A stretch of DNA of 42,577 bases, from positions 1-42,577 of the forward strand of contig CAIRXZ010000128.1 of the NCBI GenBank assembly GCA_903882645.1, given 5' to 3'. The translations under genes and the position numbers were made by a program. Below the pieces are notes generated by a model that saw only the letters and a list, made by a program, of their open reading frames with translations, searched no databases and was not told the DNA's origin. Every line of letters begins with the position of its first letter. Position 1 is the first letter of the stretch. Of this stretch, positions 1-42,577 are shown one piece after another. This DNA is from an uncultured Acidobacteriia bacterium. Lineage in GTDB: Bacteria > Acidobacteriota > Terriglobia > Bryobacterales > Bryobacteraceae.

Positions 1-96
1 AAAGCTCCAACATTCATGTCGCACACCCGATGCCGCCCTATCCAGCCCATCGCGATTCCTGCTATCGTATGATCCGGGACTTTTTCTGGAGGTGTG

Positions 97-1188
97 ATGG
101 CCAGCAGAAAGAGAAGCGAGACCCACTCGCACGATGCCCTTGTACCCAGCCCGCCGGTTCCTGTGCCACAGAAACCCGCGCGGCCATTGATCTTCGTTAG
201 CCACGACCACCGGGACGCGAAGTTAGCCGAGGCTTTCGCCAATCTTCTCACCGACGCCAGTGGTGGGTTTCTGAAGTCCTTCCGTTCATCGGATCGGAAG
301 GGTGGGGCCGGCATCGAGTTCGGACGCGAGTGGTACGGCGAGATCATGGACAAGATCAGCGACGCCACTGATGTCGTTGCTCTCCTGACGCAGCACAGCA
401 TAGGTCGCCCGTGGATTCTTTACGAGGCTGGCGTGGCCAAGGGTAAGCTGGACAAGCAAGTTCTCGGGCTTGTAATTGGCGTTCCATTCGAAACAGCAAT
501 ACGTGGTCCATTCGCTCAGTTCCACAACTCCGAGAACACCGAAGATTCAGTCACCAAGCTCGTGTTAGAGCTAATCTGCCGAAACTCCGAGGCGGAGCCG
601 CGGCCCGAAGCGGTACGTGACCGGGTGAGCGTGTTTCGTGAAAGCCTCAAGACTCTCGGGGCAGAGGAAGGAGTCGAGCCCACAGACCCGGCAGAGGCCG
701 AGGCCAACGCCGTTGCTAAGCTCTTTGAAGAAATCAAGGTAATGTTCCGTGAACTTCCCGAGAGGCTACAGGGCCAGTTGGCTGATAGCCTGGGTCCCCG
801 GTTTGGACGACGGCGGCGCTTCCATCCGATGATGTTCATGGACATGATGGAGCGTTTCCCGGCCGAGGAGGACCGAGCGACCAGTTGGCTGATGCTCATT
901 AGCGCGATGCGTGACGACGCGCCATGGCTTTACGAAATAGGCGTCGAAGTGTATCGTGCTGCGCGGACGGGCGATCAGAAAAGACTCGCGTCTGCGATTG
1001 CCGATTTCGAGCGTTCCTTGAAGATGTTGAGGCATGGCCGAATGATGGATCCCTTCATGGAAAGCAAAGAGATGCACATGATTATCCACGAGTTGCCGCA
1101 AGTTGCTCACCATTTTTTCGAAGTTGAGCTGTCGCCACCGCCAAAGGGCAAGGCCAAGGAGATCGAGGGTCCAGACAGCGGTTCGTAG
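97..1188 (+). CDS. TIR-domain protein (putative NADase or signalling effector)
   Basis: The protein has 363 residues. I start it at the ATG at 97 rather than the GTG at 94, because a GGAGG at 88-92 lies 4 nt before the ATG. Residues 1-30 are a proline-rich, basic leader without a signal peptide. Residues 31-160 read as a TIR domain: a first strand LIFVSHDHRD (31-40), a helix after it, and the motif RPWILYEAG, in which Glu110 is in the place of the catalytic glutamate of TIR NAD+ hydrolases. The C-terminal half (about 225-350) is helical and methionine-rich and I do not recognise it. Bacterial TIR proteins often cleave NAD+ during anti-phage defence; that role is inferred. It is followed after 22 nt by an unknown gene on the same strand. 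A weak -10-like TATGAT lies at 68-73. Base composition is less GC-rich than in the rest of the window, which suggests transfer. Confidence 0.8.
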   Translation: MASRKRSETHSHDALVPSPPVPVPQKPARPLIFVSHDHRDAKLAEAFANLLTDASGGFLKSFRSSDRKGGAGIEFGREWYGEIMDKISDATDVVALLTQHSIGRPWILYEAGVAKGKLDKQVLGLVIGVPFETAIRGPFAQFHNSENTEDSVTKLVLELICRNSEAEPRPEAVRDRVSVFRESLKTLGAEEGVEPTDPAEAEANAVAKLFEEIKVMFRELPERLQGQLADSLGPRFGRRRRFHPMMFMDMMERFPAEEDRATSWLMLISAMRDDAPWLYEIGVEVYRAARTGDQKRLASAIADFERSLKMLRHGRMMDPFMESKEMHMIIHELPQVAHHFFEVELSPPPKGKAKEIEGPDSGS

Positions 1189-1210
1189 CCGCAAGCTTGA
1201 CATCATCGAT

Positions 1211-1852
1211 ATGGCCACTGACAAAGAGCTTATCGAGTCCAAAAAGTCAGAGTTGCTTCGCTCGGCCATCGAGTCGCTCGCGAGTCGGCTTCCCAAGGCC
1301 CGCGGAGATCTCGAAAGTGCTCTCAATCGGGCGTTCGACATTGGCTTGACGATTGACCCGCCAGAGTACAGCACCAGTTTCGGCCTCATTACCGCTTCGA
1401 GTTTCAGCCCAAACAGGTTCGACCCGGATCTAGGTGATGGTGAGAGCGTAAAGCCCGGGAACGTCAGGCTAGACATGCGGCGCCTCCTGGTTGCCGGCGC
1501 TCAGACCGCCCGGGACATAGCGGCGACGGTCAAGCTGCCGTGGCTCCTTCCGATGACCGCACTGATTCTCTGGGACAGGCTTTGGTCGCTGCTCCGGATC
1601 AAGATCACCGACGAGGAAGCATGCGTTATCTGGATCATGTGGATGAATTGCGACGAGGACCAAACGGTACCAGAGACAATTCTCCTGCCCAAGGTGAATG
1701 AGGACCGGGCACGGTACGGCCATGCGCCACTGTCAGAGAAGGAACTCGCGGACGCTCTTGGGACGCTGGAGCGGATGCAGTGTATCAAGCGGTCCCGGAA
1801 CGACCCCGCCAGATGGTGGCTGCGCGAGTGGATTCGGGTCAAGTACAGATAG
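1211..1852 (+). CDS. Unknown protein paired with the TIR gene
   Basis: This gene encodes 213 residues from the ATG at 1211; a longer frame from 1103 would overlap the TIR gene and begins with unlikely arginine-rich sequence. I recognise no family. The N-terminal 60 residues look helical and amphipathic (KELIESKKSELLRSAIESLA). A hydrophobic stretch near residues 105-130 contains LPWLLPMTALILWDRLW and could pack in a core or against a membrane. The last 75 residues (DEEACVIWIMW, then EKELADALGTLERM, then a tryptophan-rich end) have the look of a winged-helix fold, which is a guess from pattern only. It lies 22 nt after the TIR stop with no promoter visible between, so the two are probably co-transcribed and may work as sensor and effector. 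Composition matches the TIR gene rather than the downstream genes. Confidence 0.65.
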   Translation: MATDKELIESKKSELLRSAIESLASRLPKARGDLESALNRAFDIGLTIDPPEYSTSFGLITASSFSPNRFDPDLGDGESVKPGNVRLDMRRLLVAGAQTARDIAATVKLPWLLPMTALILWDRLWSLLRIKITDEEACVIWIMWMNCDEDQTVPETILLPKVNEDRARYGHAPLSEKELADALGTLERMQCIKRSRNDPARWWLREWIRVKYR

Positions 1853-1959
1853 CAGATCAGCCCCTGGGGAGTCTGACGAACCGAACGAAGCCTGCGGAGG
1901 ACGCCCGGTGTAAGCTCCTCCCGAAGCATGAGACCAACCGGCGAAAGGAAACCACACCC

Positions 1960-3282
1960 ATGTCGAAGTTGATCCTGCGCCGCCGCGAATTCGTGGCGGG
2001 CGCCTTGGCGGGATTGGGCTCGGCGGAGGCCGCGCCCCAGGGCGCGGGCGCGAACTACGCGGTGAAGTTCTACCCGTTCACCGAGCACCCCGATTCCGAC
2101 ACTTGTTGGTCGCTCTCGGCCGGGCCCGATGGGCGCATTTACGCGGCCGCTTGCGCGGAGGGCGTGCCGGGCGGAGTGGTGAAGCCGGTGCGCTACAACG
2201 AACAGCGCGACAACCTCGATTACTTGTTCAACCTGGCGGAGAAGGTCGAGGATCCGCCCGATTCCGGCCGCGCGACGCAGTGCAAGATTCACTACAGCTT
2301 CGTCCCCTCCGTGCAGGATGGCGTCCTGTACATGGCGACGCACCTCTCGGGGCCGCCCATCGACCTGCCCTCCTACTCGCCGTGGTACTCGTGGCACGAC
2401 CCGAAGCGGTGTTTCCGCGGCTCCGCGCTGCTGGCCTTCGACACGCGCAAGGACCAGGTGCTGTGGTGGGACACGCTCATTCCGAAAGAAGGATGCCGCT
2501 GCCTGCTGCACGACGAGGAACGGCGCACGCTCTACGCTCTCAGTTATCCCCGCGATCACCTCATCATTTACGACCTGAAGACGCGCCAGCGCCGCGACAT
2601 CGGGCGCATCGGCTCGATCAACGGGCAGACGCTGTTCTTGGATAAGAGCCATCGCGTGTGGACCACCAACGACTACGGCCATTTGGTCCGCTATACGCCC
2701 GAGAAGGACCGCATCGAAATCTCGCCCTTAATCTTGCCGCACAACCCGGAATACCAGACGGGTTGGCACAGTGTGTTCTACGATGTGGCGCCGTCGCCGG
2801 ACCGCGAGTGCGTCTACGCCGTCACCTGGAGCCCCAACCCGTACCTCATGCGGATCTGGCCGAACGAAGGAGAGTGGCCGCGGGTCGAAGACCTGGGGCC
2901 GGCTACCCAGCCGCGCGACGCCGCCTTCCCGATGAGCATGTTCCAGGACCACTGCGGCGGCCTCACCTTCGCCGGCGACGGAAAGCTGTACTTCGTCGCC
3001 TCGCGCTGGCGCGACCCGGCTTACAATCCCATGGACGCCACGCATAAGGACCGGGAAGGCGTGGTCTGGCGGCTGGACCCGGCCACGCTGCGGCGCGAGG
3101 AGGTGACGCGCATCGAGCATCCCAACGGACCCGCGCATTACGTCTCGCGCGGCGCGGTGGACCACAACGGCGACCTGTTCTTCGGCCACGTGGGGAATCG
3201 CCCGTGCGGCATTTTCAAGGTGAGCATGCCGGCGGACCGGAAGAAGAAAGACGCTCACCTTCCCATCCGGATGTGGGGATAG
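1960..3282 (+). CDS. Tat-exported beta-propeller-like protein
   Basis: The product has 440 residues. The start at 1960 is preceded by AAAGGAA at 1944-1950 with good spacing, and the open frame further upstream carries no protein-like sequence. Residues 7-25 (RRREFVAGALAGLGSAEAA) form a twin-arginine signal: two or three arginines followed by F-V, a short hydrophobic stretch and an Ala-x-Ala-like end, so the folded protein is probably exported by Tat. The remainder shows repeated blade-like units with G-(D/R)-G-x-(I/L)-Y patterns (AGPDGRIYAAA, DGVLYMATH, GDGKLYFVAS, HNGDLFFGH), typical of a six- or seven-bladed propeller. Cys and His residues are scattered but no catalytic motif is clear. A related-looking propeller gene follows 10 nt later, so the pair is likely one operon. 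Substrate unknown; an SMP-30-like hydrolase or a sugar/quinone-binding propeller is possible. Confidence 0.7.
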   Translation: MSKLILRRREFVAGALAGLGSAEAAPQGAGANYAVKFYPFTEHPDSDTCWSLSAGPDGRIYAAACAEGVPGGVVKPVRYNEQRDNLDYLFNLAEKVEDPPDSGRATQCKIHYSFVPSVQDGVLYMATHLSGPPIDLPSYSPWYSWHDPKRCFRGSALLAFDTRKDQVLWWDTLIPKEGCRCLLHDEERRTLYALSYPRDHLIIYDLKTRQRRDIGRIGSINGQTLFLDKSHRVWTTNDYGHLVRYTPEKDRIEISPLILPHNPEYQTGWHSVFYDVAPSPDRECVYAVTWSPNPYLMRIWPNEGEWPRVEDLGPATQPRDAAFPMSMFQDHCGGLTFAGDGKLYFVASRWRDPAYNPMDATHKDREGVVWRLDPATLRREEVTRIEHPNGPAHYVSRGAVDHNGDLFFGHVGNRPCGIFKVSMPADRKKKDAHLPIRMWG

Positions 3283-3292
3283 GAGGCGCGCC

Positions 3293-4387
3293 ATGCAAAC
3301 TCCCAGCAGAGTCGATCGGAATTCGCCCGAGGTGCGGGCGTTTCAGGAAGAGATGCGGCGCGGGATCTTCATCCGCGAAGGCACGATGATCGCCTTTCCC
3401 ACCTGCTTTCCGGGCGCGACCACGCCCATCCCGCACGACGAAAGCCGGATCACCGCGCTCGACGCTGCCGCCAATGGAACCATCTTCGGCGGAACCAGCG
3501 GCAGGCAGACTCACCTATTCGTGGCGGGCTTCCACGGGCTGACTGGCGCGGTGTTCGATTTCGGCATGCCGGCCGGCGCAACGCAGTGCGCGGCGGTCTG
3601 CTGCGGGGCGTCCCGCGTGGTTGCGTTCGTGAACGGGCCGCGCGGAGGCCGTGCGGTAGCCGCGCCCCTGGTCGCGGTCTCGCAGGACCTGATCCAGGAG
3701 TGGGGATTCAACCGGCCGCAGTTGCAGGATTTGGGCGAGTGCGTGCCCGGAGAAACGGTGACGCACGCCGTTCGGGACGAGTCGCGCGGCATGGTGGTTG
3801 GAGCCGCCACGCGGCATCTCTTCACCCTGGACTTGGCTTCCTCGAAGATCCAGGTGGTGGGCGAGGTTCCCGCGGCGGGCCGCATCGCGTTCTCGCCGGG
3901 CGGCGCGGCGTACGGCCGCGACGGCGCGGACTACTTGTGGCGGTTCGACCCGAAGGCGGGCAGCCTGAGCCGCCAGGCCGTGCGGCTTCCCGCCGGCGCC
4001 TGGGATCACCCGCTGGTGTGGGCCAAGGACGCCCGCGCGGGGTTGTTGTTCACGGCCGACCGCGACGGCCGGATCTTCTCGTTCGACGAAGCCCAAGGCT
4101 TCGCGGGACCCGTCGGCAAGGCGCCGCTCGCGCCGGTAGGGCCTATGGCGGTCACCCTCGACGGCCGGCTCTTTGGTGTTTGCGGAGACGAGATCGCCAA
4201 TGTGTTCCGCTGCGACCCGAAGAGCCGCGAAGTCACGAACCTCGGCGTGGCGGCCTCCGTGATCCAGCGGCGGCGGTACGGGTATGAGTTCGGGGACGCC
4301 GTGACGGGCCGGGACGGCGAGATCGTCTTCGGCGAAAACGATAACGGCGGCCACTTGTGGCTGTACTTTCCGCGGATTCGAGCCTGA
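3293..4387 (+). CDS. Second beta-propeller-like protein
   Basis: The 364-residue product starts at an ATG 10 nt after the preceding propeller gene, with GGAGG in the gap (about 3281-3285). It has no signal peptide. Blade-like repeats of the type DGxxF/Y-GG/V recur through the chain: AANGTIFGGTSG near residue 62, RGMVVGAATRHLFTLDL near 165, PGGAAYGRDG near 203, DRDGRIFSFDEA, LDGRLFGVCGDE, RDGEIVFGENDNGGHLW at the end. The pairing and spacing suggest that it acts with the Tat-exported propeller, but this protein appears cytoplasmic unless it is exported by hitch-hiking on its neighbour. I cannot give a function. Downstream, 4388-4468 holds a palindromic repeat and then a convergent gene. Confidence 0.65.
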   Translation: MQTPSRVDRNSPEVRAFQEEMRRGIFIREGTMIAFPTCFPGATTPIPHDESRITALDAAANGTIFGGTSGRQTHLFVAGFHGLTGAVFDFGMPAGATQCAAVCCGASRVVAFVNGPRGGRAVAAPLVAVSQDLIQEWGFNRPQLQDLGECVPGETVTHAVRDESRGMVVGAATRHLFTLDLASSKIQVVGEVPAAGRIAFSPGGAAYGRDGADYLWRFDPKAGSLSRQAVRLPAGAWDHPLVWAKDARAGLLFTADRDGRIFSFDEAQGFAGPVGKAPLAPVGPMAVTLDGRLFGVCGDEIANVFRCDPKSREVTNLGVAASVIQRRRYGYEFGDAVTGRDGEIVFGENDNGGHLWLYFPRIRA

Positions 4388-4391
4388 CGGC

Positions 4392-4440
4392 GGCCTCGAG
4401 TAGGGCGCGCCTCCTGGCCTGCCTTCTTGGCGGCCGCACT
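4392..4440. repeat. Intergenic palindromic element (GGGCGCGCCTCCTGGCC type)
   Basis: A GC-rich block between two convergent genes reads GGGCGCGCCTCCTGGCCTGC after 4402 and is bordered by GGCGGCC and GGCGGCCGC, which can pair. A near-identical core (GGGCGGGCCTCCTGGCCTGC) occurs at 39344-39365, directly before gspF. It may also serve as a bidirectional terminator. Confidence 0.5.
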
Positions 4441-4468
4441 TCGGGCGCGATGGCGGCGCTCCGGACTC

Positions 4469-4954
4469 TTACAACTTCTTGAAGAGCTTGTCGAAGGCGT
4501 TGCGCGCGTCCTCGGAATTCCGCGGGGCGGGCGGGCCGGCGTTCACCGGCGGCGCCGCGGAGGCGTTGCCGGAAGTGCCCTCGCGCGCCACCGTGACGCG
4601 CGGCGCAAACAGGCTGCACGCGTTGTTCTTGTCCTTGACCGGGATGCGCGCCGGGATGGGCTTTAAGCACTGGAATCGCGTGGAAGGCTCGAAGTGGGAG
4701 CATTGCTTGCAGCAATGCAGCTCGGCGTTGCACTTGGGGCAGTTGCCGGCGTAGTCGAGGTCGGGCGGAAGCGCCGTCGAGCAGTTGAAGCACCTGGCCG
4801 CGGCCACGTGCTGAACCAGCCGCGGCAGCCGCGGCCCGGTCAAATCTATGGAAGGGCGCGGCCCCTGCGGTTTGGGGCGATCCCCGTGGAAGGGACTCGT
4901 GTCGCGGTCCGAGTCCATGTACCCAGGTTGTCTGTACTTGCGATCACTGTCCAT
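4469..4954 (-). CDS. Cysteine-rich zinc-ribbon protein, unknown
   Basis: The gene reads 161 residues from the ATG at 4954, which has GGAG about 12 nt upstream; a longer frame to 5074 adds only low-complexity sequence. The first 50 residues are polar and look disordered (repeated MDSDR). Residues 55-113 hold nine cysteines arranged as CxxC (55, 58), CxxC (72, 75), CCxxC (81, 82, 85) and single cysteines at 96 and 113, which can ligate at least two zinc ions in a ribbon-like arrangement. A proline-alanine linker follows, and the extreme C-terminus is a charged amphipathic segment (ARNAFDKLFKKL), the sort of tail that binds a partner. It is divergent from the TonB receptor. The function is unknown; a metal-dependent adaptor or regulator is a reasonable guess. 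Confidence 0.6.
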   Translation of the reverse strand: MDSDRKYRQPGYMDSDRDTSPFHGDRPKPQGPRPSIDLTGPRLPRLVQHVAAARCFNCSTALPPDLDYAGNCPKCNAELHCCKQCSHFEPSTRFQCLKPIPARIPVKDKNNACSLFAPRVTVAREGTSGNASAAPPVNAGPPAPRNSEDARNAFDKLFKKL

Positions 4955-5274
4955 GGGGGAAGATTGCTCCGTCAAATTGCGTGACGCGGGAACATTTCGA
5001 TCCAAATTCCGGTGGAGCCGGAAAGCCAAAACCCGAACCGGTTTCCGCGCAAGCCGTCTGAAAGACCAGGGCAAGCGGTCGGCGGGAGATTGCCGGAGGG
5101 ACTCTGGGAGAACGCGGATGGCGTTCGGGCATATGCAGGCTCGACGCCTGCCGATGCACCCAATACATGTTTACCACGGATTGGCGCCGTTTGCACGATC
5201 CCGTGGGCGGACAAATGTAACCGGCGTCCCCGTTTCATGGCGGACGCCGCCCCGCAAGTTGGTATTCTATTCCC
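4955..5274. other. Intergenic region between divergent genes
   Basis: These 320 bases contain no convincing gene. They hold two hairpins: GCAGGC-TCGAC-GCCTGC at 5135-5151 and GGCGTCC...GGACGCC at 5223-5248. A -10-like TATTCT at 5263-5268 lies 6 nt before the GTG of the TonB receptor gene. Confidence 0.5.
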
Positions 5275-7545
5275 GTGAATCGCCCCCGGTTGGCTCTATT
5301 CGGCCTGGTTGTCGCTGTTGCAGCGGCGTGCGCCCAGGAGCCCGGCGAAGTGCGCGGATCGGTGCTGGACGCGCGCGGGGGCGAGGCGCTTTCGAGCGTG
5401 GCGGTCCTGCTAGTGGGCGGCGATTACCGGGCAATTACCGACGCCGCCGGGCATTTCGGCATACAGGGCGTGGAGGCCGGCGACTACGTGCTGAACGTCT
5501 CCACCGTGGGTTACCGGCTCATCAAGCGGCCGTTTCACGTGGACGCGGGCGAAACCAAGGAGTTCGAGGTCATTCTGAGTCCCGACACCTTCCGCCAGAC
5601 GGACACGGTGGAGGTGACCGCGGGGCCTTTCGATTTGGCGCGGCAGGACAGCCCGTCGACGCTGGCGCTATCGGGCAACGACGCCAAGAACCTGGCCAGC
5701 GTGCTGGCCGACGACCCGCTGCGCGCGGTGCAAAGCCTGCCGGGGGTCAGCTCCAACGACGACTTCGAGGCGCGCTTCTCGCTGCGCGGGGCGGACTTCA
5801 GCCGGATCGGTTTGTATTTCGACGGCATCCTGCTCCACATGCCCCTCCACACCGTGGAGGGAACCCAGCAGACCGGTTCCGGCTCGGCCTTCAACGGCGA
5901 CATGGTGGAGGACCTCGAATTATACGAGGGCGCCTGGCCGCAGCGCTTCCAGGACCGTACCGCGGGCGTGCTCGACATCCACACCCGCGACGGCAGCCGT
6001 ACCGGGACTTCCATTCGCGCGGCCGCCAGCGTATCCAACGCCGGCGTCATCGCCGAGGGTCCACTCGGCTCCGCCCGCCGCGGATCGTGGCTGGTGAGCG
6101 CGCGCAAGGGCTACCTGCAATACATCCTTGCCAGGACCATGTCCACAACCATTCCTTCGCTCGTGTTTGGCATGGAGGACGTTCAGGGCCGCCTGGCTTA
6201 CGACCTGACGGCGCGCAACACCCTGGACCTGGACGTTCTGGAGAGCTATTCCGACCTGGACCGCTCCGGCGCCAAGAGCAGCCTGGGCATCAACTCGTTG
6301 ATGGGCGCGGGCTACCATTACACGTTTGGCAACATGACCTGGCGCTACACGCCCGGCGGCAAGCTGGTCGTAACCAACCACGCCGCGTGGATGCGCGAGA
6401 AGTTCGACGACACCAGCCCCGCCAACTCGCCGCTGGCGGGAGGCCATTACGGCGAGTGGGTCTGGGACGCCAACGCCACTTGGCTGTGGAGCGCGGCCAG
6501 CTCGCTCGATGCGGGCTGGTCCGTGCGCAAGCTGCACGATTCGGGATACTCGAACCAGTTCCTCTCCACCACGCCGTTCGTGCGGCTGCTGACGCACGAC
6601 GACGGGACCGCAGTCCACGAAGGCGGCTATGCCCAACAATCGTGGACCCTGGCGTCAGGCCATCTGCATTTCAGCGTGGGCGCGCGCTGGGACCATCACT
6701 CCTACGACGGCGTTTCGGCTGTTTCGCCGTTCGCTTCGGCGCAGTTTCTTCTCACGCGCTCCACGCGCGTGCAGCTCGGCTGGGGGCAATACGTTCAGTT
6801 CCCGGAGCTTTCGGACCTCGCCTCGACCATCGGCGGCCGGCGGCTATTGCCGATGCGGGCCACGCACGCCATCGGCGCGGTGGAGCAGCGTTTGGGCGAA
6901 CGCACGCGCATGCGGGTGGAGTACTACGAGCGCGAAGACCGCGACTTGATCGACCAGCCGTTTTACGATCCGCGAATCCTCAACAACAAGGTCTTCGTCC
7001 CGGCCTTGAACCCGCCGCTCTACAACTCCGGGCGGGGCTATGCGCGCGGCTTCGAGTTCCTGGCCGAACGCCGCAGCGCCAACCGGCTCACCGGGTGGGT
7101 CTCCTACGCCTACGGCGTCACCCGGCAGCGCGACGGAGTGGAGGGCATCTCGTACCCGTCCGACTGGGACCAGCGCCACACCATCAACGTCTTCGCCGGT
7201 TACCGCGTGAAGCCCACCGTGAACCTCAGCGTGCGCTGGATGTATGGGAGCGGCTTCCCCTATCCCGGCTTTCTGCGCATGCAGAGCGGCCTATACTACC
7301 TGACCGCCGCCAAGAACCAACTGCGCTTCGATCCGTACCAGCGCCTGGACTGGCGCATCAACAAGTCCTGGACCAAAGCCAAGTACAAGCTGACGCTCTA
7401 CGGCGAAGTCGTCAACCTGACCAACCGGACCAACTACCGCTTCGACTCTCTGAACAGCTACAACACCAAAACGGGCCAGATCAACATCACCCTGGACAGG
7501 CTGTTTCCGATCCTGCCCTCGGCGGGGTTCGTGTTCGAGAGGTGA
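5275..7545 (+). CDS. TonB-dependent outer-membrane receptor with carboxypeptidase-regulatory N-domain
   Basis: The protein has 756 residues from a GTG at 5275. It has a Sec signal (RLALFGLVVAVAAACAQ), with the mature part beginning near residue 21. Residues 24-105 form a carboxypeptidase-regulatory-like beta-sandwich (GEVRGSVLDARGGEALSSV, then TDAAGHFGIQGVEAGDYVL). Residues about 115-250 are the plug (SLPGVSSNDDFEARFSLRG, YFDGILLHMPLH). The rest is a strand-rich barrel ending in aromatic-rich strands and a terminal VFER. No TonB box is obvious. Outer-membrane receptors of this fused type are abundant in Acidobacteriota and Bacteroidota and import sugars, peptides or metal chelates with energy from TonB-ExbBD; the substrate here cannot be read. 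No Shine-Dalgarno is seen, and a TATTCT hexamer 6 nt upstream would place transcription start at the GTG. Confidence 0.85.
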   Translation: MNRPRLALFGLVVAVAAACAQEPGEVRGSVLDARGGEALSSVAVLLVGGDYRAITDAAGHFGIQGVEAGDYVLNVSTVGYRLIKRPFHVDAGETKEFEVILSPDTFRQTDTVEVTAGPFDLARQDSPSTLALSGNDAKNLASVLADDPLRAVQSLPGVSSNDDFEARFSLRGADFSRIGLYFDGILLHMPLHTVEGTQQTGSGSAFNGDMVEDLELYEGAWPQRFQDRTAGVLDIHTRDGSRTGTSIRAAASVSNAGVIAEGPLGSARRGSWLVSARKGYLQYILARTMSTTIPSLVFGMEDVQGRLAYDLTARNTLDLDVLESYSDLDRSGAKSSLGINSLMGAGYHYTFGNMTWRYTPGGKLVVTNHAAWMREKFDDTSPANSPLAGGHYGEWVWDANATWLWSAASSLDAGWSVRKLHDSGYSNQFLSTTPFVRLLTHDDGTAVHEGGYAQQSWTLASGHLHFSVGARWDHHSYDGVSAVSPFASAQFLLTRSTRVQLGWGQYVQFPELSDLASTIGGRRLLPMRATHAIGAVEQRLGERTRMRVEYYEREDRDLIDQPFYDPRILNNKVFVPALNPPLYNSGRGYARGFEFLAERRSANRLTGWVSYAYGVTRQRDGVEGISYPSDWDQRHTINVFAGYRVKPTVNLSVRWMYGSGFPYPGFLRMQSGLYYLTAAKNQLRFDPYQRLDWRINKSWTKAKYKLTLYGEVVNLTNRTNYRFDSLNSYNTKTGQINITLDRLFPILPSAGFVFER

Positions 7546-7590
7546 GGGGCGAGAGCTGGACGTCGAACGCGGCTCCCTTTGCTCACGGGT

Positions 7591-8019
7591 TCACGCTGCG
7601 TCGCGTATCTCGATCGCGATCTGCTTGCCGAGCACTGCGAAAGCCGCCTCGATCTGGTCGAGCCGGGAGTAGCGCCGCAGGTCGAACAACCGCTCCACTT
7701 GCTGCTTTGCCTGGCCCATGCGGCGAGCCAGTTCCGCCTTCGTCATGTGGGCGGCGCGCAGTTGCTGGTAGAGCTCCACCTTGGCCGCGGCCAACGCGGG
7801 AGCCGTCACGGGCCGCACGTGCTTTCCGCGGAGTTTGCCGGGCGCTGGAATGTCCCGCTTACCTGCGATCAGATCGGACAGCATGGCTACCAGCAGGTCT
7901 TGAGCCATCGCGTAGGCGTCCGCCGGATTATCGCCATGTGTCGCGTGTCCAAAGTCCGGGAACTTAACGAGGATTCCTCCCTCCGGATCGGGTTCGAAAA
8001 GCGCTGGATAGACCATCAT
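7591..8019 (-). CDS. hicB: HicB-family antitoxin with C-terminal HTH
   Basis: The protein has about 142 residues. Two ATGs stand in tandem (8019 and 8016); AAGGGG just before them favours the second. The N-terminal 60 residues are the partial RNase-H-like fold of HicB antitoxins (YPALFEPDPEGGILVKFPDFG...ATHGDNPADAYAMAQDLL). Residues 85-140 form a helix-turn-helix (MTKAELARRMGQAKQQVERL) that would bind the operon's own promoter. The HicA stop codon (8018-8016) overlaps the start, the usual toxin-first order of this system. HicB blocks HicA and represses the pair. The 3' end faces the TonB receptor gene across 45 nt. Confidence 0.88.
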   Translation of the reverse strand: MMVYPALFEPDPEGGILVKFPDFGHATHGDNPADAYAMAQDLLVAMLSDLIAGKRDIPAPGKLRGKHVRPVTAPALAAAKVELYQQLRAAHMTKAELARRMGQAKQQVERLFDLRRYSRLDQIEAAFAVLGKQIAIEIRDAA

Positions 8020-8216
8020 TTCCCCTTCTTGCGAAGGTCGGCGAGCGTTGTGCCAAGCTCCTTGGCGATCTCGTTGGCGAGGCTGCCGAGGTCCTTGGCG
8101 GCGTGACGAGGGATGAAGCTCGTCTTGCCGGCGAGCAGGATCTTCGTGTGTCCGCCCGCCTCCTCGAACCTCGCGCCCGCCTTGCTCAGCAACCGTTTCA
8201 GTTCGCCGGCCTTCAC
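8016..8216 (-). CDS. hicA: HicA-family mRNA interferase toxin
   Basis: This 66-residue protein shows the double-stranded-RNA-binding-like HicA fold: KAGELKRLLSKAGARF, then GGHTKI with the catalytic histidine at position 23, and PRHAAKDLGSLANEIAKELG near the end. HicA cleaves mRNA independently of the ribosome when not bound by HicB. The start is a GTG at 8216 without a Shine-Dalgarno; TACTAT at 8227-8222 lies 5 nt upstream, so a leaderless transcript is possible. Its stop overlaps the HicB start. The pair lies downstream of the polyprenyl synthase gene but is separated by 93 nt and has its own promoter-like sequence. Confidence 0.88.
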   Translation of the reverse strand: MKAGELKRLLSKAGARFEEAGGHTKILLAGKTSFIPRHAAKDLGSLANEIAKELGTTLADLRKKGK

Positions 8217-8309
8217 GATTTATAGTACACCGATTTGTTGACGTAAGTTGGCAGAAAAGATGCCCGAAAATACAAGGAAATGCCGGCGCTCCTGGCGTTC
8301 GAGCGAATG

Positions 8310-9323
8310 CTAATGGTCCCGTCCCGTCACCAAGTCCGTCACCGCCACCAGCGCGCGCTGGTAGGGCGAATCCGGGAATTCGGAGAGGATCTGGCGCGCT
8401 TTGGCGGTGAAGATCTGCGCGCGGTAGCGGACGCGGTCGATCCCGCCGTACTTTTCCACCAGGGCCAAAATGCGCGCGAAGGGAACCGTCTGGTAGCTGC
8501 GCTCGCGCAGAACCGTCGCCACCAGTTTGCGCTCCTCCGCGGTCGCGCGCTCCAGCGCGTAGACCAGCGGCAGAGTGACTTTGCCCTCGCGCAGGTCGCC
8601 GCCCACGGGCTTCCCGAGCGTCTTTTCGCGGGCCGTGAAATCCAGCACGTCGTCCACAAGCTGGAACGCCATGCCAAGGTTCCAGGCGCACTCGCCGAGC
8701 CTCTCCCGCGCGGCGCTGTCGCCGCGGCCGGCCAGGGCGCCCAACTGCGCGCATACCGAAAACAGGCGGGCCGTCTTGCGGTCCACCAGCTCCATGCAAT
8801 CGGCCTCGCCGATATCGATCTTGCCGATGCGCTCCAGTTGCAGGAGCTCGCCTTCCACCATGATCTGGGTCACGCCGATCAGCAGGTCCAGAATCTGGAA
8901 ATCCCGCTCGCGCAGGGCGATCTGGAACGCCTGCATGTAGAGCCAGTCGCCGGCCAGCACGCAGGTGTGGTTGCCCCACTTCACGTTGGTGGAAGGCCGG
9001 CCGCGGCGCGTTTCGGCCGCGTCGATCACGTCGTCGTGCAGCAGCGTGGCGGCGTGAATCAACTCGACCACCGCGCCAAGCTGAATGGCCGCGGCCGCGC
9101 CGGCGCGGGTGTCCCCGTCCACGAGTTTCGCCGCAAGCAGAAGCAAGGCCGGCCGGAGACGCTTGCCGCCGGCCGATTGCAGGTACTGTCCGATGGCCGT
9201 CACCGCGTCCGCCGACGCCACCGATTCGGCCCCGATCTTCTTCTCGACCAGATCCAGGTCGTCCTGAATGAGATCGAAAATCTCGCGCGCGGTGATCGCC
9301 TGCCCCACCTTGCCTAGATTCAT
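8310..9323 (-). CDS. ispB: Long-chain polyprenyl diphosphate synthase
   Basis: The enzyme has 337 residues from the ATG at 9323 (a TTG at 9332 is in frame but less likely). It joins isopentenyl diphosphate units to an allylic primer to make the C35-C45 side chain of quinones. The first aspartate-rich motif is DDVID at 97-101 and the second DDVLD at 224-228, with GGKRLRP near 52-58 for diphosphate binding. The residues just before the first motif (ATLLH) are small or non-aromatic, which fits a long-chain rather than farnesyl/geranylgeranyl product. Overall length suits octaprenyl/heptaprenyl synthases; the exact chain length cannot be read. It follows tatD by 14 nt and is probably in the same operon. 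The symbol ispB is used in the broad sense. Confidence 0.88.
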   Translation of the reverse strand: MNLGKVGQAITAREIFDLIQDDLDLVEKKIGAESVASADAVTAIGQYLQSAGGKRLRPALLLLAAKLVDGDTRAGAAAAIQLGAVVELIHAATLLHDDVIDAAETRRGRPSTNVKWGNHTCVLAGDWLYMQAFQIALRERDFQILDLLIGVTQIMVEGELLQLERIGKIDIGEADCMELVDRKTARLFSVCAQLGALAGRGDSAARERLGECAWNLGMAFQLVDDVLDFTAREKTLGKPVGGDLREGKVTLPLVYALERATAEERKLVATVLRERSYQTVPFARILALVEKYGGIDRVRYRAQIFTAKARQILSEFPDSPYQRALVAVTDLVTGRDH

Positions 9324-9337
9324 GTAGTGCAACTAGT

Positions 9338-10129
9338 TTACAAAGTCGCTGCCTTGTCCCGCAAACACAGCCGGACGAAATTCCGCGTGGTGGCTTCCGC
9401 GATTTCCTCCGGAGAGCAACCGCGCTCCGACGCCAGACGCCGCGCCACCTCGGTCACGAACGCCGGTTCGTTGCGTTTGCCGCGATGCGGCGCGGGCGCC
9501 AGATACGGGCAATCGGTTTCGAGCAGCAATCGGTCCTCCGGCGTAACGCGCGCCGCGCGCCGCACGGCCTCGGCCTTCGGGAAAGTCAGCACGCCGCCGA
9601 AGCTCAAGTGGAACCCCAGGTCGAGCGCCTCGCGCGCCTGCGCCTCATCGCCGGTAAAGCAGTGCATGATGCCTCCGAGCAGGGAGCAAAAAACACTCCG
9701 CAACAGCGCCATGGTGTCCTGCCACGCTTCGCGCGTGTGGATCACCACCGGTTTGCCGCGCTCCGCCGCAATCTCCAACTGGCGCGCGAACACGGCCCGC
9801 TGCGTCTCGCGCGGGGAGAAATCGTAATGGTAGTCGAGGCCGATTTCCCCGATGGCGATGGCCTTGGGATGCGCCGCCAGGTCTCGCAGGCGCGCGAACG
9901 CGTCCGGCGTGGCCTTCGAAGCGTCGTGCGGATGGATTCCGACGGTGGCGTACATGCAAGGACGCGGCTCCGCCAGCCGGATTCCCGCTTCGAGATCGGG
10001 CGGGCCGTTGCCCGTGCCGACCGCGACCATCCGCGTCACGCCCACCGCCAAGGCCCGTTCGATGGTTTCCTCGCGGTCCCCGTCGAACTTCGGATCGTCC
10101 AGATGGCAGTGCGAATCGACCAGGTTCAC
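9338..10129 (-). CDS. tatD: TatD-family metal-dependent DNase
   Basis: The gene encodes 263 residues from a GTG at 10129, with AGGTGA about 7 nt upstream. A longer reading frame continues through a palindromic repeat and is rejected as a start. Metal ligands of the TIM-barrel hydrolase family are all present: VDSHCHLD (His7, His9), GEIGLDYHYD (the Glu ligand), VVIHTREAW, MHCFTGDE and LLETDCPYLAP (the Asp). TatD enzymes are magnesium-dependent 3'-5' exonucleases linked to DNA repair and tRNA quality control, acting in the cytoplasm. The gene lies between metG and the polyprenyl synthase, a common neighbourhood for tatD next to metG. A 98-bp palindromic element separates it from metG. Confidence 0.92.
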   Translation of the reverse strand: MNLVDSHCHLDDPKFDGDREETIERALAVGVTRMVAVGTGNGPPDLEAGIRLAEPRPCMYATVGIHPHDASKATPDAFARLRDLAAHPKAIAIGEIGLDYHYDFSPRETQRAVFARQLEIAAERGKPVVIHTREAWQDTMALLRSVFCSLLGGIMHCFTGDEAQAREALDLGFHLSFGGVLTFPKAEAVRRAARVTPEDRLLLETDCPYLAPAPHRGKRNEPAFVTEVARRLASERGCSPEEIAEATTRNFVRLCLRDKAATL

Positions 10130-10154
10130 GGGTTGTTCACCTGGCGGGGCGCGT

Positions 10155-10252
10155 GGTGGGGCGGACCCCCTGGTCCGCGGCCGACGCCCTCGTCGGCCTC
10201 CGGCCGAAGGCCGGTCAGGGGACCGGCCGCAGACCAGGGGGTCCGCCCCACC
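10155..10252. repeat. Cruciform palindromic element between metG and tatD
   Basis: Two perfect 21-bp inverted arms (10155-10175 and 10232-10252; the left begins GGTGGGGCGGACC) enclose smaller hairpins: CCGACG-CCCT-CGTCGG at 10181-10196, CCGGCC-GAA-GGCCGG at 10200-10214, and an alternative CCGGTC-AGGG-GACCGG at 10211-10226. The overall plan (long outer arms around two short hairpins, about 95 bp) is the same as in the element inside gspK at 35941-36033. In RNA it would form a very stable structure between two operon members. Confidence 0.85.
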
Positions 10253-10268
10253 GAAGACATCGCCTCGC

Positions 10269-12197
10269 TCACTTGAGGCGCGCCCCTGCGGGGACGTCCT
10301 CATGGAACCCGGCCAGCACGGGCTTGCCGCCTTCCACCGACGCGGCCACGATCATCCCGTTCGATTCGATGCCGCGCAGCTTGCGCGGCTGCAGGTTGGC
10401 GACGATCACCACCTTGCGGTTCACCAGGTCGAGCGGCGCGTAGGCCTCGGCGATGCCGGCCACGATGGTGCGCGGCTCCGGCTCGCCGATATCGACCTTC
10501 ATGTGCATCAGCTTGCTCGCGCCCTTCACGGGCTCGGCCGAAAGCACCACGCCGACGCGCAGATCGACCTTGCCGAAATCGTCGATGGAGATCTTGTCGT
10601 CCCCGGCGGCCGGGGCCGCGGTCGGCTCCGTCTTCGCGCCGAACAGCGCCGCCTGCTCGGCCGTCACGCGTTCTTCGAGAGCGCGCATCGTCGCCACCGC
10701 CTCTTTCAGCTCGATGCGTGGAAACACGGCCGCGACTTCGCCAATCTTCTGTCCGGCCCGCAACCCGCCCCACGCCAGCCCGTCGAAGCGCACGGATTCG
10801 AGAGGCTCCGTCATGCCAAGCTGCGCCCAAATCTTCGGAGCCGATTGCGGCAACACCGGCCCGAGCAGCGCGGTGGCGATGCGCAGGGCTTCGGCCGCGG
10901 TGTAGAGCGTGGCGTTCAACTGGCGCCCCGAGGCTTCGCCGGACTGGCGCGCCAGCTTCCACGGGGCCTGCCGCACGATGTACTTGTCCACCGCCGAAAT
11001 GAGCGCCCAAACGGCTTCCAGGCCTTTGGAGAATTCGAGCCGGCCGAACGTTTCCCGCACGGCCTCAATGGCGTCGTTGGCGATCGCCGCGATCTCCGGC
11101 TCACCCGCGCTTTCCGGGATCTCTCCGGCGCGGTACTGGCCGACCATGGTGAGCGTGCGGCTGGCCAGGTTGCCGAGCCCGTTGGCGAGGTCCGAATTGT
11201 AGCGGTTCACCAGCGCGTCGTAGCTGAAGCTGCCGTCCTGTCCGAAGACGATTTCGCGCAGCAGGAAGTAGCGCAGCGCGTCGGCCCCGCACACCCGCCG
11301 GATCGGCTCGGAGCGCACGATGTTGCCGCGCGACTTGCTCATCTTGTCGTTTTCGAAAAGCAGCCACCCGTGGGCGAACACCCGCTTGGGCAGGGGCAGG
11401 CCGGCCGCCATCAGAAACGCCGGCCAGAAGATCGCGTGGAAACGCACGATCTCCTTGCCGATCAAGTGCAGGTCCGCCGGCCACAGGTCCTCGCCGTCCA
11501 CCGCGCTCATGTAGCCGATCAGCGCGTCGAACCACACGTAAAACACGTGATGGCCTTCCACGGGCAGCGGAATGCCCCATTTCAGCGTGGTGCGGCTGAT
11601 GGAGAGATCGTTCAAGCCCTGCCGCACGAACGAGAGAACTTCGTTGCGGCGCGTCTCGGGCAGGATGAAATCCGGCTGCGATTCGTACAGCGCGACGAGC
11701 TTTTCGGTGAAGGCCGAAAGCTTGAAGAAGTAGTTCTCTTCCGTGACGGTCTCGGTGGGGCGGCCGCACTCGGGGCAGGGATCGCCCGGGTTGGCTTCGT
11801 TGACGTAGAGCTCGTCGTACACGCAATACTGGCCGGTGTAGCCGCCCTTGTAGATGAAGCCGTTGTCCATGCAGCGCTGGAAGAGCCACTGGACCACGCG
11901 ATGGTGCCGGGGGTCGGTGGTGCGGATCGTCCGGTCCACGCGGATGTTCAGCTTCTCCCACTGGCCGCGGAACTCGGCCGAGATGGCGTCGGCGAACTCC
12001 TGGGGCGATTTGCCGACCGCCTGCGCGGCGCGCTCGACTTTCTGGCCGTGCTCGTCGGTGCCCGTGAACATCACCGCGTCGAAGCCCTGCATGCGCTTGA
12101 AGCGCGCGATGGTTTCGGCGGCCATGGTGGTGTAGGTGTGCCCGATGTGCGGCGCGGCGTTCACGTAATAGAGCGTAGTGGTCAGGTAGTATTTCAT
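10269..12197 (-). CDS. metG: Methionyl-tRNA synthetase
   Basis: The enzyme has 642 residues and charges tRNA-Met. The ATG at 12197 overlaps the TGA of larC (ATGA), so the two are translationally coupled. The class I signature HIGH is at 17-20 and KMSKS at 285-289. A zinc knuckle includes Cys125, Cys141 and Cys144; the single-knuckle arrangement resembles the shorter bacterial type. The C-terminal 105 residues (about 538-642, with DDFGKVDLRVG and LQPRKLRGIESNGM) form the tRNA-binding OB-fold that makes the enzyme dimeric. Length is normal for the family. The very long minus-strand frame reaching to 13412 is only a read-through in the larC shadow and is not a fusion protein. Confidence 0.96.
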   Translation of the reverse strand: MKYYLTTTLYYVNAAPHIGHTYTTMAAETIARFKRMQGFDAVMFTGTDEHGQKVERAAQAVGKSPQEFADAISAEFRGQWEKLNIRVDRTIRTTDPRHHRVVQWLFQRCMDNGFIYKGGYTGQYCVYDELYVNEANPGDPCPECGRPTETVTEENYFFKLSAFTEKLVALYESQPDFILPETRRNEVLSFVRQGLNDLSISRTTLKWGIPLPVEGHHVFYVWFDALIGYMSAVDGEDLWPADLHLIGKEIVRFHAIFWPAFLMAAGLPLPKRVFAHGWLLFENDKMSKSRGNIVRSEPIRRVCGADALRYFLLREIVFGQDGSFSYDALVNRYNSDLANGLGNLASRTLTMVGQYRAGEIPESAGEPEIAAIANDAIEAVRETFGRLEFSKGLEAVWALISAVDKYIVRQAPWKLARQSGEASGRQLNATLYTAAEALRIATALLGPVLPQSAPKIWAQLGMTEPLESVRFDGLAWGGLRAGQKIGEVAAVFPRIELKEAVATMRALEERVTAEQAALFGAKTEPTAAPAAGDDKISIDDFGKVDLRVGVVLSAEPVKGASKLMHMKVDIGEPEPRTIVAGIAEAYAPLDLVNRKVVIVANLQPRKLRGIESNGMIVAASVEGGKPVLAGFHEDVPAGARLK

Positions 12198-13354
12198 TTC
12201 AATTGATTCAGGTACGCCATGTTGGCTTCCGCGATGATCTGCTTCAGCGCCACGCCGGATTCCTGCGCCAGCCTCCGGCAGTCTTCGTACTCCGGCGCGT
12301 AGGATCCCTCGCTCGAGACCTTGACCCGCACGGTCCCGTACTGCGTTTCGACTTCCTGCCAGGAGCGCGCCTGCACGCGGCGCTCGGCCTGGTAGACGCG
12401 CAGTCCGAAGGTCGAGGTCTCGGCGAAGACGATCTGCGCCAGGGCTTCGCGGTCCTCCGGCTTTACGATGACGCGCAGCAGATGGCCGGCGCGGCCCTTT
12501 TTCATGACGATGGGCTGCAAGGTAACGTCCAGAGCGCCGAGCTCCATCAGGCGCTCGGCGGCGTAGGCCAGCACCTGGGGGTTGAGGTCGTCGATGTTGG
12601 CCTCGATGATGGAGACGCTCAGCGCCTCGTCCGCGAAGGTCGTCTGGCCCAGAATCGCCCGCAGGACGTTCGGATGCTCGGGAAACTCGTAGCTGCCCGC
12701 GCCGTAACCCGTGCTCTTGATCTTCATGGGCGGCAGCACGCCGAAGGATTGCGCCAGCGTCACGGCCACCGCCGCGCCCGTGGGCGTGGTCAATTCCATG
12801 GCGGGGCCGCGCGAATAGACCGGGGCGTTCACCAGCAGCAGCGCGGTGGCCGGGGCCGGCACGGGCAGAATGCCGTGCTCGGTTTTGACCGTGCCGCTGC
12901 CCACGTTGATGGGCGAGCAGACGATGGTGTCGGCCTCCAGCAGGTCGAACGCCACGCACGCGCCCACGATATCGGCGATGGAATCCGCCGCGCCGACCTC
13001 GTGAAAGTGCACCTTCTCGATGGGGATCTGGTGTACCTCCGCCTCGGCCTCGCCCAGCCGGCGGAACACGGCGATGGCCTGGCGCCGCGCGCGCGGCCCC
13101 AGGTTCGCCTTCTCGATCGTCTTGACGATCTGCGAAAGATGCCGGTGGACATGGCCCGGCTCGGCGTGGACATGGTACTTCGTGGCGCCCAGGCCCGACC
13201 GCCTGACCTTCTCGAACGAGACGGTGGCGCCGGCGTCGAGGGAAGCGATGGCGTCGGCGATGGCGCTCTGATCCGCTCCCGCATCGGCCAGGGCGCCCAC
13301 CAGCATGTCGCCGCTGATTCCGGAGAATGCGTCCAGATAACAAGTTAGAGGCAC
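12194..13354 (-). CDS. larC: LarC, nickel insertion protein for the nickel-pincer cofactor
   Basis: The 386-residue product inserts nickel into the pyridinium-3,5-bisthiocarboxylate precursor to complete the nickel-pincer nucleotide used by lactate racemase-type enzymes. The family signature CYLDAFSGISGDM opens the protein. Histidine-rich segments follow (HVHAEPGHVHRHL, then EKVHFHEVGAADSIADI), and the CTP/Mn-binding-like C-terminal domain contains ANIDDLNPQ and APEYEDCR. In Lactobacillus the protein is made by frameshifting between larC1 and larC2; here it is one continuous frame. The start is a GTG at 13354 with no Shine-Dalgarno; TACAAT at 13368-13363 lies 8 nt upstream. No larA, larB or larE is in the window. 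Its stop overlaps the metG start. Confidence 0.92.
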   Translation of the reverse strand: MPLTCYLDAFSGISGDMLVGALADAGADQSAIADAIASLDAGATVSFEKVRRSGLGATKYHVHAEPGHVHRHLSQIVKTIEKANLGPRARRQAIAVFRRLGEAEAEVHQIPIEKVHFHEVGAADSIADIVGACVAFDLLEADTIVCSPINVGSGTVKTEHGILPVPAPATALLLVNAPVYSRGPAMELTTPTGAAVAVTLAQSFGVLPPMKIKSTGYGAGSYEFPEHPNVLRAILGQTTFADEALSVSIIEANIDDLNPQVLAYAAERLMELGALDVTLQPIVMKKGRAGHLLRVIVKPEDREALAQIVFAETSTFGLRVYQAERRVQARSWQEVETQYGTVRVKVSSEGSYAPEYEDCRRLAQESGVALKQIIAEANMAYLNQLK

Positions 13355-13467
13355 AGAAGTCTATTGTAGCGGGAAAGAAGCCTTCAGCCATCAGCCGTCG
13401 GCTTTCAGCCAAAGGCGGCGCCCTCAGGCCATCTCCAGCGCCTCATTTGGAACATAATGGTATCGAG
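13355..13467. repeat. Intergenic TCAGCC-rich repeat
   Basis: The stretch at 13383-13412 carries repeated TCAGCC units and the small palindrome AGCCGTCGGCT. A related AAGCTGAAAGCTGAAG motif occurs at 39478-39493 on the same strand in the opposite sense. The putative larC promoter (TACAAT, minus strand) is at 13368-13363. Confidence 0.4.
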
Positions 13468-13733
13468 ATGTTTCAGCTTCACGTTGTTGTGGATCAGGCT
13501 AAGAACTGGCTCGACTACGTACCGCAGTGCGTAACAGCCGTTGCTGCATTGGGCGCCGTGCCGACGTTGACGAAACGGCCAGAGCGTCCTATGTGTCTGC
13601 GCAGGGTATGTATAAGGCAATCGCCACCGGCGACATGGAAGCTATCGAAAAAAACAGTCGGTTGTTGCAGCGTCTGAGCGGCACACTATTGCAGCAGCGG
13701 AAAGCAGTCTTTCGTCCGTACTTGGCCCTCTGA
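13468..13733 (+). pseudogene. Possible small gene with a frameshift
   Basis: An ATG at 13468 opens a frame whose first 32 residues look protein-like (QLHVVVDQAKNWLDY, then a hydrophobic CVTAVAALGAV), after which it becomes arginine- and cysteine-rich and ends at 13677. From about 13570 another frame takes over with convincing helical sequence (DETARASYVSAQGMYK, DMEAIEKNSRLLQRL) and stops at 13733. The two halves together would make a protein of about 88 residues with one short membrane-like segment and a helical tail. A CATAAT hexamer at 13453-13458 lies 9 nt before the ATG. I do not recognise a family. It could be a recently broken gene, a sequencing error, or chance. Confidence 0.3.
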
Positions 13734-13766
13734 CATCGCGTAAGGCAAGTGGGATCTCTAACCGCT

Positions 13767-14081
13767 TCAAGCTGCGATTTCGCGAAGAACTTCGGGATGC
13801 AGCTCCGCGAGCCGTATGAGCGTCTTGGCGGCTCCACTCGGCTTCCGGCGCCCTTGCTCCCATTGTTCCAACGTGCGCTTCGAGATCCCGAGTAGAGCGG
13901 CGAACCGCTCCTGCGTGAGGCCCGAATTCAGTCGCGCGCGCACGATCGCCGAACTGGGCTCAACCGCAACCCGCTTGCCCCCACCCGCCTTGATTTCGAG
14001 TACGCCGTCCAGAACCTCCTGCCAGATGTCGCGGCCCGCCTCGAATCGGTTGAGCGCACGTCCCGTGAGCTTCTTACTCAT
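13767..14081 (-). CDS. Orphan HTH antitoxin (NadS/HigA-like)
   Basis: The 104-residue protein ends in an XRE-type helix-turn-helix (residues about 45-95: IVRARLNSGLTQERFAALLG, then SKRTLEQWEQGRRKPSGAAKTL). The pattern WEQGRRKPxGxAxxL is typical of NadS/HigA-type antitoxins that repress their own operon and neutralise a RelE/HigB-like toxin. Such genes normally lie directly downstream of the toxin. Here only the last 30 or so codons of that toxin remain, with its stop overlapping this start by 8 nt, so this antitoxin is now an orphan. It may persist as a free regulator or to counter a related toxin elsewhere. Confidence 0.82.
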   Translation of the reverse strand: MSKKLTGRALNRFEAGRDIWQEVLDGVLEIKAGGGKRVAVEPSSAIVRARLNSGLTQERFAALLGISKRTLEQWEQGRRKPSGAAKTLIRLAELHPEVLREIAA

Positions 14082-14169
14082 CCTCGAATGCCTCCTTCAG
14101 CCGTTTGAGTATGTGAGCAGGCGCGTTCTCCCGCTTTGCCTTGGCATACAGTATTAGCATCCAGACTTT
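14074..14169 (-). pseudogene. 3' stub of a RelE/HigB-family toxin
   Basis: Read on the minus strand, this stretch gives KVWMLILYAKAKRENAP followed by AHILKRLKEAFEDE and a stop (codons from 14169 down to TAA at 14076-14074). That is the usual C-terminus of RelE/HigB/NadT toxins, with the LYAK strand and the final helix. Above 14170 the frame loses all similarity, and a repeat plus a gspE fragment take its place. About 70-80 N-terminal codons, including most of the active site, are missing. The stop overlaps the antitoxin start, as in an intact toxin-antitoxin pair. Confidence 0.7.
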
Positions 14170-14228
14170 GATGCTACGTCTCTGGCGTATCCATGTCAAC
14201 CATGGATTGCCAGCATGCGTCCGGCCGC

Positions 14229-14257
14229 GGGCAACCGCTCTCTCACGTTCGCGGCTC
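14229..14257 (-). repeat. Short dispersed repeat (GAGCCGCG...GTGAG...GCGGTTGC type)
   Basis: On the minus strand this reads GAGCCGCGAACGTGAG followed by AGAGCGGTTGCCC. A second copy on the plus strand at 24319-24350 has GAGCCGCGGCCGTGAG followed by GGCCGGTTGC. It marks the exact edge of the duplicated gspE fragment. Confidence 0.5.
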
Positions 14258-14416
14258 GGAAGCGGCGCCTCAGAACTCCTGCATCGCGCGCATCGCTTCG
14301 TCCCCCGTGGTGACGCCGTCGCGGATCTTCATCCAGCCCTCCTCGCGCAGGTTGCGCATGCCGTTGCGGCGCGCGGCGGCGGTGAGCACGCTGGCGTCGG
14401 CGTCGCGCATGATGGG
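14258..14416 (-). pseudogene. Duplicated 3' end of gspE
   Basis: The minus strand encodes IMRDADASVLTAAARRNGMR, then NLREEGWMKIRDGVTT and a final AMQEF, matching GspE residues 516-562 with few changes. DNA similarity to 15297-15450 is strong and continues a few bases past the stop codon (both have GCGCCTCAGAACTCCTGC-like sequence). There is no start codon of its own and the rest of the ATPase is absent. With the true gspE end it forms a pair of direct repeats about 1.04 kb apart that bracket a toxin-antitoxin pair. Confidence 0.8.
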
Positions 14417-14417
14417 G

Positions 14418-14438
14418 ATAAGGGGTCCGACCCTTTTC
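14418..14438. repeat. GGGGTCxGACCC hairpin of the REP type
   Basis: The sequence AAGGGGTCCGACCCTTTT forms a short hairpin. Hairpins of the form AAGGGGTCxGACCCCTT are widespread in bacterial genomes and are often linked to REP-associated tyrosine transposases; that link is recalled knowledge, and no such transposase is in this window. It stands at the other edge of the gspE fragment. Confidence 0.5.
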
Positions 14439-14461
14439 CACTCACTGTGGGGTTGCCGCGG

Positions 14462-14467
14462 TACAAT
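14462..14467 (+). promoter_or_regulatory. -10-like TACAAT before the AF2212/MazF pair
   Basis: TACAAT stands 9 nt before the ATG at 14477, so transcription would begin close to or at the start codon. No good -35 at 16-18 bp spacing is seen. Confidence 0.45.
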
Positions 14468-14476
14468 CATTGAGGT

Positions 14477-14677
14477 ATGAGCGTCGCCGCACGGTATGAA
14501 AACGGAGTCTTCAGGCCGCTGGAGGAAGTGAAGGAGGCGCGAAAAGGCGGTGTGTACCGCGTTTTTTCGCAGGACGAACTGCGCGGCTTGAAGGACCAGA
14601 CCTCATGGCTGAAGGCCGCGGAACCCGGCTTCCAATTCTGGGACAACGACGAAGATGCCGTCTACGACCGGCTATAG
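14477..14677 (+). CDS. AF2212-like antitoxin
   Basis: The 66-residue protein begins with AARYENGVFRPLEEVKEA, the short barrel of AF2212-like (formerly DUF104) antitoxins. The tail ends in FWDNDEDAVYDRL, a motif common in antitoxins that precede MazF-type toxins and likely to bind the toxin. AF2212-like heads are also found with VapC partners, so this is a case of a common head with a MazF-specific tail. Its last 23 nt overlap the MazF gene, which supports tight coupling. GAGG lies too close to the ATG for good spacing; TACAAT 9 nt upstream suggests a near-leaderless start. Confidence 0.78.
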   Translation: MSVAARYENGVFRPLEEVKEARKGGVYRVFSQDELRGLKDQTSWLKAAEPGFQFWDNDEDAVYDRL

Positions 14678-15011
14678 GCAGGGCGATATCGTCCTCGTTT
14701 CGTTCCCATTCACCGACTTGACCTCGTTGAAACGCAGGCCGGCGGTCGTCGTTTCGGCGAACGCCTTCAACGCCCGCAACGAAGATGTCGTCCTGGTTGC
14801 GGTGACTTCGCAAGCCGCGCGGGATGCGGCAACCGTTCTCGTGGCGCAAAGCGACGTGATGGACGGCGCGCTCCCGAAAGAGTCGGTGGTACGCCTCGCA
14901 AAGATCTTCACCCTGCATTCGACTTTGGTCGTGAAGCGACTGTGCCGTCTGAATCCGGGAAAGAGAGACGAGTTGCTTCAGGCCTTGCAGGGCTTCTTTC
15001 GACGGGAGTAA
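14655..15011 (+). CDS. MazF/PemK-family mRNA interferase toxin
   Basis: The 118-residue product shows the family opening YRQGDIVLVSFPFTD (residues 7-21), the strand RRPAVVVSANAFN, and the second conserved block LPKESVVRLAKIFTL with the S/T residue near the active site. MazF-type enzymes cut single-stranded mRNA at short sequences and stop growth when not neutralised. It overlaps the AF2212-like antitoxin gene by 23 nt. Length and motifs look complete, so the pair is probably functional. It lies inside a 1-kb segment flanked by two copies of the gspE 3' end. Confidence 0.9.
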   Translation: MPSTTGYRQGDIVLVSFPFTDLTSLKRRPAVVVSANAFNARNEDVVLVAVTSQAARDAATVLVAQSDVMDGALPKESVVRLAKIFTLHSTLVVKRLCRLNPGKRDELLQALQGFFRRE

Positions 15012-15084
15012 GCGCCTGGGCTGGTCCACCGGAATCAACTGGAACTTCGACCGCGAAGCAGCCAGACGCGAGTGCGGCTACAAA

Positions 15085-15255
15085 ATGGCCGCATTTCTCC
15101 TGGAACAGCGCGGACTCGCGCCGAAGGACCTGTGGCCCGTGATCGGCTCCAAGAGCCGGGTCTCGGAGATCCTGGCCGGCAGGCGGTCCATCAGCAAAGG
15201 GCAGGCAAAGAAGCTCGCCGAGTTCTTCCGGGTTCGGGCGGATCTGTTTATCTGA
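15085..15255 (+). pseudogene. HigA-type antitoxin remnant
   Basis: The ATG at 15085 opens 56 codons reading MAAFLLEQRGLAPKDLWPVI, then GSKSRVSEILAGRRSISKGQ and a final ADLFI. This is the helix-turn-helix C-terminal half of HigA-type antitoxins (the pattern LGSRSRVSEVLxGKRxLS). Those proteins are normally about 120-140 residues; the N-terminal half is missing, and the same frame upstream is open to 14953 without a start codon and without family sequence. No toxin gene accompanies it. It could still be translated as a small DNA-binding peptide, but it is most simply a decayed gene. Confidence 0.65.
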
Positions 15256-15308
15256 GCCGCGCAGGCGCCATGGGCGAACTACACGCGGCGCAAGGGCGGA
15301 GCCGCCCC

Positions 15309-16997
15309 TCAGAACTCCTGCGTCACCCGCATTACTTCGTCCACGGTCGTGACGCCGTCGCGGATTTTCATCCAGCCGTCCTCGCGCAGGTTGCGCATGC
15401 CGTTGCGGCGCGCGGCTTCGGTGAGCACGCTGGCGTCCTCGTTGCGCATGATGAGCTTGCGGATCTCGTCGTCCAGGTTCATCATCTCGAAGATTCCGAC
15501 GCGCGATGTGTAGCCCGTGCCGTTGCAGGCCGGGCACCCCGCGCCGCGGAACGCCTCGACGGTCTCGCCAGCGGGCGAAAGAGCCGGCCCGGCGGGCTGC
15601 TTGCAGTGCTTGCAGATCACGCGCACCAGCCGCTGCGCCAGCACGGCCACCAGCGACGAGGTAATCAGGTAGTTCTCCACGCCCATATCCGTCAGGCGCG
15701 TGACGGCGCTGGGAGCGTCGTTGGTGTGCAGCGTCGAGAACACCAGGTGGCCGGTGAGCGCGGCGCGGATGGCGGTATCGGCGGTCTCGCGGTCGCGGAT
15801 TTCGCCCACCATGATGACGTCCGGGTCCTGGCGCACGATGTGGCGCAGACCGGCGGCGAACGTCAGCCCGATCTGCGGGTTCACGTGGATCTGGTTGATC
15901 CCGTCCATCTGGTATTCCACCGGGTCTTCGATGGTGATGATCTTCTTGTCGGGCAGGTTGATGCGCTTCAGGGCCGAATAGAGCGTGGTGGATTTGCCGC
16001 TGCCGGTCGGTCCGGTGACCAGGAAAATGCCGTGCGGCAGGCTGGTGAAATGCTCCATGCGGGCCAGCATGCGGCTGTCGAAGCCGAGGCCCTGGAGATC
16101 GTAGAAATCGCCGGCCGAGCGGTCGAGCAGGCGCATCACCACGCTTTCGCCGTAGAGCGTGGGCAGGGTGGACACGCGCAGGTCCACCTCGCGGCCCAGG
16201 ATCTTGATCTTGATGCGGCCGTCCTGCGGCAGGCGGCGCTCGGCGATGTTGAGCTTGGCCATCAGCTTGAGGCGGGAGACGATGGCGGCCTTGAGTTCGC
16301 GCGGCGGGGGTTCCTGGTTGAACAAAACGCCGTCCACGCGGAAGCGGACGCGGAACTCCTTCTCGAACGGTTCGATGTGGATGTCGCTCGCGCGCTTCTC
16401 GAGCGCGCCGGCGATCATGGCGTTGACCAGGCGGATGACGGGGGCCTCGCTGGCCATGTCGCGCAGGTGCTCGAGGTCGGCGGCGCCCTCTTCGTCCGCG
16501 CCGTCCCCGGCGGCGGTCTGGCGCTCGGCCTCCCCGTAATGTCTCTCGATGGCGTCGAGGATTTCCGGCTCGGCCGCCAGCGCGGTCCGCACCTCCAGGC
16601 CGCAGTAGGATCGCAGCGCCGCCACCGTGTCGAAGTCCAGCGGGTCGGCCATGGCGACGGTCAAAGTGGAATCCGCCAGCGCCACCGGATAGGCGCGGCA
16701 CTGGCGCAGGAAGCGATGCGAGAGGCCCTCGACTTCGGGGGCCTCGGGCGGCGGCTGGTCGACCGCGGCCAGCGGAATGTCGAGCTGCTCGGAGAGCGCG
16801 GCCAGCAGGTCGCGTTGCGCGATCAGCCCCATGTCCACCAGGATCTTGCCGAGCTTATCGCCGCGCTCCCTCTGCAATTCGAGCGCGCGCTCCAGGTCTT
16901 CCGCCTCGATCTTGCCGCGCTCGATGAGCATCTCGCCCAGGCGCGCAAAGCGCCGGACCGGTTCCGGATGCGGGGCGGGAAACTCCGTAGTGGCCAC
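15309..16997 (-). CDS. gspE: Type II secretion ATPase GspE
   Basis: The 562-residue cytoplasmic ATPase drives pseudopilus assembly. Residues about 15-160 form the MshEN-type N-terminal domain (GEMLIERGKIEAEDLERALE). Walker A is GPTGSGKST at 329-337; the Asp box (ITIEDPVEYQMDGINQ) follows; Walker B is DPDVIMVGEIRD at 391-402; the His box is HLVFSTLHTNDA. A zinc-binding pair of CxxC motifs lies at 462/465 and 488/491, typical of GspE. The start is a GTG immediately after the stop of the upstream gene. It is absent from the main gsp cluster at 30-39 kb and instead ends an operon with an ECF sigma/anti-sigma pair. A type IV pilus PilB is the alternative, but the only assembly platform here is T2SS. 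Confidence 0.9.
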   Translation of the reverse strand: MATTEFPAPHPEPVRRFARLGEMLIERGKIEAEDLERALELQRERGDKLGKILVDMGLIAQRDLLAALSEQLDIPLAAVDQPPPEAPEVEGLSHRFLRQCRAYPVALADSTLTVAMADPLDFDTVAALRSYCGLEVRTALAAEPEILDAIERHYGEAERQTAAGDGADEEGAADLEHLRDMASEAPVIRLVNAMIAGALEKRASDIHIEPFEKEFRVRFRVDGVLFNQEPPPRELKAAIVSRLKLMAKLNIAERRLPQDGRIKIKILGREVDLRVSTLPTLYGESVVMRLLDRSAGDFYDLQGLGFDSRMLARMEHFTSLPHGIFLVTGPTGSGKSTTLYSALKRINLPDKKIITIEDPVEYQMDGINQIHVNPQIGLTFAAGLRHIVRQDPDVIMVGEIRDRETADTAIRAALTGHLVFSTLHTNDAPSAVTRLTDMGVENYLITSSLVAVLAQRLVRVICKHCKQPAGPALSPAGETVEAFRGAGCPACNGTGYTSRVGIFEMMNLDDEIRKLIMRNEDASVLTEAARRNGMRNLREDGWMKIRDGVTTVDEVMRVTQEF

Positions 16998-17531
16998 TTA
17001 TTGTTCTTCCGGCTGAAAGTTGCCCGCCAGCGCCGAGGCGCGGTCGGCCGTCATCACGATCTGGTCCGGCAGCCCGCTCTTGTCCTCGCCCGGCAAATAA
17101 AGAAGGCGCACCGCCACCGCGATCTTCTCGTTGGCCGGCAGCGCGGTCAGCCCTTTGGCGGCTCCCATCAACATGTCCCGCATGCTCTGCCGAAGAAAGG
17201 GAAGATTCGCCAGCTTGCGTTTGTTTACGATTTCGGGGCTCCCGCGCTGTGGCGCGGGTCCGAACGGGCTGGGGTGCGGGGTCGTGATGAGGTCGAGCGC
17301 AACGGTGAAGACCACGCCGTAGCCGCTCAGATAGACTCCGGAACATGCCCCCAGCAGCGCGGGCGGATCGTTGTCGTTGACACGGCGCAACGCGCCTTCG
17401 AATCCGCTCTCGATGTTCGCGATTTCGTCGCGGTTGAGGCGCGGCTTCTCCGTGGACGCAGCCGGCGCCGGCGCCTGGCCCGGGCAAGCCAGGCACAGGG
17501 CCAGAATGGCCAGAATACCGGCGGGTTTCAT
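16998..17531 (-). CDS. Exported protein of the sigma/gspE operon, unknown
   Basis: The 177-residue product begins with MKPAGILAILALCLACPGQA, a Sec signal whose LACPG could be a poor lipobox (Cys16) or a plain cleavage site. The mature part has RDEIANIESGFEGALRRVND, the glycine-rich GACSGVYLSGYGVVFTVALD (which looks like a beta-hairpin core), and a C-terminal LPANEKIAVAVRLLYLPGED. I recognise no family. Its ATG overlaps the anti-sigma stop, and its TAA abuts the gspE GTG, so its amount is tied to both. A periplasmic sensor that reports to the anti-sigma factor, or a secretion accessory factor, are both plausible; neither is shown. Confidence 0.7.
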   Translation of the reverse strand: MKPAGILAILALCLACPGQAPAPAASTEKPRLNRDEIANIESGFEGALRRVNDNDPPALLGACSGVYLSGYGVVFTVALDLITTPHPSPFGPAPQRGSPEIVNKRKLANLPFLRQSMRDMLMGAAKGLTALPANEKIAVAVRLLYLPGEDKSGLPDQIVMTADRASALAGNFQPEEQ

Positions 17532-18145
17532 TGCGGCGCTCCCGCGGAGGACATCTGCCTGTACCTCCACACATCCTGGCTGTCGTAGCGCCGTTCCAAA
17601 TACTGGTTCATACTCGCGAGCGACGCGAGCTGCTTGGCGTCTTCCCGCTCGCGGCGAATGAAATCGGCCACCAACTGCTCCGTCCGCGCGGCCTGGCGGG
17701 CTTCGCTCTGTTGAACGGCCTTCCCGACGGCGGCGTCGATCCGCGCCTGCACATCCGCGGCGGACAGGGACGCCGCGGCGCCCGCGGACCCGCGGACCGC
17801 CGACAGCCCCGGCGGCTGTCCCGAAGACCGCATCAGCGCGAAGACCAGAATCGCTATGGAAAGCATGGCCGCCGAAGCGAATCCCAGCCGCGCCGCGGAT
17901 CCCCAGAAAGCGGCCCACCAGCGGCGCCAGGCCGCCGGCTCAAAAACCTTGTCGGAGACGAATGCGATCCGCTGCGGGATCTCCTCCTCGCGCAACGCGA
18001 ACAGGGCCGCCTCGGTCAGCCGCAGCCGGTCCAGCTCCTCGCGGCACGCCTGGCATTGCCGGATGTGCTCTTCGGTCCGACGCCGTTGCGGTTCCGGCAT
18101 CTCCTTAAGAAAGTAATCCTTCAAATCGAATGGCGAGCAACTCAT
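17528..18145 (-). CDS. Membrane anti-sigma factor with zinc-finger N-terminus
   Basis: The 205-residue product starts at an ATG overlapping the sigma-factor stop (ATGA). Residues 20-45 carry the HxxxCxxC zinc anti-sigma motif (EEHIRQCQACREEL: His27, Cys31, Cys34). A single membrane helix spans about 86-105 (LGFASAAMLSIAILVFALM). The periplasmic part is alanine-rich and contains a long coiled-coil-like helix (about 128-175: DVQARIDAAVGKAVQQSEAR, EQLVADFIRREREDAKQL). Such proteins hold an ECF sigma factor at the membrane until an envelope signal releases it. Its stop overlaps the start of the next exported protein. Confidence 0.85.
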   Translation of the reverse strand: MSCSPFDLKDYFLKEMPEPQRRRTEEHIRQCQACREELDRLRLTEAALFALREEEIPQRIAFVSDKVFEPAAWRRWWAAFWGSAARLGFASAAMLSIAILVFALMRSSGQPPGLSAVRGSAGAAASLSAADVQARIDAAVGKAVQQSEARQAARTEQLVADFIRREREDAKQLASLASMNQYLERRYDSQDVWRYRQMSSAGAPQ

Positions 18146-18708
18146 GATACGCCTCGCGTTCCTATGGGAGCCAGCTCGGCCTTGAGCAGTTCGAGCGCGG
18201 TGTACAGACGCGACTTGACGGTGGAAACCGGGCAGGAAAGGATCTCGGAGATCTCCTCGAACTTGAAGCCCTGGTAGATCTTGAGCACCACCGCCTCGCG
18301 CTGGTCCGCCGTAAGACGGTCGAGCGCGCCGGCGACGGCCAGGCTCAGTTCGATGGGAAAAACCGGGCTGCCGCCCACCGTGATTCCGGTTCCCGTGACC
18401 TCCGGCGCCGTCTCCTCCATGCCGGTTTCGGGCCGGCGCTTGCGGAACATGGAGTAAGCCTCGTTGTGCGCGATGCGGTACAGCCAGGGCGCGAACCGCC
18501 CCGGGTCGTCGAGTTTCCGGAGGTTCCGATAGGCTTTCAAGAAAACGTCCTGCGCCAGGTCTAGAGCGTCTTCGCGGTTCCGAGCGATGCGCAACAGGTA
18601 GTTGTAGACGCGCTTCTCCCACCGGGAGACGAGGAGGTTATACGCCTCCACGCCGCCACGCATAGCCTGGCGGATCAGGTCGGCATCTTCGACCGCCCGA
18701 AAGATCAA
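18142..18708 (-). CDS. ECF-type RNA polymerase sigma factor
   Basis: The 188-residue protein has region sigma-2 at about 10-90 (DADLIRQAMRGGVEAYNLLV, DALDLAQDVFLKAYRN, RFAPWLYRIAHNEAY) and sigma-4 at about 127-180 (LTADQREAVVLKIYQGFKFE, then CPVSTVKSRLYTALELLKA). The start is a TTG at 18708, chosen because AAGGAG lies 8 nt upstream and no ATG exists until residue 16. A short linker of about 35 residues separates the two domains. It is the first gene of a four-gene overlapping unit that ends with gspE. The intergenic region upstream (18709-18836) would hold its promoter; ECF factors often read their own. Confidence 0.9.
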   Translation of the reverse strand: MIFRAVEDADLIRQAMRGGVEAYNLLVSRWEKRVYNYLLRIARNREDALDLAQDVFLKAYRNLRKLDDPGRFAPWLYRIAHNEAYSMFRKRRPETGMEETAPEVTGTGITVGGSPVFPIELSLAVAGALDRLTADQREAVVLKIYQGFKFEEISEILSCPVSTVKSRLYTALELLKAELAPIGTRGVS

Positions 18709-18789
18709 AACTCTGGCTCCTTGTGACTAGACGCGATTCATTCGGAAAAAGACGGACAGCGCCTGTAAACTCTCAGTCTACCGGCATTT

Positions 18790-18836
18790 CGACGGGTGGG
18801 GCAGGCGTTTTCGCCCGCCGGCGGATCGGCATCCGG
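18790..18836. repeat. GTGGGGCAGGC palindromic element
   Basis: GTGGGGCAGGCGTTTTCGCC followed by CGCCGGCGG can fold with GGCG pairing with CGCC across a T-rich loop. It belongs to the GTGGGGCGGGC family scattered in this window and lies between the sigma-factor operon and the end of an unknown gene. Confidence 0.5.
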
Positions 18837-19223
18837 CTACTGCGCCTTCGGCGCGATCAAGGCTACCCGCGCCGGCTTGGCGCCGGGCTGCGCCTTCACC
18901 ACCCGCGCCACCAGTTGCAGCGACTCCACCGGGGAAACCGCGCGCGCGAATCCGCGATCCTGATCGACCCCGCTCAGCACCGCCACCTTTGGGGAGGGCA
19001 GGAAAACCTCCAGGACGCGAATTCGGTCCGGGCCATTCTGGAAATAGACGGCCAGCTCCTCGTCCTCCTTCAACGCCTTCTGCATGGCGGCGATTTGCCC
19101 GAGGATGGTGGCGCCCAGGTTGTCCGCCACCGCCGGGGGGGCGGCTTCCTTGGCGGTGACATCCTTGGCGGCCGACATCAGCGCCTGTTGCGCAAGCTGT
19201 TTGGTGAATTCTCCCAGCGCCAT
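18837..19223 (-). CDS. Small conserved-looking protein, unknown
   Basis: The 128-residue product has an amphipathic helical N-terminus (ALGEFTKQLAQQALMSAAKD), a central helix ILGQIAAMQKALKEDEELAV and strand-rich C-terminal sequence (IRVLEVFLPSPKVAVLSG, LQLVARVVKAQPG). There is no signal peptide or membrane segment. I do not recognise a family. It is divergent from the VWFA-related gene across 82 nt and convergent with nothing; a palindromic element follows its stop. A TAGCAT hexamer 9 nt before its ATG suggests a leaderless start. Codon use and composition look normal for the genome. Confidence 0.6.
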   Translation of the reverse strand: MALGEFTKQLAQQALMSAAKDVTAKEAAPPAVADNLGATILGQIAAMQKALKEDEELAVYFQNGPDRIRVLEVFLPSPKVAVLSGVDQDRGFARAVSPVESLQLVARVVKAQPGAKPARVALIAPKAQ

Positions 19224-19305
19224 CCAGGTTTGATGCTAACATCTTCTTCTCCGGCCCTGCCGACAGCGGCATGGCCGGCGCCGGGGATTCGATTCGGGCA
19301 CTGGA

Positions 19306-22062
19306 ATGGCGGGGATTATCAGTCCCACGATCTTGCTTTTCGCCGCGGCATTCTCGGCCGCCGGCCAGCCCCCGGATTCTCCGCCCGCCGGCGCGCCGCC
19401 GGCGCAACGACTGAAGGCGGTGGTCCGCGACGCCAGGAACCGCATCGTCCGCAACCTGGAAGCGCGCGATTTCCTGGTGTCCGAGGATGGCGCAGCCGCG
19501 CCCGTGCTCTCGGCGAAGCTCATCGACGCCGGCAACGGCGGGCCGGTGCGGCTGACTTTGATCTTCGACCGCATGCGCGGCGAGCCTGCCCGGCTCTCCC
19601 GGGAGGCCGCCGAGACGACCCTCTCGCTCGCAGCGACGGATGTGCGCTTCTCGGTCTGGGAGATCGATCGGAAGCTGCTGCTGCTCCAATCTTCGACCCT
19701 GGACCGCAAAGCCGTGAGAGCGGCCGTCGCGGCGGCTACCGGGAAGGCGGCGCCCTCGGGGACCGATCCCGCCGCCGGCGAATCCGCACAGCTCGAGCGC
19801 GCGATATTGCGGACCGCGGCCCGCCTGGCCCGCGATGGCCGCGCGCTGCCCTCCGTGGCGGCGCTCATCGCGGCGATCCGCGAACAGGCCGCGCCGGGCG
19901 AGCGAAAGGCGATCGTGTACTTTTCGGAAGGCTTGCCGGTCGCCGAGTCGGACGATTCGCTGCGCGCCATTGCCAGCGCCGCCAGCGAGGCGAATGTGGC
20001 CGTCTACACCGTGGATGCCAGCGGCATGGCCATCACCGCCGAAGAAGAGGCCGCCCGCGTCGCCGCGTACTCCACCCGGGGCATTGTTCACAGGCTGGGA
20101 ACGGATTCCACGGGTCAGTCCGCTCCCATCGACAACGATGAGGCCGCCGCGGCCGCCTCCGCGCACTATTCGCCCGTTTCCCTGCTGGCCCCGCGCGCCC
20201 CCGCGGACCAGCGCGCCTCTCCGCTTGAGTTGGCGGCGGTCAAGACGGGCGGGTTCACCATCGCCAAGAACAACGATTTGCGGGGACCCATGCGCCGCCT
20301 GCTGGAGGATCTCGCCGCTTTCTACGAGATTTCCTACTCGCGCCCGAACGACGTACTCGACGGCAGCTATCACAAGGTCCGCGTCTCGCTCGACCGTGTC
20401 AAGGGAGTTGTAAGGAGCCCCGAGGGCTTCTACGCTTCGCCGGGGCTTCCCGGGGAATTTCTGGCCTATGAGCTGCCGCTTTTCGACGTCATGCGCCGCG
20501 CCCCCATTCTCGATATCCCGGCGTACGTGACGGTGATGCAGTTCCGCGCTTCAACCCCCGGCGTGGGGCTGGCGTCGTTTGGCGTCGAGATTCCAGGAAG
20601 AGGGCTTCAGTTCGACGAGGACCAGGCGGCCGGCCTGTTCCACGCGCATATTTCCGCCCTGGCCGTGATCCGCGACCAGAACGGCTCCATCGTCGAAACC
20701 TTCGGCCGGGATATGCCGTTTCAAGTCTTGCCCAGCCTGCTGGAAGACACGCGGCATCGCCGCTTCCTGTTTCAAGACCAGATCGAGCTTCCCGCGGGCC
20801 ATTACACCCTCGAGACCGCCGTTCAGGACCGTCTGGCGGGCCACTACAACGCCACCACGAAAGCCTTCACCGTGGCGCCCCAAGAGCAGGGTTTGGGGAT
20901 CAGCAGTCTGGCGCTGGTCGGCGGCGTAAACCCCGCCGGCGCGGACGCCCCCCCCGATGGCGCGTTCCAACTTGCCGGCAAGAGCGTCATCCCGGCTTTG
21001 GACGGCGTCGTCCCGGGAGGCCCGGGCGCCGTGGCGCGTTTTTTCTTCCGGCTATACTCCGGGTCCGTGGCGGGCGCGCCGGAAGTAGCCTTCGAAATTC
21101 TCCAGAACGGCCGGCAAATCGTCCGTAAGCCGCTCGCGCTGGCGGATGCCGCGGATGGCGCCGGGCAGGTGATCTCGCTGGACGTGGCGAGTTTGCCGGA
21201 CGGGGCCTACGATCTCGCCGTCACGGCGTCCCAGGGAAGCCTCCATGCGTCTTCTCAGACCGTCATTGTGGTTCGGGGCGGCCCCGCGGAGCGTGGCGCC
21301 GAGCCTGAAATCGCCATGCGCCCAGCGGCCGAACTGCCCTCCGCTCCGCCCAACGACGAGCAGCAAAAGCTCCTCGACCGGGTCCGCTCCACCGCCATCG
21401 AGTACACCCAGCATCTGCCCAACTTCCTTTGCACCCAGGTCACGCGCCGTCTGGTGGACGACGCCGGCCGGGACGAGTGGCGCAACCTCGACGAATCCAC
21501 GCAGTTGGTGACTTTCTACGACAGCCAGGAGCACTACAACCAGTTGACGGTGCGGGCCTCCGCCGCGGATAGGGGCGGTTTTCCGCCCCTGATGACCTCC
21601 AGCGGCGAATTCGGCAGCCTGCTTAAATCCATCTTCGAGCCGTCCTCCGCCGCCGTTTTCGGCTGGATTCGCGCCGACAGCATTCGGGGCCGTCCCGTTC
21701 AGGTGTTCTCTTACGCGGTCGACGCGGCGCATTCCAAGTACCTGGTTTCGCACCGCGTGCTGGGGCGGCCAACGTCCGTAATCAGCGGCTTCAAAGGGAC
21801 CGTCTTCCTGGACGCGAAATCCGGGGTGGTTATGCGCATTACGCAGGAGACCAGCGAGCTCCCCGACGATTTCCCTATCCGCCAGATGAGCCTGTCGCTC
21901 GACTACGGCGATGTGCCCGTGGGCGGCCAGGTCTACGCGCTGCCTCTCGCGTTCACCATGGACGTTCGCCTGCGCAAGCGCGGGCTGGTGCGGAACGAAG
22001 CGAGCTTCCGCTCCTACCGGCGCTTCACCACCGATTCGCGCTTCGTGCCCGCCATGCAATAG
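19306..22062 (+). CDS. Large exported VWFA-related protein (acidobacterial type)
   Basis: The 918-residue protein has a Sec signal (MAGIISPTILLFAAAFSAAG). Residues 35-70 carry the usual opening of VWFA-related acidobacterial proteins (LKAVVRDARNRIVRNLEARD, then FLVSEDG), followed by a von Willebrand A-like fold to about 380 (RLTLIFDRM, KAIVYFSEGLPV, NVAVYTVDASGM, FYEISYSRP). The metal site DxSxS is not kept: the segment reads FDRMRGEPARLS, so metal-dependent adhesion is doubtful. A middle beta-sandwich region (about 390-665) is followed by a C-terminal domain with the pattern EYTQHLPNFLCTQVTRRL and long strand pairs resembling lipoprotein-carrier folds. It is probably periplasmic or surface-exposed. 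Function is unknown. It stands alone on the plus strand between divergent and convergent genes. Confidence 0.8.
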   Translation: MAGIISPTILLFAAAFSAAGQPPDSPPAGAPPAQRLKAVVRDARNRIVRNLEARDFLVSEDGAAAPVLSAKLIDAGNGGPVRLTLIFDRMRGEPARLSREAAETTLSLAATDVRFSVWEIDRKLLLLQSSTLDRKAVRAAVAAATGKAAPSGTDPAAGESAQLERAILRTAARLARDGRALPSVAALIAAIREQAAPGERKAIVYFSEGLPVAESDDSLRAIASAASEANVAVYTVDASGMAITAEEEAARVAAYSTRGIVHRLGTDSTGQSAPIDNDEAAAAASAHYSPVSLLAPRAPADQRASPLELAAVKTGGFTIAKNNDLRGPMRRLLEDLAAFYEISYSRPNDVLDGSYHKVRVSLDRVKGVVRSPEGFYASPGLPGEFLAYELPLFDVMRRAPILDIPAYVTVMQFRASTPGVGLASFGVEIPGRGLQFDEDQAAGLFHAHISALAVIRDQNGSIVETFGRDMPFQVLPSLLEDTRHRRFLFQDQIELPAGHYTLETAVQDRLAGHYNATTKAFTVAPQEQGLGISSLALVGGVNPAGADAPPDGAFQLAGKSVIPALDGVVPGGPGAVARFFFRLYSGSVAGAPEVAFEILQNGRQIVRKPLALADAADGAGQVISLDVASLPDGAYDLAVTASQGSLHASSQTVIVVRGGPAERGAEPEIAMRPAAELPSAPPNDEQQKLLDRVRSTAIEYTQHLPNFLCTQVTRRLVDDAGRDEWRNLDESTQLVTFYDSQEHYNQLTVRASAADRGGFPPLMTSSGEFGSLLKSIFEPSSAAVFGWIRADSIRGRPVQVFSYAVDAAHSKYLVSHRVLGRPTSVISGFKGTVFLDAKSGVVMRITQETSELPDDFPIRQMSLSLDYGDVPVGGQVYALPLAFTMDVRLRKRGLVRNEASFRSYRRFTTDSRFVPAMQ

Positions 22063-22083
22063 GCAGAAGCCGGAAGTCGGGAG

Positions 22084-22125
22084 ACAGAAGTGGGGCGGGC
22101 GATCGCCATTCGCCGTCCGCCTTCC
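22084..22125. repeat. GTGGGGCGGGC element
   Basis: GTGGGGCGGGCGATCGCC at 22090-22107 contains the palindrome GGCGATCGCC, followed by ATTCGCCGTCCGCC, which can pair back on GGGCGG. It lies between the convergent VWFA-related and ABC exporter genes and could act as a bidirectional terminator. Confidence 0.45.
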
Positions 22126-22161
22126 GCGCGCCGAATCATGACGCGCCGCCGCGTCAAAACT

Positions 22162-24045
22162 CTACGCAGTCCCGCCGCGCAGGAGGGACGCGGCCGTGGG
22201 AGCCGCCACGCCGGCAATGCGGGGCGCCTCTTCCCGGGCAGCTTCCTGTTCGCCTTCGCCGGGCGCCAGGAACAGGTTCGCGTCCATGCCGTGTTGCCGC
22301 GTGTACAGGTCGTGATAGCGTCCTTGCGCCGCGTAAAGGGATTCGTGCGCGCCGCGCTCCACGATGCGGCCTTCCTCCACCACCAGGATCTGGTCCGCCC
22401 GGCGGATAGTGGAGAGGCGGTGCGCGATCACGAACGTGGTGCGTCCCTTCATGAGGTAAGCCAGGCCTTCCTGGATGGCGGCCTCGGATTCCGAATCCAG
22501 GCTCGAAGTGGCTTCGTCCAGGATCAGGATGCGCGGATCGGCGAGGATGGCGCGGGCGATCGAAACCCGCTGGCGCTGCCCGCCGGAAAGCTTCACGCCG
22601 CGCTCGCCCACGACGGTGTCGTATTTCAGATCGAAGCGCTCCGCGAACTCGTCCACCCGCGCGATGCGGCATGCCGCCATGACCTGTTCCTGGGAGGCCG
22701 CGGGCCGGGCGAACGCCACGTTCTCGCGAATCGTTCCGTCGAACAGGAACGTGTCCTGAAGCACCACCCCAAGCTACGTGCGGTACGCGTCCAGCCGGAC
22801 GGTGGAAAGGTCGATTCCGTCCACTCGGATCACGCCTTGGGTGGGCTGGTGAAAGGCCGCAACCAGGCTGATGATGGTGGATTTTCCCGAGCCCGACGAC
22901 CCCACCAGCGCAGTCACGGCGCCGGGTTGCGCGTCGAAGCTCATCTCATAGAGCACCGGCTTGCCGGGGTCGTAGGCGAAGCCGACATTCTCGAAGGAGA
23001 CGTCGCCGTGAATGGGGCCCACGGTCCGTGTGCGGCGCTCTTCCTCGTCCTCGGGCTTTTCCCGCAGAACTTCCTGGGTGCGGTCCAGGCCCGCCAGCGC
23101 CTCGGTGATCTGGGTTCCAATCCCCACCATTTGGAACACGGGCGCGACCCGAAACGCCAGGAACGCGGTGAAGCGCCACAAATCGCCCAGGGTCATCGAC
23201 CCCGCCAGGATCTGCCGCGCGCCCACGTACATCACCGCCGCGCCCACCACGCCCATCAGCACCGTGGCGGTGAGGCCCATCAGCGAGATCGCGGTCAGCG
23301 ATCGCATCACGTTCTGAAGCAGCCGCTCCGTTCCGGCCGCAAACACCTTGGCCTCCCCGGCCTCGGCGTGGTAGCCCTTAACCACGCGCACCCCCGCCAG
23401 CGATTCCGTGAGCCGGCCGGTGACCTCGGCCGTGATCTGGCCGCGCTCGCGGAAAATCGGCCGGATGCCCTTGAAGGCCTTCCGCAGAATCAGCGCGAAG
23501 ACGGCGATGAAAAACAGCGCCATTACCGTGAGGACGGGGCTGGTGTACATCAGGATGCCGAGCGAGAAAGTAGCCAGCAGAATGCCGCCCACCAGGTCCA
23601 CCAGGCCGGTGCCCAGCAGGTTGCGGACGCCCTCCACATCGCTCATGATGCGCGATACCAGCATGCCGGCCTTGTTGGCGTCGTAGTAGGCCACGGGCAG
23701 GCGCCCGATGTGCTCCTGGACCCTCCGCCGCAGTTGCGCGATCAGCCGTTGCCCCTCTTTGGAGAGCAGTTGCGTCAGCGCATAGGACGTGACTCCCTGA
23801 ATGCAGGTGGCCGCCAGCACCGCCAGGATCAACGGCGTCAGCAGCGCAATTTGACGCTTGCCGATGACGTTATCCACCAAATACTTGGTGGAGGCGGGTA
23901 ACACCAGGCTGGTGGTCTTGTTGATGACCATCAAAACGAAGCCGAGCGCCAGCAATTTGCGCCGCGGCCGCACCAGTTCCTTGATGAGAGGCAGCGCGTT
24001 GTGCAGACTCTCGGAAGGTCTGCGTTTAGGTTGAGGAGGAAACAC
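22162..24045 (-). pseudogene. ABC exporter (fused membrane and ATPase domains) split by an in-frame TAG
   Basis: The frame runs from a GTG at 24045 to 22162, about 627 codons, interrupted once by TAG at 22776-22774. Codons 1-320 form the six-helix exporter membrane domain (ALGFVLMVINKTTSLVLPAS to FLAFRVAPVFQMVGIGTQI). Walker A is GSSGSGKST at 382-390. The stop replaces codon 424 in YRTxLGVVLQDTFLFDG, where relatives usually have Gln, so CAG to TAG is the simple explanation. Beyond it the same frame continues with the Q-loop, LSGGQRQRVSIARAIL, Walker B LILDEATSSLD and the H-loop AHRLST, all intact. The short product would lack ATP hydrolysis; a separate downstream product from the GTG at 22767 is possible but lacks Walker A. 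Sequencing error or readthrough would restore a normal lipid/multidrug (MsbA-like) exporter. Confidence 0.85.
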
Positions 24046-24533
24046 TAGTTCCAGGGTACAACGGGGGAAGGGCGCCGGCCGGCCGACGGGTCCGCCGAAA
24101 CACGATCCTGTGGAGCGGCGCCCGGCTTCGCGGAAACGGCGCAAACCGGGTGCGCGACAAGAAGGTGAAAATCGAGGACCGGCATCCAAGCTCCGAAGGA
24201 GCGGCAGACAGTAGGCCACGGCGCGAGCCGTGGGAGGAGTGCGAAATCGATCAAGCCCCGGCACGGGGCGAAAGAACGCTCTTCCGCTTCTCACGGCCGC
24301 GGCTCCCATGCGCGTTGAGAGCCGCGGCCGTGAGGGGCCGGTTGCAGGCGATTGAACTGGTTACTTCGTGACTTGCCCTAAACCACAGGCCGCTGGATTC
24401 GGTGATTTTGGGCAACCGCTCGCCAACACTCACTGCTCCGCACGGAGCCACGACGATAAGAAACGGTTGCCCGCGGAATATCACGCGCGGCGCGAGACTT
24501 AGCTCGGGACGCGATACCGGGCGTCTAATCCGA
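24046..24533. other. Long intergenic region with inverted repeats
   Basis: No gene is supported in these 488 bases. They contain a perfect 16-bp inverted repeat (24290-24305 with 24319-24334, CTCACGGCCGCGGCTC) and a second, nested structure: GGGCAACCG at 24410-24418 pairs with CGGTTGCCC at 24464-24472 around GCTCCG-CA-CGGAGC at 24435-24448. The second lies just after the PEP-CTERM gene stop (minus strand) and may terminate it. Confidence 0.6.
24290..24334. repeat. Perfect 16-bp inverted repeat
   Basis: CTCACGGCCGCGGCTC (24290-24305) is repeated in inverse at 24319-24334 with a 13-nt loop. The right half plus its flank (GCCGGTTGC) matches the dispersed repeat at 14229-14257. Confidence 0.8.
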
Positions 24534-25274
24534 CTAACAATCGGACCGCGGCTCGATAACCTGCGCCGCGACCTGCTTGCGCCGCTTCAGGCCAACCGCG
24601 CCAATCAAGGCGAAGCCGATGACCAGGAGAAGGGACGCCGGCGGCTCGGGGGTATATTCCAGAAACTCCTGCGATTCCGCCCCACTCTGCATTGGCCCCT
24701 GCGTGAAGACAGTGACGTTGGAATAATACGTAAGGTCCGTGTTATTCGTGACGAACGTGTAGGCCGTGTCCAGGAGGCCCTTGGCGGTGGCGTCGCCTGT
24801 CGAGCTGGTAGGCGAAAACAGGTACCACACCGCGGCATTGGTCTCTTCCGGAGTGAAACCCGGCGTCCCCAACGCGAGCTGCGTCAGGAGGTAGGCCGCT
24901 TCCTCGTACGCCGTGACGGCACTGGTTGGGTCATAGACTCCCCCGCCGAAGGACGCGTTGTTGGCATACTTGAGGTCGGAGACGACGCCGTTGGCCAGGT
25001 TGGTCTGGGTCAGCGCATACGCGGTGGACAGCCAGGAATCTCCCGAACCGATGTCGTCGGTAAAGTCGTCGCACATCATGGGCACGGCCGACGCGCCTGG
25101 CCCAGTGCCCACCAGCACGGAATAAGGGTACGCGTAGTAGCCGCCGTATATGTTTCCGGGCGGATTCGCCGTAAGGAAGGTCAGCGTCACCTGCGGATCG
25201 CCGATGACCCCATCAGCCGAACAAAGGGTGACGCAAAGCAAGAGAACCGCTGTGAAGATTAAACTAGATCGCAT
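24534..25274 (-). CDS. PEP-CTERM protein, copy A
   Basis: The 246-residue protein starts at the ATG at 25274, matching the start of its paralogue. A Sec signal (SSLIFTAVLLLCVTLCSADG) is followed by a secreted domain and a C-terminal sorting tail: PEPPASLLLVIGFALIGAVG then LKRRKQ, i.e. PEP motif, membrane helix and basic stop, as recognised by exosortases that process surface proteins. Twelve more residues (ending PRSDC) follow the basic cluster, which is unusual. The secreted domain has MMCDDF near residue 67 and AAYLLTQLALG...TNAAVWYLF near 140, a Cys and an A-(I/V)-W pattern reminiscent of thioester-domain proteins, but the usual Gln is replaced. Copy B upstream is very similar at DNA and protein level. 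No exosortase is in the window. Confidence 0.8.
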   Translation of the reverse strand: MRSSLIFTAVLLLCVTLCSADGVIGDPQVTLTFLTANPPGNIYGGYYAYPYSVLVGTGPGASAVPMMCDDFTDDIGSGDSWLSTAYALTQTNLANGVVSDLKYANNASFGGGVYDPTSAVTAYEEAAYLLTQLALGTPGFTPEETNAAVWYLFSPTSSTGDATAKGLLDTAYTFVTNNTDLTYYSNVTVFTQGPMQSGAESQEFLEYTPEPPASLLLVIGFALIGAVGLKRRKQVAAQVIEPRSDC

Positions 25275-25332
25275 ATGTTTAGTTTGATTCATGCCGGTAT
25301 GATTTGGGAAGTAACTTCGTACCGAATAAGTA

Positions 25333-25364
25333 CCGGTGCGTTCCCACACCGTATAGTACCGGAG
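25333..25364 (-). promoter_or_regulatory. Conserved block upstream of PEP-CTERM copy A
   Basis: A 32-bp block is shared with 26625-26656: 12 identical bases (CCGGTGCGTTCC on the plus strand), 5 mostly differing, then 15 identical (CGTATAGTACCGGAG). On the minus strand it contains TACTAT, a possible -10. It lies 59 nt before copy A and 126 nt before copy B, so it came along with the duplication and may hold the promoter. Confidence 0.45.
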
Positions 25365-25408
25365 GGGTATATCGTGCCGGATCGGAGGTATCCGAACGCG
25401 GCCGGACG

Positions 25409-25561
25409 TTTGGGTCGCGCCAGGCGACCGCGCTCCGGCGGGACCGGCAGCGCCGGCGGGTCCGGCACGATGGTCGCCCCGGCAGGCAGATGCCCTGCAA
25501 GCTCGCCGTCGATCCGAACGGAAACCGGCCCCTCGCCCGGGCAGGAGAACGCCGCGCGCCC
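25409..25561 (-). pseudogene. Fragment of the diacylglycerol-kinase-like gene
   Basis: The minus strand reads RAAFSCPGEGPVSVRIDGEL, then AGHLPAGATIVPD and PPERGRLARPK. This matches the last 50 residues of the kinase-like gene at 27010-27984 (RATFSCPGEARAYVQIDGEF, AGHLPAEATIVPD, PPEYGRLART). No start codon or upstream kinase sequence accompanies it. It sits between the two PEP-CTERM paralogues, at the position that the kinase 3' end holds relative to copy B, and is therefore the scar of a tandem duplication. The frame happens to stay open over 150 codons but has no other gene-like content. Confidence 0.8.
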
Positions 25562-25734
25562 GGTCCGCCGACTCCCAAATCCCGCGGAGATTTCAAAAGA
25601 AAAGCCCTTGGCTGGAGTTTGTACATTTCCAATCCGATTCTGAGCCCCGGCGCCAAGCCTCGCCGCGTCGCGGCGGTCCTGCGCCCGCACGACGGGAGGC
25701 CGGCCTGCCGACGCCATCCCGGCGTCCGGCCCGA
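25562..25734. other. Unassigned stretch with a small hairpin
   Basis: This stretch, between the kinase fragment and PEP-CTERM copy B, holds CGCCGCG-T-CGCGGCG at 25661-25675 and no recognisable coding sequence. The hairpin lies after the stop of copy B and could help to end its transcript. Confidence 0.4.
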
Positions 25735-26499
25735 TTAACAATCGGACCGCGGCTTGACAACCTGCGCCACAACCTGCTTGCGCCGCTTCAGACCGGCCGC
25801 GCCAATCAGGGCGAAGCCGATGACCAGGAGAAGGGACGGCGGCGGTTCGGGGGCTGCAAACCCCAGGAACTCCTGTGAAGCATGCCCGATGTCACCCGGT
25901 TGCCCACTCAGAATGGTCCCCTGCGTGTAGACAGTGACGTTGGAGTAGTCGTAGTTCGAGTTATTCGGATCCGTGACGAACGCGTATGCCGTGTCCAGGA
26001 GGCCCCGGGCGGTCGTGTCGCCCGCGATCGAGCTGGTATCCGAAAACAGATACCAGACGGCGGCATTGCCCTCCGACGGACTGAAATTCCCTAACGCGAC
26101 ATTCGTCAGGATATAGGCCGCTTCTTCGTACGCCGTGACGGCGCTGGTCGTGTCATAGACGTTGCCCGGTCCGAAGGTCGTTTGGTTGCCGTACTTGAAG
26201 TCGGTCACGTCGTTGGCCAGGTTGGTCTGGGTCAGCGAATACGCGGTAGACAGCCAGGAATCCTGCCCATTGATGTCGTCGGTAAAGTCGTCGCACATCA
26301 TCGGCACCGCTGACGCGCCTGGCCCAGTGCCCACCAGCACGGAATAAGGGTACGCGTAGTAGGCGCCGTTATACTCGTTTCCAGGGGGATTCGCCGTAAG
26401 AAAGGTCAGCGTCACCTGCGGATCGCCGATCGTCGGACCAGCCGAACAGAGGGTGACGCAAAACAAGAGCACCGCTGTGAAGAATATTGTTAAACGCAT
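25735..26499 (-). CDS. PEP-CTERM protein, copy B
   Basis: The 254-residue paralogue of copy A starts at the ATG at 26499. It has the same signal (FFTAVLLFCVTLCSAGPTIG), the same MMCDDFTDDI and SWLSTAYSLTQTNLAN segments, the AVWYLFSDTSS motif and the tail PEPPPSLLLVIGFALIGAAG-LKRRKQ ending in PRSDC. Differences from A are concentrated in short indels in the middle (YKYGNQTTFGPG region) and before the PEP motif (about ten extra residues). Identity of the N- and C-terminal parts is high enough to imply a recent duplication. Both copies are probably exported and sorted to the cell surface; function unknown. Confidence 0.8.
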   Translation of the reverse strand: MRLTIFFTAVLLFCVTLCSAGPTIGDPQVTLTFLTANPPGNEYNGAYYAYPYSVLVGTGPGASAVPMMCDDFTDDINGQDSWLSTAYSLTQTNLANDVTDFKYGNQTTFGPGNVYDTTSAVTAYEEAAYILTNVALGNFSPSEGNAAVWYLFSDTSSIAGDTTARGLLDTAYAFVTDPNNSNYDYSNVTVYTQGTILSGQPGDIGHASQEFLGFAAPEPPPSLLLVIGFALIGAAGLKRRKQVVAQVVKPRSDC

Positions 26500-26624
26500 A
26501 TGTTTTGCTTAGTTGATGCTGAGCGAAACTGAAAAGTTACAACGCGGACCTAAGGACCGAACGTATATGTCTGGTCTAACTGACGCTAAGCGGGTCTAAC
26601 AGTGGCGCAACGGACTACTGATCC

Positions 26625-26656
26625 CCGGTGCGTTCCTGGGCCGTATAGTACCGGAG
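26625..26656 (-). promoter_or_regulatory. Conserved block upstream of PEP-CTERM copy B
   Basis: This is the second copy of the 32-bp block described at 25333-25364. On the minus strand TACTAT is again present. The 126 bp between block and start codon in copy B contain extra sequence that copy A lacks. Confidence 0.45.
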
Positions 26657-27009
26657 AGGCGCCCCGCAAGCGATATATCCCGCTCAAAGTCCCCTCAGGC
26701 GGGTTCAGCCCCGGTTTCAGCGCCAACCGAAGCACTGGATTAAGAGTTCACAACCTGGTTACACGAACTGTCCGCTGGTACGTACCAGGTACTTCCCAGT
26801 ACTCGCAAGTTTCACGAGCTCGTCGAAAACCAGATCGGATGCCGGCGGGCGCCCCGTCCTCGCTTCGATCGGCCGCGCCGGATCCCGGCGCCGCGCCGGA
26901 TGGCTCGATTGTCTCTTAGCAAGCTCAGTCGACAGCGCAGAGGCTCAACCTGGGCGGCGCACGGGGGAAGCCCGGAGGGAATTGCGCCGGAGCCATCCAA
27001 TCCATCGCC
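26657..27009. other. Intergenic region between copy B and the kinase-like gene
   Basis: No gene is supported in this stretch. It contains a perfect 14-bp palindrome CTGGTACGTACCAG at 26775-26788, which could be an operator, and GC-rich GGCGCCGCGCCGG repeats near 26885. Most of it is missing between the kinase fragment and conserved block of copy A, so the duplicate unit has lost it. Confidence 0.45.
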
Positions 27010-27957
27010 TCATGGAATCGCTCCCGTGGTTCGCGCCAGACGGCCGTACTCCGGCGGGACCAGCAGCGTCAGCGCGTCCGGCACGATGGTCGCCTCGGCC
27101 GGCAGATGCCCCGCGAACTCGCCGTCGATCTGAACGTAAGCCCGCGCCTCGCCCGGGCAGGAGAACGTCGCGCGCGCGGTCCGCAGCGTTTTCACGCCGC
27201 TCATGCCTTGCAGGCGCCGGAACGCCAACCCGGCCAGGTACTTGACGTAGCGGGTAGACGACCGGCCCTCGAAAAGCACCAGCTCGAACTGGTCCTCGAA
27301 CAGGTTCACCTCGCGCGCGATCTCGAAATCCCCGCCGTAATTGCGGACCTTGCTCAACAGGGCGAAGGAGCACTCGTGCCGCTGGCCGTTGGCCTCCACT
27401 TGGATTTGCGGCAGACGCCGGCCCAACAGGCGCCACGCGGCCACCCAGTAGGCGAACTTGCCGGTGCGCGCCTTGAGAGGCGCGCTGACGTGATATACCA
27501 CGTGCGCGTCCAGTCCGATGCCGGCCATCAGGAGAAAGTGCCTCGAGACGCGCCCGCCATCGCAAGTCAGGCGGCCGGCTGGGATGCGGCGCGGGCGGCA
27601 TTCCTCCAGGCGCTCGGCGGCCCGCTCGAGCCGCCCGCCCAGCCTCGTCTCCATGGCCAGCACGTTGGCCGTCCCGGCGGGCAGGATGCCCAGGGGGACA
27701 TCGGTATGAATCAGGCCCTCGGCCGCCTCGTTGATGGTGCCGTCTCCGCCCGCCACGAGAATCAAATCGGCTCCGCGGCCGATGTGTTCGCGCGCGATGG
27801 CTCCAGCCGTTCCCGGCCCCGTGGTGGGGGCGATCGTCACGTTGTGGCCGTTTCGCTCGAGGATTTCCACAACCCGCCCGACCGGCGCTCCGCTTTTTCG
27901 TCCGAATTTACCCGCGCGGGGATTGTAGATTAGGACGGTATTCCTGTAGGCTGTGAT
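27010..27957 (-). CDS. Diacylglycerol/lipid kinase-like protein with a non-canonical start
   Basis: The kinase signature GGDGTINEAAEG and the LGILPAGTANVLA strand-loop identify a DAGK-catalytic (DgkB/YegS/sphingosine-kinase-like) protein that phosphorylates lipids with ATP. The C-terminal beta-sandwich (FALLSKVRNYGG, FSCPGEARAYVQIDGEF) is complete. The family's first motif, VLIYNPRAGK, is present in frame upstream of the GTG at 27870, but no ATG, GTG or TTG precedes it before the stop at 27987-27985. The best candidate is ATC at 27957 with GGAG 8 nt upstream, giving about 315 residues; it may be a mutated ATG or a rare start. Starting at 27870 would delete the nucleotide-binding strand. It is divergent from ligA. 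A piece of its 3' end is duplicated at 25409-25561. Confidence 0.75.
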   Translation of the reverse strand: MTAYRNTVLIYNPRAGKFGRKSGAPVGRVVEILERNGHNVTIAPTTGPGTAGAIAREHIGRGADLILVAGGDGTINEAAEGLIHTDVPLGILPAGTANVLAMETRLGGRLERAAERLEECRPRRIPAGRLTCDGGRVSRHFLLMAGIGLDAHVVYHVSAPLKARTGKFAYWVAAWRLLGRRLPQIQVEANGQRHECSFALLSKVRNYGGDFEIAREVNLFEDQFELVLFEGRSSTRYVKYLAGLAFRRLQGMSGVKTLRTARATFSCPGEARAYVQIDGEFAGHLPAEATIVPDALTLLVPPEYGRLARTTGAIP

Positions 27958-27983
27958 GGCGTATTCTCCGCGTTCCTGGTTAG

Positions 27984-29990
<2,007 letters not shown>

Positions 29991-30010
29991 GGGCCGGGCA
30001 TGCCCGGCCC
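29991..30010. terminator. Perfect 20-bp palindrome between ligA and gspD
   Basis: GGGCCGGGCATGCCCGGCCC lies directly after the ligA stop and 31 nt after the gspD stop on the other strand. It is self-complementary throughout and could act as a bidirectional terminator, although no T-run follows. Confidence 0.6.
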
Positions 30011-30040
30011 AGGCCAGGCACCGCCTCGCCTTTCGCCCGC

Positions 30041-32338
30041 CTACTCCCCGTCCCTCATCATCTTCTGCATCTTCTTCAGGCCGCTCTTGATGTCGTCGGT
30101 GGCGTCGGCTATCTGGTTGGTGTCGTAGATGACCCGCGGCGTCAGAAAGACGATCAGCTCCGTCCGGGCCTTCACGATGTTCTTGTAGCCGAAGAGCGCG
30201 CCCAACAGCGGTATGCGATTCAGCCCCGGAATGCCGTTCGAGTCATGGCTGGTTTGCTCCTGGATGAACCCTCCGATCGCGATCGTGTCTCCATCTTGAA
30301 CCGTAACCTGCGTGCTGAACGAACGCCGGGAGAACGAGGGGGAACCGATGCCGTTCGAACTCGCCGAAAGAGGGGCGCTGACATCCTGATCGATCATCAT
30401 TGTCACTACGCCGCTCGAATTGATGCGGGCTGTGATCCCCAGGGTCGTGCCGGTGCTGCGGTTGTTGATCGTGTTGCTGAACACGCTGCTCCCGCCCGAG
30501 GAAACGCCGCCCACCACGCCTTGCGAAGTGAGGACCGGCACGTCCTGGCCGACGTTCATGATGGCCGGAATGCTGTCGGTGGCGATAATGCTGGGCGCGG
30601 AAATGACGCGCGCGTTGTGGTTCGTTTCGGCCAGGTTCAACTGGCCCAACAGCTCGAGGGCGTGACTGACGAGGAAACCGTCGGTGACCGCCAAACCTCC
30701 GGTCGTGGAGCCTCCCGACGCGTTGATCGCGTGGGAGCCGGGCGTGTTGCCGGTGTTCTTATCCAGAAAGGATTGCAGGCCCGCCGTATAGGAGCCGTTC
30801 AGATCCAATTCGTAGATCTTGACGTTGATGAGGACCTGGCGCGGCGGAATGTCGATCTGGCGCAGAAGGTTCTGGATCTGCTCCCATTCCTGCGGCGTGC
30901 TTCGCACCAGGATGGTGTTGTCGAATGGGTTGGGGATGACGCTCGGCCCCCTGATCGCCGATCCCTGCCCCATGGCCGCCAAGCCCAGATAGGCGCCGGT
31001 AAGGTCCGTGGCGGGCCCCGCTCCGGGAACCGGGTTCGCGTTGCTCCCCATCGCGGTGGAAATCGGAGGAACCGAGGTGGCCGCGCCCGTCTGGTAAAGC
31101 GAGCCGCCGGTCTGGTAGCCTCCGCCGCCGTAACCTGAGTAGCCGCCCCCGCTCGGGTAGCCCGAATAGTTTCCGCCCGAGTAGCCGGAATAGCCTCCTC
31201 CGCCCGCATACCCGGAATTGCCTCCCCCGCCGTAGCCGGAGCCGCCCATGCCGCCACTGCCTATCGCGCCGCCGTTGCGGGCGTTGGCCATGCCTATCAT
31301 CGCGTTCGGGTTCCCGGTCAAGACCGCCATGATGGCCAACGCCACCGTCTCCGCCTGGCCGTATCTCAAACGGTAAACGTGCAGGTCCACCGCTCCGGCC
31401 GGCGCCTTGACGGCGATATCCAGCTTCTCGATCCAGTTCTTGACTTCGACGAAAACGCCCGGGTTCGGCGCCACCGCGATGAGCGTGTTGATGCGATCCA
31501 CCGGAATGAACTTCACGGACGCGCTTTTCTCCGAGAGCGCATAAGCCTTGAAGACCGACTCCAGATCCTTCACCAGGTCGGATGGGCGGCTGTTGCTCAC
31601 GTCGAACAATTTCACCCGCTGGCCGGCGAATGCGTCGCTGTCGAACATGCCGATCAGCTCCATGGTTCGCTTCATGCTGCGGCTGTTGTCTTCGATAATC
31701 AGCAGGTTGGCAGGATCGTAGGCGGAGACCTGCGCGCCCTCGCCCAGGAACGGCGTGACGAGCTTCTGGATTTCCGCGGCGGTTGCGTACTTCAGGAAAA
31801 TCAGGTTGAGGATCATGCGCTCGTCGTCGGGGAGCGTCTTGGGGTCGGCGTTGACCGTGGGATCGAGTGGAAGCTGCGAGACGCTCTTGACCGGCACGAT
31901 CCGGTACAAGTCCCCCACCTGAACCATGGCGAAACCGTTGATGCGCAGGATGGTCTCGAGGAGCGGCCTCTCGTCCACCGCCTTGATCTCGCCGTAGGTA
32001 TTGATGGTAACGGAACCTTTCACGGAGGGATCCAGGATGTAGTTGATCTTCAGCCGCTTGGCCAGGATCTTGATCATTTCCGTGAGAGACGCGTCGTTGA
32101 GTTCGAAGGGCGCGTCGTCGCTGAGCCGGGGCGAAGCCGTTTGCGGCTGCGTCGCCGCGGGCGCGGCCGGCGCTGCCGCGGGCGGGGGCGCAGGCTTCGG
32201 CTCCGGCTGCGGTTGCTCCTGGGGCGGCGGCGGCGCCGGCGTGCCCGGAACGATTTGCGCCGTGAGCGCGAAGGCCACCGCCCACGCCGCGAGAATCAGG
32301 CACAACAAAAAACGGCGGACATGCTCGAACGATTTCAT
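30041..32338 (-). CDS. gspD: Type II secretion secretin GspD
   Basis: The 765-residue outer-membrane channel protein has a Sec signal (RRFLLCLILAAWAVAFALTA), then a proline-alanine-rich linker to about residue 75. The N0 domain (FELNDASLTEMIKILAKRL, INYILDPSVKGSVTI) and N1-N2 repeats follow (RMILNLIFLKYATAAEIQKL, LLIIEDNSRSMKRTMELIGM). The N3 region carries an unusually long Gly/Ser/Tyr-rich insert at about 350-415. The secretin core shows the usual conserved elements VPVLTSQG, TTLGITARI, VQDGDTIAIGGFIQE and VPLLG-like IPLLGALFGYK, and the final ELIVFLTPRVI. It is the last gene of the gsp operon, 26 nt after the GspC-like gene. A pilotin was not found. Confidence 0.93.
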   Translation of the reverse strand: MKSFEHVRRFLLCLILAAWAVAFALTAQIVPGTPAPPPPQEQPQPEPKPAPPPAAAPAAPAATQPQTASPRLSDDAPFELNDASLTEMIKILAKRLKINYILDPSVKGSVTINTYGEIKAVDERPLLETILRINGFAMVQVGDLYRIVPVKSVSQLPLDPTVNADPKTLPDDERMILNLIFLKYATAAEIQKLVTPFLGEGAQVSAYDPANLLIIEDNSRSMKRTMELIGMFDSDAFAGQRVKLFDVSNSRPSDLVKDLESVFKAYALSEKSASVKFIPVDRINTLIAVAPNPGVFVEVKNWIEKLDIAVKAPAGAVDLHVYRLRYGQAETVALAIMAVLTGNPNAMIGMANARNGGAIGSGGMGGSGYGGGGNSGYAGGGGYSGYSGGNYSGYPSGGGYSGYGGGGYQTGGSLYQTGAATSVPPISTAMGSNANPVPGAGPATDLTGAYLGLAAMGQGSAIRGPSVIPNPFDNTILVRSTPQEWEQIQNLLRQIDIPPRQVLINVKIYELDLNGSYTAGLQSFLDKNTGNTPGSHAINASGGSTTGGLAVTDGFLVSHALELLGQLNLAETNHNARVISAPSIIATDSIPAIMNVGQDVPVLTSQGVVGGVSSGGSSVFSNTINNRSTGTTLGITARINSSGVVTMMIDQDVSAPLSASSNGIGSPSFSRRSFSTQVTVQDGDTIAIGGFIQEQTSHDSNGIPGLNRIPLLGALFGYKNIVKARTELIVFLTPRVIYDTNQIADATDDIKSGLKKMQKMMRDGE

Positions 32339-32364
32339 TGTTTTACTCCCCAGTCTTCCCGCGA

Positions 32365-33081
32365 TCACTTGACCCGCTCCCACCGGCATTCGCTGCTGAA
32401 TGGCGTACTTCTGAGCGACTTGCGATATCCATCGACAACCGCGCCGTCGCCATAACTGTCGTTCGCGACGCAGGCCTTGACCCCGTCGGCAATATCGGCG
32501 CCCGGCCCGGCTTGGGACTGCGCCGCGCGCGGCGTCTGGCCCGGCCTGGAGCCGTTCGCGGCGGACGGCGCGGGAGCGCCCGCGCCGCTGCGGTCGAGCA
32601 AATCGTCCAGGCTCTTCCGGATCGTTTGGCCTTCCCACTCGAAGGCGAGTTCCCGGCTGGTCGCGCCAACGAGCTTAAACGGCCCGATCTCCTCTCCCGG
32701 GTGAACCGCCTGATGCTCCGCGTTCGAGCCAAGGCTCAGGATCACGATCGGGTCTTCTCCCGGCAGTCTCATCTGTCCGTGATAGAACGGCAGCGCGGGA
32801 ACGGGCTTGGGAGGCGGCGCGGCCGGAGTCTCGACGACCACCGTGGAATTGCGCGATCTGTCGAAGAGCATGTTTTGCGCGACGGCTGCGTAGCTCGAGG
32901 GCATCACCGGCGGAACCGGGGCCAGGGGAGCCGATGGCGGCGGGGGCGCCGGCGCAACTTTCCGGCTCAGAGCGGCGGCCTCGCGCTCCTTGGCCGCGCG
33001 GACCTGGTCGCGCGTCCGGACGCCGGCATATATCACCGCGGCGATCAGCGCCACATCCAGAATCAGCAGCTTGCGGTTCAA
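32365..33081 (-). CDS. GspC/PilP-like inner-membrane clamp protein
   Basis: The 238-residue product has an N-terminal membrane anchor (LLILDVALIAAVIYAGV, residues 5-21), a proline-rich periplasmic linker, and a compact HR-type domain at about 98-165 (YHGQMRLPGEDPIVILSLGS, AVHPGEEIGPFKLVGA, LAFEWEGQTIRKSL). GspC-type domains bind the N0 domain of the secretin and connect it to the inner-membrane platform; position between gspM and gspD suits that role. There is no PDZ domain, so it is shorter than enterobacterial GspC, and the type IV pilus protein PilP is a fair alternative. Its ATG overlaps the gspM stop (ATGA). Confidence 0.65.
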   Translation of the reverse strand: MNRKLLILDVALIAAVIYAGVRTRDQVRAAKEREAAALSRKVAPAPPPPSAPLAPVPPVMPSSYAAVAQNMLFDRSRNSTVVVETPAAPPPKPVPALPFYHGQMRLPGEDPIVILSLGSNAEHQAVHPGEEIGPFKLVGATSRELAFEWEGQTIRKSLDDLLDRSGAGAPAPSAANGSRPGQTPRAAQSQAGPGADIADGVKACVANDSYGDGAVVDGYRKSLRSTPFSSECRWERVK

Positions 33082-33650
33082 AACGCGGCCACTCCTTTCT
33101 TCTCGGGAATGAGCTTGCGCGGCACGGCCGCCGCGACATTGAGCCGCACTTGCACGTTCTTGCGCTTGTCGGCGCCGCCCGTGATCTGGATCTCGTTGGT
33201 GGACAGGATCTCCGGCTGGTTGCCGATGGCGGCCAGGAGATTAACAAGCTGGTCCATCCCGCAGGAAAACGCCACCGTCACGGAAACCTCGCCGTAGTCG
33301 TTGTCGAGCGCCTTCTCGCGAAACTCCTGGTAGCCGCGAATCTCCACCTGGTTGGCGTGCGCCGTGTTCTGTACCAGGGCAAACAGCGCAACCTGGGCTT
33401 GCTGGTCCGTATCGGCTTTCAGCAGGTCCTTCTCGCGGCCGCTCAGCTCGGAGGCGGCTCTTTTGTAGAGATCTTCCTCGCCCGGCAAGGTCGCGGCCAG
33501 CTTGCGCAGGTTCTCAAGCCGCTTTTCCGCCGCCGGGATGGAATCCTCCGGCTCTACCACCGTGGGCGCGTCGCGATCGCGAAGCAAACCATACCTCGCC
33601 GCCACGAGCACCGACAAGATCGCAATGATATAAAGCGCGGGCCGCTTCAT
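33078..33650 (-). CDS. gspM: GspM/PilO-like platform protein
   Basis: The 190-residue product has an N-terminal anchor (ALYIIAILSVLVAARYGLL), a periplasmic coiled coil (about 40-80: AAEKRLENLRKLAATLPGEE, ELSGREKDLL) and a ferredoxin-like domain (residues 85-180: QVALFALVQNTAHANQVEIR, VSVTVAFSCGMDQLVNLLAA, NVQVRLNVAAAV). This is the plan of GspM and its pilus counterpart PilO. It forms a heterodimer with GspL. Start and stop overlap those of its neighbours by 4 nt each. Confidence 0.75.
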   Translation of the reverse strand: MKRPALYIIAILSVLVAARYGLLRDRDAPTVVEPEDSIPAAEKRLENLRKLAATLPGEEDLYKRAASELSGREKDLLKADTDQQAQVALFALVQNTAHANQVEIRGYQEFREKALDNDYGEVSVTVAFSCGMDQLVNLLAAIGNQPEILSTNEIQITGGADKRKNVQVRLNVAAAVPRKLIPEKKGVAAF

Positions 33651-34981
33651 TTGCCGGCCTCCCGCGTAGCGCTGATGATGTACCTTTCGCCGGCGGCGCC
33701 GGCGGGCTGAGTGGATTCCAGTTTAGAGTTCTTGAACAGCCGCGAGCCATCGAGGATCTTCCACAGGGCGGCGGCCTGCGGGGCCTCGCCATCCAGGCGC
33801 ACCGAATCCCGGGTGATGCCGATGGTGTTGGTCCAGGCCGGCGGCTCGATCATCCTGGTGAGATCGTTCAGCAGGTCGAGGTCCTGGCGCGTCTGGGCGC
33901 GGTACCGGTCGAGCCACTGCGTCCGGGCGCGCGCGCGTTCCGCGTTGCGCCCGAGCGCCGCGGCGCGTTGCTGCTGGGGCTGGAGCTTTGCGATCTCCGC
34001 GCGCACCCGCGCCAGGTACCGCCGTTCGGTCATCCGCGACCACGCGGCCGCGCCGCCCAGGACGGCCGCCAGCAGGACCGCCAGCGCGAGGGTAGGCACG
34101 AAAGCCGCCCGCGAACTGAAGCCGCGATACTCGGGCGGCAGCATGTTCGCCGCCGGCGCAAGCCGGGGACAAGCCCCAGCCAGCGCCGTGGCGTACGCCA
34201 GCGCGTTGCGGGATAAGCCGTCTTCCGCCGGACTTGGGCCAGGCGGCAAAATCGGTTCGGGAAGCGCTTCCTCGATCTTCAGGGGAATCGCCCCGGGCGC
34301 CAGCCGCAGCTCGGAGAGCGCCAGCGCCGCGGCGCGCTCCGCCGCCATCTCGAATTCCGCCGAAAAGACGGCGCGCGTGGGGCTTTCGCCGTACACTTCC
34401 ACCACCCCCGGGGCGGCGTAGCCCAGAGCCACGAAGCCCGCATCGCGGGCCGCGCCGTTCAGCCGGATCGCGGCGTGCAGAGCGGCGGCGGTGAAGGTGA
34501 AGTTCGACGCCAGGACCCCGGCCTCCGCAAAGAGCTGGGCGTAACGGTCCACGGTCAAGCGCCGCGCGATTCCCACCATCGCCGCGCCCTGGCCCGCCGG
34601 AGACCAGCCCCAAGCCACCTCTTCTTCGCCGTAAGGGTGCAACGAATCGAGCTGCAGACGAATGGCGCCGTCCATATCGCGGCCTGCCACGCCGGGCAGC
34701 GCGACCTGGCGCACGATGACCTCGCGCCGCGGAAGGAGCGCGGTGGCGCTCAAGTGGCTCGCGCCCGCCGATTTCAAAAACGCCGCGTACTCCGCTCCCC
34801 ACTCGGCCGCCGGCCGTTCGGCGAAACCGCGGATTGTGAGCCGGCCCAGCACGCGCACGCTCGACGGGCGGACGCGCGCCACCACCACCTCCAGGTCCTT
34901 GCTTCCAATCTCGATGCCCACGCCGGATCCGAACCGCATCAGCTTCCGAAGGCCCTTGGGGATTGCGATTTCCAGTGGCAT
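33647..34981 (-). CDS. gspL: GspL-like protein (PilM-like actin fold fused to PilN-like part)
   Basis: The 444-residue product begins with an actin-like cytoplasmic domain (about 15-265: GIEIGSKDLEVVVARV, LPRREVIVRQVALPG, MVGIARRLTVDRYAQLFAEA). A membrane helix spans about 293-312 (FVPTLALAVLLAAVLGGAAAW). The periplasmic part has a long coiled coil (RRYLARVRAEIAKLQPQQQ, NAERARARTQWLDRY) and a ferredoxin-like end (NTIGITRDSVRLDGEAPQAA). In the T2SS, GspL recruits GspE to the membrane and contacts GspM, so this is the docking point for the ATPase encoded 17 kb away. It starts 7 nt after the gspK stop. Confidence 0.75.
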   Translation of the reverse strand: MPLEIAIPKGLRKLMRFGSGVGIEIGSKDLEVVVARVRPSSVRVLGRLTIRGFAERPAAEWGAEYAAFLKSAGASHLSATALLPRREVIVRQVALPGVAGRDMDGAIRLQLDSLHPYGEEEVAWGWSPAGQGAAMVGIARRLTVDRYAQLFAEAGVLASNFTFTAAALHAAIRLNGAARDAGFVALGYAAPGVVEVYGESPTRAVFSAEFEMAAERAAALALSELRLAPGAIPLKIEEALPEPILPPGPSPAEDGLSRNALAYATALAGACPRLAPAANMLPPEYRGFSSRAAFVPTLALAVLLAAVLGGAAAWSRMTERRYLARVRAEIAKLQPQQQRAAALGRNAERARARTQWLDRYRAQTRQDLDLLNDLTRMIEPPAWTNTIGITRDSVRLDGEAPQAAALWKILDGSRLFKNSKLESTQPAGAAGERYIISATREAGK

Positions 34982-34988
34982 GGCCGTC

Positions 34989-36062
34989 TCAATTGCTCCA
35001 AGCCGCGTCGTACCACCGCAGGATGTGAATGGGTTCGGAGCCCGACGGCATGTACTTGACCTGCGCCGCCACCGTACGCTTGAGATCGGAAAGCCGCCCG
35101 TCGGCGAGCCGCGGCCGGGCCGTGGCGCGGAACGTAAAAATCGAGTTGCCCCCCAGGCGCAAGCGATTCGCGGACGCGCCCGCCAACCCCATGAACCGCG
35201 CCAGGTCGTCGGCCGAAAGCGGGGCGATTCGCCGGCGCTGGACCAGGGCCGCGATGGCGTCGGGACTCAAACCGATGGCCGCCAGGACCGCCGGCGCCGC
35301 CGTGTTGGCATCCACGCGGTCGCGGGAGCCGAACACCGAAAGGCAATCCGCCAGGCCGGCGCGCGGAGACAGGGTGGCGTCCTCCGTGCCGGGAACGTAG
35401 GTTCCATAAAAAATGCCGGGCGTGACGCCTTTCACGAGCATTAGTTCCTCAATCTCTTGAAAAGACGCGTGCGCCGGCTGAAAAGACGGACTGAGCGCCA
35501 GATAGGCGCCGCCAATCCCTGGAGCGGCGGCCGCCGGGTTTCGCCATTCGTCGATGGCCATGGCGATCGCTCGCGCGCGCTCGGGATCGAGTCCCAGCGC
35601 GACGCCCAGCCGGTACAGCTCCTCGGGCGGGGAAAAGTTGACATTCAGCTTGGCCGTCTCGGGAATGATCTCGACGCGCGCCGAGCCGGTGGGGAAGTCG
35701 TAGCCAACCTGCGCCGCCCCGGCGGGGATCGAACGTTGGTTCGGATACATGGCGGACCAGAGCAGCTCCATGGAGGCCCGCTCGATGGCCCCGGCCGCCA
35801 CGTAGTAGGCCCGCGCGCCATCCATGGCGGTAGAGGCGCGCTCCGTCTCGCCGCGCACCGTCGAGGCAAGCGAGAACGCGATCGCCGCCAGCGCCGCCGA
35901 CAGCCACAGCACCGCCAGCAGCGCGCTCCCGCGCCGGTATGTGGAGCGAGCCTCCGGCTTGCCATGCCGCCATTCCTGGCGGCATCGGATGCCCGCAAGA
36001 AAGCGGGCATGGCAGGCCGGAGGCCCACTCCACGGAAGGCCACGCCGCTCACTAGTCCCCAT
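34989..36062 (-). CDS. gspK: Minor pseudopilin GspK with an inserted palindromic element in its leader
   Basis: The 357-residue protein caps the pseudopilus tip. The pseudopilin segment is RRG-SALLAVLWLSAALAAIAF at 43-64; like other GspK proteins it lacks the Glu at position 5. The large GspK domain follows (VEIIPETAKLNVNFSPPEEL, calcium-site-like LSPRAGLADCLSVFGSRDRV, helix-hairpin-helix IGLSPDAIAALVQRR). Residues 9-42 are odd: they are encoded by a 93-bp cruciform repeat (35941-36033), and the flanking codons for RRG occur twice, at 6-8 and 43-45. Without the insert the protein would begin MGTSERRGSALLAVLW, a normal short leader. Prepilin peptidase would cut after Gly45, so the added peptide is removed. 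The ATG overlaps the gspJ stop by 11 nt. Confidence 0.85.
   Translation of the reverse strand: MGTSERRGLPWSGPPACHARFLAGIRCRQEWRHGKPEARSTYRRGSALLAVLWLSAALAAIAFSLASTVRGETERASTAMDGARAYYVAAGAIERASMELLWSAMYPNQRSIPAGAAQVGYDFPTGSARVEIIPETAKLNVNFSPPEELYRLGVALGLDPERARAIAMAIDEWRNPAAAAPGIGGAYLALSPSFQPAHASFQEIEELMLVKGVTPGIFYGTYVPGTEDATLSPRAGLADCLSVFGSRDRVDANTAAPAVLAAIGLSPDAIAALVQRRRIAPLSADDLARFMGLAGASANRLRLGGNSIFTFRATARPRLADGRLSDLKRTVAAQVKYMPSGSEPIHILRWYDAAWSN
35941..36033. repeat. Cruciform palindromic element inserted in gspK
   Basis: Outer arms of 28 bp (35941-35968 and 36006-36033) match with about four differences; the left begins GTGGAGCGAGCCTCCGGC. They enclose two hairpins: ATGCCGCCA-TTCC-TGGCGGCAT at 35964-35985 and ATGCCCGC-AAGAAA-GCGGGCAT at 35989-36010. 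The plan equals that of 10155-10252. Near-direct repeats of 9 bp (35928-35936 and 36039-36047, 7 of 9 equal) flank it 111 bp apart, so the total insertion is a multiple of three. Confidence 0.85.
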
Positions 36063-36798
36063 ACTGACCTACCGGGCTGCGGAACAAACGAATCGGCGCG
36101 GTCACCGCGACCGGCTGCAACCGCGCTGCATCGGGCTCGAGCGGCGCCATCTCGATCCTTACGCCGCGCGGCCAGCCCGCGCTCGACCAGACTGGGGTCC
36201 AGACCGGCGGAAGGCCCGGTTGCGGCCCCGGCGCGAGGTACCAGATACGGCAGAATGCCAGTTGGTCCGCCAGCACAAACGATTCCGGCCCCGCAACCAC
36301 CGGAGCGAACTGCGGCGCCGTGACGCCCGTTATGGCGTCGGGCGCCATCCCCATGCAAAGCCGTCCCGCGCCGTTCGGGCCGGTGTAGGGGACCTCGTTC
36401 ACCACCAGGCGGACGCCGCGGCCGTCCTCTCCCGGAATCACGGCGAACTCCAGAATGCGCGGCTCGCCGCGCCAGCCCTCTTGCAGCGAAAAGGTCGAAA
36501 CCAGCCGCATGGTCCGGGGATCGCCCTGAAAGAACGCGATTTTCTGCCCTGCCGCCGCCGCCGATCCGATACACGGCGCGACCACCGGCATCATGCCCTC
36601 GATCTGCTGTTCGAGAATGCGTTGCGCGCCCGCCACGCGCCGGTTGTCCATCAGCCTGGCGTTTGTCTTGCCGAAGGTGTTCAGACCGATCCTCATTGCG
36701 AAGAGCATGGCCACGGAAAGGACGCTGAGCAGCGTCACGGCGATCAGGACCTCGATGAGGGTGACGCCGGATTGGCGGACACGGCGGGCGCCGCTCAT
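36052..36798 (-). CDS. gspJ: Minor pseudopilin GspJ
   Basis: The 248-residue product has a short basic leader and the class III signal RQSG-VTLIEVLIAVTLLSVL, with Glu at +5 of the mature protein. After the long N-terminal helix come strand-rich segments (IAFFQGDPRTMRLVSTFS, RILEFAVIPGEDGRGVRL, SFVLADQLAFCRIWYLA) typical of GspJ. It assembles with GspI and GspK at the pseudopilus tip. The ATG overlaps the gspI stop (ATGA). A longer frame to 36894 is not used. Length is in the usual range (200-250). Confidence 0.83.
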   Translation of the reverse strand: MSGARRVRQSGVTLIEVLIAVTLLSVLSVAMLFAMRIGLNTFGKTNARLMDNRRVAGAQRILEQQIEGMMPVVAPCIGSAAAAGQKIAFFQGDPRTMRLVSTFSLQEGWRGEPRILEFAVIPGEDGRGVRLVVNEVPYTGPNGAGRLCMGMAPDAITGVTAPQFAPVVAGPESFVLADQLAFCRIWYLAPGPQPGLPPVWTPVWSSAGWPRGVRIEMAPLEPDAARLQPVAVTAPIRLFRSPVGQYGD

Positions 36799-37226
36799 TG
36801 CGGCGTCACCACCGGCGGTATGTCCTCCGGCTTCAGAACGCGGCGCCGGTAACCATCCAGGTTGAAACTGCGCCGCTGGGCGCCGTGAATCCACCAGACC
36901 TCCAGCTCGATGCGGTCCAGGGCCATTTGACCCGGCGCCGGAACCGGCGGCATCTCAAAAGCGGTCAGGCGCGCTCGCCAGCCGGATTCGACCCCGCCCG
37001 CGCCGGCGTCGAACGCCCCCGCCACCTCCACGTTGCGCGGCAGACCTTCGTCCAGCAGCAGATCGTTCATCCGCAGTTGCGCCAGTTGGACCGCGTGGTC
37101 GTAATCGCGCAAACGCGCGGCGCTTCGCACCGAACCGGAAAGCGCCGACAGCAAGCCCACCACCGCGATCGCCATGATGGTGGTTGCCACCACCATCTCC
37201 AGCAGCGTGAACCCGCGCCTGCCCAT
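36795..37226 (-). CDS. gspI: Minor pseudopilin GspI
   Basis: The 143-residue product starts at the ATG at 37226, which shares its A with the gspH stop; the GTG one codon earlier is less likely. The class III signal is MGRRG-FTLLEMVVATTIMAIAV with Glu at +5. The globular part (DYDHAVQLAQLRMNDLLLDE, LDRIELEVWWIHGAQRRSFN) has the length and tryptophan-containing strand of GspI. It joins GspJ and GspK in the tip complex. Confidence 0.83.
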   Translation of the reverse strand: MGRRGFTLLEMVVATTIMAIAVVGLLSALSGSVRSAARLRDYDHAVQLAQLRMNDLLLDEGLPRNVEVAGAFDAGAGGVESGWRARLTAFEMPPVPAPGQMALDRIELEVWWIHGAQRRSFNLDGYRRRVLKPEDIPPVVTPQ

Positions 37227-37708
37227 CACCTTGATATGACGCTTTCCACGCGCGGAAAGCCTGTCATGGGATCGAGCCTCACAATACGGCGGGCGCCGTG
37301 CCGGTTGGCCATCTGAATGCCGATGGCCGGGACCGTGCCGCCGGGCAGGAGCACAATCCGGCGCGCGGAGTCGGCATCCTCGGGGATGGCCGGCAGCACG
37401 GCTTCGAGCATGATGCCGTCCGGCAATTTCAACTCGCGCGTGAAACCGGGCTCGTTGGAACGCATCGAGAGCCGGTTGTCCCTGGGCGAGATCACCACCT
37501 CCATGGGCTGCTGGAGGCGCTCCGCGCGGTTGGCCGCGCCGTTCAGAAAACTGGCCACCGATTGCGTGGCGGAGGCCAGCCGCACGCTGTCGATTCCGGC
37601 CGAGGCCGCCGGAAACGAGATGCCCGCGATCAGGCCGATGATGACCATCACCACCAGCATCTCGATGAGCGTGACGCCCCGCGCCTTACTGGTTCTTCCA
37701 ACTGACAA
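37226..37708 (-). CDS. gspH: Pseudopilin GspH
   Basis: The 160-residue product begins at a TTG at 37708, overlapping the end of gspG by 23 nt; no better start codon precedes the class III signal KARG-VTLIEMLVVMVIIGLI. The globular part contains LASATQSVASFLNGAANRAE, PMEVVISPRDNRLSMRS and RRIVLLPGGTVPAIGIQMAN, typical of the GspH/FimT fold. The start remains the weakest point of this call: the overlap with gspG and absence of a clear Shine-Dalgarno suggest translation by coupling. Confidence 0.78.
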   Translation of the reverse strand: MSVGRTSKARGVTLIEMLVVMVIIGLIAGISFPAASAGIDSVRLASATQSVASFLNGAANRAERLQQPMEVVISPRDNRLSMRSNEPGFTRELKLPDGIMLEAVLPAIPEDADSARRIVLLPGGTVPAIGIQMANRHGARRIVRLDPMTGFPRVESVISR

Positions 37709-38123
37709 TGTCGGCGGCCAACCCTTCTCCGCCCGGCTGCCCGTCCTGGCCGTAGCTGACGATGTCCGGCTCGTCGCCGTGCTCGCCGGGGAACTTGTAG
37801 ACGTAATCGTGCCCCCAAGGATCTTTCGGGATCTCCTGCGGCATGTACGGACCGGCCCACTGACTGACTTCCGGCGGCTTGACGCGCAGCGCCTGGAGTC
37901 CCTCCTCGGTGGTGGGGAACGTGCCCGTATCCAGCTTGTAGGATCCCAGCGCCGTCATGAAGTTACCGATTTGGGCCCGCGTCGCCGTGACTTTCGCCTT
38001 GTCGGCATTCTTCCACAGGGATGGTCCGACCAGCGCCACGAACAGCCCGATGATGACGACCACCACGAGCATCTCGATCAAGGTCACGCCCGCCTGCCGC
38101 CCGATTCTTCTTCGTTGGTTCAT
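37686..38123 (-). CDS. gspG: Major pseudopilin GspG
   Basis: The 145-residue protein is the main pseudopilus subunit. The class III signal is IGRQAG-VTLIEMLVVVVIIGLF with Glu at +5. The family signature is very clear: DTGTFPTTEEGLQAL, then GPYMPQEIPKDPWGHDYVYK and DIVSYGQDGQPGGEG, which includes the calcium-binding loop and the ending ADIVSWKNQ. The gene follows gspF by 3 nt. Length is normal. Confidence 0.95.
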   Translation of the reverse strand: MNQRRRIGRQAGVTLIEMLVVVVIIGLFVALVGPSLWKNADKAKVTATRAQIGNFMTALGSYKLDTGTFPTTEEGLQALRVKPPEVSQWAGPYMPQEIPKDPWGHDYVYKFPGEHGDEPDIVSYGQDGQPGGEGLAADIVSWKNQ

Positions 38124-38126
38124 TGC

Positions 38127-39338
38127 TCACCCCGCCACTTCGTTGATGCTCGTGATGGCGAGCAGCATGCTGAGGATCAGCGCTCCCACCATCACGCCCA
38201 TGACCAGTATCACCACCGGCTCGAACACCGAAGTGAAGCGCCGGATGGCGACGCGCGTATCGTTATCGTAAATATCGGCCATGCGCGCGAACATCTGGTC
38301 GATCCTTCCGGTCTCCTCGCCCACCGCCAGCAGGTGCGCGGCCAGCGGCGGAAAGACGCCCGCCTTGCGAATCGGCGCGGCGATGCCTTCTCCGCGCTTG
38401 ACGCCATCGATGACGCCCGCGAGCGTCCGCGCAATCGTCCTGTTATTCAGAGTAGCAGCGGAGATGGCGATGCACTGCACCAGCGGCACCGTGTTCGCCA
38501 CCAGGGTCGCCATGGCGCGCGCGAAACGCGCCGTTTCGGCTTTCAGAAGCGCGTCGCCCAGCATGGGGATCTTCAGCTTCGCGCGGTCCCACCAGGCGCG
38601 CCCCGCCGCCGTGCGCAGGTACGCCTGCCAGCCCGCCGCGCCCGCGGCCAGCGCCAGGGCGGCCACCCACCAATAGGAGCGCACGTACTGGCTGGCCGCC
38701 AGCATGATCGCGGTGGGCACGGGAATCTTCATGCTGGACCCTTCGAAGATGGTGGCGAAGCGCGGCACCACGAAGCCCAGCAGGACGACGATGGAGCACA
38801 GACCCACCGTCGCCAGCAGGGCCGGGTAGATCATCGAGGAGATGATGAAGCCGCGCAGATCGTCGCGCGAGCGCTCGAACTCCGCCAAACGCTCGAAGAT
38901 GGTCGCCAGCGCGCCGGAAGCTTCGCCCGCCCGCACCATGTTGACGTAGAGATCCGAGAAATACTCGGGGTGGGTGGTCAGGCTGTTGGCCAGCGAGCTG
39001 CCGCCCTTGAGAACGCGCAGCACGTCCAGCACGATGAACCGGAAGTCGGGCCGCTCGGTCAATTCGGCCGTGATGGTCAGCGCGCGGTCGAGCGGCACCC
39101 CGGCGTTGAGCAGGGTGGAAAGCTCCTGCGTGAAGAAGAGCACGTCCCGGCGCTTTCCCTTTCCGAACGACGGCAGCTTGATCTCGAAGGAGGCGCCCTT
39201 GGGCGCGACGCCCACATAGACCGGCGTAAGCCCCTGCGTAAGCAGTTCCCGTGCGACGGCCTTCTCGTTGTCGCCCGCCAGGCTGCCGCTGCGGACTTTG
39301 CCGTCCGCCGCCACCGCCTTGAAGAAAAAGGTAGCCAT
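38127..39338 (-). CDS. gspF: Inner-membrane platform protein GspF
   Basis: The 403-residue membrane protein contains two copies of the T2SSF domain. The first includes LFFTQELSTLLNAGVPLDRA, the second FARAMATLVANTVPLVQCIA; membrane helices lie at about 165-190, 213-235 and 370-395 (VILVMGVMVGALILSMLLAI). GspF connects the ATPase to pseudopilus growth. It is the first gene of the cluster, but no Shine-Dalgarno precedes the ATG and a palindromic GTGGGGCGGGC element begins only 4 nt upstream, leaving little room for an ordinary promoter or leader. Confidence 0.93.
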   Translation of the reverse strand: MATFFFKAVAADGKVRSGSLAGDNEKAVARELLTQGLTPVYVGVAPKGASFEIKLPSFGKGKRRDVLFFTQELSTLLNAGVPLDRALTITAELTERPDFRFIVLDVLRVLKGGSSLANSLTTHPEYFSDLYVNMVRAGEASGALATIFERLAEFERSRDDLRGFIISSMIYPALLATVGLCSIVVLLGFVVPRFATIFEGSSMKIPVPTAIMLAASQYVRSYWWVAALALAAGAAGWQAYLRTAAGRAWWDRAKLKIPMLGDALLKAETARFARAMATLVANTVPLVQCIAISAATLNNRTIARTLAGVIDGVKRGEGIAAPIRKAGVFPPLAAHLLAVGEETGRIDQMFARMADIYDNDTRVAIRRFTSVFEPVVILVMGVMVGALILSMLLAITSINEVAG

Positions 39339-39342
39339 TTAG

Positions 39343-39455
39343 AGTGGGGCGGGCCTCCTGGCCTGCCTTCTTCTAAGGATAGACGCAGCCGCCCCCCAAA
39401 AAGTCGGACGCCGCCGGTGGGGCGGACCATCGTTGTTTGTGGTCTGCCCGGCAGC
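39343..39455. repeat. Two palindromic elements before gspF
   Basis: GTGGGGCGGGCCTCCTGGCC occurs at about 39344-39363, and GGTGGGGCGGACCATCG with GGTCTGCCCGGC at 39417-39452 (GGCGGACC pairs with GGTCTGCC). Both belong to the family seen at 4392, 10155, 18790, 22084 and 42431. The region 39339-39607 has no gene and would hold the gsp promoter on the minus strand and that of the small membrane protein on the plus strand. Confidence 0.55.
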
Positions 39456-39607
39456 CGCCAAGCGGCCAGACGGCCGAAAAGCTGAAAGCTGAAGTCCCGC
39501 GAAAGCGAGCCGCGGATCTCTCCCGGGTTGCGCACGCGAAGCCCGAGGTTCCGGCAAATAGCGTCGCCATGGCGTATCATTATCTCTATCCTCGGCTGGA
39601 GGTTGAA

Positions 39608-39979
39608 ATGCTGCTCCACATCGTCGTGAGCTGGTTGATCAGCGCGCTGGCGCTTTGGATGGTCGCGCAGATCATGCCGGGCTTTCAGCTCCGGGGCTTC
39701 GGCGCCGCTTTGACGGCCACCATCGTCATCGCCATCGTCAACGCCACTCTTGGGACCGTGCTGAAGTTTCTCTTCTTTCCCGTCACGTTCCTGACGCTGG
39801 GGCTGTTCGCGCTCGTGCTGAACGCCCTGCTGCTGAAGTTCGCCTCTCTGTTTACGCCGGGGTTCGCCGTGCGCGGGTTCCTCTCGGCGCTGGTGGGTTC
39901 CGTCGTCCTGACCGTCCTTGCCGCCCTCCTGCGGCACGTTGTCTTCGTTCACGATCGCGCTTGGAATTCGTATCTTTAG
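39608..39979 (+). CDS. Small membrane protein, YvlD/phage-holin-IV family
   Basis: The 123-residue product starts at the ATG at 39608 with GGAGG 5 nt upstream. Four hydrophobic segments fill the chain: LLHIVVSWLISALALWMVAQ, AALTATIVIAIVNATLGTVL, FFPVTFLTLGLFALVLNALL and FLSALVGSVVLTVLAALL. The order and the motif FFPVTFLTLGLFxLVxNA are those of the YvlD-like (DUF360, phage-holin IV superfamily) membrane proteins, whose role is unclear. It is followed after 3 nt by glcE, so they are probably co-transcribed, though no functional link is known. Confidence 0.85.
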   Translation: MLLHIVVSWLISALALWMVAQIMPGFQLRGFGAALTATIVIAIVNATLGTVLKFLFFPVTFLTLGLFALVLNALLLKFASLFTPGFAVRGFLSALVGSVVLTVLAALLRHVVFVHDRAWNSYL

Positions 39980-39982
39980 ACC

Positions 39983-41131
39983 ATGGCCGCTCCGCAGACT
40001 CCCGCCGAATTGGCCGAAGCGCTCGGCGAAGCCGCAACGCGCGGGCGCGCCATTTCGCTGGACGGCCGCGGTTCCAAGCGCCTGATGGCCGGTCCCGTCG
40101 GGACCGCCGACTGCGTCATCACCACCGCGCAGCTCAACCGGGTGATCGAATACGAGCCGCGCGACCTCACCATCAGCGTCGAGGCCGGGCTGCCCTGGAG
40201 CGATCTCGCCGCCCTCGCCGCCCGGAACGGCCAGACGGTCCCGCTCGATCCTCCTTTCGCCAAACAGGCCACCGTGGGCGGCGTCATCGCCTCGAATGGG
40301 AGCGGCCCGCGCCGGCGGCTCTACGGCACGGCCCGCGACCTCGTCATCGGCATGAAATTCGCCACCCTGGAAGGCAAGCTCGTGCAATCCGGCGGCATGG
40401 TGGTGAAGAACGTCGCCGGCCTCGACATGGCGAAGCTCATGATCGGCTCGTTCGGCACGCTGGCGGCCGTCGCCGTGGTCAACTTCAAGCTGGCCCCCGC
40501 GCCCGAGTTCGAGCGCAGCTTCCTGCTGGCCTTCGATACTCTTCCCGGCGCCATCGCCGCCCGTGATCGCATCCTGGCGAGCCCGCTTCAGCCCGCCGCC
40601 GTGGACTTGCTGAACCGGGCGGCCGCGGGACCGCTGGGCGCCGCCCCGTGGCTTCTCGCCGTTCGCGCCGCCGGCAGCCCCGCCGCCGCCGCCCGCTACG
40701 AGCGCGAGTTGGCCAAGCTCGCGGACTGGGCGGCCTTTGAAGGCCCCGCCCAGCGGGATCTTTGGGAACACATCGAGGAATTCACGCCCCGGTTCCTGCA
40801 ACGCAACCCGGATGGCGCGGTTGTGCGCGCCTCCTGTACCCTGAAAGGGCTGGAGGAAGCCGCTGCTTCCTTCGAAGGCCCCGCGCTGGCGCGCGCGGGT
40901 TCGGGGGTGTGCTACGGGTACTTCGAAGAGTCCGCGGCCGCGGCCGTCTGGCTCGCCGGGGCCGTCTCGCGCGGATGGAAAGCCGTGATCGAGTTCGCCC
41001 CCGAAGAGCGCAAGCGCGCGCTCGACCTGTGGCCCGCTCCCGGGCCCGATTTTGAAACCATGAAGCGGCTGAAGGGGCTGTTCGATCCCTCGAACCTCCT
41101 GAACCGCGGCCGGCTCTATGGCCGTATCTGA
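39983..41131 (+). CDS. glcE: Glycolate oxidase FAD-binding subunit GlcE
   Basis: The 382-residue product belongs to the PCMH-type FAD-binding proteins: LDGRGSKRLMAGP (residues 26-38), QLNRVIEYEPRDLTISVEAG, PFAKQATVGGVIASNGSGPR and YGTARDLVIGMKFATLEGKL contact FAD. The end (MKRLKGLFDPSNLLNRGRLY) is the family's usual tail. With GlcD and GlcF it oxidises glycolate to glyoxylate at the membrane. The gene overlaps glcF by 14 nt. GlcD, the second FAD subunit, is not upstream here and must be elsewhere if the complex is complete. Confidence 0.9.
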   Translation: MAAPQTPAELAEALGEAATRGRAISLDGRGSKRLMAGPVGTADCVITTAQLNRVIEYEPRDLTISVEAGLPWSDLAALAARNGQTVPLDPPFAKQATVGGVIASNGSGPRRRLYGTARDLVIGMKFATLEGKLVQSGGMVVKNVAGLDMAKLMIGSFGTLAAVAVVNFKLAPAPEFERSFLLAFDTLPGAIAARDRILASPLQPAAVDLLNRAAAGPLGAAPWLLAVRAAGSPAAAARYERELAKLADWAAFEGPAQRDLWEHIEEFTPRFLQRNPDGAVVRASCTLKGLEEAAASFEGPALARAGSGVCYGYFEESAAAAVWLAGAVSRGWKAVIEFAPEERKRALDLWPAPGPDFETMKRLKGLFDPSNLLNRGRLYGRI

Positions 41132-42407
41132 ACAGCTCGCGCCCGGTCCGCAACAGGCCGATCTCGACCGTTGCATTCGCTGCGGGTTGTGTCTCAACGC
41201 CTGCCCCACCTACCGCGAGCTTGGCTTGGAGATGGATTCGCCCCGGGGCCGCATCTACCAGATGGTTCAGGTGGCCGAAGGCGCTCCCATCACGCCTTTC
41301 TACCAGGAGCACATCGGCCTGTGCCTGGCCTGCCGGGGCTGCGAATCGGCCTGCCCTTCGGGCGTGCGTTACGGCCGGCTCGTGGAGGATGCGCGCGCGC
41401 AAGTCGAAGCCCGCGTCGAGCGGGGATGGCTGGCCCAACGGCTGCGCCGCTTCCTCTATGTCCGCCTGCTGGAATCGCGCGCCGCGCTGACCGCCGCCGG
41501 CACGCTGGCGTATCTCTTTGAAGCCAGCCGGGCCAGGGCACTGCTCCGCGCCGCGTCCCGCTTGAAACTCCTGGGCAGGCTGGGCGATCTCGCCCAACTG
41601 GCGCCTTCCGCCGAGCCGCCCTTCTTCTTCGATCAGATCGGCCTGACGTTCGCGCCGCAACAGAGCCCGCGGTATCGCGTGGCCTTCCTCTCCGGGTGCG
41701 TCGCCAACGTGTTCTTCGCCCGGCTCAACGAGGCCACCGTGAAGGTGCTCCGCAGAAACCGCTGCGAAGTGGCTATCCCCGCGGGCCAGGGGTGCTGCGG
41801 CGCTCTGCACTTGCATGCCGGCCTGCGCGAAGAGGCGCGCAAGCTCGCCAGGCGCAACATCGACGCCGTTCTCGGCGGCGGCTTCGACGCCGTCATCACC
41901 AATGCCGCGGGCTGCGGCTCCACCCTCAAGGAGTATGGCGAGCTTCTGGCCGGCGACCCGGTGTACGCCGCCAAGGCGCGCGAGTTTGCCGCCTTGACGC
42001 GGGACGTCACCGAGTTCCTCGCCGCCCTCGAATTGAACCGGGATCTGGGACCCGTGAACGCCGTGGTCGCCTACCAGGATTCCTGCCACCTGGCGCACGG
42101 CCAGCGCATCCGCGCCGCGCCGCGCCAACTGCTGGCGGCCGTGCCTGGCCTGATCTTCCGCGAAATGCCGGCCGCCGATATCTGCTGCGGCAGCGCCGGC
42201 GTGTACAACCTGGCGCGCAGCGCCATGGCCATGCGGATTCTGGCCCGCAAGATGGAATCCGTGAACTCGAGCGGCGCGCGCATCGTCGCCACCGCCAACC
42301 CCGGCTGCATGTTGCAGCTTCAGGCGGGAGTCCGGCTGCACGGCTCCGGCCAGCGCGTCATGCACGTGGTCGAGATTCTGGATCGGGCCTACGCCAACTA
42401 CCGGTAA
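41118..42407 (+). CDS. glcF: Glycolate oxidase iron-sulfur subunit GlcF
   Basis: The 429-residue subunit has two [4Fe-4S] ferredoxin motifs at its start: Cys19, 22, 25, 29 (CIRCGLCLNACP) and Cys69, 72, 75, 79 (CLACRGCESACP). Two CCG domains follow with GCVANVFF...GCCGALHLHAG and SCHLAHGQ...CCGSAGVYN, which carry further redox or heme-like cofactors. Electrons from the FAD subunits pass through it to the quinone pool. The order glcE-glcF with a 14-nt overlap is typical. A short hairpin and repeat follow the stop. Confidence 0.93.
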   Translation: MAVSEQLAPGPQQADLDRCIRCGLCLNACPTYRELGLEMDSPRGRIYQMVQVAEGAPITPFYQEHIGLCLACRGCESACPSGVRYGRLVEDARAQVEARVERGWLAQRLRRFLYVRLLESRAALTAAGTLAYLFEASRARALLRAASRLKLLGRLGDLAQLAPSAEPPFFFDQIGLTFAPQQSPRYRVAFLSGCVANVFFARLNEATVKVLRRNRCEVAIPAGQGCCGALHLHAGLREEARKLARRNIDAVLGGGFDAVITNAAGCGSTLKEYGELLAGDPVYAAKAREFAALTRDVTEFLAALELNRDLGPVNAVVAYQDSCHLAHGQRIRAAPRQLLAAVPGLIFREMPAADICCGSAGVYNLARSAMAMRILARKMESVNSSGARIVATANPGCMLQLQAGVRLHGSGQRVMHVVEILDRAYANYR

Positions 42408-42410
42408 GAA

Positions 42411-42432
42411 AGCGCCGTTGTGGCGGCGCTTG
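42411..42432 (+). terminator. Hairpin after glcF
   Basis: AAGCGCCG-TTGTGG-CGGCGCTT begins 3 nt after the glcF stop and forms an 8-bp stem; there is no T-run, so it may only slow or protect the 3' end. A GTGGGGCGGGC element with AGCCC follows at 42431-42451. The remainder to 42577 shows no gene. Confidence 0.5.
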
Positions 42433-42577
42433 TGGGGCGGGCTTTTCAGCCCAATGCCGCATACTTTTTGAGCGTCGCTGTATTAGCCACCGCGGGCGGG
42501 CGGTTGGGGTTTGGGCTTAGTGTTTGCGGCGGCTTCGCTTTTTCGGGCGGAATCGGCCAGGGCCCTGCGCGATAGCT

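Follow-up and report, generated by a model that had tools for sequence, protein, structure and literature searches.

Genomic islands and prophages that reside at the 3' ends of genes, such as e14 in icd, are arranged as an intact gene and a displaced 3' end in direct orientation, with the cargo between them. Insertion with long target duplications, of the order of 100 bp and linked to genome rearrangements, has been reported for restriction-modification (RM) genes (PMC3874152, PMC1643837), including those of Helicobacter pylori (Nobusato et al. 2000, as described in these two papers). REP/REPIN repeats and RAYT transposases (PMC3116915, PMC2817692) constitute a further system for comparison. 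The locus that we compared with these systems lies behind gspE in a stretch of 42,577 nucleotides (referred to as "the window") from G000, a 5.27-Mb draft genome of the family Bryobacteraceae.

The intact gspE gene of the window (positions 15309 to 16997, minus strand) encodes a T2SS/PilB-type ATPase of 562 amino acids (Pfam T2SSE, E = 5e-143), and its orthologues in most relatives are 71-86% identical. A direct-repeat comparison and alignments showed that the 3' end of this gene (15300-15453, minus strand) recurs in the same orientation at 14261-14414 (minus strand), over 154 nt with 89% identity and at a spacing of 1,039 bp, which bears out the original prediction that about 150 bp of the gspE 3' end are repeated at 14258-14416, some 1.04 kb away; the next-best direct repeats in the surrounding 6 kb span approx. 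30 nt at 73% identity. The distal copy is a 5'-truncated fragment with an open frame, which begins at approximately GspE residue 515 and encodes the last 47 residues and the stop codon. Whole-genome BLAST found these two copies of the gspE 3' end in G000 and no third copy. An origin of the fragment from another gspE-like gene was rejected, as no gene closer to it than gspE was found in its own genome or in the family genomes, and no relative was found that carries the fragment without the toxin-antitoxin (TA) genes. Every other family genome has a single gspE 3' end, except G008, whose second end was rejected as a bracket (it lies on another contig, and both G008 copies run straight into gspF). 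The search for the same pair of gspE ends elsewhere, which had been proposed as a check, was negative; no pair bracketing cargo or TA genes was found in any of the 197 other family genomes (198 including G000). These comparisons support the view that the fragment represents a true copy of the gspE of G000 or of a close congener.

Between the two copies, Pfam matches and a comparison of HigA sequences confirmed the predicted intact AF2212-like/MazF pair and HigA stub. The AF2212-like antitoxin, which occupies the MazE position (14477-14677, plus strand; 66 amino acids; Pfam E = 3.5e-5), lies upstream of a MazF/PemK toxin of 118 amino acids (14655-15011, plus strand; PF02452, E = 5e-17, residues 8-114), and the two genes overlap by 23 nt. 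Partners 53-58% identical to the antitoxin were found at four loci (L033, L222, L223 and L224), three of which (L033, L222 and L223) also show the pairing with PemK/MazF; relatives of the toxin are 54-56% identical. The G+C content of the pair (0.59-0.60) is below that of the window (0.656), and 62 bp separate the start of the antitoxin gene from the gspE fragment on its truncated side. Compared to MazEF/PemIK-type modules with an AF2212-like antitoxin, no difference was detected, i.e., the toxin has the same PemK/MazF domain, a small cognate antitoxin is located just upstream with the same overlap, and homologous pairs exist in other Acidobacteriota. No gspE ends were found beside the related MazEF pairs in other Acidobacteriota. 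The pair may still act as an ordinary type II TA, with an mRNA-cleaving toxin held by the overlapping antitoxin, and a functional MazEF would be expected to resist loss of the 1-kb segment through recombination between the repeats.

The HigA-like remnant (15037-15254, plus strand) corresponds to residues 62-138 of an antitoxin of 138 amino acids, i.e., to its C-terminal 77 residues, the first 61 having been lost, and it adjoins the intact gspE and not the distal fragment. In G002, which belongs to the same genus, gspE is followed after eight bases by complete, convergent HigA and HigB genes in the same place, and the HigA C-termini of the window and of G002 are 90% identical in DNA. Beyond HigB, G002 carries a 25-30 bp piece of a RelE-like toxin on the same strand, and then hsp20-like and clpB-like genes (both named from their translations). 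The window contains a second TA remnant, in which an intact XRE/HigA-like antitoxin (13767-14081, minus strand; identified by a domain match and 78-81% identical in G004, G033 and G006) is preceded on its 5' side by the final codons of a RelE-like toxin together with a promoter-like site (14074-14199, minus strand; the full-length toxin is present in G004, and the site was recognized by a promoter-like match). Across 13767-14199 most of the RelE-like toxin is deleted, with the promoter-like site and the XRE antitoxin kept. The XRE antitoxin would be an orphan, and HigA and RelE are probably dead relics.

As complete HigBA genes are located directly behind gspE in G002, with HigA 90% identical, HigA is older than the arrangement in the window and did not form one cargo with MazEF; the proposed comparison with relatives lacking the island does not support a single TA cargo. 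HigBA was most likely present behind gspE already in the common ancestor of G000 and G002, and since G002 shares both HigBA and the RelE piece at this place, the TA genes clustered behind gspE are most likely older than the divergence of the two genomes. The lineage of the window has lost HigB and the N-terminus of HigA, and MazEF, a hairpin and the gspE fragment now stand where these were.

To estimate the age of the event, the two copies were aligned, as had been suggested with the original prediction. Within the final 144 nt, the fragment shares 89.6% of its bases with its own gspE and 88.9% with the gspE of G002, and the two intact genes are 92.4% identical to each other; at third codon positions, identity is 0.83 in all three pairings. 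The gspE end of G001, another member of the genus, is 83-86% identical to each of the three sequences. A post-stop motif (GAGG.GC.GCT) is common to the fragment, its own gspE and the gspE of G002 and is absent from G001 and others, and the fragment carries none of the changes private to the gspE of the window (both read from the alignment). When the 141-nt ends of the fragment, gspE and the G002 gspE were placed in a bootstrapped tree, they came out as a star. That the intact gspE end had undergone gene conversion was considered and rejected, as its similarity to G002 stays even (89-93%) across the final 700 bp. The fragment and its own gspE show 4 differences in synonymous codons and 11 in non-synonymous ones, as compared to 7 and 4, respectively, between the own gspE and that of G002, which indicates relaxed selection on the fragment; moreover, VMRVTQEF, invariant in the aligned genes, reads AMRAMQEF in the fragment. 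As the two copies are approximately as diverged as the two species, the event is old. The fragment has escaped GspE-type constraint and is a dead copy, approximately as old as the species split, that derives from the G000 lineage or a close congener.

The distal copy had also been predicted to be edged by two small repeats, of which only the hairpin proved real as a local feature. The sequence at 14229-14257 is part of a dispersed repeat (14217-14269, core 14232-14260) that lies directly against the fragment's stop codon and that, in genome BLAST, has at least 39 further copies in G000 as well as copies in relatives. At locus L006, two copies form a long palindromic pair (folding z -6.3). We classified this repeat as REP/REPIN-like because it is dispersed, occurs in this high number and forms a palindromic pair at another locus. 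The likeness to REP/REPIN systems consists in a short high-copy repeat, a palindromic pair elsewhere in G000 and a Y1-type (RAYT-like) transposase gene behind gspE in G098 (a weak Pfam match), and the difference in that the window holds only a half-element. An apparent Y1-type transposase remnant was also read behind gspE in G225/G227, and in G024 (L081:8190-8500) the same REP-like family, apparently interrupted by other DNA, lies between gspF and gspG. The truncated edge of the fragment is marked by an imperfect palindrome, AAGGGGTCCGACCCTTTT (14418-14438), which is single-copy in the genome. The GGGGTCCGACCC hairpin (14420-14437) is real, with 0.09 matches expected in the window, and its folding is unremarkable (z -1.5); the readings that it is dispersed, or that it belongs to the MazEF cassette, were rejected, as it occurs once in the genome and is absent beside the related MazEF pairs.

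The region is also a point of gene-order change. Of the 111 genomes that offered enough sequence for a judgement, 97 have the start of gspF 3-243 bp behind gspE; in the window, mapping against relatives placed gspF (38127-39338, minus strand), which directly follows gspE in most relatives, approximately 22 kb away. The gspE block and the gspF-to-gspD block have kept their strand and exchanged their order, with approximately 8 kb of other DNA between them (synteny was derived from protein-to-locus mapping, window-wide tblastx being too noisy), and conservation on the larC side ends at the start of larC. Because gspF has been relocated and the order of the gsp blocks exchanged, the segment from 13.4 to 15.3 kb represents a synteny breakpoint between the larC and gspE neighbourhoods. 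The wider gsp permutation could in part be an assembly effect, since the contig comes from a draft genome of 366 contigs. An origin of the fragment by circular permutation, together with the gspE/gspF split, was rejected, as neither gspF nor gspE sequence is present on the required side. The type II secretion operon is thus both split and permuted across 15309-39338, with the gspE block on the left and the gspF-to-gspD block on the right, and copies of two further families of dispersed repeats directly adjoin the start of gspF (39342-39466). Between the gsp blocks, in DNA found only in G000, ABC transporter genes (22162-24309) are split into two ORFs and are possibly frameshifted, and an ORF with a weak TIR-domain match (94-1188) is located at the left end of the window. 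On the other side of the breakpoint, G003 (L110:2659-3250) carries a ParE toxin and a Phd-like antitoxin directly upstream of larC.

Overall, we lean slightly towards interpreting the locus as a rearrangement junction behind gspE, old and in decay, at which MazEF and a gspE end from the same or a close genome were joined by recombination, and not as a mobile TA island; the case appears to be messy but mostly ordinary genome turnover. A recombination approximately as old as the G000/G002 split would have brought MazEF into the TA cluster, together with a gspE 3' end that came from the same genome or a very close one. This could have occurred through a single-crossover (Campbell-like) or unequal-crossover duplication of a segment comprising the gspE end, the HigA C-terminus and MazEF, with the second HigA then lost, or through insertion of one piece comprising MazEF and a gspE end into HigB/HigA. 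Among the genomes compared, four of which represent the genus, we found no intermediates (gspE-HigA-MazEF without the fragment, or gspE-REP-RelE/XRE without HigA and MazEF). Of the original proposal that the TA cargo arrived through target duplication or through recombination between gspE ends, recombination at the gspE end agrees with the geometry, and the notion of one cargo with a target duplication is not supported, HigA being ancestral and adjacent to the intact gspE. An alternative that we regard as possible, though distinctly less probable, is that two unrelated events are superimposed, i.e., that the gspE piece was left by the rearrangement that separated gspE from gspF, that MazEF later entered HigA, and that the bracketing is coincidental. 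The larC/gspE breakpoint is full of unrelated TA pieces, G000 is rich in TA genes (46 PIN-domain hits as compared to 9-12 in G001 and G003), and relatives have TA modules behind gspE without a gspE duplication, all of which speak for two events; however, an antitoxin gene only 62 bp from the fragment edge, with a same-strand gspE end exactly here, would be an improbable coincidence.

Insertion of an addiction module into the gspE 3' end with duplication of a target of about 150 bp appears improbable. The locus resembles the RM cases (PMC3874152, PMC1643837) in that an addiction-type module lies between same-strand direct repeats of approx. 100-150 bp of a resident gene, that relatives without the insertion have a single copy of the target, and that rearrangements are linked; it differs in that the module is MazEF, the copies have diverged by 11%, and a TA already resident at the locus was lost. 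Moreover, under simple target duplication the old neighbour HigA should follow the distal copy, yet it is located between the copies and touches the intact gspE; because of this order of neighbours, we do not classify the locus as a long target duplication. It is very improbable that a small integrative element, site-specific for the gspE 3' end, restored the gene with its own end and was later reduced to its TA genes. Although the intact gene, the cargo and the displaced 3' end in direct orientation reproduce the geometry of islands at gene 3' ends, the cargo measures 1 kb, neither the ORF list nor Pfam revealed an integrase or recombinase ORF in 14229-15450, no second pair of gspE ends around cargo was found in the 197 other family genomes, and TA modules occur at the gspE junction of relatives without repeated gspE ends. 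A chimeric contig joined at repeats has the smallest probability of all. The fragmented assembly and the REP-like repeats that flank the broken gspE-gspF junction would permit such an artefact, but the gspE-HigA junction was found independently in G002, and the fragment is not identical to gspE and hence is no collapsed or mis-joined read.

TA genes were found behind gspE in 8 of the 111 genomes surveyed, representing about five lineages (G000/G002, G001, G029, G037 and the genus of G116, G118 and G120, of which G120 has a DUF433 piece only), with different TA families each time, namely HigBA/MazEF, VapBC-like (Phd-like antitoxin and PIN), FitAB-type, ParE-like with PIN, and DUF433/DUF6364 with PIN. 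In G001, for example, gspE is followed by a Phd-like/PIN module and then by gspF. At the neighbouring gspF-gspG junction, two insertions were counted in 92 genomes (including our own reading of three unmatched loci), both of them resembling repeats or transposases and neither carrying TA genes. The difference between the two junctions in TA genes was P = 0.009 per genome and P = 0.06 per lineage, the control junction having been chosen after the data were seen; genomes such as G000 are, in addition, rich in TA genes (46 PIN-domain hits). The pattern is no more than suggestive, and we propose, with less than even confidence, that the gspE 3' junction has served unrelated TA modules of this family repeatedly as a landing site, in a way that the gspF-gspG junction has not.

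The occurrence of TA genes behind gspE several times in the family is the most useful clue provided by this locus. It offers a roughly datable case of TA turnover at one place, where a HigA older than the species split was cut down and MazEF took its place, with the gene-end duplication as the scar of that turnover. If the recurrence is true, the junction provides a defined locus for studying what makes TA modules take up residence at certain operon junctions and whether they contribute to the fixation of rearrangements at such sites. G002 has 35 PIN-domain hits, next to the 46 of G000 and the 9-12 of G001 and G003, and TA content thus varies several-fold within the genus.
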